Shown: one piece after another, positions 1 through 44,698 of the stretch
Layout: every line of letters starts with the position of its first letter
Numbering within the stretch: position 1 is the stretch's first letter
Program-made: the position numbers and the translations under genes
The notes under the pieces: model-generated
The model's input: the letters and a program-made list of their open reading frames with translations, nothing else
Told to the model about the DNA's origin: nothing
The model's database searches: none
DNA from: Prevotella sp.
GTDB lineage: Bacteria; Bacteroidota; Bacteroidia; Bacteroidales; Dysgonomonadaceae
DNA: 44,698 nt
Direction of reading: 5' to 3'
Assembly: GCA_031285905.1 (NCBI GenBank)
Contig: JAITVH010000027.1
Location: forward strand, 1 to 44,698

Positions 1-3000
1 CGTTCCTTATAAATATATGGACGAGTGATGTTCCAAGGAGAATATGAAGATAATTTATCGAGAGAGGTATCATACATAGATGCCAGCAACTCTGCTGCTA
101 CAGGTATATTTGTTGTATCCTTCACGCTGATAGTCCATGTTTCTTCCTGTCCCGGACGAAGTCTGTCGCGGAATACTTCCAGTTTCATTGTCAATTTAGT
201 ATCAGGAATGGTTTCTTCCTTTTTTAAGGAAACATTCTGACTATATAATTGCCCGTCTTTCATTGTAACCAGCGACAGGTTTACCTCATCTCCATACTCT
301 TGTTTATACGGAATGGTGAATATATGGTTAGAGTTGCTTAGTTTTATGAAACGCGCATCGAAGACTTTATCGTTGTTAACCAACTGATATAAGAGATAAG
401 TCTCTTTATCAGAAGAGCCATATATGACTTCAACAGGCTTGTCCTTACCAAAAACTGTATTTTTAGTTATAAACCATTCCTTTGTTTTTATAGGAGGTTT
501 TTTGTCACTATAAGAAAACAGGATAAAATCTTTTTGTTCTGTTATTTCCCGTTGTTTATCATCCAATGCGCTTATTCTGATCCTGTATTTTCCTGAAACC
601 GTATTCTTTAGCTTATTTTTCAAGGTAGTTTGGTCTCCCGCTTCAAATGATCCCTCTGTAATCTTGACTTTTATAGAATCATTTTCATCAAGGCTGAACA
701 TCATATATTTTCCCGATGCCTTTATCTCCTGACTCTCAAGATTGCGAGCCGTGATTTCAAATTTATAGTCACTTGCCTTTTCTATCTTATCAGGCAGATC
801 GATATTCATTACCATCGATACATTTCCCACAGAAAGGCCGTAATTCCCGTTCTGGGTTTCTCCGTTGAGGTCTGTAACTTTGGCTGAGATATTAAAGAGG
901 TAAATATTCTTATCATTTCCTATGCGTAACAAGCTTCTTCTATCATCTCCCGGTTGAGGCGTAAATGTGATCTCAAATGAGCCGTCTGCATCTGTTTTTA
1001 CAGAGCCTTCTGCAAATTGAGATCCATTGCCTGAACGCCAGAAACTAAACTGTTCACGGGTGATAGTATATTTTACTTCTGCATCCTGAAGGCTTACTCC
1101 CGAGAAGTTTTTAGCATGGCCTTTAATGGTGACTTCATCACCGAAAGTATATGTTTTTTCCGATTTGTCAAATGTGACTTCGAATGTCGGGCGTTTGTAT
1201 TCTTCTACTGAAAAATAATTGGAGTTATTTTCTACTTGTATGCTGTATTGTCCCAGAAGTCCGGCTTTAGGAAGAATGAATTCACCGAATACCGAACCGA
1301 ATTCATTTGATACCAATTCTTTTTCGGTGACAAGTTCTCCATTCGTATTGTACAGTCCGACTGTCATTTTCTTTTTTGTGACAGGCTTAGAATCTTTATT
1401 CAAAGTTATTGCCTTAAAATATACAGTTTGCCCCGGACGATAAATACTTCTGTCAATAAGAATAGAAGTTACATTTGTGACTTCCTGTCCACCATTTGAA
1501 TATTCCCATCGGTAACTTTGAGAGTATAGCTGTTGTTTATCTAAACAAGAGTCCTGGGCAAGTTCTATTTTGTATGATAGGTCATTTGACTTAATGACAC
1601 TGGTGTCCTGCTTATATATGGCAAGCCCCATTTCGTTTGTTCTCAAAATGCTTAACGGATTTATATCATCTACATTCCGTCCTGTAAATTCTTTGCTTCT
1701 GCTATCCTGAAATATTTTGATGGTCACGTCTTTCTGAGGCTGCCCTGTTATTCTGTCCACAACAAATATCTCATACTCATTCTTGGCTCTATTCCTGGAA
1801 AAAGATGTAAGAGATGATACTACAAAATTGAAATTTTGACTATTCTCTGTTTTTACTTCAGGATTGAAAGGGCTAAAGCAATATCTCCCTACCGGAAGCT
1901 TACCCAGATTTAATGATAGGGTATCGGCGTTATAGGTGGTTTTTGAAACCAGATCCAACGGGAAATCTTTTATCTTGGTATATTTTCCATCCTCGACCTT
2001 ATATAATTTGAAATCGGGCTTAGTCTCAAATTTCTGTGGATTTTTGTAATATAAATCTATTTTGATCTCATTCTGAGGATGATATAGAGAGGAGGCGTTT
2101 ATTTCTATGTTCGGTTGTTCTATTTGCTTCAATTCATCTTTTAGCAGATAGATGGCATAATAATCAGGATATTGTCCAATCCCTTTTTTCACCCAATCAT
2201 AAATAGCTTTGTTTCTTTTTGCCTGGTCATTATAAGGATAATTAATGACAATATGCTTAATAATCTCTATAGATGTTTCGTTATTCTGATATACTTTGTA
2301 TAATTCTTCGTATGCCTGGTCTACTTTTTCTTTTTCCGATCCCCAATATCTGTTTTTCAAGTAACTTATCCTGTCTATATCGGTAACGATAATGGTTGGC
2401 AACAGATTCCGGCTTAATAAATCTTTCAGATATTGCTGATAATATGTCAACTCACTATATTTTTTATCGGCTCCCGGTTCGATAGTCAATTTTACATATT
2501 CATTCGCGGGCAGGATCAGTTTCTCGATAGTCTGTCCGGTTGCAGAAGAATCGAATCCCTGGGGCAATTTTTTTGCCAGTTCGATAGTTCTCATCATCAG
2601 AAAATCGTATAGGGTAGGGTAGTAGCGTTCTCCATCTGAGCCTAAAAGTATGATATCGTCATATTCTTTTGTTGTATGTCCTTTCAGGTTATTTTTTTCC
2701 TTTACAGATAAATCAAGGTTTTCTATGATTTTATCTATAAAGATATTTTCAGTCCATTCCTTTATATCATCAGGTACTAAATCGCTTAATGCTGTTCTGC
2801 CCCGGATATTCCATCGGTTGTTTTCATAATAATTATAATATAATTCTGCCAGCATGGAATATAACAATGATTGTTCGTTAACATCATTGGCCTGAGTGGC
2901 AAGTGCTTCAAAGTCGGCAATCAGTTTAAGATTATTATCCTTATCTATCGATATATTATTCTTATTCTTGACGATAAGCGCTTTTACAACCTGCGTATTA

Positions 3001-3185
3001 TTCTTTTCGGCAATTGCTTTTAGAAGAATACTGTCTATTGCGGATATCGCAGATTGAGGAAGGCTTTCTTCCATAAACTTGTCGACTCTTTCCCATTCGC
3101 TTATATATTTATTGTTCGTTTTTTGCGCAGTCATTGTTAATACGCTGAATAAAAAGATTAAACAAATCAGATATTGCTTTTTCAT
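1..3185 (-). CDS. Alpha-2-macroglobulin family protein (partial, 3' end outside window)
   Basis: An open frame of 1061 codons runs without a stop from an ATG at 3185 to the left edge, so the C-terminus is missing. The first 21 residues (MKKQYLICLIFLFSVLTMTA then Q) form a signal peptide, so the protein is exported. After a long helical N-terminal region (about residues 25-340) come beta-rich MG-like segments. Around residue 577 is the block DRSIYRPGQTVYFKA, a hallmark of the bacterial A2M/MG2 region, followed by an EYKRPTFEV segment, also typical. Large Bacteroidetes members of this family are usually near 1900-2000 residues, so about half is present. Bacterial A2Ms are thought to trap proteases or act in envelope defence. 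Whether a thioester motif exists cannot be seen here. The family call is solid; function is inferred. Confidence 0.85.
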   Translation of the reverse strand, partial: MKKQYLICLIFLFSVLTMTAQKTNNKYISEWERVDKFMEESLPQSAISAIDSILLKAIAEKNNTQVVKALIVKNKNNISIDKDNNLKLIADFEALATQANDVNEQSLLYSMLAELYYNYYENNRWNIRGRTALSDLVPDDIKEWTENIFIDKIIENLDLSVKEKNNLKGHTTKEYDDIILLGSDGERYYPTLYDFLMMRTIELAKKLPQGFDSSATGQTIEKLILPANEYVKLTIEPGADKKYSELTYYQQYLKDLLSRNLLPTIIVTDIDRISYLKNRYWGSEKEKVDQAYEELYKVYQNNETSIEIIKHIVINYPYNDQAKRNKAIYDWVKKGIGQYPDYYAIYLLKDELKQIEQPNIEINASSLYHPQNEIKIDLYYKNPQKFETKPDFKLYKVEDGKYTKIKDFPLDLVSKTTYNADTLSLNLGKLPVGRYCFSPFNPEVKTENSQNFNFVVSSLTSFSRNRAKNEYEIFVVDRITGQPQKDVTIKIFQDSRSKEFTGRNVDDINPLSILRTNEMGLAIYKQDTSVIKSNDLSYKIELAQDSCLDKQQLYSQSYRWEYSNGGQEVTNVTSILIDRSIYRPGQTVYFKAITLNKDSKPVTKKKMTVGLYNTNGELVTEKELVSNEFGSVFGEFILPKAGLLGQYSIQVENNSNYFSVEEYKRPTFEVTFDKSEKTYTFGDEVTIKGHAKNFSGVSLQDAEVKYTITREQFSFWRSGNGSQFAEGSVKTDADGSFEITFTPQPGDDRRSLLRIGNDKNIYLFNISAKVTDLNGETQNGNYGLSVGNVSMVMNIDLPDKIEKASDYKFEITARNLESQEIKASGKYMMFSLDENDSIKVKITEGSFEAGDQTTLKNKLKNTVSGKYRIRISALDDKQREITEQKDFILFSYSDKKPPIKTKEWFITKNTVFGKDKPVEVIYGSSDKETYLLYQLVNNDKVFDARFIKLSNSNHIFTIPYKQEYGDEVNLSLVTMKDGQLYSQNVSLKKEETIPDTKLTMKLEVFRDRLRPGQEETWTISVKDTTNIPVAAELLASMYDTSLDKLSSYSPWNITRPYIYKE

Positions 3186-3278
3186 ATGTTGAGATTTATT
3201 TGTTTGCTTTATATTAGATGCTTGAATTTTGCAATTTGCATACAGAAGAGTGTTAAATTTATTAAACTCCGCTATTTA

Positions 3279-3638
3279 TTATTTAGTTAGAGTCATGCCC
3301 AACCATACAGCACCAATGCCAATCACACAACTTAATAGGGTATAAACAATGGCTAATAGCGTTTGGTTGTCGTTGATCAGTGTTAAAGTCTCGCTGGCAA
3401 AAGTGGAAAAGGTGGTGAATCCGCCGCAAAATCCTGTAATAAGAAGAAAGCGCAGGTTATTGGAGGGGATTAGATTAATAAAAAGGCCAATACAGAAACA
3501 GCCTAATATATTCACTGTAAAGGTTGCCAACGGGAAAGGAAATGGTTCTGACCTGACAATCAGAACCGAGGTAAGAAAGCGCAATATGCTGCCTGCAGCC
3601 CCGCCTACGCCAACTAATAGTATTTGTTTTATTAACAT
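3279..3638 (-). CDS. crcB: Fluoride ion channel CrcB/Fluc
   Basis: This 119-residue protein has four hydrophobic segments, the usual size and topology of Fluc fluoride channels, which export fluoride as antiparallel dimers in the inner membrane. Family signatures are visible: VGGAAGSILRF near the N-terminus, the TFTVNILGCF segment of TM2 with its conserved Asn, and GFCGGFTTFSTF in TM3, the polar track. The start is the only sensible ATG, directly before the conserved GVGGAAGS block. The gene stands alone, 93 bp upstream of the alpha-2-macroglobulin gene and divergent from the helicase gene. I saw no fluoride riboswitch upstream. A TAnnTTTG element (minus strand 3644-3651) lies only five bases before the ATG, which would make the transcript nearly leaderless if it is used. 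Confidence 0.93.
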   Translation of the reverse strand: MLIKQILLVGVGGAAGSILRFLTSVLIVRSEPFPFPLATFTVNILGCFCIGLFINLIPSNNLRFLLITGFCGGFTTFSTFASETLTLINDNQTLLAIVYTLLSCVIGIGAVWLGMTLTK

Positions 3639-3820
3639 ATCCCCAAATTTACGAGATTATTTTCAAATACGTTTCCAAACCGGGAATATTAATAGGATGA
3701 ACAGACAAAATCTTATATAATAAGGATATCTGTCAGATTGATTTAAAAGATTAGGCAATTTGTTCATGAATAATGTTGATAAAAATAGCAGGAGGGATTT
3801 TCAAACTCATAAGTTAGCAT

Positions 3821-3828
3821 TATCTTTG
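3821..3828 (+). promoter_or_regulatory. Predicted Bacteroidetes -7 promoter element for the UvrD/PcrA helicase gene
   Basis: The sequence TATCTTTG matches the Bacteroidetes primary-sigma -7 consensus TAnnTTTG and lies 17 bp before the ATG at 3846, implying a very short leader. No clear -33 element was identified. Confidence 0.55.
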
Positions 3829-3845
3829 TTTCCGAATTTATCCCT

Positions 3846-6206
3846 ATGAATAATTTACTGGAACAACTGAACGGGCAGCAGCGTGAGGCCGTAGAATATA
3901 TTGACGGGCCGTCCCTGATCATTGCGGGTGCAGGATCGGGTAAAACGCGTGTATTGACATATAAGATAGCTTACCTGATGCAGACAGGTTTTCACCCGCA
4001 AAGCATCCTGGCGCTTACTTTTACAAACAAGGCGGCTCGTGAGATGAAGGAACGTATTGCCCAGCTGATAGGTTGGCAGTATGCCCGTTATCTTTGGATG
4101 GGAACTTTTCACTCGGTTTTTTCGCGTATTTTACGTACCGAATCGGAACGGATAGGATTTACGGCTAACTTCACAATTTTCGATTCGGCGGATTCCCGTA
4201 ACCTTATAAAAACGATCATCAAACAATACCAGTTGGATGATAAAGTATATAAACCGGCACGCGTACAGGCTACGATATCGAATGCTAAAAATGCGCTGAT
4301 ATCGCCGCAAATGTATGCTCAAAATAAGGAACTGTTGGAATACGATCAACGGTCGAAAATGCCGGCTATTAAAGATATTTACAGGGAATATAACAATCGG
4401 CTGAAGGCTTCGAATACGATGGATTTTGACGATTTGCTGTTTTATACCAATCGTCTGTTTCGCGATCATCCCGATGTCTTAAAAAGTTATCAGGAGCGTT
4501 TCCGGTTTATACTGGTAGATGAGTATCAGGATACTAACTTTGCCCAATATCTTGTGGTGAAGCAACTGGCAGATGCACATCACCGTGTATGTGTGGTGGG
4601 AGATGATGCACAGAGCATCTACTCGTTCCGCGGAGCGAATATCGAGAATATACTGAAATTTAAAGAGGTATATCCGGAGGCTAAATTATTTAAGCTGGAA
4701 CGTAATTACCGTTCGACACAAAATATCGTCAATGCCGCCAATAGCCTGATCAAACAAAACAGGGGACAAATAGAGAAGACCATATATTCAGAAAACGATG
4801 CAGGCGAACGGATTGAAATTACCAGCGCTTTTTCCGACTTTGAAGAAGGGGTAATTGTATCGAACAAGATATGGGATCTCAGGCGTGATAAGAAAGCGCC
4901 ATACAGCGACTTTGTGATTCTTTACCGCACCAATGCGCAGTCTCGTATATTCGAGGAGGCTTTACGGAAAAAGAATATACCATACCGCATCTATGGCGGA
5001 CTATCGTTTTATCAGCGTAAGGAGATAAAAGATGTGATCGCCTACTTCCGCATGGTGGTCAACCCGTATGATGAAGAAGCATTTAAACGTATTATCAATT
5101 TTCCAACCCGCGGAATAGGTAATACGACCGTTACTAAAATTGCCGATGCGGCGCGGCTTCATAATGTAAGCCTATGGGAAGTAATAGGTGATCCGCTGGG
5201 TTACAATCTGAATATAAATGCAGGTACAGCTAAGAAACTTGGAGATTTCAGAGAACTGATAGAAGGTTTTATACTTCAATTGAACGAACTGAATGCTTAC
5301 GAGATATCTACTAAGGTAGTCAAAGAGAGCGGTATTGCCAGCGAGGCATATCAGGATCAAACACCTGAAGGAATGAGCCGTCAAGAGAATTTACAGGAAC
5401 TGCTGGGTGGTATTCATGAGTTTTGTGAATCGCGCCGGGAAGAAGGGCTTGGAGGCATCAGCCTGATGGATTTCCTCTCGGAGGTATCGTTACTGAGCGA
5501 TCAGGATACGGACAAAGAGGCTGAGAAAGAGAAAGTGACCATGATGACTGTTCATGCCGCTAAAGGATTGGAATTTAACAATGTCTTTATTGTGGGGCTC
5601 GAAGAAGATCTTTTCCCTTCGGCAATGGTAAAAGATGAATTCGGAAAACCGAGAGACAGAGAGCTGGAAGAAGAACGCCGCTTATTCTATGTAGCTATTA
5701 CCCGTGCCAGAGAGTTTTGCATGATAACCTGGGCTAAACAACGTTTCCGTAACGGGCAGATGAATTTTTGCAAAAAGAGTTGTTTCTTACGCGATTTAAA
5801 AAAAGAATTCCTAAATGGAGATATTGATGAGTTGGAGAATAATAACTTCGGAGTTTTAAATCGTCCCGAAACATATACCAAAGAGTTGTTCGATTACAGC
5901 AAAAGTTCCGATCTGGGATTTAATATGCCGTCCCGTCCGGCTTCGACACCGGTAGAAAAAAGTCCATCCCCGATACCTTCCCGCGGCAGGCTGGTAAATG
6001 CCAGAACGGCTACACCAAAACCATCGGCAGGGATAAATAGCGGTGAGGTGGAAGTGGGAGCCATGATAAAACATGAACGTTTCGGGATAGGCAAAGTGAC
6101 TGCCATAACGGGTGATCCCGACAGCCGTAAAGCGACTGTGGAATTTGAAAATTCGGGAGTAAAACAGTTATTGCTGAAGTTTGCCCGTTTCGAAGTCATC
6201 GGATAA
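3846..6206 (+). CDS. uvrD: ATP-dependent DNA helicase UvrD/PcrA (superfamily 1)
   Basis: This 786-residue SF1A helicase unwinds DNA 3' to 5' in nucleotide-excision and mismatch repair and clears stalled forks. All motifs are present: Q-motif LNGQQREAV, Walker A GAGSGKT (residues 28-34), motif Ia TFTNKAAREMKER, motif II VDEYQDTN, motif III GDDAQSIYSFRGA, motif IV RNYRST, motif V TVHAAKGLEFNNVF and motif VI RRLFYVAITRARE. The last 55 residues (VGAMIKHERFGIGKVTAI onward) form the Tudor-like C-terminal domain of PcrA that contacts RNA polymerase, so it resembles PcrA at least as much as E. coli UvrD. Length is normal. It is monocistronic, with a -7 promoter element just upstream, and converges with the sigma-factor gene. 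Confidence 0.95.
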   Translation: MNNLLEQLNGQQREAVEYIDGPSLIIAGAGSGKTRVLTYKIAYLMQTGFHPQSILALTFTNKAAREMKERIAQLIGWQYARYLWMGTFHSVFSRILRTESERIGFTANFTIFDSADSRNLIKTIIKQYQLDDKVYKPARVQATISNAKNALISPQMYAQNKELLEYDQRSKMPAIKDIYREYNNRLKASNTMDFDDLLFYTNRLFRDHPDVLKSYQERFRFILVDEYQDTNFAQYLVVKQLADAHHRVCVVGDDAQSIYSFRGANIENILKFKEVYPEAKLFKLERNYRSTQNIVNAANSLIKQNRGQIEKTIYSENDAGERIEITSAFSDFEEGVIVSNKIWDLRRDKKAPYSDFVILYRTNAQSRIFEEALRKKNIPYRIYGGLSFYQRKEIKDVIAYFRMVVNPYDEEAFKRIINFPTRGIGNTTVTKIADAARLHNVSLWEVIGDPLGYNLNINAGTAKKLGDFRELIEGFILQLNELNAYEISTKVVKESGIASEAYQDQTPEGMSRQENLQELLGGIHEFCESRREEGLGGISLMDFLSEVSLLSDQDTDKEAEKEKVTMMTVHAAKGLEFNNVFIVGLEEDLFPSAMVKDEFGKPRDRELEEERRLFYVAITRAREFCMITWAKQRFRNGQMNFCKKSCFLRDLKKEFLNGDIDELENNNFGVLNRPETYTKELFDYSKSSDLGFNMPSRPASTPVEKSPSPIPSRGRLVNARTATPKPSAGINSGEVEVGAMIKHERFGIGKVTAITGDPDSRKATVEFENSGVKQLLLKFARFEVIG

Positions 6207-6267
6207 AAAAGTGCACCCCGTGTTTAAGAGTGCACCCTTTGTGTGTATAGATAGAATTGTGTATTGA

Positions 6268-6858
6268 TTACATTGTCAATACAATATTATTTTCTTCGGC
6301 CATACGCCTGATATTCAGTATGGCATAGCGCATACGTCCTAATGCGGTATTAATACTCACCCCCGTGATATCGGCTATTTCCTTAAAGCTTAAGTCCTGA
6401 TAATAACGCATTTCCAATACCTCTTTCTGGCTATCGGGAAGGTAAGATATCAACTTCCTTATATCGGATGTGATCTGCATACTGATCATCTGGTCTTCGA
6501 TAGTGCCATCGCACAGGGCCGGATTATTCAGTAAATCGATAGGGGCTTCATCATTGGATACTGTATTCTCGTTCTTCTCCTGACGGAAATGATCGATAAT
6601 GAGATTGTGGGCAATGCGTGAAATCCATGCCCTGAATTTACCGTTTTCGGTATACCTGCCTTGTTTGATGGTTATGATAGCTTTAATGAAAGTCTCCTGG
6701 AAAATATCTTCCGATAGTTCTTTATTGCGTACAATGAAATAGATATAATTGTACACATTCTGTTTGTGCCTGTTCAATAAGATATCAAAAGCAAGATTGT
6801 TGCCGTTAGAATAATCTTTGACCAATTGTTCGTCGGTCATCTTTAATAATTCATCCAT
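6268..6858 (-). CDS. RNA polymerase sigma factor, sigma-70/ECF type
   Basis: This 196-residue protein has the two-domain layout of ECF-like sigma factors. Region 2 (about residues 22-95) includes AFDILLNRHKQNVYNYIYF and the DIFQETFIKA core-binding/-10 melting segment. Region 4 (about residues 130-185) includes SYLPDSQKEVLEMRYYQDLSFKEIADITG followed by the recognition helix VSINTALGRMRYA. No anti-sigma factor gene lies next to it: the neighbours are the convergent helicase gene and the divergent ABM lipoprotein gene. It may therefore be one of the stand-alone Bacteroidetes sigma factors rather than a FecI-type one paired with a TonB receptor. The minus-strand TAAATTTG at 6955-6962 is a possible -7 element with a leader of about 90 nt. 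Regulon unknown. Confidence 0.9.
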   Translation of the reverse strand: MDELLKMTDEQLVKDYSNGNNLAFDILLNRHKQNVYNYIYFIVRNKELSEDIFQETFIKAIITIKQGRYTENGKFRAWISRIAHNLIIDHFRQEKNENTVSNDEAPIDLLNNPALCDGTIEDQMISMQITSDIRKLISYLPDSQKEVLEMRYYQDLSFKEIADITGVSINTALGRMRYAILNIRRMAEENNIVLTM

Positions 6859-6954
6859 TGCTCTATATATTAAAAAAATTCAGAGTAATGTCTAATCTAT
6901 AGGCGTAAGAGTTTATGTTATTAATAGTTTCATATTAGCAATACAAATAAAAAA

Positions 6955-6962
6955 CAAATTTA
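6955..6962 (-). promoter_or_regulatory. Possible -7 promoter element for the sigma-factor gene
   Basis: On the minus strand this reads TAAATTTG, a match to TAnnTTTG, 97 bp upstream of the sigma-factor ATG. The long leader and AT-rich surroundings keep confidence low. Confidence 0.35.
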
Positions 6963-7033
6963 TCGAAAGAACAACCCCTGAAAACATATTTAACATAATC
7001 TGACATAATCAGGAGATTTATTTGTAAAAAATG

Positions 7034-7041
7034 TATCTTTG
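7034..7041 (+). promoter_or_regulatory. Predicted -7 promoter element for the ABM lipoprotein gene
   Basis: TATCTTTG matches TAnnTTTG and lies 54 bp before the ATG at 7096, giving a leader of about 45 nt. Confidence 0.5.
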
Positions 7042-7095
7042 TTCCGGTAAATGTAAAAAAATAACTAATACAGGAATCATTAATTATATTGCATT

Positions 7096-7503
7096 ATGAA
7101 AAAGATCTTATTGGCCGTTATTTTAGGGACATTCTTCCTTTCCGGATGTATGAAGACTACAGAAAAGGAAACGAAGACTATTATTGTTAAAACCGATGGT
7201 GAAGAACGTACGGGAGATGAGTTGAAAATTGTAGCTGTTATTAAAATTAAGCCGGAAGCAGTAACGGATATTCTGCCGATATTTCAGGCTGTAGTGCAGG
7301 GAAGCCAGGAAGAAGAAGGCTGTATTTCATACAATCTTCATCAGGATGTATCCGATCCTACGAAGTTTATCATGCTGGAAGAATGGAGGTCTCAGGCTGC
7401 TATCGATTTTCATAACAATACTGATCACTACAAAACGTTTAAAGCCGCTTCGGCCGATATGGTAGCCGGGATGGAGGTTTCGATTATGAAATTGGTATAT
7501 TAA
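7096..7503 (+). CDS. ABM-domain (putative quinol monooxygenase) lipoprotein
   Basis: This 135-residue protein starts with a lipoprotein signal ending in the lipobox LSGC (Cys18), so it is predicted to be membrane anchored. Residues about 43-135 form an antibiotic-biosynthesis-monooxygenase (ABM) dimeric ferredoxin-like fold: KIVAVIKIKPEAV, the EEEGCISYNLHQD segment, FIMLEEWRSQAAIDFHN and HYKTF. ABM proteins of the YgiN type act on quinols or other small aromatic molecules; the substrate here is unknown. A cytoplasmic-type paralogue without a signal peptide is encoded at 18659-18949 and shares the YDLHQD and LEIWKSQVAID blocks. The gene is monocistronic, with a -7 element upstream and a strong hairpin downstream. 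Confidence 0.85.
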   Translation: MKKILLAVILGTFFLSGCMKTTEKETKTIIVKTDGEERTGDELKIVAVIKIKPEAVTDILPIFQAVVQGSQEEEGCISYNLHQDVSDPTKFIMLEEWRSQAAIDFHNNTDHYKTFKAASADMVAGMEVSIMKLVY

Positions 7504-7522
7504 TTATACGCTTCTATAAAAT

Positions 7523-7557
7523 AAAAAGTACTGTCCGAAACGAACAGTACTTTTTTT
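7523..7557. terminator. Bidirectional intrinsic terminator between the ABM gene and aqpZ
   Basis: The stem AAAAAGTACTGT pairs with ACAGTACTTTTT around a short CG-AAA-CG loop region and is flanked by A-run and T-run. It can serve the plus-strand ABM gene and the minus-strand aquaporin gene. Confidence 0.85.
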
Positions 7558-7579
7558 ATCCCATACCGGGTAGTTATTT

Positions 7580-8260
7580 TTATTCTTTTTCTGTATCGAT
7601 AGCTTTCCATACAAGGGCAGACAGAGCAGCACCAAGGAATGGGGCAACGATGAACAACCAAAGCTGTGCAAGGGCTTTCCCGCCTTCTATAGCGTCGAAT
7701 AAGGCAGGGCCAATGCTACGGGCAGGGTTGACAGATGTACCTGTGATAGGAATACATACAATGTGTACCAGCACCAAGGCAAGACCGATAGCCACACCGG
7801 CAAATTGGTTGTTTGCACCTTTGGAAGTTACGCCAAGCACAACCAATACAAAGATGAAAGTAAATACTGTCTCAGCGATGAAAGCTGTTACTACAGCACC
7901 TTCGGCGAAGCCGTTTGCACCTGTAAGTGTTGTGGTAGAACCCGAATCTTTAGCCAATATGTACAATATGGCTGAGCCGATAATCGCCCCGATGACCTGA
8001 AAGATCATATACATGGCTGCATCTTTGCCTGAAATCTTTTTAGATAGCAGCAAGCCTAATGTGATAGCGGGGTTGATATGGCACCCTGATACCTTTCCTA
8101 TTGTATATACCATTGCCAATACGGCCAAACCAAAAGCAAAAGCCACACCCAATGTACCCACGGACGCAAACGGTTGTCCTGCGCCGGCAAATACAGCAGC
8201 ACCACAACCCATGAGAACAAGAACCATCGTTCCGATCATCTCTGCCAAATACTTTTTCAT
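7580..8260 (-). CDS. aqpZ: Aquaporin Z-like water channel
   Basis: This 226-residue integral membrane protein has the internally duplicated six-helix MIP fold. Both pore NPA motifs are visible, in GCHINPAITLGLL (first half) and GTSVNPARSIGPALF (second half). The Arg after the second NPA is the selectivity-filter Arg. The first helix begins MKKYLAEMIGTMVLVLMGCG, standard for AqpZ, so the start is secure. The short NPA-flanking loops and normal length favour a water-specific aquaporin over a glycerol facilitator. The gene is monocistronic. A possible -7 element lies at 8376-8383 on the minus strand, which would leave a leader of about 110 nt. Confidence 0.94.
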   Translation of the reverse strand: MKKYLAEMIGTMVLVLMGCGAAVFAGAGQPFASVGTLGVAFAFGLAVLAMVYTIGKVSGCHINPAITLGLLLSKKISGKDAAMYMIFQVIGAIIGSAILYILAKDSGSTTTLTGANGFAEGAVVTAFIAETVFTFIFVLVVLGVTSKGANNQFAGVAIGLALVLVHIVCIPITGTSVNPARSIGPALFDAIEGGKALAQLWLFIVAPFLGAALSALVWKAIDTEKE

Positions 8261-8615
8261 GAAGTCTAAATTTTTATTATTAATAAATTAAGGAAATTCT
8301 TATAATGTGAGTAATATCGTATATAACGTTTCATCAATGATTGTGTTGAATGAATATATGTAAAATTTGTTATAGCAAATATATAAAATATTAGTAAATG
8401 GATTATGTTTTTGGATGAAAATGTGAAGTAATATTAATTAATATATTATTAAGGGGAATCGTAGGAGAATTTTTCATCTTTTTTTTTCGAATTTATCTAT
8501 AGGTTGTAGGGGCAGGTCTTGTGCCTGCCTGCAACAATCGGGCAACCACAAGGGATTGCCCCTACGGGAAACAATAACAGATAAATAACAATAAAAAAGA
8601 AAAAGAAAAAGAATT
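8261..8615. other. Intergenic region between aqpZ and the HTH gene: AT-rich leader plus a REP-like palindrome
   Basis: About 220 bp next to aqpZ is very AT-rich and holds only a candidate minus-strand -7 element (TATATTTG, 8376-8383). The rest holds the 60-bp REP-like palindrome at 8506-8565 and an A/G-rich run just before the ATG at 8616. No convincing gene is seen. Confidence 0.6.
8506..8565. repeat. REP-pair-like palindrome (GTAG-headed, CCCTTGTGG family), copy A
   Basis: The element starts GTAGGGGCAGG and ends GGATTGCCCCTAC. Its arms are imperfect inverted repeats sharing the core of the palindrome inside the RAYT gene at 39 kb (core CCACAAGGGATTGCCCCTAC in the right arm). The GTAG head before a G-rich stem is the known signature of REP elements moved by RAYT transposases. 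It lies 50 bp upstream of the HTH gene. Confidence 0.75.
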
Positions 8616-9116
8616 ATGAAGTACACAGAAAAACTGGTAAGGACAATGATCAATATGATCGAAACTGATCTGTTCACCATCGCGGAAATATGCGAGTCAT
8701 TGGATATAAGCCGAAAAACATACTATCAGTGGTATGAAAACAAGCCTGAGTTCAGAAAAGCCATCGAAGAAGCGAAAGAAAGATGTGAGGAGATGTTGGT
8801 GGCACTTGCACGAAGGTCTCTAAAGGAAAAGCTGGAAGGATATAGAATAAAAGAAACAAAGAGAGAGTATGAACCGTCCCCAAGTAACCCGAATGTATCT
8901 ATCCTCAAGAAAGAGATTATTAAAGAAAAGGAAGTAGCTCCTGTTATGGCAGCTATCAAGTTTGTTATTGAACGCAACGACCGTAAGAAAAAAGAGAAAG
9001 AGGATAAGGAAATAAAAGAGCCTAAGCCATGGATTATAGAGACTACCGATCCGGAGCTGGGCACTGTGATGAAGCAGGCGATAGAAAGATTGCAGACATG
9101 GAAAAAGCCAGGATAA
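8616..9116 (+). CDS. Phage-type helix-turn-helix DNA-binding protein (phBC6A51/small-terminase-like)
   Basis: This 166-residue protein has an N-terminal HTH (about residues 15-45: FTIAEICESLDISRKTYYQW, then YENKPEFRKAIEEAKER) that resembles the phBC6A51-type domain found in small terminase subunits and related phage proteins. The rest is highly charged and helical (KKEIIKEKEVAPVMAAIKFVIERND), with a KEKEDKEIKEPKPW stretch. No large terminase or other phage gene is nearby, so it is an orphan: a prophage remnant or a domesticated DNA-binding protein. A purine-rich run directly precedes the ATG and a REP-like element lies 50 bp upstream. The HTH call is good; the terminase link is inferred. Confidence 0.65.
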   Translation: MKYTEKLVRTMINMIETDLFTIAEICESLDISRKTYYQWYENKPEFRKAIEEAKERCEEMLVALARRSLKEKLEGYRIKETKREYEPSPSNPNVSILKKEIIKEKEVAPVMAAIKFVIERNDRKKKEKEDKEIKEPKPWIIETTDPELGTVMKQAIERLQTWKKPG

Positions 9117-9262
9117 GAATGAAGAATGAAAAATTATGAATTATGAGTTATGGGTTATGAATTGCGGAGCAATCGACGAAGTCAATTATCAAATAATAAG
9201 CTGAACCCAATATATTTTCATTCATTCTTCATTTATAATTCATCATTCATAATTCCTGTTTT
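9117..9262. repeat. AT-rich degenerate inverted repeat flanking a short non-coding stretch
   Basis: Just after the HTH gene, GAAGAATGAAAAATTATGAATTATGAG-like sequence faces a partly complementary TTCATTCTTCATTTATAATTCATCATTCATAATTCC-like sequence about 70 bp later. Such GAATGA/AATTATGA tracts are a common intergenic repeat style in these genomes. They could form a long imperfect stem and end transcription of the HTH gene. The stretch between the arms shows nothing else. Confidence 0.45.
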
Positions 9263-9265
9263 CGT

Positions 9266-9292
9266 GTTACCTTTGTCACCTTTTAGTTAAAA
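9266..9292 (+). repeat. Short dispersed repeat (GTTACCTTTGTYACCTTTTAGTT motif), copy 4
   Basis: This 27-bp motif matches, in inverse orientation, copies at 28800-28826 and 28969-28996 and a shorter one at 29273-29290. It contains TACCTTTG, which fits the -7 promoter consensus TAnnTTTG. Confidence 0.6.
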
Positions 9293-9532
9293 TCAGCAAT
9301 GACCGTATAGCTCATTTATCGCTTCCCGGGCTTCTTTTAGTAAATGAAAGTAGTTTCGCATATGAGTTTTCAGTTCTTTGAGGTTTTCGGGATCATTGGG
9401 ATCATCATCGAGTAGTTCTATCAGTAATAATTTCTCCATGTCGAGGGATATTAGTTTGCGATTAAGGGCTAATTCTTTTTGGAGGAGGTCAGCTTCTTTT
9501 GCTCTTTTACTATCTTTGAAGAATGAGAACAT
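9293..9532 (-). CDS. Small hypothetical protein, 79 aa, helical and charged
   Basis: I do not recognise this protein. It begins MFSFFKDSKRAKEADLLQKEL and continues as a charged, leucine-rich, probably coiled-coil helix pair (KLISLDMEKLLLIELL, then DDDPNDPENLKELKTHMRNYF and LLKEAREAINELYGHC). There is no signal peptide or membrane segment. It is likely real because a -7 element TATTTTTG (minus strand 9560-9567) lies 28 bp before the ATG, a spacing seen at other genes in this window. It stands alone in the repeat-rich region. A stretch at 9990-10030 resembles its start codon region and leader. Confidence 0.6.
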   Translation of the reverse strand: MFSFFKDSKRAKEADLLQKELALNRKLISLDMEKLLLIELLDDDPNDPENLKELKTHMRNYFHLLKEAREAINELYGHC

Positions 9533-9559
9533 AGGTATTTATAATAGTTTTGTGAAATA

Positions 9560-9567
9560 CAAAAATA
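9560..9567 (-). promoter_or_regulatory. Predicted -7 promoter element for the 79-aa gene
   Basis: On the minus strand this reads TATTTTTG, a TAnnTTTG match, 28 bp upstream of the ATG at 9532. Confidence 0.5.
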
Positions 9568-9703
9568 TGTATTATAATTATTTTGAGAATTGAATAGCTT
9601 GTTGATAATGTATCGTATATTAAGATTTTGATTATTATGTGTTTACCTTGTGTTTGTTTATTAAATCAACATCTATATATTGTTGCTGTCGCATGTCTTT
9701 CAT

Positions 9704-9737
9704 TTTACATACGCTTCGCTCCTGTGACCGTTGGTTG
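9704..9737 (+). repeat. 34-bp dispersed repeat, copy 1 (inverse copy at 29289-29322)
   Basis: The 34 bases beginning TTTACATACGCTTCGCTCCT and ending CCGTTGGTTG are found again on the opposite strand at 29289-29322 with one mismatch (CTTCG versus CTACG). It marks the left edge of the GC-rich island. Confidence 0.8.
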
Positions 9738-10167
9738 GCATTGCCCAAAACGAAACAAAAGGCTAGTGCTTCGTTCCCCGGCGACCTGTCAACGGTTTGC
9801 CGGCTGATGCAAACAAACGGCTTCGCCCATTTGCATCTACGCCGCCTGCACCGGACAGGTGCCCGCCTTGGGAACTAATGCACAGAAGGCTGACGCCCGA
9901 ATAACTCAAGAAATTATAAAAATTTATGTATTCTTTATCGTGCTTTAGCCCAGCGTCCGTGTACTTGAAGGGTGGGGCACCCATAGAATGAGTAAAGTTA
10001 AAAGATGAAAACATAGATATTTATTTTAGTTTAATTTGTTACAAATAAAGGGTAAATAGCTATATTGATAAATTAAATAATCGGTATAGTAACAAGATAG
10101 TAACAAGCAATATATATGTGTATCTTAAAAAAGTGAATGGATAATGATTTTCACAATGATAAATTTG

Positions 10168-10175
10168 TACTTTTG
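10168..10175 (+). promoter_or_regulatory. Predicted -7 promoter element for the XRE-like regulator gene
   Basis: TACTTTTG matches TAnnTTTG, 26 bp before the ATG at 10202. Confidence 0.55.
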
Positions 10176-10201
10176 TTAATAGTAAAAAATATATAATAAT
10201 T

Positions 10202-10669
10202 ATGAATGAGGCTACTGTTCCAATAATATCAGGTCAAAGAACCATCGCTGTTGTGCATCAGGGATTAAATGCGAAACGATTAAGAGAAGCTGACCAGATT
10301 TCGCAAGAATATATGGGTAAAAAATTAAATATCTCCCAACAAGCAGTTTCCCAATTAGAAGAAAGACCTGTGTTGGAAGATAGAGTAATAGATGTATATG
10401 TAAAAGAGTTAGGCTGTAAGCGTACGCATATAACTAATATGAAAACGGATGTGCCTGCTGATAATACAGTACATTTGAAAATAGAGCATAATGACAATAT
10501 AACTTTTAACCCTTTGGATAAATTGATTGAATCTCATGATGAGAATTCTCAACTCCATGAAAGATTGATTGAAAATGAAAGGGAGAAGTTTAATATTATA
10601 CATGAAATGCTAAAAGAGAACAGATTGATTACTGAAAGGCTGATAGGTCTAATTGATAAGGCAAAATAA
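10202..10669 (+). CDS. XRE/Cro-like helix-turn-helix regulator with C-terminal coiled coil
   Basis: Residues about 21-75 form a Cro/CI-type HTH: LNAKRLREADQISQEYMGKKLNISQQAVSQLEER, where LNISQQAVSQLE is the recognition-helix region and the family's usual G-x-x-Q-E motif appears as SQEYMGKKL. Residues about 100-150 (NPLDKLIESHDENSQLHERLIENEREKFNIIHEML onward) are heptad-like and probably mediate oligomerisation. There is no signal peptide or membrane segment. The gene is alone, with its own -7 element. No toxin, antitoxin or phage partner is next to it, although it sits by the repeat-rich island. Regulator is a safe call; targets are unknown. Confidence 0.75.
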   Translation: MNEATVPIISGQRTIAVVHQGLNAKRLREADQISQEYMGKKLNISQQAVSQLEERPVLEDRVIDVYVKELGCKRTHITNMKTDVPADNTVHLKIEHNDNITFNPLDKLIESHDENSQLHERLIENEREKFNIIHEMLKENRLITERLIGLIDKAK

Positions 10670-10781
10670 GATTACCCAATTTCCATTATTTAGAATCATT
10701 TTATATTATATCTTTGACCAAAAGGTTGAGGAGACAATGCAATTTCTCAGATAGAACCTGAGTCTTTGACAAGTATTTTTA

Positions 10782-10789
10782 TATATTTG
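10782..10789 (+). promoter_or_regulatory. Predicted -7 promoter element for the lgt operon
   Basis: TATATTTG matches TAnnTTTG, 36 bp before the lgt ATG. A TTTG lies upstream at 10765-10768, but its spacing (13 bp) is shorter than the usual -33/-7 gap. Confidence 0.5.
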
Positions 10790-10825
10790 TAGTCCTTAAA
10801 CAATTATTGATTTAAAAGTAAAAGT

Positions 10826-11833
10826 ATGCTTTCATTTATAACGTGGGATGTCGATCCCGAAGCATTTACCATTTTAGGGCGCGAGGTAAGATGGTATGGA
10901 ATCCTCTGGGCGCTGGGTGTCCTTTTAACTACGATGGTCATCCAAAGGATGTATAAATGGGAAAAGTTGCCCGAAAAATGGTTTGACTCCCTGTTTATGC
11001 ATGTTATTTTCGGACTTATAATCGGTGCGCGTCTGGGGCATTGTCTTTTCTATACACCACTCGAATATCTGGCCAGTCCTATCGATCTGATAAAGATATG
11101 GGAAGGAGGGCTCGCCAGCCATGGAGGCGCCATAGGTATGGTTGTCGGCGTATGCCTGTATTCATTGAAAATAACGAATAAGAAAATAAACTGGAGGTAT
11201 GTCCTTATAGGCTCTGTCTCCGGCTTCATAATAGGCGGCCTTGCCGGCTATCTGACATCGGCATCGAGTGTGGATGCCAATTTGGGGCTGGCATTTCTGG
11301 GCTTGTCGGTAGGCTTGTGCGTGGCGCTGTTATTTACTGTTTATCCTACTGCTGTGCAGACATTGGACAAATTGGTTGTAGGTGTAGCCATCGGGGCTAC
11401 TTTTATCCGACTGGGTAACCTGATGAATCATGAGATATATGGAGGCCCTACAGATCTGCCTTGGGCTTTCCGCTTTATAGAAAATCTGCACGAATGGAAA
11501 AAAGGAGCTGAACCAATCTATTCGCAGCCAAGTCACCCCACCCAGATATATGAGGCGTTGACTTACTTTATCATATTCCTTGTAGGGATGTTTTTATTCT
11601 ACAAGACGAAAGCCAGAGAAAAAACCGGGCTGATATTGGGTATATCCCTTATCGGCATATTCCTGTCGAGGTTTATTTATGAGTTTATCAAGAATACACA
11701 AGAAGATTACGAATCGGACATGATACTGAATATGGGACAACTTTTGAGCCTTCCGTTTATTATCTGGGGGATCTGGCTTATATGGTCGGCTCTGAAAAGG
11801 CCTCTGAAGGTTGAAAAGATTAAATCAAAATAA
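10826..11833 (+). CDS. lgt: Prolipoprotein diacylglyceryl transferase
   Basis: Lgt transfers the diacylglyceryl group from phosphatidylglycerol to the lipobox Cys of prolipoproteins, the first step of lipoprotein maturation in the inner membrane. The 335-residue polytopic protein shows GGLASHGGAIG (about residues 92-102) with the essential His-Gly-Gly, and the second signature RLGNLMNHEIYGGPTDLPW, including the critical Arg and Asn. It is some 45 residues longer than E. coli Lgt because of an extra hydrophobic pair (YVLIGSVSGFIIGGLAGYL onward), which I believe is common in Bacteroidetes. It is first in an operon with the flavodiiron gene (11-bp gap) and the GyrI-like gene. Several lipoproteins in this window are its expected substrates. 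Confidence 0.95.
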   Translation: MLSFITWDVDPEAFTILGREVRWYGILWALGVLLTTMVIQRMYKWEKLPEKWFDSLFMHVIFGLIIGARLGHCLFYTPLEYLASPIDLIKIWEGGLASHGGAIGMVVGVCLYSLKITNKKINWRYVLIGSVSGFIIGGLAGYLTSASSVDANLGLAFLGLSVGLCVALLFTVYPTAVQTLDKLVVGVAIGATFIRLGNLMNHEIYGGPTDLPWAFRFIENLHEWKKGAEPIYSQPSHPTQIYEALTYFIIFLVGMFLFYKTKAREKTGLILGISLIGIFLSRFIYEFIKNTQEDYESDMILNMGQLLSLPFIIWGIWLIWSALKRPLKVEKIKSK

Positions 11834-11844
11834 AAATCCGTAAT

Positions 11845-13047
11845 ATGTTAAAGCCAATTCAAATAAAGGAAGACTTATATTATATAGGGGTAAACGACCG
11901 CACAAAACATCTGTTCGAGAACCTGTGGCCGTTGCCAAAAGGGGTGTCGTATAACTCATACCTGATAAAAGATGAAAAGACGGCGCTGTTTGATACTGTG
12001 GATGTTTGTTATTCGGATATCTATTTCCATAAACTCGAAATAGCTTTGGAAGGGCGCCCTCTCGATTATGTGATCATCAATCATATGGAACCGGATCATT
12101 CGGGTTCGCTCGGCCTGTTGCGGAGTAAGTATCCTGATGTGCAGATCATCGGTAACAAACGTACCGCCGATATGGTGCAGGGGTTTTTCGGTATTACCGA
12201 GGGTGTGAAGATAATAGAAGACAATGAGGAACTTTCGTTGGGGAAACATAAGCTGGTCTTCTATCTGACGCCAATGGTACACTGGCCTGAGACAATGATG
12301 ACCTATGATACTACTTATAAGGCAATTTTCTCAGGAGATGCATTCGGTACCTTCGGCACGCTGGATGGCGGTATTACCGATTCGCAGCTTCATCCCGAAA
12401 GGTATTATGATGAGATGATCCGCTATTATTCCAATGTGGTAGGTAAATTCGGTTCGCCTGTGCAAAAGGCTTTGGAGAAACTGGGCGATCTGGATATTCA
12501 ATATATTTGTTCAACTCATGGCCCTGTGTGGACGATGGAAGATCAGATAAAGAAAGTAGTCTCTATCTATGACAAGCTAAGCCGCTACCAAGGCGATGAA
12601 GGTGTAGTCGTAGCTTACGGAAGCATGTACGGCAACACCGAGCAGATGGCAGAGACAATTGCCTATGAACTGGCTCAGCAGGGTATCAAGGAGGTTATAC
12701 TACATAATGTATCGAAGCGGTCGCATTCTTATATTATACGCGATATATTCAAGTATAAAGGACTGATTGTCGGTTCGCCTACTTATAATAACAAACTGTT
12801 TCCTGATGTGGAATACCTGTTGTCGAAGATAGAAGGACGGGATATGAAGTTCCGCTATTTCGGCTACTTCGGCTCGTTTACATGGGCAGGGGCTGCGGTG
12901 AAACGCCTGGCACAGTTTGCTGCCGATACTAAGTTTGAGGTAGTAGGCGACGCCGTGGAAATGAAACAGGCTATGCGCATGGATACTTATGACGCCTGTA
13001 TTGCCTTGGGTAAAGCAATGGCCGATAGACTGATACAAGACCGATAG
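11845..13047 (+). CDS. fprA: A-type flavoprotein (flavodiiron protein, FprA family)
   Basis: Flavodiiron proteins reduce O2 to water and/or NO to N2O in the cytoplasm and protect anaerobes. Residues 1-250 are a metallo-beta-lactamase-like domain with the diiron ligands of a true FDP: H80-x-E82-x-D84-H85 in NHMEPDHSGS, H146 in MVHWPE, D165 in FSGDAFG, and the His of CSTHGPVW. From about residue 252 a flavodoxin domain begins, with FMN-phosphate loop GSMYGNTEQMAE and SPTYNNK. At 400 residues it is a minimal class A enzyme with no rubredoxin or flavin-reductase extension. It lies second in the lgt operon. O2 versus NO preference cannot be told from sequence. Confidence 0.93.
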   Translation: MLKPIQIKEDLYYIGVNDRTKHLFENLWPLPKGVSYNSYLIKDEKTALFDTVDVCYSDIYFHKLEIALEGRPLDYVIINHMEPDHSGSLGLLRSKYPDVQIIGNKRTADMVQGFFGITEGVKIIEDNEELSLGKHKLVFYLTPMVHWPETMMTYDTTYKAIFSGDAFGTFGTLDGGITDSQLHPERYYDEMIRYYSNVVGKFGSPVQKALEKLGDLDIQYICSTHGPVWTMEDQIKKVVSIYDKLSRYQGDEGVVVAYGSMYGNTEQMAETIAYELAQQGIKEVILHNVSKRSHSYIIRDIFKYKGLIVGSPTYNNKLFPDVEYLLSKIEGRDMKFRYFGYFGSFTWAGAAVKRLAQFAADTKFEVVGDAVEMKQAMRMDTYDACIALGKAMADRLIQDR

Positions 13048-13050
13048 GAT

Positions 13051-13611
13051 ATGAAAAAGGCTCTTATAACAATATTATTTATTGTTGTCTTCCTCATTAT
13101 CTCCCTCATGGGTGTATATACCTATTATGGCGGATTCAGTACCATCACCTTTGAGGTAAAGGAAACCGGAGGAGAAGTGTTTGTGTACGAGTCTGTTACG
13201 GGGTACTATAGCCAAAGCCCTGTCTATATGGATAGTATCTACGATACTTTGCTGCATGACTTTGGTATAGAGACTACCAGGGGCGCCGGCCTGTATCTCG
13301 ATAATCCGCAACACGTGGATAAAGACAAGTTGCGTGCCGAAGTCGGCTGCCTGTTAGACAATCCTATAGATAGCGCACAAATGGCAGATATATCCAAGGT
13401 TTTTAAAATCAAGATATTACCTAAAGCATCTTATATTGTAGGGGAGTTTCCGCATAAAGGAATGATGTCGGTGTTTGTTGGCATTATGAGGGTCTATCCC
13501 GCTTTGACTGAGTATATGGAAGAGAACGGGTATAAAGACAACAGCCCTGTGATGGAGATCTATGATATTCCGAAAGAAAGGATTATATATAGAAAAGAGG
13601 TTACTCCCTGA
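13051..13611 (+). CDS. Membrane-anchored GyrI-like domain protein
   Basis: This 186-residue protein has one N-terminal membrane segment (about residues 4-27, ALITILFIVVFLIISLMGVY), leaving the rest probably periplasmic. The remainder resembles the GyrI/SOUL-like small-molecule-binding fold: a TITFEVKETGGEVFVYESVTG strand-rich start, a GAGLYLDNP segment, and PVMEIYDIPKERIIYRKEVTP at the end, similar to the closing strand of GyrI-like proteins. It starts 3 bp after the flavodiiron gene, so it is surely co-transcribed. Ligand and role are unknown. A heme- or organic-ligand sensor or carrier would fit the fold but is only a guess. Confidence 0.65.
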   Translation: MKKALITILFIVVFLIISLMGVYTYYGGFSTITFEVKETGGEVFVYESVTGYYSQSPVYMDSIYDTLLHDFGIETTRGAGLYLDNPQHVDKDKLRAEVGCLLDNPIDSAQMADISKVFKIKILPKASYIVGEFPHKGMMSVFVGIMRVYPALTEYMEENGYKDNSPVMEIYDIPKERIIYRKEVTP

Positions 13612-13621
13612 GCAACCTCTT
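13595..13621. terminator. Bidirectional terminator closing the lgt operon and the glycogen cluster
   Basis: AAGAGGTT (13595-13602) pairs with AACCTCTT (13614-13621), followed by CTTTAT. The hairpin overlaps the stop codon of the GyrI-like gene and lies between two convergent operons. Confidence 0.75.
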
Positions 13622-13651
13622 CTTTATACTAGCTTATTATCAGCAGATTGA

Positions 13652-15049
13652 TTATTTAGCCGTCTTCTTTTCCTTTATTGGCTTTACTGCTTCTTCGGCT
13701 TTTATGTCTTTATCCTTAACGGGTATCTCTTTGGGTTTATCCGTTACTTTCGCCTTTGGCTTATCGCTTGGTTTCAGTTTGGTTTCCAGTTTTCCTATTT
13801 TGTCATTCAGGCGGTCTATTTCGTCGGCCTGATTATGTATAGTTGTCAATAAGGAGTTTAGTTCCTCATTATCTATCGAGCTCGGAAACTCTGAATCTAC
13901 CCTTTCCTTAAAGTCGGTCAGGACGTTCATATAAGTATTGAACGCTTCGTATGGTGATGGATATGGACTAAAAGGCAATGCTTCCTTGGTTCCCATATAA
14001 TAGAAGTGGTCACTGGATTGTAAGTATATCCAGTCCTGTAGTATCCTTCGAGATTGGCTCATGCTAACCCTTTCGGCAATCTCATATAGTTTATGGAAAG
14101 CCTCTTGTTGCAGCGTATTACCCATCCAAGAAGAGATATCCTTCTCTTCGCTTACCCACGATATCGGGTGCATAGACGATATCTTATCTACAGGCTTCAG
14201 CTTTTCCAGTACCTCAGAAGCGGTTGCAAAACCGATGTTCTTCTCTGCTGCAAAACGAGGCAGCACCCTCATGAAGTCGAAAATACCCGAACTCTTCTTC
14301 TGGAAATTGCCCAGTGTCTCATAGTTCATAAACAGGTTGATGGTCTGTTCTTCTTTAGGAGTGGCAGCTATCCAGTTGATAAACTTGTCGGCAGTCAACG
14401 GGTATTCATTCCAGCTATAGCTAGAGAAGCGGCTTGATATATCGTCACTGAATTTCGGGTTCCGCATCAGCAGTTTTAGTTTGGGTTCCACAGCCGATTG
14501 GTAGACATAGTTGGGGCTTTTCCATCCCAGTGTTCTTTTAGCTCCGGGAGTCAGCATTCCTTTGAATCCCATTTCGTGAACCAAAGAGGCTATATCATCC
14601 GAGTATATAAGTTCGGTATTTCTAAAGACTTTTGGCCTTTGCCCGAAGAGGCTTTCTATCTTATCGTCATGTTCTTTTACCTGTTTTTTAAAGCCTTCGG
14701 GATCGATAAGTGAAGCCAAAGAATGACCTTGTGTTTCGGATAAGAATTCAACGCATCCCGTGTCGGCCAGCTCTTTAAAGCCGTCAATGACCTCGGGTGC
14801 ATATATTTCCATCTGATCCAGTGCAATACCCGAAATGGAGAAAGAGACTTTGAACTTACCGTTATATTCGCGTATCATATCGAGCATAAGCCTGTTGGCC
14901 GGAATGAAAGACACTTCGGCTACCCGCTGTATGAAATCCTCATTGGCAAAGTCATCATAGTAGTAGTGATCACTACCTATATTGAAAAACCTGTACCGTT
15001 TCAGGCGATGTGGTTGATGTATCTGGAAGTAAAAGCAAATATTCTTCAT
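13652..15049 (-). CDS. Glycoside hydrolase family 57 alpha-amylase-like protein
   Basis: This 465-residue cytoplasmic protein shows GH57 signatures: the N-terminal HQPHR (residues 11-15) and the region with the nucleophile, FRNTELIYSD, where Glu146 fits the catalytic Glu. In the region that usually reads like DYETFGEH with the catalytic Asp, this protein has MNYETLGNFQ, so Asn242 replaces the Asp. That may make it inactive or altered, and GH57 homologues lacking a catalytic residue are known. A coiled coil (about 415-435) and a Lys/Pro/Glu-rich tail form the C-terminus. It is last in a three-gene cluster with a GT4 (19-bp gap) and a debranching enzyme, so a role in glycogen or maltodextrin metabolism is likely. 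Confidence 0.88.
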   Translation of the reverse strand: MKNICFYFQIHQPHRLKRYRFFNIGSDHYYYDDFANEDFIQRVAEVSFIPANRLMLDMIREYNGKFKVSFSISGIALDQMEIYAPEVIDGFKELADTGCVEFLSETQGHSLASLIDPEGFKKQVKEHDDKIESLFGQRPKVFRNTELIYSDDIASLVHEMGFKGMLTPGAKRTLGWKSPNYVYQSAVEPKLKLLMRNPKFSDDISSRFSSYSWNEYPLTADKFINWIAATPKEEQTINLFMNYETLGNFQKKSSGIFDFMRVLPRFAAEKNIGFATASEVLEKLKPVDKISSMHPISWVSEEKDISSWMGNTLQQEAFHKLYEIAERVSMSQSRRILQDWIYLQSSDHFYYMGTKEALPFSPYPSPYEAFNTYMNVLTDFKERVDSEFPSSIDNEELNSLLTTIHNQADEIDRLNDKIGKLETKLKPSDKPKAKVTDKPKEIPVKDKDIKAEEAVKPIKEKKTAK

Positions 15050-15068
15050 ATTGTAAATATTAGTATTG

Positions 15069-16325
15069 TTAAATCAAGCTATTGTAGATATCTCTCACTT
15101 TCTGTCCGGCTTTTTCCCACGTTATGCTGTCTACTTCGGCCTTTCCTTCATTACTAAGAAATTCGGCCATGGCATCGTAGGTGCATATGGAGTAAATGGC
15201 ATCGGCCATTGCTTCCACGTCCCAATAGTCTATCTTGACGGCTTTGGTCAATATCTCGGCACAGCCAGACTGCTTCGATATGATTGTAGGGATATTGCAT
15301 TGCATTGCCTCGAGTGGGGATATTCCAAATGGTTCTGATACAGATGGCATAACGTACACATCGCTGCGCTTAAGCATCTCATACACCTGCTTTCCTTTCA
15401 GGAATCCTGTAAAGTGGAATCTGTCAGAGATGCCTTTTTCAGCTGCCAGATAGATCATCCTTTCCATCATATCGCCGCTTCCTGCCATGACGAATTGTAT
15501 GTGGTGAGCCTTTTCTAAGACTCGCGCTGCAGCTTCAACAAAATATTCAGGTCCTTTCTGCATGGTGATACGGCCAAGGAAAGTAACCACCTTGTCTTTG
15601 GTAGCTTTTTGTGGATCAGATGCCAATATTTCAGGGCTGAGGGGTTCTACCGCATTATGCACGGTGGTCACCTTTGCCGGATCCTGATGATACTTTTCTA
15701 TTACGGTCTTTCTGGTCAGATCACTAACGCATATGATATGATCTGCATGATCCATCCCATCCTTTTCAATTTGGTAAACCTGAGGATTTACGTTTCCGCG
15801 GCTGCGGTCAAAATCTGTGGCATGGACATGGATAACCAGCGGTTTTCCCAACACATTCTTAGCATGCATACCAGCAGGATAAGTCAGCCAGTCGTGCGAA
15901 TGAATAATGTCGTAAGGATGGGTGCGGGCTATGACTCCTGCTACTATAGAGTAGTTGTTTATCTCTTCCAGCAAATTGTCAGGATACTTACCTGAGAATT
16001 CGATACATCCCAGATCATTTGTATATAGGTAATTAAAATCGGCATAGATATGATCTCTCATATTATAATATTCCTGTGGATCCATATACTGGGAAAGCCT
16101 TTCGCTTACATAATCCCAATACACATCCCTCCATGCGACAGGTGTATTACATGCACCTATGATTTTCAAAAAACTCTGGTCTTCGTCTCCCCATGGTTTT
16201 GGTATTACGAATGTAACATCCATGTCATGCTGTAAAGACATACCTTTGGTAAGCCCATAGCTGGCTGTACCCAGTCCTCCCAGTATATGGGGAGGAAATT
16301 CCCATCCAAACATTAATGCTTTCAT
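15069..16325 (-). CDS. Glycosyltransferase family 4 (glycogen-synthase-like)
   Basis: This 418-residue GT-B fold protein begins MKALMFGWEFPPHILGGLGTA, the donor-side loop of GT4/GT5 enzymes, and has IIHSHDWLT, VIHVHATDFDRSRGN, and the donor-binding block VVTFLGRITMQKGPEYFVEA. The C-terminal E-x7-E motif is seen in VSEPFGISPLEAMQCNIPTI. It sits between genes for a GH57 protein and a debranching enzyme, so it probably extends alpha-glucan chains as a glycogen synthase; retaining GT4 enzymes of this type are the usual glycogen synthases in Bacteroidetes. Donor (UDP- or ADP-glucose) is not decided by the sequence. Length is normal and the start is secure. Confidence 0.88.
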   Translation of the reverse strand: MKALMFGWEFPPHILGGLGTASYGLTKGMSLQHDMDVTFVIPKPWGDEDQSFLKIIGACNTPVAWRDVYWDYVSERLSQYMDPQEYYNMRDHIYADFNYLYTNDLGCIEFSGKYPDNLLEEINNYSIVAGVIARTHPYDIIHSHDWLTYPAGMHAKNVLGKPLVIHVHATDFDRSRGNVNPQVYQIEKDGMDHADHIICVSDLTRKTVIEKYHQDPAKVTTVHNAVEPLSPEILASDPQKATKDKVVTFLGRITMQKGPEYFVEAAARVLEKAHHIQFVMAGSGDMMERMIYLAAEKGISDRFHFTGFLKGKQVYEMLKRSDVYVMPSVSEPFGISPLEAMQCNIPTIISKQSGCAEILTKAVKIDYWDVEAMADAIYSICTYDAMAEFLSNEGKAEVDSITWEKAGQKVRDIYNSLI

Positions 16326-16414
16326 ATAGCCCTAGTTTTTAAGCATTAATAATACTATATTATTGAATAGCTTAGTTATTTGCCTGATCATATATCTCAT
16401 ATCATTATGTTAAA

Positions 16415-18391
16415 TTAATATTCGTTAGCAAATGTTTTCTGCAGGTTCAGGGCATCCAGTACCCCGGCTACATTTATGGCATAGGATATGGGTCCATGGC
16501 CAAAATAAGGAATGCTACCATCATATACGCAAGACAATGATCCTATACCATCATTCGACATCTCTTCTTCTACCCCTATCAATACCCGGTCGAGAAAGGA
16601 ATAACCACTCCTTTGGAATACTTTGAGATATGCCTCTAAATATGCACCAAGAAACCATGGCCAGGATGAACCATTGTAGGAGCTGTAGAACCTGTCTGAA
16701 ACAGAGCCTTCGTTTCTCGGCCTGAATCCTATACTTTTAGGACTTAGGGTACGTAACCCTTTTGGGGTCAATAGTTCTTTTGTTATAATATCTATGATAG
16801 ACTTGCTCTGTCTTTTATTCAATAACGGGTAACTGGTTGTTATAGCTAGTAACATGTTGGGACGTACACTCCAGTCGACATAATTGCCTGCGACAAAATC
16901 GTATAAATATCCACTGTCATTCAGAAATACCTCAAGAAATGAGTTCTTTACTAATTCGGCAATTATACCCATCTTTTTCTCAAGCTTTTCGTTCTCGGTA
17001 TGTATAGCTATTTCTTGGTTAAACATCAGCGCGTCATACCAAAGAGCGTTGATTTCTACTAAGCAGCCTGTACGATGTACTTTTACATTGTCCAGAGATT
17101 CGGGATTGTGCATCCAGCTTGGGAGATTTGTCCTGTCATCTACACTAAGTAAGCCATTGGGTAAAGGATTTAGATTAGGGTGCTGACCTTCCTGAATGAA
17201 TGTAACCATACGGTTTACCAGGGATGCATACTTATGATAGAATTGCTCTTTTTCGACATCTGCAAATTTCTTCAGAGATCGGATTATCCATAGGAATACA
17301 TCTGCATTGCCTATATCGCTGAGGAATCCTCTGATTTCTTCTCCTTTAATATAGGCATCTATAGTAGAAACAGCTGTATCCATAAGTTGTTCAAAAGCAT
17401 CGTTTCTTTCTATTCCTATGGTCAGTCCCGGTAAAGACATAAACTGCTCGCGCGCTGTCACTTTTCCCCACGGGTATCCATTTAGTAAATACAGATCGTC
17501 TTTATTAGGGCGAAAATAGAATTGATGTCCTGAGTTTTTCAGACAATTATAAAAGGAAGAACGGGGTGTACGCTCTTTTATGCCTTCTTCGAACAGAACG
17601 GATAACTCTTTAGTATTAGCCGGAACATCACTGGCCGAGAAGATAATTGATTCTCCTTTACTTATCGGCAACTCAAAATATCCCGGTACATAAAGATCCT
17701 CCTTAAATGGTAATCCTTCATTCTTATCATGCTGGTACTCTATGCCCTTATACCAGTTAGGATCGAATACAAACTTCACCTCTTTGCTGAATTGCATATA
17801 CAGATCCGGATATCCGGTGTACATGCACATACTGATACCATTTTCCACTTCTTTGTAGCCATGATCGGCTATACTGTTCTCGGAAGTCAGCTCATTGATT
17901 TCCCTGAAAGCCAGAAATGGCTTGAAACGCATAGTAGTAGGAGAGTGAGCGTCCAATAGGGTATATCTTATAAATATAGTATTGTCTTTTAAGGAAAACA
18001 TCTTTTCCTTTGACAATATGACTCCACCCACCCTGTATATAGTCAGGGGAAGAGAATCACAATTAAATTCCCGGATATATTTATGCCCCATCGGGCTAAA
18101 GTTGTTTCCATCATATTTGTGTATCCCCAGATTGAAGTCTGCGCCATGTTGTATCACTGTCTCATCGAATGACGAAAGGAGGACATGATTCGAATTGTCG
18201 AGCCGGGGTACCGGCATCACTAGTACTCCATGCTGTTTCCGCGTGTTGCATTCTACTAATGTTGTGCAATGGTATGCGCCTCTCCTGTTGGTTCTCAGGA
18301 TTTCCCTGTTGAGGGAGTATTCGAGGTTTACCATGCGGCTTTTGTCAAATTTTAGGTACGTATTTGTTTTACAATATTTCATGATTTGCAT
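16415..18391 (-). CDS. Glycogen debranching enzyme, amylo-alpha-1,6-glucosidase type (GH133-like)
   Basis: The 658-residue protein has an N-terminal beta domain (LNREILRTNRRGAYHCTTLVECNTRKQHGVLV, then VPRLDNSNHVLLSSFDETV) and a C-terminal (alpha/alpha)6 GDE_C barrel. The barrel includes NGYPWGKVTAREQF (305-317) then MSLPGL, IGNADVFLWIIRSLKKF, TGCLVEINALWYDALMF, WSVRPNMLLAIT and SYNGSSWPWFLGAYLEA. In many homologues the segment after GYPW reads WGRD; here it reads TAREQF with Glu315 in the Asp position, so the catalytic assignment should be checked. First gene of the alpha-glucan cluster. A second in-frame ATG at 18382 is an equally good start. A near-match -7 element, TCACTTTG, lies at 18411-18418. 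Confidence 0.88.
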   Translation of the reverse strand: MQIMKYCKTNTYLKFDKSRMVNLEYSLNREILRTNRRGAYHCTTLVECNTRKQHGVLVMPVPRLDNSNHVLLSSFDETVIQHGADFNLGIHKYDGNNFSPMGHKYIREFNCDSLPLTIYRVGGVILSKEKMFSLKDNTIFIRYTLLDAHSPTTMRFKPFLAFREINELTSENSIADHGYKEVENGISMCMYTGYPDLYMQFSKEVKFVFDPNWYKGIEYQHDKNEGLPFKEDLYVPGYFELPISKGESIIFSASDVPANTKELSVLFEEGIKERTPRSSFYNCLKNSGHQFYFRPNKDDLYLLNGYPWGKVTAREQFMSLPGLTIGIERNDAFEQLMDTAVSTIDAYIKGEEIRGFLSDIGNADVFLWIIRSLKKFADVEKEQFYHKYASLVNRMVTFIQEGQHPNLNPLPNGLLSVDDRTNLPSWMHNPESLDNVKVHRTGCLVEINALWYDALMFNQEIAIHTENEKLEKKMGIIAELVKNSFLEVFLNDSGYLYDFVAGNYVDWSVRPNMLLAITTSYPLLNKRQSKSIIDIITKELLTPKGLRTLSPKSIGFRPRNEGSVSDRFYSSYNGSSWPWFLGAYLEAYLKVFQRSGYSFLDRVLIGVEEEMSNDGIGSLSCVYDGSIPYFGHGPISYAINVAGVLDALNLQKTFANEY

Positions 18392-18625
18392 ATTTATATC
18401 TTCTACTAAACAAAGTGAGCCTATAATGAAACGTTCATGGGCCTATTTCTGTTTTAAAGATATGAAAAAGGTTAAATGATTAGCAAAAAAATACTAATGT
18501 TTATTAACATAAAACTATTATTAGCATTTGGCTTCTCGTAAGGCTTCGTTGGCTAATAGACTGTTTTGATGTAAGTAAATTGAAAATTCATGAGCTTTAC
18601 ATGTTTTCACATCAATTAAAATCTA

Positions 18626-18633
18626 TACTTTTG
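18626..18633 (+). promoter_or_regulatory. Predicted -7 promoter element for the second ABM gene
   Basis: TACTTTTG matches TAnnTTTG, 25 bp before the ATG at 18659. Confidence 0.55.
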
Positions 18634-18658
18634 TACATTAATAAATAGATAAAGAATC

Positions 18659-18949
18659 ATGATGGAACTTAAAATTATTGCCGTTATAATCGTGAAACCT
18701 GAATATCAGGAGGAGTTGGAGAAGGTATTCCGTACAGTAGTAGATGAAACCCGTAAAGAGAAAGGAAATGTGTCGTATGATTTACATCAGGATATAACAA
18801 ATCCATTGAAATATACCATCTTGGAGATATGGAAATCGCAAGTAGCCATTGATGAACATAATGCAAGCGCGCATTTCAAAGCTTTTGTAGCTGCTATTGA
18901 GGGTAAGATAGAAAGTCTTACAATTGATGTAATCAAACAGATATATTAA
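18659..18949 (+). CDS. ABM-domain putative quinol monooxygenase
   Basis: This 96-residue single-domain protein has the ABM fold: LKIIAVIIVKPEYQEELEKVF, the EKGNVSYDLHQDITNP segment, YTILEIWKSQVAIDEHN and HFKAF. It lacks a signal peptide and so is cytoplasmic, unlike the lipoprotein paralogue at 7096-7503. The two share the DLHQD, E-W-x-SQ-AID and H-x-K-F positions. YgiN-type monooxygenases oxidise quinols without cofactors, but the substrate is not evident. Tandem ATGs (18659 and 18662) open the gene, so the exact start is ambiguous by one codon. aspS starts 61 bp downstream, and a small hairpin lies between the two genes. Confidence 0.85.
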   Translation: MMELKIIAVIIVKPEYQEELEKVFRTVVDETRKEKGNVSYDLHQDITNPLKYTILEIWKSQVAIDEHNASAHFKAFVAAIEGKIESLTIDVIKQIY

Positions 18950-18978
18950 TAAAGATATAAAATTCACAGATTTATTAT

Positions 18979-18996
18979 AGCTATTATTTAATAGCT
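18979..18996 (+). terminator. Small hairpin between the ABM gene and aspS
   Basis: AGCTATT (18979-18985) pairs with AATAGCT (18990-18996) around a 4-nt loop, with no T-run behind it. It could attenuate or separate the two transcripts; an AAAGGA Shine-Dalgarno-like run follows it before the aspS ATG. Confidence 0.35.
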
Positions 18997-19010
18997 TAAA
19001 GGATTATACT

Positions 19011-20765
19011 ATGTACAGAAATCACACATGCGGAGAACTGACTCTGGCAGATATAAATAAGGAAGTAATACTGGCAGGCTGGGTACAAAAAGTGCGTAAA
19101 CTTGGCGGAGGGATGACCTTTGTCGATCTTCGCGACCGGTATGGTATTACCCAATTAGCATTCAGTAAGGATGTAAATGCCGACCTGTATGAACAAGCTA
19201 ATAAACTTGGACGGGAATTTGTTTTACAGATAACCGGAATAGTGCAGGAACGTTCCAGCAAGAATATGAATATTCCAACAGGCGAGATTGAGATCATCGT
19301 AAATAAGCTGGTTATACTGAATGCATCGGAGATACCTCCCTTCACTATTGAAGAAGAGACAGATGGAGGAGATGATTTGCGCATGAAATACCGTTATCTG
19401 GATTTGCGTCGCCAAACTGTACGTAAGAATCTGGAACTCCGTCATAAAATAGCTTTTGAAACCCGCCGTTATCTGGATGAACGTCACTTTCTTGAAGTTG
19501 AAACGCCTATTCTGGTAGGTTCTACGCCCGAAGGTGCGCGGGACTTTGTTGTGCCTTCACGCATGAATCCGGGTGAGTTCTATGCCTTGCCTCAATCGCC
19601 TCAATTACTGAAACAATTATTGATGGTATCAGGCTTCGATCGTTACTTTCAGATAGTGAAATGCTTCCGTGATGAGGATTTGCGTGCAGATCGTCAGCCT
19701 GAGTTTACACAAATAGACTGTGAGATGTCTTTTGTCAATCAGGAAGATATACTGAATATGTTTGAGGGGTTAACCAGACATTTATTTAAAGTCATTAAGG
19801 GTATTGATTTGCCTGAATTTCCGCGTATGACATACGATCATGCGATGAAATATTACGGTTCTGACAAGCCGGATACCCGTTTCGGAATGGAATTCGCAGA
19901 ATTGAAAGATTTGACAGGAGGTAAAGACTTTGTGGTGTTTGATTCAGCCGAATATGTAGGTGCTATTTGTGCTAAAGGAGCATCATCATATACCCGTAAA
20001 CAACTGGATGGACTGACAGATTTTGTGAAGCGTCCACAAATAGGAGCAAAAGGATTGGTATATGTTCGTTACGAAACCGATGGCACTTTGAAGTCTTCTG
20101 TAGATAAGTTCTATAATGAAGAAGACCTGAAAAAATGGGTTGAACGCTGTCAGGCTGAACCGGGCGATCTTATACTTATAATTTGCGGTGATACCGAAAA
20201 ATCGCAGAAACAATTAGGGGAACTCCGTCTTGAAGTAGCTGAGCAATTAGGCTTGCGTGACAAAAGCAAGTTTAACTGCCTGTGGATTATAGATTTCCCA
20301 TTATTGGAAAAAGATGAAGAATTGGGACGCTACTTTGCAAAGCATCATCCGTTCACCAGTCCTAAAGAAGAAGACATTGCTCTGTTGGATTCTGATCCGG
20401 GAGCTGTTAGGGCAAATGCGTATGATATGGTAATCAACGGAGTTGAAGTAGGTGGAGGTTCTGTACGTATTTTCAATAGCCAGTTACAGAACAAGATGTT
20501 CCATGTATTAGGCTTTACGGAGGAGAAAGCTCAGGCTCAGTTTGGCTTTCTGATGAATGCTTTCAAATATGGTGCGCCGCCACATGCAGGAATAGCATAC
20601 GGGTTAGACCGACTGGTTTCGATATTTGCAGGCCTTGATAGTATCCGCGACTGTATCGCATTCCCAAAAAACAACTCTGGACGTGATGTGATGCTTGATG
20701 CTCCGGCTACATTAGAGCAGGAACAACTCGATGAATTGAATCTGAAAGTAGAGATAAAAAAATAA
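19011..20765 (+). CDS. aspS: Aspartate--tRNA ligase
   Basis: This 584-residue bacterial-type class II synthetase charges tRNA(Asp). It has an N-terminal OB anticodon-binding domain ([21 protein letters not shown], then [15 protein letters not shown]). Motif 1 region [23 protein letters not shown] is followed by motif 2 [20 protein letters not shown] and motif 3 [15 protein letters not shown], with a GAD insertion domain between motifs 2 and 3, typical of bacterial AspRS. The C-terminal ending [16 protein letters not shown] is also standard. Length is normal. It may be co-transcribed with the ABM gene 61 bp upstream, and a strong hairpin follows. Confidence 0.96.
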
Positions 20766-20790
20766 TAGTCTGATATATATAGATTATGTT

Positions 20791-20821
20791 AAAGGCTGGA
20801 AAGAAACCCTTTCCGGCCTTT
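20791..20821. terminator. Bidirectional terminator after aspS
   Basis: AAAGGCTGGAAAG pairs with CTTTCCGGCCTTT around a short loop; convergent genes lie on both sides (aspS and the sulfatase-family gene). Confidence 0.8.
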
Positions 20822-20855
20822 ACTTATATGTCGTTTAGTCTTGATTAAGCAATAA

Positions 20856-22490
20856 TCATTCTCCTTCGAATTTGCTTTTGATTTCTTCGTATTCCTTTTC
20901 TCCTACGAATCGCGGTTTGGGAATAAAGGTCGAAGAGAACAAGCTTCGGCTATCGTTATAATCTTCATAGCTCAGTCCGGCAATATCAGAAATAGAATAG
21001 ATAAAATCGGAGGTAGAGTAGGGACGGTCTGTATCGAAAATTAGACCGGGATGAGATTGGTAATATGAGGGGGATGCCCATACCATAAACGGAATTTCAC
21101 ACATTGGTGGGGAAACTTTCTCATAAGCATGACCTGCAAATTCTCTGTAATCGTACAACTCTTCACCATGATCAGAGAAATACATCATCATAGTATTTTG
21201 TCTCTCTTGCTTTTTCAACAGACGGATTATGTTATCTATTACATAATCGTTGTATAATACAGAATTGTCATATTTATCAATCGTCGTCTTCGCTTTATCA
21301 TCCCTGAAAGGTGATTCTGTAATAAGCCCGTCTTTCTTATAATGGAATTTTATATATTCTTTGGGATATCGGAATTCATATGCCATATGATTACCGATAA
21401 GGTGTATCAGGATTAACTTATTCTTATCTTTGTTTCCTGTTAAGACCTTATCCAGCACAGGCAGGCAGATGTCATCATGTTGTTTATGTATTGCCAGATT
21501 GTATTTCTTATCGGCAAGTGTGAGCAGGATATCGAAGCTAGATTTATATTCTTCGCTGAAGTCCTGATTACTTATTAAAAAAGTAGAATAGCCGGCACGG
21601 TTAAACAACTCAAACAGTGAAGGTTTTTCTGTAAAATACCTCGGATTATCAGCTTCAGACATCGAGAGTAGCGATCGCATGACGGGTATAGTATGAACCT
21701 GGGGAGAAATAACATCCTTATATATTATAAGGGAATCTCCGTATTGGGACAAAAGCGGATTTGTATTTCGTTGATAACCATATAACGACATATGGTGTTT
21801 AGTGAGGGATTCCCCGATAACAACAACAATAGTGGTAGGAACAGAATCTTGATGAAGCACTTTTACGTCATAATCAAAATTTTGGCGGGCTTTTATCGTC
21901 TTTATTTCATAACTGGTTCTTAGCTTGTACTCAATGAATGTTTTATAGAAATTGATAAAATAAACAGAACGAGAGAGCCTGTTGAAGCCCACTATTGCTA
22001 TTATGACAATAAGGCTTGATATAAAAATCAGTTTATATTTCTTAATAGACAGAGGCTTGAATGATCTCATCGTGCATATCATCACAATTGGGATAGCCAC
22101 GTAGATTAGCACTCCAACTATTACCCAAAGGCTTAGATAATGCGCTACAAATTCTTTACTTTCTTCAGGATTTGTTTCGAACAGGCTGGTCACACTATTC
22201 TGTTCTAACAATACGTGAGCAAAAAGGAGATAGCCTAAGTAAATGGATCCGGGTATGATGGAAACAGCTAAAAGAATGGAATATATTAACTTTTCAGATT
22301 TTGAACTAATGAATAAGGAGAGGACAGATATTGCTGCAAACAATAGCCCACATACCAGAAATACAGCCACTTTATCAATGAAAGAAAGGTTTTCAGCTAT
22401 AGGGCTGAGAAACGGCACTAATAGTAAGACATAAAACAAGAAAACAAGCTGTAGTTTCTTCTGTTTTAATATATTAAGTACCTCGCTCAT
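20856..22490 (-). CDS. Phosphoethanolamine transferase-like sulfatase-family membrane protein
   Basis: The 544-residue protein has about five N-terminal membrane helices (residues 14-30, 41-62, 68-92, 119-140, 154-170) and a periplasmic alkaline-phosphatase-fold domain. Visible metal/nucleophile motifs are VVVIGES (Glu227, Ser228) followed by LTKHHMSLYGYQRNTNP, LIHLIGNHMAYEFRYP, YDNSVLYNDYVID and YFSDHGEELYD, then GHAYE. The EptA/LptA family uses the residue after Glu (Thr in E. coli EptA, Ser here) as the nucleophile for phosphoethanolamine transfer to lipid A or glycans. So it probably modifies lipid A or a surface polysaccharide, which can affect cationic-peptide sensitivity. It is divergent from corA with closely spaced promoters. 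Exact acceptor unknown. Confidence 0.85.
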   Translation of the reverse strand: MSEVLNILKQKKLQLVFLFYVLLLVPFLSPIAENLSFIDKVAVFLVCGLLFAAISVLSLFISSKSEKLIYSILLAVSIIPGSIYLGYLLFAHVLLEQNSVTSLFETNPEESKEFVAHYLSLWVIVGVLIYVAIPIVMICTMRSFKPLSIKKYKLIFISSLIVIIAIVGFNRLSRSVYFINFYKTFIEYKLRTSYEIKTIKARQNFDYDVKVLHQDSVPTTIVVVIGESLTKHHMSLYGYQRNTNPLLSQYGDSLIIYKDVISPQVHTIPVMRSLLSMSEADNPRYFTEKPSLFELFNRAGYSTFLISNQDFSEEYKSSFDILLTLADKKYNLAIHKQHDDICLPVLDKVLTGNKDKNKLILIHLIGNHMAYEFRYPKEYIKFHYKKDGLITESPFRDDKAKTTIDKYDNSVLYNDYVIDNIIRLLKKQERQNTMMMYFSDHGEELYDYREFAGHAYEKVSPPMCEIPFMVWASPSYYQSHPGLIFDTDRPYSTSDFIYSISDIAGLSYEDYNDSRSLFSSTFIPKPRFVGEKEYEEIKSKFEGE

Positions 22491-22538
22491 TATATGTTCA
22501 AATTATCAATTGTTTTAAATAGTGTATAAAGTTGTATG

Positions 22539-22546
22539 CAAATATA
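22539..22546 (-). promoter_or_regulatory. Predicted -7 promoter element for the phosphoethanolamine transferase-like gene
   Basis: Minus-strand TATATTTG matches TAnnTTTG, 48 bp upstream of the ATG at 22490, next to the divergent corA promoter. Confidence 0.5.
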
Positions 22547-22558
22547 GTGTTTTATTCT

Positions 22559-22566
22559 TACTTTTG
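22559..22566 (+). promoter_or_regulatory. Predicted -7 promoter element for corA
   Basis: TACTTTTG matches TAnnTTTG, 24 bp before the corA ATG; only 12 bp separate it from the divergent -7 element. Confidence 0.55.
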
Positions 22567-22590
22567 ACATTATAACTCTTTTCAGGTAGT

Positions 22591-23667
22591 ATGAATAAAC
22601 GTGAGACAAAGAAAGCGAAAAAGAGGTACACTTCGGTTAATTACCTGTTATCCAAGCCGGCTTATCTGGGAGATAAGAACATTCCTACTTCGATTGAATT
22701 GATTCAATATGACTCTATACGGGTAGAAGTAAAGCCTGTTCCGGCACAATCGTCTATTAAGGATTTAATAGATAAAACGAAAATCAATTGGTTTAAAGTT
22801 ATTGGTATATCGGATGCGGCACAAATCAACCGTATTTGTATCGAGCTTGGGCTTCATGGTTTTGATGTCAAGGATCTGTTGTTAGATCAGCAAGTCGTTA
22901 AAATTGTGGCTTATGATAAGATAACCTTTGTATTGCTATCCTCTTTTTATCAGAAAGATAATAGGATGAATCTGGACGATATGCAGGTAGCTTTTATATT
23001 GGGGGAGAACTTTATTGTCAGTTTTCAGGAAGAGCTTCTACCCATATTCGATGAAGTGAAAAGCGAAATAGAGGAGAATAATGTATTGATAAGAAAGAAA
23101 GGAGCTGATTTCCTCCTGTATATTTTGCTAAGTGCGGTAAATCTGGGTAATATCAATACGTTGACAGCTATAGAAGATAAGCTCACTTCGATTGAGGATC
23201 AACTGATAAAACAAAACGGTTCAGTTAATATTCTTCAGTTTCTTCATATATGCCGTATCGACTATACACGTATCAATCGCTCTGTTACAGCTTTAAGGGA
23301 AGAGTTTATCAACTTACAACACAATACCAATAAACTGGTTAAAGAAGAGAATGTCATTTACTTCAATGGCTTTGAAGATCGCTTGAGGACAACATTGGGA
23401 TATATATCATCCTTTCATGAAACATTATCATCTTTGCTGGACTTGTACTACAATAATAACAATATGAAGATGAACGAGATAATAAAACGATTGACTATTG
23501 TTTCCACTATCTTCATTCCTCTTACATTTATGGTGGGTGTATGGGGTATGAACTTTAAGTTTATGCCCGAACTCGATTGGCGGTACGGCTATATATTCTC
23601 TTGGGCTTCGTTGGTTATAATAGCTGTACTGACTTATTTATGGATAAGAAAACAGAAATGGTTTTGA
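22591..23667 (+). CDS. corA: Magnesium/cobalt transporter CorA
   Basis: CorA is a pentameric Mg2+ channel of the inner membrane. This 358-residue protein has the large cytoplasmic N-terminal domain, a long stalk helix, and two C-terminal membrane helices. The first ends in the diagnostic GMN motif within FMVGVWGMNFKFMPELDW, including the MPEL loop; the second is SWASLVIIAVLTYLW, followed by the positively charged tail IRKQKWF. Length and layout are normal. The TPR-protein gene begins 16 bp downstream, so the two are probably co-transcribed. Whether Mg2+, Co2+ or Ni2+ is the main substrate is not shown by sequence. Confidence 0.94.
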   Translation: MNKRETKKAKKRYTSVNYLLSKPAYLGDKNIPTSIELIQYDSIRVEVKPVPAQSSIKDLIDKTKINWFKVIGISDAAQINRICIELGLHGFDVKDLLLDQQVVKIVAYDKITFVLLSSFYQKDNRMNLDDMQVAFILGENFIVSFQEELLPIFDEVKSEIEENNVLIRKKGADFLLYILLSAVNLGNINTLTAIEDKLTSIEDQLIKQNGSVNILQFLHICRIDYTRINRSVTALREEFINLQHNTNKLVKEENVIYFNGFEDRLRTTLGYISSFHETLSSLLDLYYNNNNMKMNEIIKRLTIVSTIFIPLTFMVGVWGMNFKFMPELDWRYGYIFSWASLVIIAVLTYLWIRKQKWF

Positions 23668-23683
23668 TATAAAATAACTAAGA

Positions 23684-24847
23684 ATGAAGAAGATCCTGTC
23701 TATCCTGCTCGCTTTGTCGATTGCAGGCACATATACTGCATTATATAGCTCTGGTAATGCAATGTCATTGCTCCAGGTTGTAAAACCAAATGATGATATC
23801 AAATCATTATTTAGTGACGAACAATACCAACAAATAATAGATCATTATGCTGCCACTCCCCGTACTTTGTCATCTGAGGAACTGACTTATGTGGCGCATT
23901 CTTATCTGATGCTTGAAGATATTGCAAACGCTGATAAGTATATTGAGATGGCTCTGAAAAAGGACACAAAATATTCAAGGGCACGATATGTGAAGGGGCT
24001 TATAAATGTATCTAAAAACAATCTTACTCAGGCCATAAAAGACTTTCAACAAGCCATAGCCCTTAATCCGAATAAGGCGGAGCATTATACTCAACTGGGG
24101 AATGTCTATTATGCTCAGGAGAACTATACCAAATCACAGGAAAACTATAAGAAGGCAATCTCATTACCTGACTATTGCGAAAAGGCTTATTATATGATTG
24201 GTGTTAGCCATGCCAGTCTCGATGATGTAAAAAGCGCATTGGAAGCTTTTTACACCGCAAAAAACAAGGTTACTAAAGATAAGGAGCTATATGTAACCAT
24301 ATTATATAATATTGGAAGTCTGGAATATGACGCAAAGGACTATGCCAAAGCAGTAGAGGCTTATCAGGAATTACTGGAATACTTTCCTGACGACTATTAT
24401 TCTTTGGAAAAGGTAATTCAATGTCATAACTCATTAGGCTATTTCGCGCGGGCTGATATTGCCAAACGCAAATTGTATTCAGCTTATGAGAAAGGAGAGC
24501 TGTTATCTTCAAGTATATCCGATCTGTTCTGCATTGACTACTTTACAGTAGGGGATAAGTACATTCAGGTATATGAACGTTATGAAGAGCCTACATGCCG
24601 CCAATTCATTAAAAATATCGTTTATATATCCAATCAAAACGGGGATATTCAGTCTGAGATCTATCTGGAATATATTCCTTCATCAGAAGAAGACAATAAG
24701 GGGAAATACAGATTCAGGGCTGAAAAGGATAATGATCAATACCTGTATAATGATCAGTTTGAAGAGTATCCTAAATACAATATTTTACGCACCCTTATCA
24801 CCGATATTGCCGAAGGTAAACTGGAGCCTGTTTTGCAGGCTGAATGA
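23684..24847 (+). CDS. Secreted tetratricopeptide-repeat protein
   Basis: The 387-residue protein has a cleavable signal peptide (MKKILSILLALSIAGTYTAL), so it acts in the periplasm. Residues about 60-260 hold five to six TPR units, such as ARYVKGLINVSKNNLTQAI then KDFQQAIALNPNKAEHYTQL, GNVYYAQENYTKSQENYKKA and YNIGSLEYDAKDYAKAVEAY. The C-terminal third (about residues 275-387) is a beta-rich domain I do not recognise, with YIQVYERYEEPTCRQFIKNI and ISNQNGDIQSEIYLEY. TPRs are protein-interaction scaffolds; the partner is unknown. It lies 16 bp downstream of corA in the same direction and ends at a hairpin terminator. Confidence 0.82.
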   Translation: MKKILSILLALSIAGTYTALYSSGNAMSLLQVVKPNDDIKSLFSDEQYQQIIDHYAATPRTLSSEELTYVAHSYLMLEDIANADKYIEMALKKDTKYSRARYVKGLINVSKNNLTQAIKDFQQAIALNPNKAEHYTQLGNVYYAQENYTKSQENYKKAISLPDYCEKAYYMIGVSHASLDDVKSALEAFYTAKNKVTKDKELYVTILYNIGSLEYDAKDYAKAVEAYQELLEYFPDDYYSLEKVIQCHNSLGYFARADIAKRKLYSAYEKGELLSSSISDLFCIDYFTVGDKYIQVYERYEEPTCRQFIKNIVYISNQNGDIQSEIYLEYIPSSEEDNKGKYRFRAEKDNDQYLYNDQFEEYPKYNILRTLITDIAEGKLEPVLQAE

Positions 24848-24858
24848 AGAATACAAAA

Positions 24859-24888
24859 ACGCCTTGCAGATAAGATTCTGTAAGGCGT
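24859..24888. terminator. Bidirectional terminator after the TPR gene
   Basis: ACGCCTTGCAGA pairs with TCTGTAAGGCGT with one mismatch; convergent genes on both sides. Confidence 0.75.
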
Positions 24889-24910
24889 CTATTTTATTAG
24901 CTAGTCTCGA

Positions 24911-25822
24911 TTACATTGTCAATATCTTATCCAGTCTTTTACATAAGTCAGATAGTTCTTCCTGGCCTGATGCGCCCATTTCGGTAGTCAGCCATCCGCC
25001 TTTATAACTCTTACGGATATTCTGCATTACTTTCGGCCAGTTTACATCGCCTTCGGTCAGCTTGACATTAAATCCTTGCCAGCGTCCTTTCTGATCTGCA
25101 ATCTTGTTGCTGAACTCTTTAATGTGGATTCTTCCTATGCGGTCGCCCAGAATGTTGATCCATTGCTCAGGCCAGCCATAAACCAGTATATTACCGCAAT
25201 CGAAATAGAATTTCACATAGGGGCTCTTAAACTGGTCTACATAGTTTTTGGCTTCCATCGGGCTTAGAAGGAAATTGTTCCAAACATTTTCGATGCATAC
25301 AACCACCTTCAGCTTTTTAGCTATAGGTATTAGTTTCTTGATACATTCAGTTGAGCGGTTCCAGCATTCGTCGTATGATACAGTATCATCAACCTTGCCG
25401 GGAACAAGCAATATCGCATCGGTTCCATAGGCCTTTGCATCCTCCAAAGCTACAATCGCACCATCGATTCCCTTTTGGCGTATGACTTCATCGGGTGATG
25501 ATAGCGGACTGTTCCAGTGAGTTGAACAACATACACTAGAAGCTATCAGGCCGGTTGCTTTCATTGCATCCAACACTTCCTGCCTATCCATATGGCTGTT
25601 CGGTTCTATACCGTCATATCCGGCAGCTTTTACAGCTTTGCATTTTTCCAATACAGAACCTTCTCCGCCTACCGTTCCCCACATGATTGATTTTCTTAAT
25701 GCAGATTGATTCGATTCGGTCTTTCTCATATTAACGGAGCCGAAAGCATCAAGGTTTATAGAGGGTATAGTTAATGCTCCGGTAGCTACCAGAGCCTTTT
25801 TCAAGAAATTACGACGTTCCAT
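24911..25822 (-). CDS. Tat-exported TIM-barrel sugar phosphate isomerase/epimerase-like protein
   Basis: The 303-residue protein begins with a twin-arginine signal (RRNFLKK at residues 3-9, then a hydrophobic run ALVATGALTIPSI). The rest is an AP-endonuclease-2-type TIM barrel of the xylose-isomerase-like family. Metal-site regions are visible: DGIEPNSHMDR, VVVCIENVWNNFL (Glu), YVKFYFDCGNIL (Asp), IGRIHIKEF (His) and WLTTEMGASG (Glu). It follows the Gfo/Idh/MocA gene by 11 bp and both are predicted to be exported. Such pairs in Bacteroidetes are thought to process oxidised (3-keto) sugars or glycosides outside the cytoplasm. The exact substrate is unknown. Confidence 0.85.
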   Translation of the reverse strand: MERRNFLKKALVATGALTIPSINLDAFGSVNMRKTESNQSALRKSIMWGTVGGEGSVLEKCKAVKAAGYDGIEPNSHMDRQEVLDAMKATGLIASSVCCSTHWNSPLSSPDEVIRQKGIDGAIVALEDAKAYGTDAILLVPGKVDDTVSYDECWNRSTECIKKLIPIAKKLKVVVCIENVWNNFLLSPMEAKNYVDQFKSPYVKFYFDCGNILVYGWPEQWINILGDRIGRIHIKEFSNKIADQKGRWQGFNVKLTEGDVNWPKVMQNIRKSYKGGWLTTEMGASGQEELSDLCKRLDKILTM

Positions 25823-25833
25823 ATTCTCAGATA

Positions 25834-27195
25834 TTAACTATTGGCAGTTCCCACTAATGGAATTTCTTCTTTAATACCCGGAACAGGCCCAAATGCATAT
25901 TCCTCCGGCCCTAGTTTCTGGGTCGAAGCCATGATCTGATCCCAGGTAACAAATTTACCTGTATAGGCTGATTCACGTCCCATAATTGCCATTAGAGTCG
26001 ATTGCACATGCTGCTCGGTATCATTCAGCGGTTTATTAGTTCGGATGGCTGTTACCAGCCGGATCAGTTCTTGTACATAAGGGTCAGGCACAGCCATCGA
26101 CTGGTCAGCATCTTCTGCTTTAGGATAAGGATATTTCCATGCAACAGAACCATCCAGATTATAGATAGTACCGAAGCAATCGGTATATCCTTTAGTTCCA
26201 TACACTAATATGCTATGATCATTATCACATCCGTCTATTTGTCTTGATGTACAATGGGCTCTATGACCGTTTTCGTATACATATTGGATACTGAAGAAAT
26301 CGTATTGGTCTCCTGTTACACGGCGTTGTCGACCGCCTGTAGCCTCAGCTTTTACCGGTTTCTTTTCGCCACAGAACCAAGACATCATATCTATTTCATG
26401 TACAAACTGTTCTACAACCAAATCGCCCGAAACCCAGGTGAAATTAACCCAGTTGCGAAGCATATACTCCATATCAGTCCAGTCCGGATGGCGTTTGATA
26501 TGCCAAAGTGATCCTCCTAACCGGGTTACATGTGCGGCGACAATCTCTCCGATAGCGCCACCTGCCACTCTGCGATATGTTTCTATACAGTCTTTTTGTG
26601 AACGGCGGATGGTACCACTAATGACTGATAATCCTTTTTGTGTTGCTTTTTTTGCTACCATCAGCATCTTTCTTGCTCCTACAGGATCAACAGCACACGG
26701 TTTTTCAATAAAGCAATGTTTACCTTTATCAATCGCATATTCGAATTGACTTGGGCGGAATACAGGAGGAGTACATAATAATACCACATCCACACCTGAG
26801 TCTATTACTTTCTGATAAGCGTCGAAGCCCAAGAAGCAATTTGCATCCGGGATATCCGTTCCTTTGTCTTTTAGTGTTTTTCTGCAAGCGTCCATCTTAT
26901 CCTGGAAAACATCTCCTAAAGCTGTGATTTGCAAACCTGTTCCGGCTGCAAGGAAATTGAGGGCGGCACCTGTTCCACGTCCGCCACAACCAACTAGTCC
27001 GGCCTTTAAAGGTTTCCCCTCAGGAGCTGTTTTAAGAATTTCGGGTACTTCAACATCTGCTAACTTCTCTTCTTTTGAGGATGAAGAGGAACCAGAGCAA
27101 CTGGTTAAGATAGATGGCACGGATATAGCACCCAATGCCCCGACAGCAGAACTTTTGAAAAAAGATCGTCTGTTTAATTTAGCATTTTCATCCAT
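25834..27195 (-). CDS. Tat-exported Gfo/Idh/MocA family NAD(P)-dependent oxidoreductase, putative lipoprotein
   Basis: The 453-residue protein has a twin-arginine signal (NRRSFFKS, residues 8-15) that ends in a lipobox, LTSC (Cys33), followed by a Ser-rich linker. So it is predicted to be exported folded, with its cofactor, and then lipidated. The Rossmann domain starts with KAGLVGCGGRGTG (64-76) and the family EKP motif is at 164-166 (FIEKPCAVDP). The C-terminal alpha/beta domain includes VEQFVHEIDMMSWFCG with the catalytic-region His. First gene of a two-gene operon with the TIM-barrel protein. It is unlikely to be a GH109 enzyme, which lacks this EKP motif. The family is certain, the sugar substrate is not. 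Confidence 0.87.
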   Translation of the reverse strand: MDENAKLNRRSFFKSSAVGALGAISVPSILTSCSGSSSSSKEEKLADVEVPEILKTAPEGKPLKAGLVGCGGRGTGAALNFLAAGTGLQITALGDVFQDKMDACRKTLKDKGTDIPDANCFLGFDAYQKVIDSGVDVVLLCTPPVFRPSQFEYAIDKGKHCFIEKPCAVDPVGARKMLMVAKKATQKGLSVISGTIRRSQKDCIETYRRVAGGAIGEIVAAHVTRLGGSLWHIKRHPDWTDMEYMLRNWVNFTWVSGDLVVEQFVHEIDMMSWFCGEKKPVKAEATGGRQRRVTGDQYDFFSIQYVYENGHRAHCTSRQIDGCDNDHSILVYGTKGYTDCFGTIYNLDGSVAWKYPYPKAEDADQSMAVPDPYVQELIRLVTAIRTNKPLNDTEQHVQSTLMAIMGRESAYTGKFVTWDQIMASTQKLGPEEYAFGPVPGIKEEIPLVGTANS

Positions 27196-27366
27196 AAAAT
27201 AAAATATAAATAATTATGATAATTGTATCAGATCAGGTATGTTATATCGGCATTCAGATAATGACCATTAAAGTTAACGTTCTTTTTATGATCTTATTTG
27301 TAAGAACTTATAATAAATCCTAATGTATGCAAATAATATAATCCTTTTATCAAAAAGTAAAGTATT

Positions 27367-28770
27367 CTATGCTTTGTTCTTCCCTCTTACTACATCTCCG
27401 GCATCAGGTGTTAATTTAGTAAATCCATAAAGGGAAAGTACACCTAAAACAGCTACAAATATAAAAGAGAGTCTAAAATCGGCTACCGTATAATGCTCAG
27501 TGCTTCCGTTTATCATATTCGAGAATCTCAAAAATACGGCACCCATTGCTATTCCCATACCTGTCGACATTTGCTGGATAGTACTGTAGAGAGTGTTTGC
27601 CGGGGTCATCCGGTCTTGTGGTATGTCGGCAAAAGCAAGTGTAGTAATTGCACTAAACTGCATAGAGCGGAACATACCGGATAAGAACATAACCAGAACG
27701 ATCAACCATATGGGAGTAGTAGGTAATAATAATGCAGTGAACAATGAGAATATTGCAATCAGTAAACCATTTGCTATCAATACTGTTCTGAAATTGTAAT
27801 GGCGCATAATCCATATAGTTGCTGGTTTCATAGCCAGATTTCCTGCCATGGTTGACAAAAATAACATGCCTGACTGGAATGGATTTAGTCCAAAACCCTC
27901 CTGAAACATCAAGGGGACAAGGTAAGGCGCTACTCCGATAACCATGCGTGACAAGGAACCTGTAAATATGGTTACTTTGTAGGTTGGAATCTTTATTACA
28001 GAGTAATCTATCAACGGGTTTGATATATGGGTAGAGTATTTTATGTTCAGCACCAAAAGCCCCAGACTCACCACTATAATGATCAATGAGACATAATAGG
28101 GTATTTCAGTATGACTCAGTAATTCAATCCCATACATAAAGCCGGCCAAAGACAACCCGCTTAAAACAAAGCCTATCATGTCAAAATATTTTCGGGCAGG
28201 AGTAGTATCTTTTTCATCGGGAATGTGTCGCCAGGCCAGTAATACACATATAATGCTGATTGGTATATTCAGATAAAATATCCAGTGCCACGACCAGTAA
28301 GTGGTCAGATACCCCCCTACCAGAGGGCCCAGAATCGGAGCAACCAGTGCAGGCCATGTAATATATGCCATTGCAGTTACTAAGTCTTCTTTAGGCGTGA
28401 CTTTTAGCACAGCCAGTCTGCCGACCGGAGTCATCATGGCACCTGACATTCCTTGCAGAATACGGAAAATAACAAATTGGTTGAGGTTTTGCGATGTTCC
28501 GCATAAAGCAGAAGTGAGGATAAATAATATGATAGATAAACAGAATACCCTTCTTGTCCCAAAACGGTCGGCAATCCAGCCGCTTACAGGTATAAATATT
28601 GCTAATGCTATAAGGTATGAAGTCACCCCGGCGCTGAGATGTATTACATCTGTTCCAAACGATCTTGCCATAGCAGGTATTGCTGTATTAACAGCAGTGG
28701 TATCTAGTCCCTGCATGAAAAAAGCAATAGCCACAATCAGTGGAACAGTTGTCGATTCTTTAAACTTCAT
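27367..28770 (-). CDS. MFS multidrug transporter, DHA2 (EmrB/QacA) type
   Basis: The 467-residue protein is strongly hydrophobic, with about 13-14 predicted helices. MFS signatures of DHA2 pumps are present: motif D1-like QGLDTTAVNTAIPAMARSF in TM1, motif A WIADRFGTRRVF in loop 2-3, and motif C-like ITWPALVAPILGPLVGGYL in TM5. This is the drug:H+ antiporter family; the closest known type by eye is MdtD/EmrB. No EmrA-type membrane-fusion partner or regulator gene lies next to it, so it probably works as an inner-membrane exporter alone. A purine-rich AAGGAAG stands before the ATG, and a repeat-borne -7 element (28817-28824) lies upstream. Confidence 0.9.
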   Translation of the reverse strand: MKFKESTTVPLIVAIAFFMQGLDTTAVNTAIPAMARSFGTDVIHLSAGVTSYLIALAIFIPVSGWIADRFGTRRVFCLSIILFILTSALCGTSQNLNQFVIFRILQGMSGAMMTPVGRLAVLKVTPKEDLVTAMAYITWPALVAPILGPLVGGYLTTYWSWHWIFYLNIPISIICVLLAWRHIPDEKDTTPARKYFDMIGFVLSGLSLAGFMYGIELLSHTEIPYYVSLIIIVVSLGLLVLNIKYSTHISNPLIDYSVIKIPTYKVTIFTGSLSRMVIGVAPYLVPLMFQEGFGLNPFQSGMLFLSTMAGNLAMKPATIWIMRHYNFRTVLIANGLLIAIFSLFTALLLPTTPIWLIVLVMFLSGMFRSMQFSAITTLAFADIPQDRMTPANTLYSTIQQMSTGMGIAMGAVFLRFSNMINGSTEHYTVADFRLSFIFVAVLGVLSLYGFTKLTPDAGDVVRGKNKA

Positions 28771-28799
28771 TTTTCTTCCTTATAAAACCAAAACATTTT

Positions 28800-28826
28800 T
28801 TTTAACTAAAAGGTAACAAAGGTAAC
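28800..28826 (-). repeat. Short dispersed repeat carrying a -7-like element, copy 1 (upstream of the MFS gene)
   Basis: Plus-strand TTTAACTAAAAGGTAACAAA followed by GGTAACA. On the minus strand it contains TACCTTTG (28817-28824), a TAnnTTTG match placed to drive the MFS transporter gene with a leader of about 40 nt. Confidence 0.6.
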
Positions 28827-28843
28827 AGAAATTGAGAATGAAA

Positions 28844-28870
28844 AATTAAGAATTAAGAATTAAGAATTTA
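28844..28870. repeat. AATTAAG heptamer tandem repeat
   Basis: Three AATTAAG units in a row followed by a partial unit; same style as the AT-rich tract after the HTH gene at 9.1 kb. Confidence 0.7.
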
Positions 28871-28900
28871 TATTCGACTTTTCCAATCTTTTTCCTCCTG

Positions 28901-28964
28901 TTAAGGCGATCCCTTGTGGTCGCCCGCTTTGCCTGTCGCGGGTACCCACAAGGGGCACCCTTAC
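28901..28964. repeat. REP-pair-like palindrome (CCCTTGTGG family), copy B
   Basis: Arms GGCGATCCCTTGTGGTCGCC and GGTACCCACAAGGGGCACCC face each other around a short loop. The same arms, with few changes, lie inside the RAYT gene at 39195-39262, so this is a dispersed copy of that element. The outer GTAG ends are degenerate here (GTAAGG on one side). Confidence 0.75.
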
Positions 28965-28968
28965 TCCA

Positions 28969-28996
28969 TTTTAACTAAAAGGTAACAAAAGTAACA
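28969..28996 (-). repeat. Short dispersed repeat carrying a -7-like element, copy 2
   Basis: TTTTAACTAAAAGGTAACAA followed by AAGTAACA; on the minus strand it contains TACTTTTG, also a TAnnTTTG match. Confidence 0.6.
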
Positions 28997-29050
28997 TATT
29001 CCAGCTATTAGCTGATAGCCGTTAGCTTTTAGTTTTTTTCTTCCTCTTTC

Positions 29051-29242
29051 GTAGGGGCGAAATATCTTTCGCCCGATGTTTGATTGCGGGGGTGTGTCAA
29101 AAGAAATTTTGGATGTTATTTTATTAGGTGCTGGCGCGGATATCTTATCCGTGCCGATATTAAAAGGGCACAGACAAGATGTCTGCACCAGCAAAAAATG
29201 ACAATTTGATACTGTTGTTAGACTTTTGACACAACCCCCTAC
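29051..29242. repeat. Composite nested palindromic element (GTAGGGG ... CCCCCTAC ends)
   Basis: The outer ends are GTAGGGG and CCCCCTAC. Near the left end, GGGCGAAATATCTTTCGCCC is a hairpin of the GTAG-headed REP type. Inside, GGGGGTGTGTCAAAAG (about 29088-29103) faces CTTTTGACACAACCCCC (about 29223-29240) as an inverted repeat. At the centre (29127-29192) is a further palindrome beginning GGTGCTGGCGCGGATATCTT and ending GTCTGCACCAGC. The nesting suggests one element inserted in another, or a small non-autonomous element moved by a RAYT. Confidence 0.6.
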
Positions 29243-29272
29243 ATTACTCCCAGAAAGGACTAAGTTGTCCTT

Positions 29273-29290
29273 TTTAACTAAAAGGTAACA
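29273..29290 (-). repeat. Short dispersed repeat, copy 3 (truncated)
   Basis: TTTAACTAAAAGGTAACA matches the start of copies 1 and 2 but runs directly into the 34-bp repeat at 29289 instead of continuing to a second GTAAC. Confidence 0.55.
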
Positions 29291-29322
29291 ACCAACGGTC
29301 ACAGGAGCGTAGCGTATGTAAA
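29289..29322 (-). repeat. 34-bp dispersed repeat, copy 2 (inverse of 9704-9737)
   Basis: Reverse complement matches 33 of 34 bases of 9704-9737. The rest of the GC-rich island found at 9.7 kb is absent here. Confidence 0.8.
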
Positions 29323-29517
29323 GGTTACACTTTATCATATCCTTCATTTTTTATCTATTTCTTTGGCATATAGGCGCATTAGCCTATTAATATCCTATAG
29401 ATAAATTTAATTTTATTTAATAACGATAATAAACGGTCTACAATGTTAAAAATGTGGTTATACCCATCAAGAGAAACACTTATATATTAAAAAAGATTCT
29501 TTTTTCATATTTTTTAA

Positions 29518-29525
29518 TATATTTG
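29518..29525 (+). promoter_or_regulatory. Predicted -7 promoter element for the YiiX-like gene
   Basis: TATATTTG matches TAnnTTTG, 39 bp before the TTG start at 29565; supports that start because an in-frame stop lies at 29526. Confidence 0.5.
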
Positions 29526-29564
29526 TGATTAAGGATTATAAAGGAAATCAAAAACGGGCATTTT

Positions 29565-30188
29565 TTGAGAAACACAACCTACAAAGTATTTATTATACTT
29601 ATTGTATCTATTTGTGGTTTTATTGTTTCGTGTACGCAGTCGCAAACAGATTATTTCAATACATTACCGCATGATATATTGAAAGAAGGAGACATTGTGT
29701 TCCGTCGGGGTAAAGGACTGGCCAGCCAATTTGTTTTAGCAGCAGATAAATATGGTATTTATTCTCATACCGGAATTGTGGTGAATGTAAACGATACGTT
29801 GATGATTTTACATGCTGTTCCTGGTGAACCTGATTTTGCAGGCGATGAGGATAAGGTAAAGATAGATGATATCTCCTCTTTCTTTATGCAGGATCGGGCT
29901 GAATCGGGAGCTATAATGCGAATCAAAAACGATACAATAGCCGGAAAAGCAGCTCAGAAGGCCCTGAAATTCTATCAACGAAAAACCCTTTTCGATCACA
30001 CATATGATCTTGATGATACCACTAAAATATATTGTACTCAACTTATATATCATGTGTATAACCAAATGGGGATAGACCTTACAGAGGGCAGACGCACCAA
30101 GATGAATTTGCCCGGCTTTAAAGGCATATATATATTCCCTTCAGATATTCAGAAAAGTTCGCATCTGGAAATTATTTATAGTTTCTAG
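29565..30188 (+). CDS. YiiX/YaeF-like permuted NlpC/P60 cysteine hydrolase, lipoprotein
   Basis: The 207-residue protein starts at a TTG codon. No in-frame ATG lies between the upstream stop and the hydrophobic signal, and TTG directly opens a complete lipoprotein signal, MRNTTYKVFIILIVSICGFI then the lipobox VSC (Cys23). The mature part is a circularly permuted papain-like fold of the YiiX/YaeF type: LKEGDIVFRRG, the His motif YGIYSHTGIVV (His68) and the Cys motif KIYCTQLIYHVYNQMG (Cys157). Relatives are amide or lipid hydrolases of the envelope; the substrate here is unknown. The DUF4878 lipoprotein gene starts 30 bp downstream. Confidence 0.82.
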   Translation: MRNTTYKVFIILIVSICGFIVSCTQSQTDYFNTLPHDILKEGDIVFRRGKGLASQFVLAADKYGIYSHTGIVVNVNDTLMILHAVPGEPDFAGDEDKVKIDDISSFFMQDRAESGAIMRIKNDTIAGKAAQKALKFYQRKTLFDHTYDLDDTTKIYCTQLIYHVYNQMGIDLTEGRRTKMNLPGFKGIYIFPSDIQKSSHLEIIYSF

Positions 30189-30218
30189 GTATAGTTTTAC
30201 AATAAAAGTAGATTAATT

Positions 30219-30626
30219 ATGAAAAAAAATGTTTGTTATTTATTAAGCCTAGTGGCAATGTGCCTCTTCTTATTTTCTTCATGTTCATCGTCCGGTCCCG
30301 GAGAGGAAGCAAAGAAGTATATTAACTATCTGGCAAAAGGCGATTTCGAGAAATTCGCTGATGGTATAGCTTATGAAGACACTGCTTCTAAGGAAGAAAT
30401 TCAGGCTGCTAAAGCTATGATGGCAGGAATGGGCGAGAAAGCCAAGAAAACAATTGAAGCCAGCGGTGGCGTTAAAGGTGTGGAGGTTGTATCTGAAGAC
30501 ATATCCGAAGATGGTAATTCAGCTGAAGTTGTCCTTAAGGTAACCTATGGAGACGGATCTACTAAAGATAGTGATGTGGATATGGTGAAGAAAGATGGCA
30601 AGTGGAAAATGGAAATGAAGAAATAA
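30219..30626 (+). CDS. DUF4878-like lipoprotein
   Basis: The 135-residue protein has a lipoprotein signal ending in FSSC (Cys22). The mature domain begins GPGEEAKKYINYLAKGDFEK, a helix typical of the NTF2-like DUF4878 family, and ends with strands VKGVEVVSEDIS, SAEVVLKVTYGDG and DVDMVKKDGKWKMEMKK. The family is abundant in Bacteroidetes, usually as small secreted proteins of unknown function, with a pocket that could bind a small ligand. It is 30 bp downstream of the YiiX-like hydrolase gene, suggesting co-transcription, and a perfect 13-bp hairpin terminator follows. Confidence 0.82.
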   Translation: MKKNVCYLLSLVAMCLFLFSSCSSSGPGEEAKKYINYLAKGDFEKFADGIAYEDTASKEEIQAAKAMMAGMGEKAKKTIEASGGVKGVEVVSEDISEDGNSAEVVLKVTYGDGSTKDSDVDMVKKDGKWKMEMKK

Positions 30627-30648
30627 CATATAAATAAATGTTTATTAT

Positions 30649-30689
30649 AGAAAATCGGTTATTCATTTAGGTAACCGATTTTCTTTTTT
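30649..30689 (+). terminator. Strong intrinsic terminator after the DUF4878 gene
   Basis: AGAAAATCGGTTA (30649-30661) pairs perfectly with TAACCGATTTTCT (30672-30684), followed by a T-run. Confidence 0.9.
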
Positions 30690-30737
30690 GAGATAAAGAG
30701 AAACACTATAGGCGATTAACTGTTAGTATAAAAAAAC

Positions 30738-30745
30738 TATCTTTG
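30738..30745 (+). promoter_or_regulatory. Predicted -7 promoter element for the dGTPase gene
   Basis: TATCTTTG matches TAnnTTTG. It overlaps a possible GTG start at 30745, so translation should instead start at the ATG at 30766, about 20 bp downstream. Confidence 0.6.
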
Positions 30746-30765
30746 TGACTGAAAATAATTATTAT

Positions 30766-32091
30766 ATGAACTGGCAACAACTACTCTCTGCTAAACGCTT
30801 CGGAATGGAAGAGTACCATGATGACAAACATCATGACCGTACTGATTTTCAACGCGACTATGACAGGTTAATTTTCTCGGCTCCTTTCCGCCGCTTACAG
30901 AATAAGACACAGGTTTTCCCTCTTCCCGGCAGTATATTTGTTCACAACCGGTTAACTCATAGCATAGAGGTCTCCTGCGTGGGACGTTCCCTGGGGGTTA
31001 TTGTCGGCAAGGAGTTAAGAAAAAAATATCCGGAGTCTGATGTAGCTTTTGAAGAAATAAGTTCTATTGTTGCTGCCGGATGTCTTGCCCATGATCTGGG
31101 AAATCCACCTTTCGGTCATTCGGGTGAAACGGCTATTACCAGTTATTTTTCGGAAGGAAAAGGACGGTATCTGGAAGAGAAAATAAAAAAGGAAGGCGAC
31201 CGTTGGGAAGATTTTATTCATTTCGAGGGGAACGCTAACTCCATACGATTGCTGATTCATCAGTTTAAAGGTCGCCGCCGGGGCGGTTTTGTAATGACTT
31301 ATTCCATGCTCGCCTCTATAGCAAAATATCCCTATTCATCACTTGCAGGCAGCAAGGGGAAATTCGGCTTCTTCCATTCCGAAGAAGATGACTTTAAGAA
31401 GATTGCCGATGAACTGGGAATGAAGCGCCTGTCTGATTCCCCTCTGGCTTATAGTCGTCATCCTTTGGTATATCTGGTTGAGGCGGCCGATGATATATGC
31501 TACAAGATTATGGATATAGAAGATGCCCATAATCTGGGATTGCTTTCAACGGAACAGACTATGGAACTTTTCTTCAAATTCTTCACACCGGAAAGACAGG
31601 AGAAAATAAAGAAGGTGATGACAGTCGTTACTGATGTCAATGAGCAAATCGTTTATTTACGTTCTTCGGTTATCGGTCTGCTAGTAAATGAATGTACGCG
31701 TGTTTTTATTGAGAATGAGAAGTCTATTCTGAAAGGAGAATATACAGGTTCATTGATAAAGAGCATATCGCCGCTTCCAAATGAGGCATACCGTATAGCA
31801 ACAGATATCAGTTATAAAAAGATATATAAAACAAAAGATGTGACGGATATCGAGCTTGCAGGACATCGCATCATAGGTTTTCTGCTCGATACATTTATCA
31901 ATGCAATTGAGAATCCTACAAACAAATATTCGGAACTGATTCTAACACGAATACCGGATCAGTATGAAATTAATGCACCCGATTTATATAACCGCATTCT
32001 GGCAATACTGGATTTTGTATCGGGTATGACAGACGTATATGCGCTCGATTTGTATAGAAAAATTACAGGGATGAGCCTTCCCAGTGTATAA
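30766..32091 (+). CDS. dgt: Deoxyguanosinetriphosphate triphosphohydrolase (dGTPase)
   Basis: This 441-residue HD-domain enzyme hydrolyses dGTP to deoxyguanosine and triphosphate, tuning dNTP pools. Visible motifs are the N-terminal DYDRLIFSAPFRRLQNKTQV, the first metal His in NRLTHSIEVS (His65), and the HD pair in CLAHDLGNPPFGHSGE (His109-Asp110). The later Asp lies in YLVEAADDICYKIMDIEDA. An in-frame GTG at 30745 would add seven residues, but it lies inside the predicted promoter element, and the protein family typically begins near MNWQQLLSAKR. I therefore choose the ATG. The gene converges with the glycosyltransferase gene, only 7 bp between stop codons. Confidence 0.92.
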   Translation: MNWQQLLSAKRFGMEEYHDDKHHDRTDFQRDYDRLIFSAPFRRLQNKTQVFPLPGSIFVHNRLTHSIEVSCVGRSLGVIVGKELRKKYPESDVAFEEISSIVAAGCLAHDLGNPPFGHSGETAITSYFSEGKGRYLEEKIKKEGDRWEDFIHFEGNANSIRLLIHQFKGRRRGGFVMTYSMLASIAKYPYSSLAGSKGKFGFFHSEEDDFKKIADELGMKRLSDSPLAYSRHPLVYLVEAADDICYKIMDIEDAHNLGLLSTEQTMELFFKFFTPERQEKIKKVMTVVTDVNEQIVYLRSSVIGLLVNECTRVFIENEKSILKGEYTGSLIKSISPLPNEAYRIATDISYKKIYKTKDVTDIELAGHRIIGFLLDTFINAIENPTNKYSELILTRIPDQYEINAPDLYNRILAILDFVSGMTDVYALDLYRKITGMSLPSV

Positions 32092-32098
32092 AGGTTGC

Positions 32099-33172
32099 TT
32101 AAAGACTTTGGATTATTCGCTTCATCTTTTTTATTGCATTATCCCATTTAAATCGTTGAACGTATTCGTTCCCGCTTTTTGCTAGATTTATTCTATAGTC
32201 GTTATTATTAGCCAGATAAACAATCTTGTTCGCCATCTGGTTAGTGTTCATCACCTCTACCAAGAGTGCAGTCTGACCTTCAAACGCATACTCCTGATGC
32301 CCTTCTATATCGGTGCAGATAAGAGCGCATCCGCAGAACATGGATTCTACTGATACAAGTCCGAATCCTTCTGTAAAGCTGTTTGAGATAAAAATGGCAT
32401 TTCTATTATATATATCGCTGAGGTTAGCGGGATCTCTATGGTATGTTATCCAGTCCGGCAAATCGAAAGGACAGGGAGATATACCAAAAAGCTCTGCCTT
32501 AAGTTCGGGAATATGCTGTTTGGCTATTCTCAAAGCTTCCAAACCATATTTCGATCCTTTTATCTCCTGCTCGGAATAATGCATTAATACAGTGAAAGGG
32601 TTGCGGTCTTCTATTTTATCTTTAACGAAGTAGACAGTATCATCAATTCCGTTTTCAATCAGTTCTATCCTGTTTTCTGTATGTTGGCTGACAATCCGTT
32701 CCAGGTAAGAAGCGACAACGATATTCACTGTATCTTTTATATCATACGATTGATATAGCAGATTTTCGTGTCCCTCCCAGTTTTCAAATCCCTGTATAAG
32801 ATTTATTTTCTTCCCTTTTCGGGGATTTAATTTCCCCATTTCCAGTACAGTTGACCACCATGTTGCAATCACAATATCGGCATCATCAACATACGTTTCT
32901 TTTACTTCGGGTACATATGACATTGTAATGGAAGAATCGAACTTAAACCATTTATTTGTTCTGAAACCTTCGATTTTAGACAAGACGTAACGGATGAAAT
33001 ATGGCAGACGGTATTTCATGTACGGTGTCCTGATAGGAAACGTCAGATGTACTTTATATCCCTTTTTTGCCAGGCGGTTTGCATATTCGTACATCACTCT
33101 GAATCCTCCGGCAGGTCGCCGGGGCTTGAAAGGAAGTATGAAGTTGATTTTTAAAGAGTAGTTTTTATTCAT
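32099..33172 (-). CDS. Glycosyltransferase family 4-like protein
   Basis: This 357-residue GT-B protein begins MNKNYSLKINFILPFKPRRP, with the AGGFRVMYEYANRLAKKGYKV acceptor-side loop. The donor half has FTVLMHYSEQEIKGSKYGLEAL and IFISNSFTEGFGLVSVESMFCGCALI, the E-x7-E retaining motif, and DIEGHQEYAFEGQTALLV. An upstream in-frame TTG at 33196 would add eight residues, but it overlaps a -7 promoter element (33194-33201), so I use the ATG at 33172. It is probably involved in surface polysaccharide or glycan synthesis. The upstream gene encodes an unknown secreted protein, and no capsule cluster is nearby. Acceptor and donor unknown. Confidence 0.85.
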   Translation of the reverse strand: MNKNYSLKINFILPFKPRRPAGGFRVMYEYANRLAKKGYKVHLTFPIRTPYMKYRLPYFIRYVLSKIEGFRTNKWFKFDSSITMSYVPEVKETYVDDADIVIATWWSTVLEMGKLNPRKGKKINLIQGFENWEGHENLLYQSYDIKDTVNIVVASYLERIVSQHTENRIELIENGIDDTVYFVKDKIEDRNPFTVLMHYSEQEIKGSKYGLEALRIAKQHIPELKAELFGISPCPFDLPDWITYHRDPANLSDIYNRNAIFISNSFTEGFGLVSVESMFCGCALICTDIEGHQEYAFEGQTALLVEVMNTNQMANKIVYLANNNDYRINLAKSGNEYVQRFKWDNAIKKMKRIIQSL

Positions 33173-33193
33173 TAATAATAAATATACTAAAAG

Positions 33194-33201
33194 CAAATTT
33201 A
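33194..33201 (-). promoter_or_regulatory. Predicted -7 promoter element for the glycosyltransferase gene
   Basis: Minus-strand TAAATTTG matches TAnnTTTG, 21 bp upstream of the ATG at 33172; it overlaps the alternative TTG start. Confidence 0.5.
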
Positions 33202-33220
33202 AATAGTATTTATGACAATA

Positions 33221-33766
33221 TCACTCCCCGAGGGCTGTTATTATTTGCCAGAAAGATTTATTATTGCCAAATAAGAAATCGACATATTGGGTGCCATAAA
33301 GACCATCCTTTTGTTCCAACCTTAAATTCTTAGTTACAATTTTATTCGTTTTTTTATCTTTTATCATAAATTTTCCTTCATATATCAGTTCTGCACCTAA
33401 TTCATATAATTCTTGCATATAGTTTTTATCAATATGTGTATAATTACTATCTCCAAATATTTTCTTTCTGTCACCATCATGATAGCCATACCACCAGTCT
33501 TTGATGGTTATACTTTGATTTTTATTTACTAAAAGTTGATTCAGATTAGGATATTTATCTTTCTGTTTTTCAATATACAATTTTATATCAGATTGTTTAA
33601 AATATACGATTGCATTTTTCTTATGGATAATAATAATACTGTCAGATAAAGTGTCAATCTTGATAGGGGATAAATCTTTATCCTTTACTTTCATGAAATC
33701 AATTTGAGCATTTAATGTAGATGTAACTGTAAGTATTACGAGAATAAGCAACAATTTCATATTCAT
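33221..33766 (-). CDS. Unknown secreted protein, 181 aa
   Basis: I do not recognise this protein. It has a signal peptide (MNMKLLLILVILTVTSTLNA then Q), so it is exported. The mature part is charged and strand-rich, with SPIKIDTLSDSIIIIHKKN, a KDWWYGYHDGDRKKIFG segment, and LRLEQKDGLYGTQYVDFLFG near the end. No Cys is present. It begins 11 bp after the VWA gene on the same strand, so it is probably on the same transcript as the SWIM/MoxR/VWA operon, either as its last member or as an unrelated follower. Its base composition is more AT-rich than the VWA gene. Confidence 0.6.
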   Translation of the reverse strand: MNMKLLLILVILTVTSTLNAQIDFMKVKDKDLSPIKIDTLSDSIIIIHKKNAIVYFKQSDIKLYIEKQKDKYPNLNQLLVNKNQSITIKDWWYGYHDGDRKKIFGDSNYTHIDKNYMQELYELGAELIYEGKFMIKDKKTNKIVTKNLRLEQKDGLYGTQYVDFLFGNNKSFWQIITALGE

Positions 33767-33777
33767 ATTTTAATTGG

Positions 33778-34941
33778 TTAAATTTTGTCCTTCTGTCCGA
33801 ATTGCATCAAATCCTGTCCTTTTAGTGCTGCTGCCACCAGGTCGGGTAATCTGTCAGGGGTGCAGGCAAAGCAGGCTATTCCAAGTTTACTGATTTCTTT
33901 TCCCAGATTCACGTCATAATCGGGTTTCCCACTATCCGAAAGGGCCAGAAGCGTAATCACTTTAACTCCTTCTTCATGCATTTCGGACAATCGGCGAAGC
34001 AATCCCTTTCTTACCCCTCCTTCATAAAGGTCGGAGATAAGGATAAACATCGTCTTACGTGGATTTTCGATCAAACCTTGGCAATAAGCTACCGATTTGT
34101 TTATATCCGTTCCTCCACCTAATTGCACACCAAAAAGCATATCCACAGGGTCTTGGCGACAAAGTTCTGTCAGGTCGGTTATCTCTGTATCAAACGCTAC
34201 CACATGAGTATCCAATGCAGGCATAGATGCGAAAATTGAGCCCATCACAGATGAATAGATGATGGAATCTGCCATCGAACCGCTTTGGTCTATATCGAGT
34301 ATTACTGTCCAGTTCTTTTGCTTCTGGGAACGCTCAAAGAAGTAGAATTTTTCGGGTATCAGCCGTTTTGTCTTTGTATCATAATTCTTCAAATTACGGT
34401 TGATAGTCCGTTTCCAATCAGTAGAGGCAAAATTGGCAATTGGAGAATGTGCCTTCTTATTTAATGCACCTGTAACAGCCCGTCGAAGGTCTTGTTCCAT
34501 ACGCTTCATTATTTCGTCCACAACACTCCTGACCAGTTCCCGGGCAGTCTCTTTCGACTTTTCAGGGATTTGCCCTTTCAGTGCCATTAGTGTACCCACC
34601 ATGGTGATGTCGGGTTTTACGTTCTTTAGTGTCTCGGGTTCGAATAATAGTTTTGTAAGCCCCTTGCGTTCAATGGCATCGGCCTGTATCACACTGACTA
34701 CATCCTGAGGGAAAAATGTACGTACATCGGTCAGCCATTTTGCCAGATTAGGCATCGATTTTCCCTTACCGCCCTGTTTTCCTCCCGAACCGGCACCACT
34801 TGTATCTCCATCATAAATAGCAGCCAGAGCAGCATCCATTAATGATTCCTGTTCGCTAAGGCCTACATTGCCCAGTGCACGCGTGTCTTCGCCCAGGATA
34901 AGGCGCCAACGGGTCATATTTTGTTTGTTTTCTTCTGTCAT
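33778..34941 (-). CDS. VWA-domain (MIDAS) protein, YehP-like partner of a MoxR ATPase
   Basis: The 387-residue cytoplasmic protein has a helical N-terminal half and a C-terminal von Willebrand A domain. The metal-ion-dependent adhesion site is complete: VILDIDQSGSMADS (D218-x-S220-x-S222), the Thr of LGGGTDINKS (T278) and the Asp of LISDLYEGG (D304). A GSGGKQGGKGKS linker lies near residues 50-62. VWA proteins of this kind work with MoxR AAA+ ATPases, which here lie about 5 kb upstream on the same strand. Length and architecture fit E. coli YehP (about 378 residues). It starts only 3 bp after the RAYT1 stop codon, so its expression depends on reading through the transposase gene. Family call strong; role inferred. 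Confidence 0.86.
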   Translation of the reverse strand: MTEENKQNMTRWRLILGEDTRALGNVGLSEQESLMDAALAAIYDGDTSGAGSGGKQGGKGKSMPNLAKWLTDVRTFFPQDVVSVIQADAIERKGLTKLLFEPETLKNVKPDITMVGTLMALKGQIPEKSKETARELVRSVVDEIMKRMEQDLRRAVTGALNKKAHSPIANFASTDWKRTINRNLKNYDTKTKRLIPEKFYFFERSQKQKNWTVILDIDQSGSMADSIIYSSVMGSIFASMPALDTHVVAFDTEITDLTELCRQDPVDMLFGVQLGGGTDINKSVAYCQGLIENPRKTMFILISDLYEGGVRKGLLRRLSEMHEEGVKVITLLALSDSGKPDYDVNLGKEISKLGIACFACTPDRLPDLVAAALKGQDLMQFGQKDKI

Positions 34942-34944
34942 AAT

Positions 34945-35505
34945 TTATGTGTAATAATCGTCTTTAATCCAATTCTTAGGATTTTCATAAATATATTCCG
35001 TTATATTCCGGTGCGATTCATCATTACGGATGATATGTTCGTAGTAATTACGTTGCCATATGGAATAACCGATTTGTTTGGTTATACCGATTTTGAAACC
35101 TCGGATAATTGCACCGATTGCTCCTGATTTACAATTTGGTCGTTGTTGTAGGGGTCGAATATTTTCGACCCGAATATCCTCTGAATTGTTCATACTATGT
35201 TTATCTTCACTATCGGGTCGAAAATATTCGACCCCTACAGAAGATGGCATAACGATTTCCAAAATCCCATGAATATGGTTGGGCATAATAACGAATTCGT
35301 GTAAAACAACGTTTTGGTAATGTCGCGGAATTTCAATCCAACAATCATATGCTATTTTTCCTGTATCATTCAATACCATTTCATCATTTATAACAGAACC
35401 AAACAAACATAGCTTATCTTTCGCACAAATAGTAACGAAATATAATCCTTCCTGCGAATAATTATAGCCATTTAGACGTATACTACGACGTTGGTTTGCC
35501 ATCAT
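34945..35505 (-). CDS. REP-associated tyrosine transposase (RAYT1), IS200-like Y1 family
   Basis: The 186-residue protein is a single-strand HUH-type transposase of the RAYT group. It has the N-terminal SQEGLYFVTICAKDKLCLFG signature, the HUH motif MPNHIHGI (His77, His79), and the catalytic-Tyr helix WQRNYYEHIIRND (Tyr154/155). Residues 90-120 are encoded by a perfect 26-bp inverted repeat pair (35148-35238) that looks like a GTAG-headed REP doublet. The gene is a compact single ORF with no obvious left or right ends of an IS, as usual for RAYTs. It sits inside the MoxR/VWA operon, 4 bp after the GNAT gene and 3 bp before the VWA gene. Intact, so possibly active. Confidence 0.88.
   Translation of the reverse strand: MMANQRRSIRLNGYNYSQEGLYFVTICAKDKLCLFGSVINDEMVLNDTGKIAYDCWIEIPRHYQNVVLHEFVIMPNHIHGILEIVMPSSVGVEYFRPDSEDKHSMNNSEDIRVENIRPLQQRPNCKSGAIGAIIRGFKIGITKQIGYSIWQRNYYEHIIRNDESHRNITEYIYENPKNWIKDDYYT
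35148..35238. repeat. GTAG-headed REP pair inside the RAYT1 reading frame
   Basis: The left arm, 35148-35173 (GTAGGGGTCGAATATTTTCG then ACCCGA), is the perfect 26-bp reverse complement of the right arm, 35213-35238. Each arm is itself a hairpin (GGGTCGAA-tatt-TTCGACCC). A 39-bp loop separates them. This is the layout of a REP doublet (BIME), read through as residues 90-120 of the transposase. Confidence 0.85.
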
Positions 35506-35509
35506 GAGA

Positions 35510-35914
35510 TTACGTCCAAAGACTTGTTATAAACATTGGGACTTTATCTTCGCCTGCTTCGAAACCGTTATGCTTGTAAAATTCTGTCTCTTTCTCATAA
35601 GCAATCAGTACAATACGCAGGTATTCCTCATATCTGATTTTTATAATATTTACCAGTTCCTTGCCAATACCCATTTTGTGATATTCGGGGTTGATTAACA
35701 AATAATGTACATATGCAGTCATAATACCATCATCTAAGGCATTGATCAATCCCACAAGTTTGTCGCCATCCCAAGCCGTGAGAACTGTAGATGAGTTCTT
35801 CATTGCTACTACCAGTTTGTTCGGATAATGTCCCGATGACCAGTCGACAGATAAGAATAACTCCTGTAAATCTTCCGGTCTGAAATCTTTAATATCTTTG
35901 TATGTAATATTCAT
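35510..35914 (-). CDS. GNAT family N-acetyltransferase
   Basis: The 134-residue protein is a single GNAT domain. It has the VDWSSGHYPNKLVVAMKNS start, the acetyl-CoA strand YVHYLLINPEYHKMGIGKEL with the (Q/R)-x-x-G-x-G/A pyrophosphate loop (KMGIGK), and the late helix YEKETEFYKHNGFEAGED. It transfers an acetyl group from acetyl-CoA to an amine; the acceptor is not known. It belongs to the cassette between the DUF5682 and VWA genes, 10 bp after the 57-aa membrane-protein gene and 4 bp before RAYT1, so it is co-transcribed with the MoxR/VWA operon. It could be a passenger unrelated to the core system. Confidence 0.86.
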   Translation of the reverse strand: MNITYKDIKDFRPEDLQELFLSVDWSSGHYPNKLVVAMKNSSTVLTAWDGDKLVGLINALDDGIMTAYVHYLLINPEYHKMGIGKELVNIIKIRYEEYLRIVLIAYEKETEFYKHNGFEAGEDKVPMFITSLWT

Positions 35915-35924
35915 TGTTTAAATA

Positions 35925-36098
35925 TTATTTATTATTTTTCCTGGAACTGTATAACAACCAGAATGCTAGTCCACCAGAAATGAAAAATGCGGCCAGCTTT
36001 TCATATAATTCGGGGGGAGACGACTTGAATGCTTGAGTTAGCAGTATTAATGCAATCAAAGCTAAAAATACGCCAAGAGATAATTTCAATATTCTCAT
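35925..36098 (-). CDS. Small membrane protein, 57 aa, translationally coupled
   Basis: Reading the minus strand from the ATG at 36098 gives a 57-residue protein, MRILKLSLGVFLALIALILL then TQAFKSSPPELYEKLAAFFI, ending SGGLAFWLLYSSRKNNK. It has two hydrophobic segments (about residues 5-21 and 36-51) around a short polar loop and a basic C-terminal tail, as in small inner-membrane proteins. Its ATG overlaps the TGA of the UDG-like gene in an ATGA arrangement, so it is translationally coupled, which argues strongly that it is real. The GNAT gene follows 10 bp later. No family recognised. It could be an effector, a channel-like protein or a membrane anchor for the preceding protein. Confidence 0.7.
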   Translation of the reverse strand: MRILKLSLGVFLALIALILLTQAFKSSPPELYEKLAAFFISGGLAFWLLYSSRKNNK

Positions 36099-36631
36099 TT
36101 TGATGTAATTTCATTCATTGCTTCGGCAAATGATTTTTTAAATTTTTGTTGATTTCCTGTTGAGGGGAAATCAATCCTTTTATTTATTATGTTAAATTTT
36201 GCTTTTAAGATATGATAAATTGTATCGTAAACATTGACCTTTATTAAGATAATAGGTGTTTCTTTATCACATATTTTTGAAAGCTTTCCAGATAACTTTT
36301 TTATGCTGTTTATTTTGCTTTCAGAGTTTATTGATATAGGTAATTCAAATAAATCAAGAAGATAATATCCATTTTTTTTTATTTGATTTAAGATGCTCTT
36401 TTTTACTTCTGGATGACGTTTGTATTTTTTTATATATATGTCTTTTAATCCTGGATATAAGATATCTATAATTCCTAAAAATAAATAGTCCTTTTCTTTT
36501 ACATTTTCATAATAAAAGAATCTATTTAATGAATCAGGAGGAGCTTCTGCAATAAAAATCGCTTTTACTTTCTCTGGCTTATATTTTATTCTAGCTTCTT
36601 CTAGTTTTTTTAATAATACTTCTTTATCCAT
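36095..36631 (-). CDS. Uracil-DNA-glycosylase-superfamily-like protein (tentative)
   Basis: The 178-residue protein opens with helix LLKKLEEARIKY then the strand-loop KAIFIAEAPPDSLNRFFYYE, which recalls motif A (active-site loop) of the UDG superfamily. Near the C-terminus RIDFPSTGNQQKFKKSFAEAM recalls the motif-B region with Pro-Ser and a following basic helix. Between them are a YLFLGIIDILYPGL helix and KKNGYYLLDLFELPI. The AT content is clearly above that of the neighbouring core genes, suggesting separate acquisition. It starts 20 bp after the DUF5682 gene and overlaps the small membrane-protein gene by 4 bp. The fold call is by motif resemblance only; it could be an unrelated nucleotide-binding protein. 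Confidence 0.5.
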   Translation of the reverse strand: MDKEVLLKKLEEARIKYKPEKVKAIFIAEAPPDSLNRFFYYENVKEKDYLFLGIIDILYPGLKDIYIKKYKRHPEVKKSILNQIKKNGYYLLDLFELPISINSESKINSIKKLSGKLSKICDKETPIILIKVNVYDTIYHILKAKFNIINKRIDFPSTGNQQKFKKSFAEAMNEITSK

Positions 36632-36651
36632 AATTATTTCATATTTAAAGA

Positions 36652-38955
36652 TTAAAAGTCAAAGTCAAAATCAAAATCAAAATCATTCAGTTCATCTAAC
36701 TTCTCTGTCTCAGTTTCTGTCAGTTCCGATTGTAAAATCTCGGCAGTATTCTCAGCTCCCGTTCCCCAGATATCGCCTAAAAGCTCGGCAATGCTATTCT
36801 TTTGATTCGGTTCGAACTCGCCAAATGCCCTGCGCAGGAAGACGACCGAACGGAAAAATTCATCATCATCCAGTTGTTCGACATATTTGTCCAGTTCCTT
36901 CCATAAAGGGACGCGGGATAATAAAGCATAACGGTTTCGTCCCGAAAGGCCTTCGAACCAGCCGGCACCCAAATCGGCAGGTACGCCCGGAGACAAACGT
37001 CTCGACACTTCTTTCGCACAATCGTCCTCTGTTGCCAGATTATGTTCTAATAAGATGGAGAAAGCCACGCCCGACAGTTTCGTATTCAGATCGTCACGCC
37101 ATGCCAGATGATGCAATTCTTTCTGCCATGTTTCTACATCTACGGTCTCGTATTGTTGCTGGGAGATCAGTTCCATTACATTGATTCCCTGCGTTATGCT
37201 TGTTGCTGCCTTGTCGTCACAAGAAGCTGCATCGATCAACAATAATGATGAGCGTAAAAATAACTGCTGTAAAATGGGTATTAATGGTTCGAGATTAAAC
37301 TGACGTAAATCACCATATTGAATTAATATTGAGAGTTCGTGCGCAGCATTAGCCGTTTCCTTAAAGTTGTTGGAATCAACGAGTAGCCGTTGCAATGTGC
37401 TTAATGCATTATCAAAAATATTGGTGAGATGGCATTCACAAGCCAGACGGATTATTTTAGCCGCCTGAGAAACATCTGTACATTCCTGTAATTGTTCTTT
37501 CAACTCGAAAGCGGCAGCTATTTCCAGTGTTTCTCCTTTCAGATTAGCTTCCACAATTTCAATCTCAACTTCGGGAGTCCATTTCAATACCCATTTTTCG
37601 GCCCAGGTGGCACTATCCTGTGATACTTTTATCTGTTCGGCGAAATGAATATTCAATATTCTGAGACGATGGAGAAAAGTGGAACGGTTGAGGTCGATAA
37701 ATGCGGCTTCCTTTGTCTTTACTTTCAGGTTCTCACGTAAGTCCAGTGTTAACTCTTGTGCGACAGCCGATTTATAGTTTGTGAGCTTTAACCGTTTAAG
37801 TTCCTGATTCATATCTTCCTGAACAGGAGTTTGACTAACGCCTTCCGGCAGGCTACCAATAGCCGTACCTATATCTACCATGTTGATAGCTTCGGCTACA
37901 GGCGATAGTTCTCCGCCTCCGAAGCAGGTTACGACTGCATCATGCAGGTCTTTTAGTACAGGCATAGAACCCGAACGCATAGAGGTCAGGGCATTTGCTA
38001 ACCTAACTGCTTCGATTACGCTGGCAGAAGATGCGTTGTGTCCCTGTTTACGCAAGGCCTTAGCCACTTTCGATAAATAGACGGCTGATAAATCTTCCAG
38101 CCTGTCTTTCTGTATAGCGTTCCACATCAGTTCGAAGTAGTATGGCGCATTGTTTCCTGCTCCATAGCCTGTACGACTGCTCAGGCGGAGATAGGAATAA
38201 GGCATCAATGTAAGTTGCGATGTAACTGTCGGTATGTTTTTTAGTTCACTATCGCTCATTGAGGGTAATTCGGGACTGATACCCAATACATGATATGCTC
38301 CTACAATGATAACTATTTCCTTAGGTTTGAAACCTTCATCAATTGCCCGTCGTATTTCCCTGCGCATATGTGCCTCACGGATAAGATTATATGAAAAATC
38401 GTATGGAACAGCTTTGTATTCCCGATCCACAACCATTTCTCTCATTTGTCCCGATTGGTAGGCCAGTCCTTCACGAAAAGAACCGATATTCAGATTATGC
38501 TCGAAATTTCGTTCCCAGTAGCTTTCATAGTTATCTTCATCGTACTGCCGGGCAACTTTATCATATAGTCCGTTGTGAAAGGAGTAGAATCCATCAGCCG
38601 CTTCATTTGCCTCCCTGTTCCGTTCCTGCCTTAGTTTGAGCATTATATTGGTTGGCAAATCGATGAAACGCACATCCAGCTTCTTTTTCACTCCCCAACA
38701 GATAGCCTGATACTCGGGCGAATAGGCAGCAAATGGATATAGTACAGTTTCTATCGGCAATTCGGTAGTATATGCCAATAGTGCAATAGGTGGCTTTACC
38801 CCTTTGCCTGCTATATCGGGTATAATGTCTGTGGCGTCCGATGGCCCTTCTATCAGGATGCATTTTGGTTTCTTCTCTTCCAGATATTTTATCAGGTGAT
38901 AAGATGCTCCGGGAGAAAGGTGGCGTACGCCGAATATGTTTAGCTTTTCATTCAT
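36652..38955 (-). CDS. DUF5682 family protein, YehM-like component of a MoxR/VWA system
   Basis: The 767-residue protein begins KLNIFGVRHLSPGASYHLIKYL, then PKCILIEGPSDAT, a layout I recognise for DUF5682. The N-terminal part (about residues 1-240) looks like an enzyme-like domain related in style to TraB/TIKI or erythromycin-esterase proteins: the GVRH His, the IEGP Glu, YKAVPYDFSYNLIREAHMR, and VIIVGAYHVLG. The middle and C-terminal parts are long helical repeats. The last residues are an acidic-aromatic tail, NDFDFDFDFDF, coded by a hexanucleotide repeat. Length (767) fits E. coli YehM (about 759). It lies 10 bp after RAYT2. Function not established. Confidence 0.8.
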   Translation of the reverse strand: MNEKLNIFGVRHLSPGASYHLIKYLEEKKPKCILIEGPSDATDIIPDIAGKGVKPPIALLAYTTELPIETVLYPFAAYSPEYQAICWGVKKKLDVRFIDLPTNIMLKLRQERNREANEAADGFYSFHNGLYDKVARQYDEDNYESYWERNFEHNLNIGSFREGLAYQSGQMREMVVDREYKAVPYDFSYNLIREAHMRREIRRAIDEGFKPKEIVIIVGAYHVLGISPELPSMSDSELKNIPTVTSQLTLMPYSYLRLSSRTGYGAGNNAPYYFELMWNAIQKDRLEDLSAVYLSKVAKALRKQGHNASSASVIEAVRLANALTSMRSGSMPVLKDLHDAVVTCFGGGELSPVAEAINMVDIGTAIGSLPEGVSQTPVQEDMNQELKRLKLTNYKSAVAQELTLDLRENLKVKTKEAAFIDLNRSTFLHRLRILNIHFAEQIKVSQDSATWAEKWVLKWTPEVEIEIVEANLKGETLEIAAAFELKEQLQECTDVSQAAKIIRLACECHLTNIFDNALSTLQRLLVDSNNFKETANAAHELSILIQYGDLRQFNLEPLIPILQQLFLRSSLLLIDAASCDDKAATSITQGINVMELISQQQYETVDVETWQKELHHLAWRDDLNTKLSGVAFSILLEHNLATEDDCAKEVSRRLSPGVPADLGAGWFEGLSGRNRYALLSRVPLWKELDKYVEQLDDDEFFRSVVFLRRAFGEFEPNQKNSIAELLGDIWGTGAENTAEILQSELTETETEKLDELNDFDFDFDFDF
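36656..36684. repeat. Hexanucleotide repeat coding the (Asp-Phe)n tail of the DUF5682 protein
   Basis: About four TCAAAA/TCAAAG units encode alternating Phe and Asp at the C-terminus. Unit gain or loss would keep the frame. Confidence 0.75.
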
Positions 38956-38965
38956 CTATTTTTAT

Positions 38966-39571
38966 TCAAATATAATAGTCGTCTGTTTGCCAGTACTTAG
39001 GATTCTCGTGGATATATTCTGTTATTTTCTGATATGAATCATCGTTTCGGATGATGTGTTCGTAATAGTTGCGCTGCCATAGTTTGTTCCTAAATGATGG
39101 CCAATCATAGTTTTTTACACCTAGTATGTATTGGTTTGTTGTTATCGATTTGAATGCTCCAATTATATCACCGAGTGATTTGTCATTTTTTGTAGTAGGG
39201 GCAATCCCTTGTGGTTGCCCGTTTCCCATATTGCGGCGGGTACCCACAAGGGGCATCCCTACAAATGCCTGAACATTACCAGTAAATTGTATAATGCCAT
39301 GAAAATGATTTGGCATTATACAATATTCATGTAATTCGATATTTATGAAATATTTCTTCAATGTTAACCATTGGTTTTTAATCATCTTTCCTGCTTCATT
39401 CAACACCATCTCATCATCATCAATATTTCCAAATAAACAAACTTTGTCTTTCACGCAAATGGTAACAAAATATAATCCCTCTTGCAAATAATCATATCCA
39501 TAAAAACGGATTGTTTTCCGTTGAGGTAGATCTTTATCTTTAATTAAATTCATTTTTCTGTAACAACTCAT
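38966..39571 (-). CDS. REP-associated tyrosine transposase (RAYT2), IS200-like Y1 family
   Basis: The 201-residue protein is a close relative of RAYT1 (similar N-terminal LQEGLYFVTICVKDKVCLFG, HUH motif MPNHFHGI with His89 and His91, and tyrosine helix WQRNYYEHIIRND with Tyr169/170). The two C-termini (ITEYIHENPKYWQTDDYYI here) are about three-quarters alike, and the DNA is similarly diverged, so they come from separate insertions. Residues about 104-126 (FVGMPLVGTRR to QGIAPTT) are encoded by a palindromic REP pair at 39195-39262. It lies in the MoxR/VWA operon between the MoxR and DUF5682 genes, 10 bp before the latter. An internal ATG six codons in is an alternative start. Intact. Confidence 0.88.
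   Translation of the reverse strand: MSCYRKMNLIKDKDLPQRKTIRFYGYDYLQEGLYFVTICVKDKVCLFGNIDDDEMVLNEAGKMIKNQWLTLKKYFINIELHEYCIMPNHFHGIIQFTGNVQAFVGMPLVGTRRNMGNGQPQGIAPTTKNDKSLGDIIGAFKSITTNQYILGVKNYDWPSFRNKLWQRNYYEHIIRNDDSYQKITEYIHENPKYWQTDDYYI
39195..39262. repeat. GTAG-headed REP pair inside the RAYT2 reading frame (CCCTTGTGG family)
   Basis: The 68-bp element begins GTAGGGGCAATCCCTTGTGG and ends CAAGGGGCATCCCTAC; its arms form an imperfect inverted repeat. Similar elements lie at 8506, 28901 and 39590. It is in the same place in the protein as the REP pair of RAYT1. Confidence 0.8.
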
Positions 39572-39589
39572 ATAACGACTTCGTGGTTT

Positions 39590-39665
39590 GCCTGTAGAGG
39601 TAGAACCTTGTGCTCGCCTGTCTTCTTATTAGTGCGGGCAACCACAAGGGATTGCCCCTACAGGC
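39590..39665. repeat. REP-pair-like palindrome (CCCTTGTGG family), upstream of RAYT2
   Basis: Outer ends GCCTGTAG and CTACAGGC are exact inverted repeats. The right arm CCACAAGGGATTGCCCCTAC is the same as in copy A at 8.5 kb; the left arm is degenerate. It lies just upstream of the RAYT2 start codon, in the 196-bp gap after the MoxR gene. Confidence 0.75.
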
Positions 39666-39767
39666 AAAGCCCTGAACTTATATAATATTATCAAATCACA
39701 ATTTGATAGCAAAGTTCCAAACTCTTTAACCAAAACATTATTGAATTTCAAATTTTCAATTCTTTTC

Positions 39768-40865
39768 TTACCCATTTATATCACTACAAGTATTATACAA
39801 TCCGCGCCATGAAGCACCACGTTTTTTCATTACGTTTTCGAGGTATTCTTTCCAAACTATCTTATCCTTATCTTCATCTTTCACCACCGCACCTTGTAGT
39901 CCGGCAGCCATATCTTCATCGGTAATAGTACCATCTCCGAAACTGGCAGCAAGAGCCATGCTGTTTGTGATAAGAGAAATAGCTTCGGCAGTAGAGATAA
40001 CTCCGCTAGGTGATTTCAGTTTCTGTTTTTCGTCCAGTGTTATACCCTGGCGAAGTTCGCGGAAGATGGTAACAATCTTTTCGATGGCTTCATTAGTTGG
40101 CAGGTTCGCTTTTAAGCGATAATTATTTGATATTTCAGCCACACGCTTGGTTACAATAGATACTTCTGTTTCAAGGTTGGCAGGAGCTGGAAGGACGATT
40201 ATATTAAAACGCCTTTTCAGTGCTGACGACATATCATTAACGCCCCTGTCTCTTGTATTGGCTGTAGCAATAATGGAGAAACCGCGTTTTGCAGGCAATT
40301 CTTTTGCCAGTTCGGATATTGCAATTGTTTTCTCGGACATGATGGAAATAAGGGCGTCCTGAACTTCGGATGCACAGCGGGATATTTCCTCAAAGCGGGC
40401 GACACTTCCTGTTTCCATTGCCCTATAGATTGGGCTTTTTATTAAAGCCTCGTTTGATGGGCCATTAGCAAGAAGCATGGCATAGTTCCATGAGTAACGG
40501 ATAGCTTCTTCACTTGTTCCGGCTGTACCTTGTATCACCTTTGCCGAGTCGCCGCAGATGGCCGCAGTTAGGTTCTCAGATAACCAAGATTTTGCAGTCC
40601 CCGGCTCTCCAATTAGTAACAATGAGCGGTCGGTCAAGAGGGTGGCAATAGCTATTTCCACAAGACGGTTGTGGCCTATATATTTTGGCGTGATATCGAT
40701 TCCGTTTGCTTTTCCTCCAACAACGAATTTAAGAACAGCTTTTGGCGATAATTGCCAACCGATAGGTTTTTCTTCTTTCTTATCTTCTTCTTTTAATGCT
40801 TCCAGTTCGTGTGCGTATAATAACTCGGCTGGTAACCGTAGTACATCTTCTTTTTTTTGAGTCAT
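39768..40865 (-). CDS. MoxR-type AAA+ ATPase, YehL-like
   Basis: The 365-residue protein has an N-terminal extension (about 60 residues, Glu/Lys-rich) and one AAA+ module: Walker A GEPGTAKS (86-93), a Walker-B region ARFEEISR (156-163) with Glu-Glu in place of the more usual Asp-Glu, sensor-1 IIATANTRDRG (Asn203), and arginine-finger region SALKRRF (R218/R219). MoxR ATPases act as chaperones that remodel or insert cofactors into target proteins together with VWA proteins. This one fits the YehL subgroup in length and context. It begins 7 bp after the HEAT gene and is followed by RAYT2. Target protein unknown; the DUF5682 protein is a good candidate. Confidence 0.88.
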   Translation of the reverse strand: MTQKKEDVLRLPAELLYAHELEALKEEDKKEEKPIGWQLSPKAVLKFVVGGKANGIDITPKYIGHNRLVEIAIATLLTDRSLLLIGEPGTAKSWLSENLTAAICGDSAKVIQGTAGTSEEAIRYSWNYAMLLANGPSNEALIKSPIYRAMETGSVARFEEISRCASEVQDALISIMSEKTIAISELAKELPAKRGFSIIATANTRDRGVNDMSSALKRRFNIIVLPAPANLETEVSIVTKRVAEISNNYRLKANLPTNEAIEKIVTIFRELRQGITLDEKQKLKSPSGVISTAEAISLITNSMALAASFGDGTITDEDMAAGLQGAVVKDEDKDKIVWKEYLENVMKKRGASWRGLYNTCSDING

Positions 40866-40872
40866 ATTTTTA

Positions 40873-42717
40873 TTATTTATGATTATTTTCTATTTCTTCC
40901 GCGATATCCTCATATATCTGCAACGGGTTTTTCTTATATAGTCCCCTGTATTTAGTAGCATATTCTTTTGGGAATTGAGTCCAGAATCCAGTGTTTTTGA
41001 GCCAGTTCAACCCATAGAAATAGCTGCGGAGTGCATATTTAGTCATTGTGGTGTAAATAACCTCGAAACGATTCTCTATTTCTCTGTTCATTATCAGTTT
41101 AAATACACTTGCCTGATCGTTTGGCATTGTCTTTCCTGTAAGGGATATTAGCAGGTCATCCAGTTTTTTGCTTTTAGGTTCACAGGCGCTAATGAGGCGC
41201 AGAGCCCTGTCGTGCTCATGCTTCCATTTATATTTATTGATGGTAAATAATTCATAGAGGACATCTTTCCACCGCTTATCTATCTTATCTACATCTACTT
41301 TTGTAGTATAATTTCTGGAGTAAGTATAATAATAGTCTTCGTCATCGGTATATGCTGTATATAAATGATCTATCGTAACAATATTGCGTTTGAACTGGGG
41401 ACTGAAAATATCAAACATCTTTTCTTTCGGATATTCGGCTTCTATGGCATCATAGAAATAGTGTCCCCATAAAGAACGTTTCCAATTGGTTTCGGGAATC
41501 TTATCCATATTGGTTTCATAGAACTCTATAACCTGGGCTTTTGAGAAAGATTTAAGCCCTTTGATAATTTCCTGAGTAATGTTTGATGCTGTATATTCAA
41601 GCAAACTCTTTTTGGTGGAGATCAGGTCATTGTACTCCTTGTTGGTCAATACCCTGCTAAAGAATTCAATAACCTCTGGCCTGTTCTTATTTCCAAATAT
41701 TTCAAGCTCGTAGCTTAACCGTTCCAATTTGTCAGAGAGCACTTTATCTTTTTCATCCTTATTCAGTGCAATGAATTCTTCGAACGACTTAACCACCTGA
41801 TCAAAAACTTCCTGAAAAAAAAATGGAAGCTTCGAGGAAGCTAGTGCCGTGACTATTAATGGTAGGTTTGTTTTATTCTTATTATTTAGATATATGTCTT
41901 TGAGCTTTTCAATACTTGTTTTTGTTCCTAATTTGGCTAATGCCTTATAAGCAGCTTCTCTTACCTGTTTGTTCTTATCATCTGCCAGTTTTATAATCAG
42001 TTCTTCGTTAGCCGGATTGTCACTCATTATCAGGATGGCTTCCGATTGTAAGGTTGGCAATGACGATGACATGATAGTATCTACCATATCATAGATTTTT
42101 AAATACCCAAATTTGTGGAGCAGCCGCAACCTTCTGATGTTTTCTGTCTTATCTTCGTATTTGAAATTCTTAATCAGGAATGGAATCATTGGCTTGCCTA
42201 CCTTGGGGATAATTGTCTTTTCCACATAGTCGCACAATTCGGCATATTTGTCGCCCAATGCTATATCCAGGTATTGATAAGTGCGGGAGTCGTTAAAAAC
42301 ATTCCGTTCCAATGCATCTTTCAGTATTTCCAGTCTACCCGAATTACTTGTGGTAAGGGCTTGCATTACAGGTTTAAGCTGAAGGTAAGAATATTCGGTA
42401 TTCACTTCGTCAATTGGCACATTGGGCGTTTGTTCCTTTACCTCTACATCACTCTCGATCAATTCGCCCTGTGTATAAAGAACAGAATAGAGTAAGGAGG
42501 AAATGCTCATCAGTTTATCAGACGATTGTTGTGTGTCTGTAATTAATAATTCTTCTATATCTGTTGCCAATTTTTTGAATATGGGAGCTTTCTCACCCAG
42601 CTTGTTTAATACGGGTACATGTTTTTGCAGACGTGGATCCCCTTTTGCAAATTTGCTCCCAGCGATAAATAATCGGTTTATTTCTTGTTGAAGGTCATAT
42701 AATGGTTGTAGTCTCAT
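40873..42717 (-). CDS. HEAT-repeat protein of the MoxR/VWA operon
   Basis: The 614-residue protein is almost entirely helical. Residues about 205-290 contain HEAT-like units, for example SSLPTLQSEAILIMSDNPAN and KNKQVREAAYKALAKLGTK. A long N-terminal helical region (1-200) and a C-terminal domain rich in Tyr/Trp (DEDYYYTYSRNYTTKVDVDK, LYELFTINKYKWKHEHDRALRL) have no family I know. HEAT arrays are scaffolds that bind proteins or nucleic acids. It lies between the SWIM gene (17-bp gap) and the MoxR gene (7-bp gap), so it is a core member. E. coli has a HEAT/DUF4132-type gene (yehI) near yehL, which may correspond. Confidence 0.72.
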   Translation of the reverse strand: MRLQPLYDLQQEINRLFIAGSKFAKGDPRLQKHVPVLNKLGEKAPIFKKLATDIEELLITDTQQSSDKLMSISSLLYSVLYTQGELIESDVEVKEQTPNVPIDEVNTEYSYLQLKPVMQALTTSNSGRLEILKDALERNVFNDSRTYQYLDIALGDKYAELCDYVEKTIIPKVGKPMIPFLIKNFKYEDKTENIRRLRLLHKFGYLKIYDMVDTIMSSSLPTLQSEAILIMSDNPANEELIIKLADDKNKQVREAAYKALAKLGTKTSIEKLKDIYLNNKNKTNLPLIVTALASSKLPFFFQEVFDQVVKSFEEFIALNKDEKDKVLSDKLERLSYELEIFGNKNRPEVIEFFSRVLTNKEYNDLISTKKSLLEYTASNITQEIIKGLKSFSKAQVIEFYETNMDKIPETNWKRSLWGHYFYDAIEAEYPKEKMFDIFSPQFKRNIVTIDHLYTAYTDDEDYYYTYSRNYTTKVDVDKIDKRWKDVLYELFTINKYKWKHEHDRALRLISACEPKSKKLDDLLISLTGKTMPNDQASVFKLIMNREIENRFEVIYTTMTKYALRSYFYGLNWLKNTGFWTQFPKEYATKYRGLYKKNPLQIYEDIAEEIENNHK

Positions 42718-42734
42718 CGTTCTGTTTTTTTAAA

Positions 42735-44177
42735 TTAATAAAGCAATCTTATTATTTTCTCAGGCGTGATTAATGACATTGGCTGTGCCGACAATAGCCC
42801 TGTCTGCACATCATTATTAATCATCACTGTCAATGCAAATCCTTCGGGTTGAGATGGAAGGATAGCTTTCAGATTGGTAGCCGAAGATACATTTTGTTCC
42901 TTTATATCTTTTAGTGTCAGTTTATTCCCCTGTTTATCTTCCACCACAAGATTTTCTCCATTCAGATAAGCCTTGTTTAAAGAAATAAGTACTACGGGAT
43001 TTTTATCCATTAATGGGTTCTTTATTGTATTTTTTACAGACTTGACGGTTTCAGTATAATTATCAGAAGAGAAAGCCAATATGGATGCCAGATCTTTCAT
43101 TTCGGCTTTACGTTCTTTCACCGCTTCGGGTTCCCAACGCACGCGCGGATTCTGGTCTCCCGGGTATATAAATAATTCTTTTAATTGTAATACATCAAAA
43201 GAACTGTTATCTTCCTTTATGTATTTTGCAGCTTTGTATGGGCGAAAATTCTTTGTCTTATAGATTTTACCCGTTTTGAGGTTCATCCAGATACCTTCGT
43301 CCACATATTCTTTACGCGCCGGATTGTCATAGCTGTTAAATGATAACTGGATCAGTTCAGCATTTTCTTCATACAGGCCATATTGCATCAGTTCTGTTAA
43401 TTTCCAGATATACCCAATTTGTTCTTCGATAGCAGAGTTAAGCTCAGGTTCGGCTTCAGGATCTTCTTTTCGTTTATTCAGGTAATCTGTACTTTTTTTC
43501 AGTAGAGCCGAGATATAATTTATCTGGTCGATTACATGTGTATATTCTTCGTTCTCTACATCATCCAGTTCGAGGAGCAGGTTATTAAATGCTGTTTGTA
43601 TACCATTGATATAATAGTTACCCAATTCCTTTACCTGCACTTGCAATGTCTTCCTTATTTTGGCATCCACAGAAGATAAGCCTGTTTGTACAATGTCTTT
43701 CAATATTTTCCCGGCTATTTCTATACCATTCAGCTGGGCATCAGCTTTTTTCGTGAATGCAGCTTTGTTTACCTTCTTTGGTTTATCGGCCTTTTCCTTA
43801 ATACTCTCTTTCTCCTGAGTCTTTTTTTCCTGTTTCTTTTCTATCTTCTCCCGTTTTGACAGAATATCGTCGGGAATATCGGCAATTGAAAAAGCTCCAC
43901 TATTAGCCTCGTAAGAATAAAGTAAGCCTAAAGCATGTTTGCATGGAAATTGACGACTCGGACAATTGCATCTGAATACAGGGTTATGTTCATCCATATA
44001 GTCGGCTGAACAATAATAAGGGTTTTTTCCGCTTCCTGCACATTCTCCCCAAATGAGATTTTTGTCGGCTGAAATCTTTAAGTTCGAGAATTTGTTCTTT
44101 TTTACAAGGTCACGCCCGTTTTTCGCTGCATCGGCATTAGGAGCCATTTCTTCGATTTTCTTTTGTGTAATTTCCAT
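42735..44177 (-). CDS. SWIM zinc-finger protein, YehQ-like
   Basis: The 480-residue protein is the first gene of the operon. Residues 66-85 (NPVFRCNCPSRQFPCKHALG) hold a SWIM zinc finger, C70-x-C72-x6-C79-x-H81, typically a DNA- or protein-binding module. A Lys/Glu-rich flexible linker (about 108-150, KREKIEKKQEKKTQEKESIK) follows, then a long helical and mixed C-terminal region (ITPEKIIRLLY at the end) that is not recognised. The same family occurs next to MoxR/VWA genes in other bacteria. A -7 element (44219-44226 minus) lies 42 bp upstream, so this gene probably carries the operon promoter. Family call good; what the finger binds is unknown. Confidence 0.85.
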   Translation of the reverse strand: MEITQKKIEEMAPNADAAKNGRDLVKKNKFSNLKISADKNLIWGECAGSGKNPYYCSADYMDEHNPVFRCNCPSRQFPCKHALGLLYSYEANSGAFSIADIPDDILSKREKIEKKQEKKTQEKESIKEKADKPKKVNKAAFTKKADAQLNGIEIAGKILKDIVQTGLSSVDAKIRKTLQVQVKELGNYYINGIQTAFNNLLLELDDVENEEYTHVIDQINYISALLKKSTDYLNKRKEDPEAEPELNSAIEEQIGYIWKLTELMQYGLYEENAELIQLSFNSYDNPARKEYVDEGIWMNLKTGKIYKTKNFRPYKAAKYIKEDNSSFDVLQLKELFIYPGDQNPRVRWEPEAVKERKAEMKDLASILAFSSDNYTETVKSVKNTIKNPLMDKNPVVLISLNKAYLNGENLVVEDKQGNKLTLKDIKEQNVSSATNLKAILPSQPEGFALTVMINNDVQTGLLSAQPMSLITPEKIIRLLY

Positions 44178-44218
44178 GTATAATTTGTTATGTGTTCATA
44201 CTCGTGCTTCGGTGGATG

Positions 44219-44226
44219 CAAAATTA
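44219..44226 (-). promoter_or_regulatory. Predicted -7 promoter element of the SWIM/HEAT/MoxR operon
   Basis: Minus-strand TAATTTTG matches TAnnTTTG, with a leader of about 35 nt. I found no other promoter-like element before the RAYT2 gene, so it may drive the whole operon. Confidence 0.5.
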
Positions 44227-44412
44227 AAAGAATATTTGAGGTATGGTATAAAAGAATTGGCTTAAATTTAACAAAAAACGGTTTTTAAGGAAATGAATTC
44301 ATTTTTTATATAAAGTCTGAAAGGAAAGGGCATTTCTTTTTTTGCAGGTAGAATCAACAACTAAAATGACTTCTATCCTATTATGGTGTTTGAGTTGATT
44401 GCTGATAAAGTT

Positions 44413-44443
44413 AGAGGGGCTATTCGATCAGAATAACCCCTCT
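44413..44443. terminator. Hairpin downstream of rpiB
   Basis: AGAGGGG-c-TATTC pairs with GAATA-a-CCCCTCT around GATCA, with one mismatch. There is no strong T-run on either side. It lies 23 bp after the rpiB stop codon. Confidence 0.5.
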
Positions 44444-44465
44444 ATTGTGAATATTGATATTAATT

Positions 44466-44698
44466 TTAGACACAAGGTATCTTATCTATTCTTCTCTGGT
44501 GCCTTCCTCCTTCAAACGGCGTGTTGAAAAACACCTCTATCATATCATAGGCTTCGCGTTGAGTAACCAGTCGTCCGGGCAATGTAAGTACGTTTGCATC
44601 GTTATGCGCTCTTACCAGCTTTGCTACTTCTGTGTTCCAGCACAGGGCACTCCTCACGTGAGTATGCTTGTTCAGAGTCATATTGATACCGTTTCCGG
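44466..44698 (-). CDS. rpiB: Ribose-5-phosphate isomerase B (C-terminal part, 5' end outside window)
   Basis: The open frame continues past the right edge. The visible 77 residues start GNGINMTLNKHTHVRSALCW, then NTEVAKLVRAHNDANVLTL, PGRLVTQREAYDMIEVFFNT and PFEGGRHQRRIDKIPC. These match the conserved C-terminal half of RpiB (phosphate-binding GNG and RAHNDAN segments and the PFEGGRHQRR end). RpiB interconverts ribose-5-phosphate and ribulose-5-phosphate in the pentose phosphate pathway. The ATG at 44681 is an internal Met, not the start. A terminator-like hairpin follows, separating it from the SWIM operon. Confidence 0.93.
   Translation of the reverse strand, partial: GNGINMTLNKHTHVRSALCWNTEVAKLVRAHNDANVLTLPGRLVTQREAYDMIEVFFNTPFEGGRHQRRIDKIPCV

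What the first reader, a model, noticed from the sequence alone, without database searches (positions are those of the whole stretch)
33778..44177. A Bacteroidota YehL-type MoxR/VWA system: SWIM + HEAT + MoxR AAA+ + DUF5682 + VWA in one operon
Five large minus-strand genes encode a SWIM zinc-finger protein, a HEAT array, a MoxR AAA+ ATPase with a Walker-B EE variant, a DUF5682 protein with an enzyme-like N-terminus, and a VWA protein with a complete MIDAS. From family knowledge, E. coli yehL (MoxR), yehM (about 759 aa), yehP (VWA, about 378 aa) and yehQ (SWIM) form the same kit with very similar lengths, and no function is established for it. This operon adds a HEAT scaffold between SWIM and MoxR. 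My inference: an ATP-driven chaperone-like complex in which MoxR plus VWA remodels the DUF5682 effector, with SWIM/HEAT as the targeting part; a stress or phage-conflict role is possible.
Basis: partly seen in the sequence, partly recalled or inferred. Interest (0 to 1): 0.82.

Follow-up and report, generated by a model that had tools for sequence, protein, structure and literature searches.

The report
ATP-driven machine around a TraB/Tiki-like enzyme
A five-gene bacterial kit, related to the E. coli genes yehL, yehM, yehP and yehQ whose job is unknown, appears to pair an ATP-driven protein-remodelling motor with a protein whose front end has the fold and key residues of TraB/Tiki/erythromycin-esterase hydrolases, which makes an unknown operon directly testable.

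Summary
In detail: SWIM, HEAT, MoxR, DUF5682 and VWA genes lie as stated; four small ORFs interrupt them. The kit is the YehL type: MoxR, VWA and DUF5682 match YehL, YehP and YehM along their length, SWIM matches YehQ's N-terminal domain. It is not a local invention: 63 of 80 loci (the closest 80 of at least 586) hold all five, 58 in the window's order. A HEAT or DUF5691 protein fills the slot in most loci opened; DUF4132 (YehI) accompanies E. coli-like ones. In 101 relatives the genes come together or not at all, one cut contig apart. New here: DUF5682 residues 1-231 form a TraB/Tiki/ChaN/Ere-type domain: E 2e-8 with two TraB proteins; the 14 best VIA rows are of that superfamily; motif histidines and glutamate invariant in 72 of 72. 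Best reading: a MoxR-VWA motor dedicated to a TraB/Tiki-type hydrolase, with SWIM-HEAT as recognition module. Activity, client and trigger are not shown. Neighbouring genes give no consistent sign of a phage role.

The parts
42735..44177 (-). SWIM zinc-finger protein (480 aa); C70-x-C72-x6-C79-x-H81
   Evidence: PF04434; the four ligands >=95% conserved in a 62-row alignment
40873..42717 (-). HEAT-repeat protein (614 aa), the fastest-evolving part; fills the slot of DUF5691
   Evidence: PF13646; hhalign with an 8-row DUF5691 alignment Prob 70, E 4e-5 over 82 central columns; mean pairwise identity 58.6% in 7 same-genus genomes against 78-93% for the other four
39768..40865 (-). MoxR AAA+ ATPase of the YehL type (365 aa); Walker A GEPGTAKS, Walker B FEE
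   Evidence: PF07728 6e-36; hhalign with YehL Prob 100, E 8e-66
36652..38955 (-). DUF5682 protein (767 aa), homologue of YehM
   Evidence: PF18934 2e-148; AlphaFold2 pLDDT 89.3, pTM 0.79
38263..38955 (-). TraB/Tiki/ChaN/Ere-superfamily domain of DUF5682 (residues 1-231); motifs GxRH12, E36, R193-E194, GAYH222
36694..37665 (-). helical, HEAT-like C-terminal part of DUF5682 (residues 431-754)
36655..36690 (-). acidic-aromatic C-terminal tail (LNDFDFDFDFDF), candidate ligand of a partner
   Evidence: pLDDT under 50 at residues 759-767; F/Y/L-x-F/L motif in the last 10 residues in 78 of 80 loci
33778..34941 (-). VWA (CoxE-like) protein (387 aa), homologue of YehP, complete MIDAS, conserved N-terminal RWRLILG
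   Evidence: PF05762 5e-46; hhalign with YehP E 2e-63
38966..39571 (-). inserted Y1_Tnp/RAYT-like ORF (201 aa), not part of the kit
   Evidence: PF01797 6.7e-7; NCBIfam REP_Tyr_transpos 2.5e-18, 66 bits, under the 80-bit cut-off
36095..36631 (-). inserted 178-aa orphan ORF, no family
35510..35914 (-). inserted GNAT acetyltransferase ORF
   Evidence: PF13673 1.7e-11
34945..35505 (-). second inserted RAYT-like ORF (186 aa)
   Evidence: NCBIfam REP_Tyr_transpos 1.8e-12, 47 bits, under cut-off; PF01797 only E 0.023

Best explanation
A cytoplasmic AAA+ machine built around a TraB/Tiki-type hydrolase. SHOWN by sequence and models: the five families form one conserved kit; DUF5682 has an N-terminal TraB/Tiki/ChaN/Ere-type domain whose motif residues (H12, E36, R193-E194, H222) are invariant, and a C-terminal helical arm ending, in this branch, in a disordered D-F-rich tail; MoxR and VWA keep their ATPase and MIDAS residues. 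INFERRED: MoxR (a ring, as other MoxR proteins) and VWA form a motor whose dedicated client is DUF5682. VWA holds DUF5682 through its MIDAS, possibly by an aspartate of the tail. ATP hydrolysis remodels DUF5682 between an off and an on (or unassembled and assembled) state, so that it hydrolyses a peptide or ester bond in a target. The SWIM plus HEAT/DUF5691 pair is a separable recognition module that docks the machine on that target or on a nucleic acid; the HEAT part evolves fastest, as a target-facing part would. In the E. coli-like branch DUF4132 (YehI) probably takes that role.
Confidence: 0.45

Rival explanations
1. Metal or cofactor maturation: MoxR-VWA inserts a metal or haem into DUF5682 (or into a client held by it), as NorQD does and as recalled for CoxE-bearing CO-dehydrogenase systems; the TraB/ChaN-like pocket is a ligand site, not a hydrolase site.
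Against: No molybdenum, haem or respiratory enzyme family is among the 25 commonest of 154 families in 104 neighbouring proteins. In PMC8533742 moeA and moeB did not change. The invariant set reaches beyond simple metal ligands.
Confidence: 0.2
2. DUF5682 is an adaptor, not the client: its helical arm and an inactive TraB-like domain recruit another protein, which MoxR-VWA remodels; SWIM-HEAT joins in recruitment.
For: A large part of DUF5682 is helical repeat. The nearest structural relative is a subunit of a respiratory complex.
Against: Strict conservation of the motif residues in 72 of 72 proteins from several phyla is more than an adaptor needs.
Confidence: 0.2
3. A biological-conflict (anti-phage or similar) system analogous to the MoxR-vWA ternary systems, with DUF5682 as effector and the fast-evolving HEAT protein as sensor.
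For: Patchy in the window's genus (8 of 25 genomes listed, own included) and rare in its phylum (8 of 395); HEAT evolves fastest; flanking ORFs of same-genus genomes look different by eye except for the pair G003/G015; type I restriction genes follow the kit in Iodobacter, a PDDEXK nuclease in Hymenobacter, and a PDDEXK_13 nuclease sits inside it in G003; MoxR-vWA systems with effectors are described (PMC7159879, passages).
Against: yehM is near-universal in E. coli (5,284 of 5,426); no defence family recurs in more than 5 of 104 neighbours (25 of 115 families shown, no background set); no operon protein has a strong PADLOC match; bpMoxR score below its cut-off and no beta-propeller family among the operon proteins.
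Confidence: 0.14

Closest known systems
E. coli yehI-yehK-yehL-yehM-yehP-yehQ (YehL subfamily of MoxR ATPases)
   Same: MoxR, DUF5682 and VWA are full-length homologues; the SWIM domain is shared; the genes are adjacent.
   Different: Order differs (SWIM last, not first); DUF4132 protein YehI and small YehK instead of the HEAT protein; YehQ resembles the window SWIM protein only at the N-terminal domain; no D-F-rich tail in YehM.
SWIM-DUF5691-MoxR-DUF5682-VWA operons (Rhizobium, Methylosinus, Deinococcus, Hymenobacter)
   Same: Same five slots in the same order.
   Different: DUF5691 in the HEAT slot, only distantly similar to the window HEAT protein; SWIM-DUF5691 fused in Hymenobacter; small ORFs between MoxR and DUF5682 in Deinococcus and Hymenobacter; VWA in two frames in Methylosinus.
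TraB/PrgY, Tiki, ChaN, erythromycin esterase superfamily
   Same: Fold, order of motifs and motif residues of the DUF5682 N-domain.
   Different: GxRH rather than the Ere ExH; joined to a long helical arm and mostly encoded beside a MoxR/VWA motor.
NorQ-NorD, RavA-ViaA and other MoxR-VWA pairs
   Same: One MoxR ATPase with one VWA protein (papers seen as listing and passages).
   Different: Other MoxR subfamilies; other clients; no TraB-like partner was met in the passages read.
MoxR-vWA-VMAP / beta-propeller ternary conflict systems
   Same: MoxR plus vWA plus further parts (PMC7159879, passages).
   Different: No VMAP or beta-propeller family found among the operon proteins; PF20030 scores 25.8, under its 27 cut-off.

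Membership tests
YehL-type MoxR/VWA kit (yehLMPQ) | MoxR ATPase homologous to YehL | tested here: met
   hhalign Prob 100, E 8e-66, 353 columns
YehL-type MoxR/VWA kit (yehLMPQ) | VWA protein homologous to YehP with complete MIDAS | tested here: met
   E 2e-63, 366 columns; DxSxS, T278, D304 conserved; YehP has DQSGS and RWRLILG too
YehL-type MoxR/VWA kit (yehLMPQ) | DUF5682 protein homologous to YehM | tested here: met
   both PF18934: window 2e-148, YehM 2e-98
YehL-type MoxR/VWA kit (yehLMPQ) | SWIM protein homologous to YehQ | tested here: inconclusive
   both carry PF04434; E 7e-15 over 93 columns with a 6-row alignment led by YehQ, no match to YehQ alone
YehL-type MoxR/VWA kit (yehLMPQ) | DUF4132 partner (YehI) | tested here: not met
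   no DUF4132 among the operon proteins; the HEAT family does not match YehI (E 0.35)
TraB/Tiki/ChaN/Ere superfamily (DUF5682 residues 1-231) | common core fold | tested here: met
TraB/Tiki/ChaN/Ere superfamily (DUF5682 residues 1-231) | GxxH, Glu after strand 2, Arg-acid motif, C-terminal GxxH | tested here: met
   aligned with TraB; H12, E36, R193, E194, H222 invariant in 72 of 72
TraB/Tiki/ChaN/Ere superfamily (DUF5682 residues 1-231) | hydrolase activity | not testable with these tools
   needs purified protein
Pfam TraB_PrgY_gumN (PF01963) | score above the curated cut-off | tested here: not met
   13.5 bits against 26.8; Streptomyces DUF5682 11.5 bits
DUF5691 (PF18944) | Pfam match of the window HEAT protein | tested here: not met
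   no PF18944 match up to E 1; distant profile match E 4e-5 over 82 columns
bpMoxR ternary conflict systems | MoxR of the bpMoxR family with VMAP/beta-propeller partner | tested here: not met
   PF20030 25.8 bits, cut-off 27; no propeller family among the operon proteins

The most novel reading that the evidence does not exclude
A widespread bacterial 'gated hydrolase': an ATP-driven MoxR-VWA ring that switches on a cytoplasmic TraB/Tiki-type protease or esterase (DUF5682/YehM), gripping it in this branch by a disordered D-F-rich tail, with an interchangeable recognition module (SWIM plus HEAT, DUF5691 or DUF4132) choosing the target. It would be a regulated hydrolysis system outside Clp, Lon, FtsH, HslUV and the proteasome.
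Probability: 0.25. Interest if true: 0.85.

Novelty: new variant of a known kind. Interest (0 to 1): 0.62.

Why it matters
yehM is in nearly every E. coli genome searched (5,284 of 5,426), and no function of yehL, yehM, yehP or yehQ was met in the papers searched here, beyond mentions such as yehM mutations under copper and a butanol-tolerance paper that names yehQ (listing only). Placing YehM/DUF5682 in the TraB/Tiki/Ere superfamily names an active site, so the operon can be tested with point mutants in a laboratory strain. It would also add a putative hydrolase to the clients of MoxR-VWA motors, and give the TraB/Tiki superfamily an ATPase-coupled bacterial branch.

Tried and rejected
Defence system: PADLOC on nine operon proteins gave only weak matches. 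Of 183 neighbouring ORFs picked from 47 of 80 loci I scanned 104, chosen by hand: 154 Pfam families, 25 shown, the commonest a response-regulator domain in 5 of 104; YebC 4, Hsp33 3, RtcB 3, an AbiEii-like AAA domain 3. PADLOC gave 115 families, 25 shown, none in more than 5 of 104; the strongest single ones are PDC-M37B 3e-36, mad3 7e-31 and DolB 7e-28. No background set was scanned, so enrichment is neither shown nor excluded.

DNA-damage control: no perfect CTGT-N8-ACAG site in the 26-kb E. coli stretch, one 2-mismatch RDRM site near the SWIM start in Deinococcus taeanensis. The D. radiodurans DUF4132 gene DRA0166 is in the DdrO regulon (PMC8533742, passages), but I did not see its neighbourhood, so nothing is built on it.

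TraB link by GumN-type proteins: 15 of 30 fetched loci could be used (plus-strand ORFs only); E 0.02-0.04, not significant; the L144 protein, cut short at its first Met, ranked 19 of 320. It became significant only with PrgY-type TraB. In one search the TraB side was a 2-row alignment and the background single sequences, so that control is not quite like for like; one search is. Foldseek gave no PDB match under 0.001. In VIA rows 1-14, two entries (6a7h, 6a8j) are titled only 'bacterial protein toxins'; I count them by their residue numbering, that of RRSP; 2qgm by its title, that of BcR135.

HEAT against DUF4132: no match. A first small DUF5691 alignment gave E 0.003, a larger one 4e-5; single DUF5691 proteins 0.005 to 0.48, best of 104 background 0.016. 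HEAT repeats resemble each other, so descent is likely, not proven.

Tail: strict F-[DEG]-F in 76 of 80, looser F/Y/L-x-F/L in 78 of 80; the misses are the L063 fusion and L078. The L063 fusion could be an assembly or deletion product.

Solved structures: no convincing sequence relative of DUF5682 in the PDB.

Rows dropped: AlphaFold alignment A2 used 59 sequences (window plus 58 of 75 loci of suitable length, of 80); A3 used 57. Family alignments used 62 SWIM, 67 HEAT, 74 MoxR and 73 VWA rows within length limits. Paper hits dropped: PMC8940909 (a medium name).
Full report
WHAT IS THERE. The MoxR ATPase keeps Walker A (GEPGTAKS), an FEE Walker B and an ATAN sensor-like motif; E. coli YehL has the same (motif names recalled). 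The VWA keeps the whole MIDAS, the SWIM protein its CxCx6CxH ligands. The closest named relatives of DUF5682 are from Tannerella, Capnocytophaga, Prevotellaceae and Dysgonamonadaceae (69-79% identity), so the window is taken as Bacteroidota.

IT IS A KIT. Eight of 101 related genomes have MoxR, DUF5682 and VWA; seven of these also have HEAT and SWIM; the eighth (G004) is a fragmented genome whose 5-kb contig ends inside MoxR; the other 93 have none at the limits used (DUF5682 E 1e-3, MoxR 1e-40, VWA 1e-20, HEAT and SWIM 1e-10). Of the 17 incomplete loci, twelve have less than 4 kb of sequence before DUF5682; L106 is a SWIM-HEAT fusion; L063 is a DUF5682-VWA fusion without detected SWIM or HEAT; L056 and L057 (Rhodopirellula) lack SWIM and HEAT nearby; L029 (Capnocytophaga) has DUF5682 alone. 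In Capnocytophaga and in same-genus genome G024 a close VWA homologue (85% and 95% identical) lies elsewhere in the genome (the other parts were not sought in Capnocytophaga). An even draw of 395 genomes of the phylum gave 8 with DUF5682, own included. Of the seven others four have SWIM-DUF5691-MoxR-DUF5682-VWA; three do not within about 17 kb: DUF5682 alone, DUF5682 with VWA, DUF5682 with MoxR.

WHICH KIT. In E. coli K-12 the order is yehI (DUF4132), yehK, yehL (MoxR), yehM (DUF5682), yehP (VWA), yehQ (SWIM). MoxR, VWA and DUF5682 match their E. coli counterparts along their length; the SWIM proteins share the N-terminal domain. The YehL subfamily of MoxR proteins is established in print (PMC3893208, passage). 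Rhizobium, Deinococcus, Methylosinus and Hymenobacter have SWIM-DUF5691-MoxR-DUF5682-VWA, in Methylosinus with VWA in two frames; Fusobacterium has a HEAT-type kit. So the HEAT slot is widespread; the window's HEAT protein is distantly similar to DUF5691 over central repeats (E 4e-5). DUF4132 accompanies the kit in all five E. coli-like loci that I opened (L010, L016-L019, two of them E. coli).

HOW THE PARTS GO TOGETHER. Natural fusions join DUF5682 with VWA (Streptomyces, 1257 aa; one Paenibacillus, 1187 aa) and SWIM with DUF5691 or HEAT (Hymenobacter, 1009 aa; Holdemania, 1053 aa). The Hymenobacter SWIM and the Holdemania HEAT matches lie under the Pfam cut-off but are 181 and 135 bits by tblastn with seeds of the kit. 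In G012 SWIM-HEAT is transcribed away from MoxR-DUF5682-VWA. This suggests two modules: SWIM-HEAT and MoxR-DUF5682-VWA. Among seven same-genus genomes the HEAT protein diverges fastest (mean pairwise identity 58.6%; SWIM 78.4, DUF5682 83.2, VWA 87.1, MoxR 92.6; 21 pairs each, 15 for VWA).

THE TAIL. The window's DUF5682 ends in an acidic-aromatic tail (LNDFDFDFDFDF), pLDDT under 50 from residue 759. Such a tail is present in 78 of 80 loci of this branch and is lost in the L063 fusion. It is a candidate ligand for the VWA MIDAS, which by general knowledge of VWA domains takes an acidic residue. It is not seen in the E. coli-like and DUF5691-type proteins examined, so it cannot be the only mode of binding.

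MECHANISM. Best reading (0.45): MoxR and VWA form a motor dedicated to DUF5682, a putative hydrolase; SWIM-HEAT (or DUF5691, or DUF4132) is the recognition part. The parts and residues are shown; binding, ATP-driven activation and hydrolysis are inferred. Rivals: metal or cofactor maturation (0.20), DUF5682 as adaptor (0.20), a conflict system (0.14). The conflict reading has some support (patchiness in the genus, fast HEAT, restriction-type genes beside the kit in Iodobacter and Hymenobacter and a PDDEXK_13 nuclease inside it in G003). Against it, no neighbour family recurs, and in E. coli yehM is nearly universal: 5,284 of 5,426 genomes with a match, 5,166 with at least 80% of the gene.

NOVELTY. 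The kit is known as a set of unnamed genes and the MoxR subfamily has a name; the assignment of DUF5682/YehM to the TraB/Tiki superfamily was not met in print: no paper in the held library contains 'DUF5682', none holds MoxR, VWA and 'SWIM zinc finger' together, and the one paper with MoxR and 'TraB family' is an iron-response study seen only in the listing. The library lacks most subscription journals, so earlier notice elsewhere is possible. I file it as a new variant of a known kind.

Noticed in passing
window 38966-39571 and 34945-35505; L022 9642-10205; L024 7653-8222: RAYT-like ORFs in the operon carry REP-like palindromic sequence in frame in variable linkers: 39195-39221 (inside the ORF) is the exact reverse complement of 39635-39661 (upstream of it), and 35147-35173/35213-35239 form a 27-nt perfect hairpin inside the other ORF; L024 has a 25-nt copy inside (8067-8091) and one downstream (8325-8349, 96%); L022 a 17-nt hairpin (88%); the L023 copy shows none.
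   Followed up: partly
between MoxR and DUF5682, and between DUF5682 and VWA, in same-genus genomes (L021, L022, L024-L026, window; L023 at the first junction): Two junctions of the operon hold different extra genes from genome to genome: RAYT-like ORFs, a DUF2314 protein, a PDDEXK_13 nuclease, a TonB_C protein, a weak BetR-like match, a GNAT with a 178-aa orphan, or nothing.
   Followed up: partly
L020 (MT835988.1): An unverified 'Bacteriophage sp.' scaffold encodes MoxR-DUF5682-VWA next to ORFs that look bacterial to me; it is probably a bacterial contig filed as phage.
   Followed up: no
L064, L067, L089, downstream of VWA: Hsp33, a redox-regulated chaperone, lies directly after the VWA gene in three loci of unnamed bacteria.
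   Followed up: no
L084 and L097 (Lachnospiraceae): Two HEAT genes in tandem between SWIM and MoxR.
   Followed up: no
L019 (Agrobacterium vitis) and L017 (Streptomyces): DUF4132 genes occur at other positions of the kit: between DUF5682 and VWA in Agrobacterium, before MoxR (with a further large protein between) in Streptomyces.
   Followed up: no
L015 11247-12382 (Methylosinus plasmid): The VWA gene is unannotated and its matches lie in two reading frames, so it may be broken.
   Followed up: no
window 36095-36631: A 178-aa ORF without any Pfam match of meaningful score.
   Followed up: no
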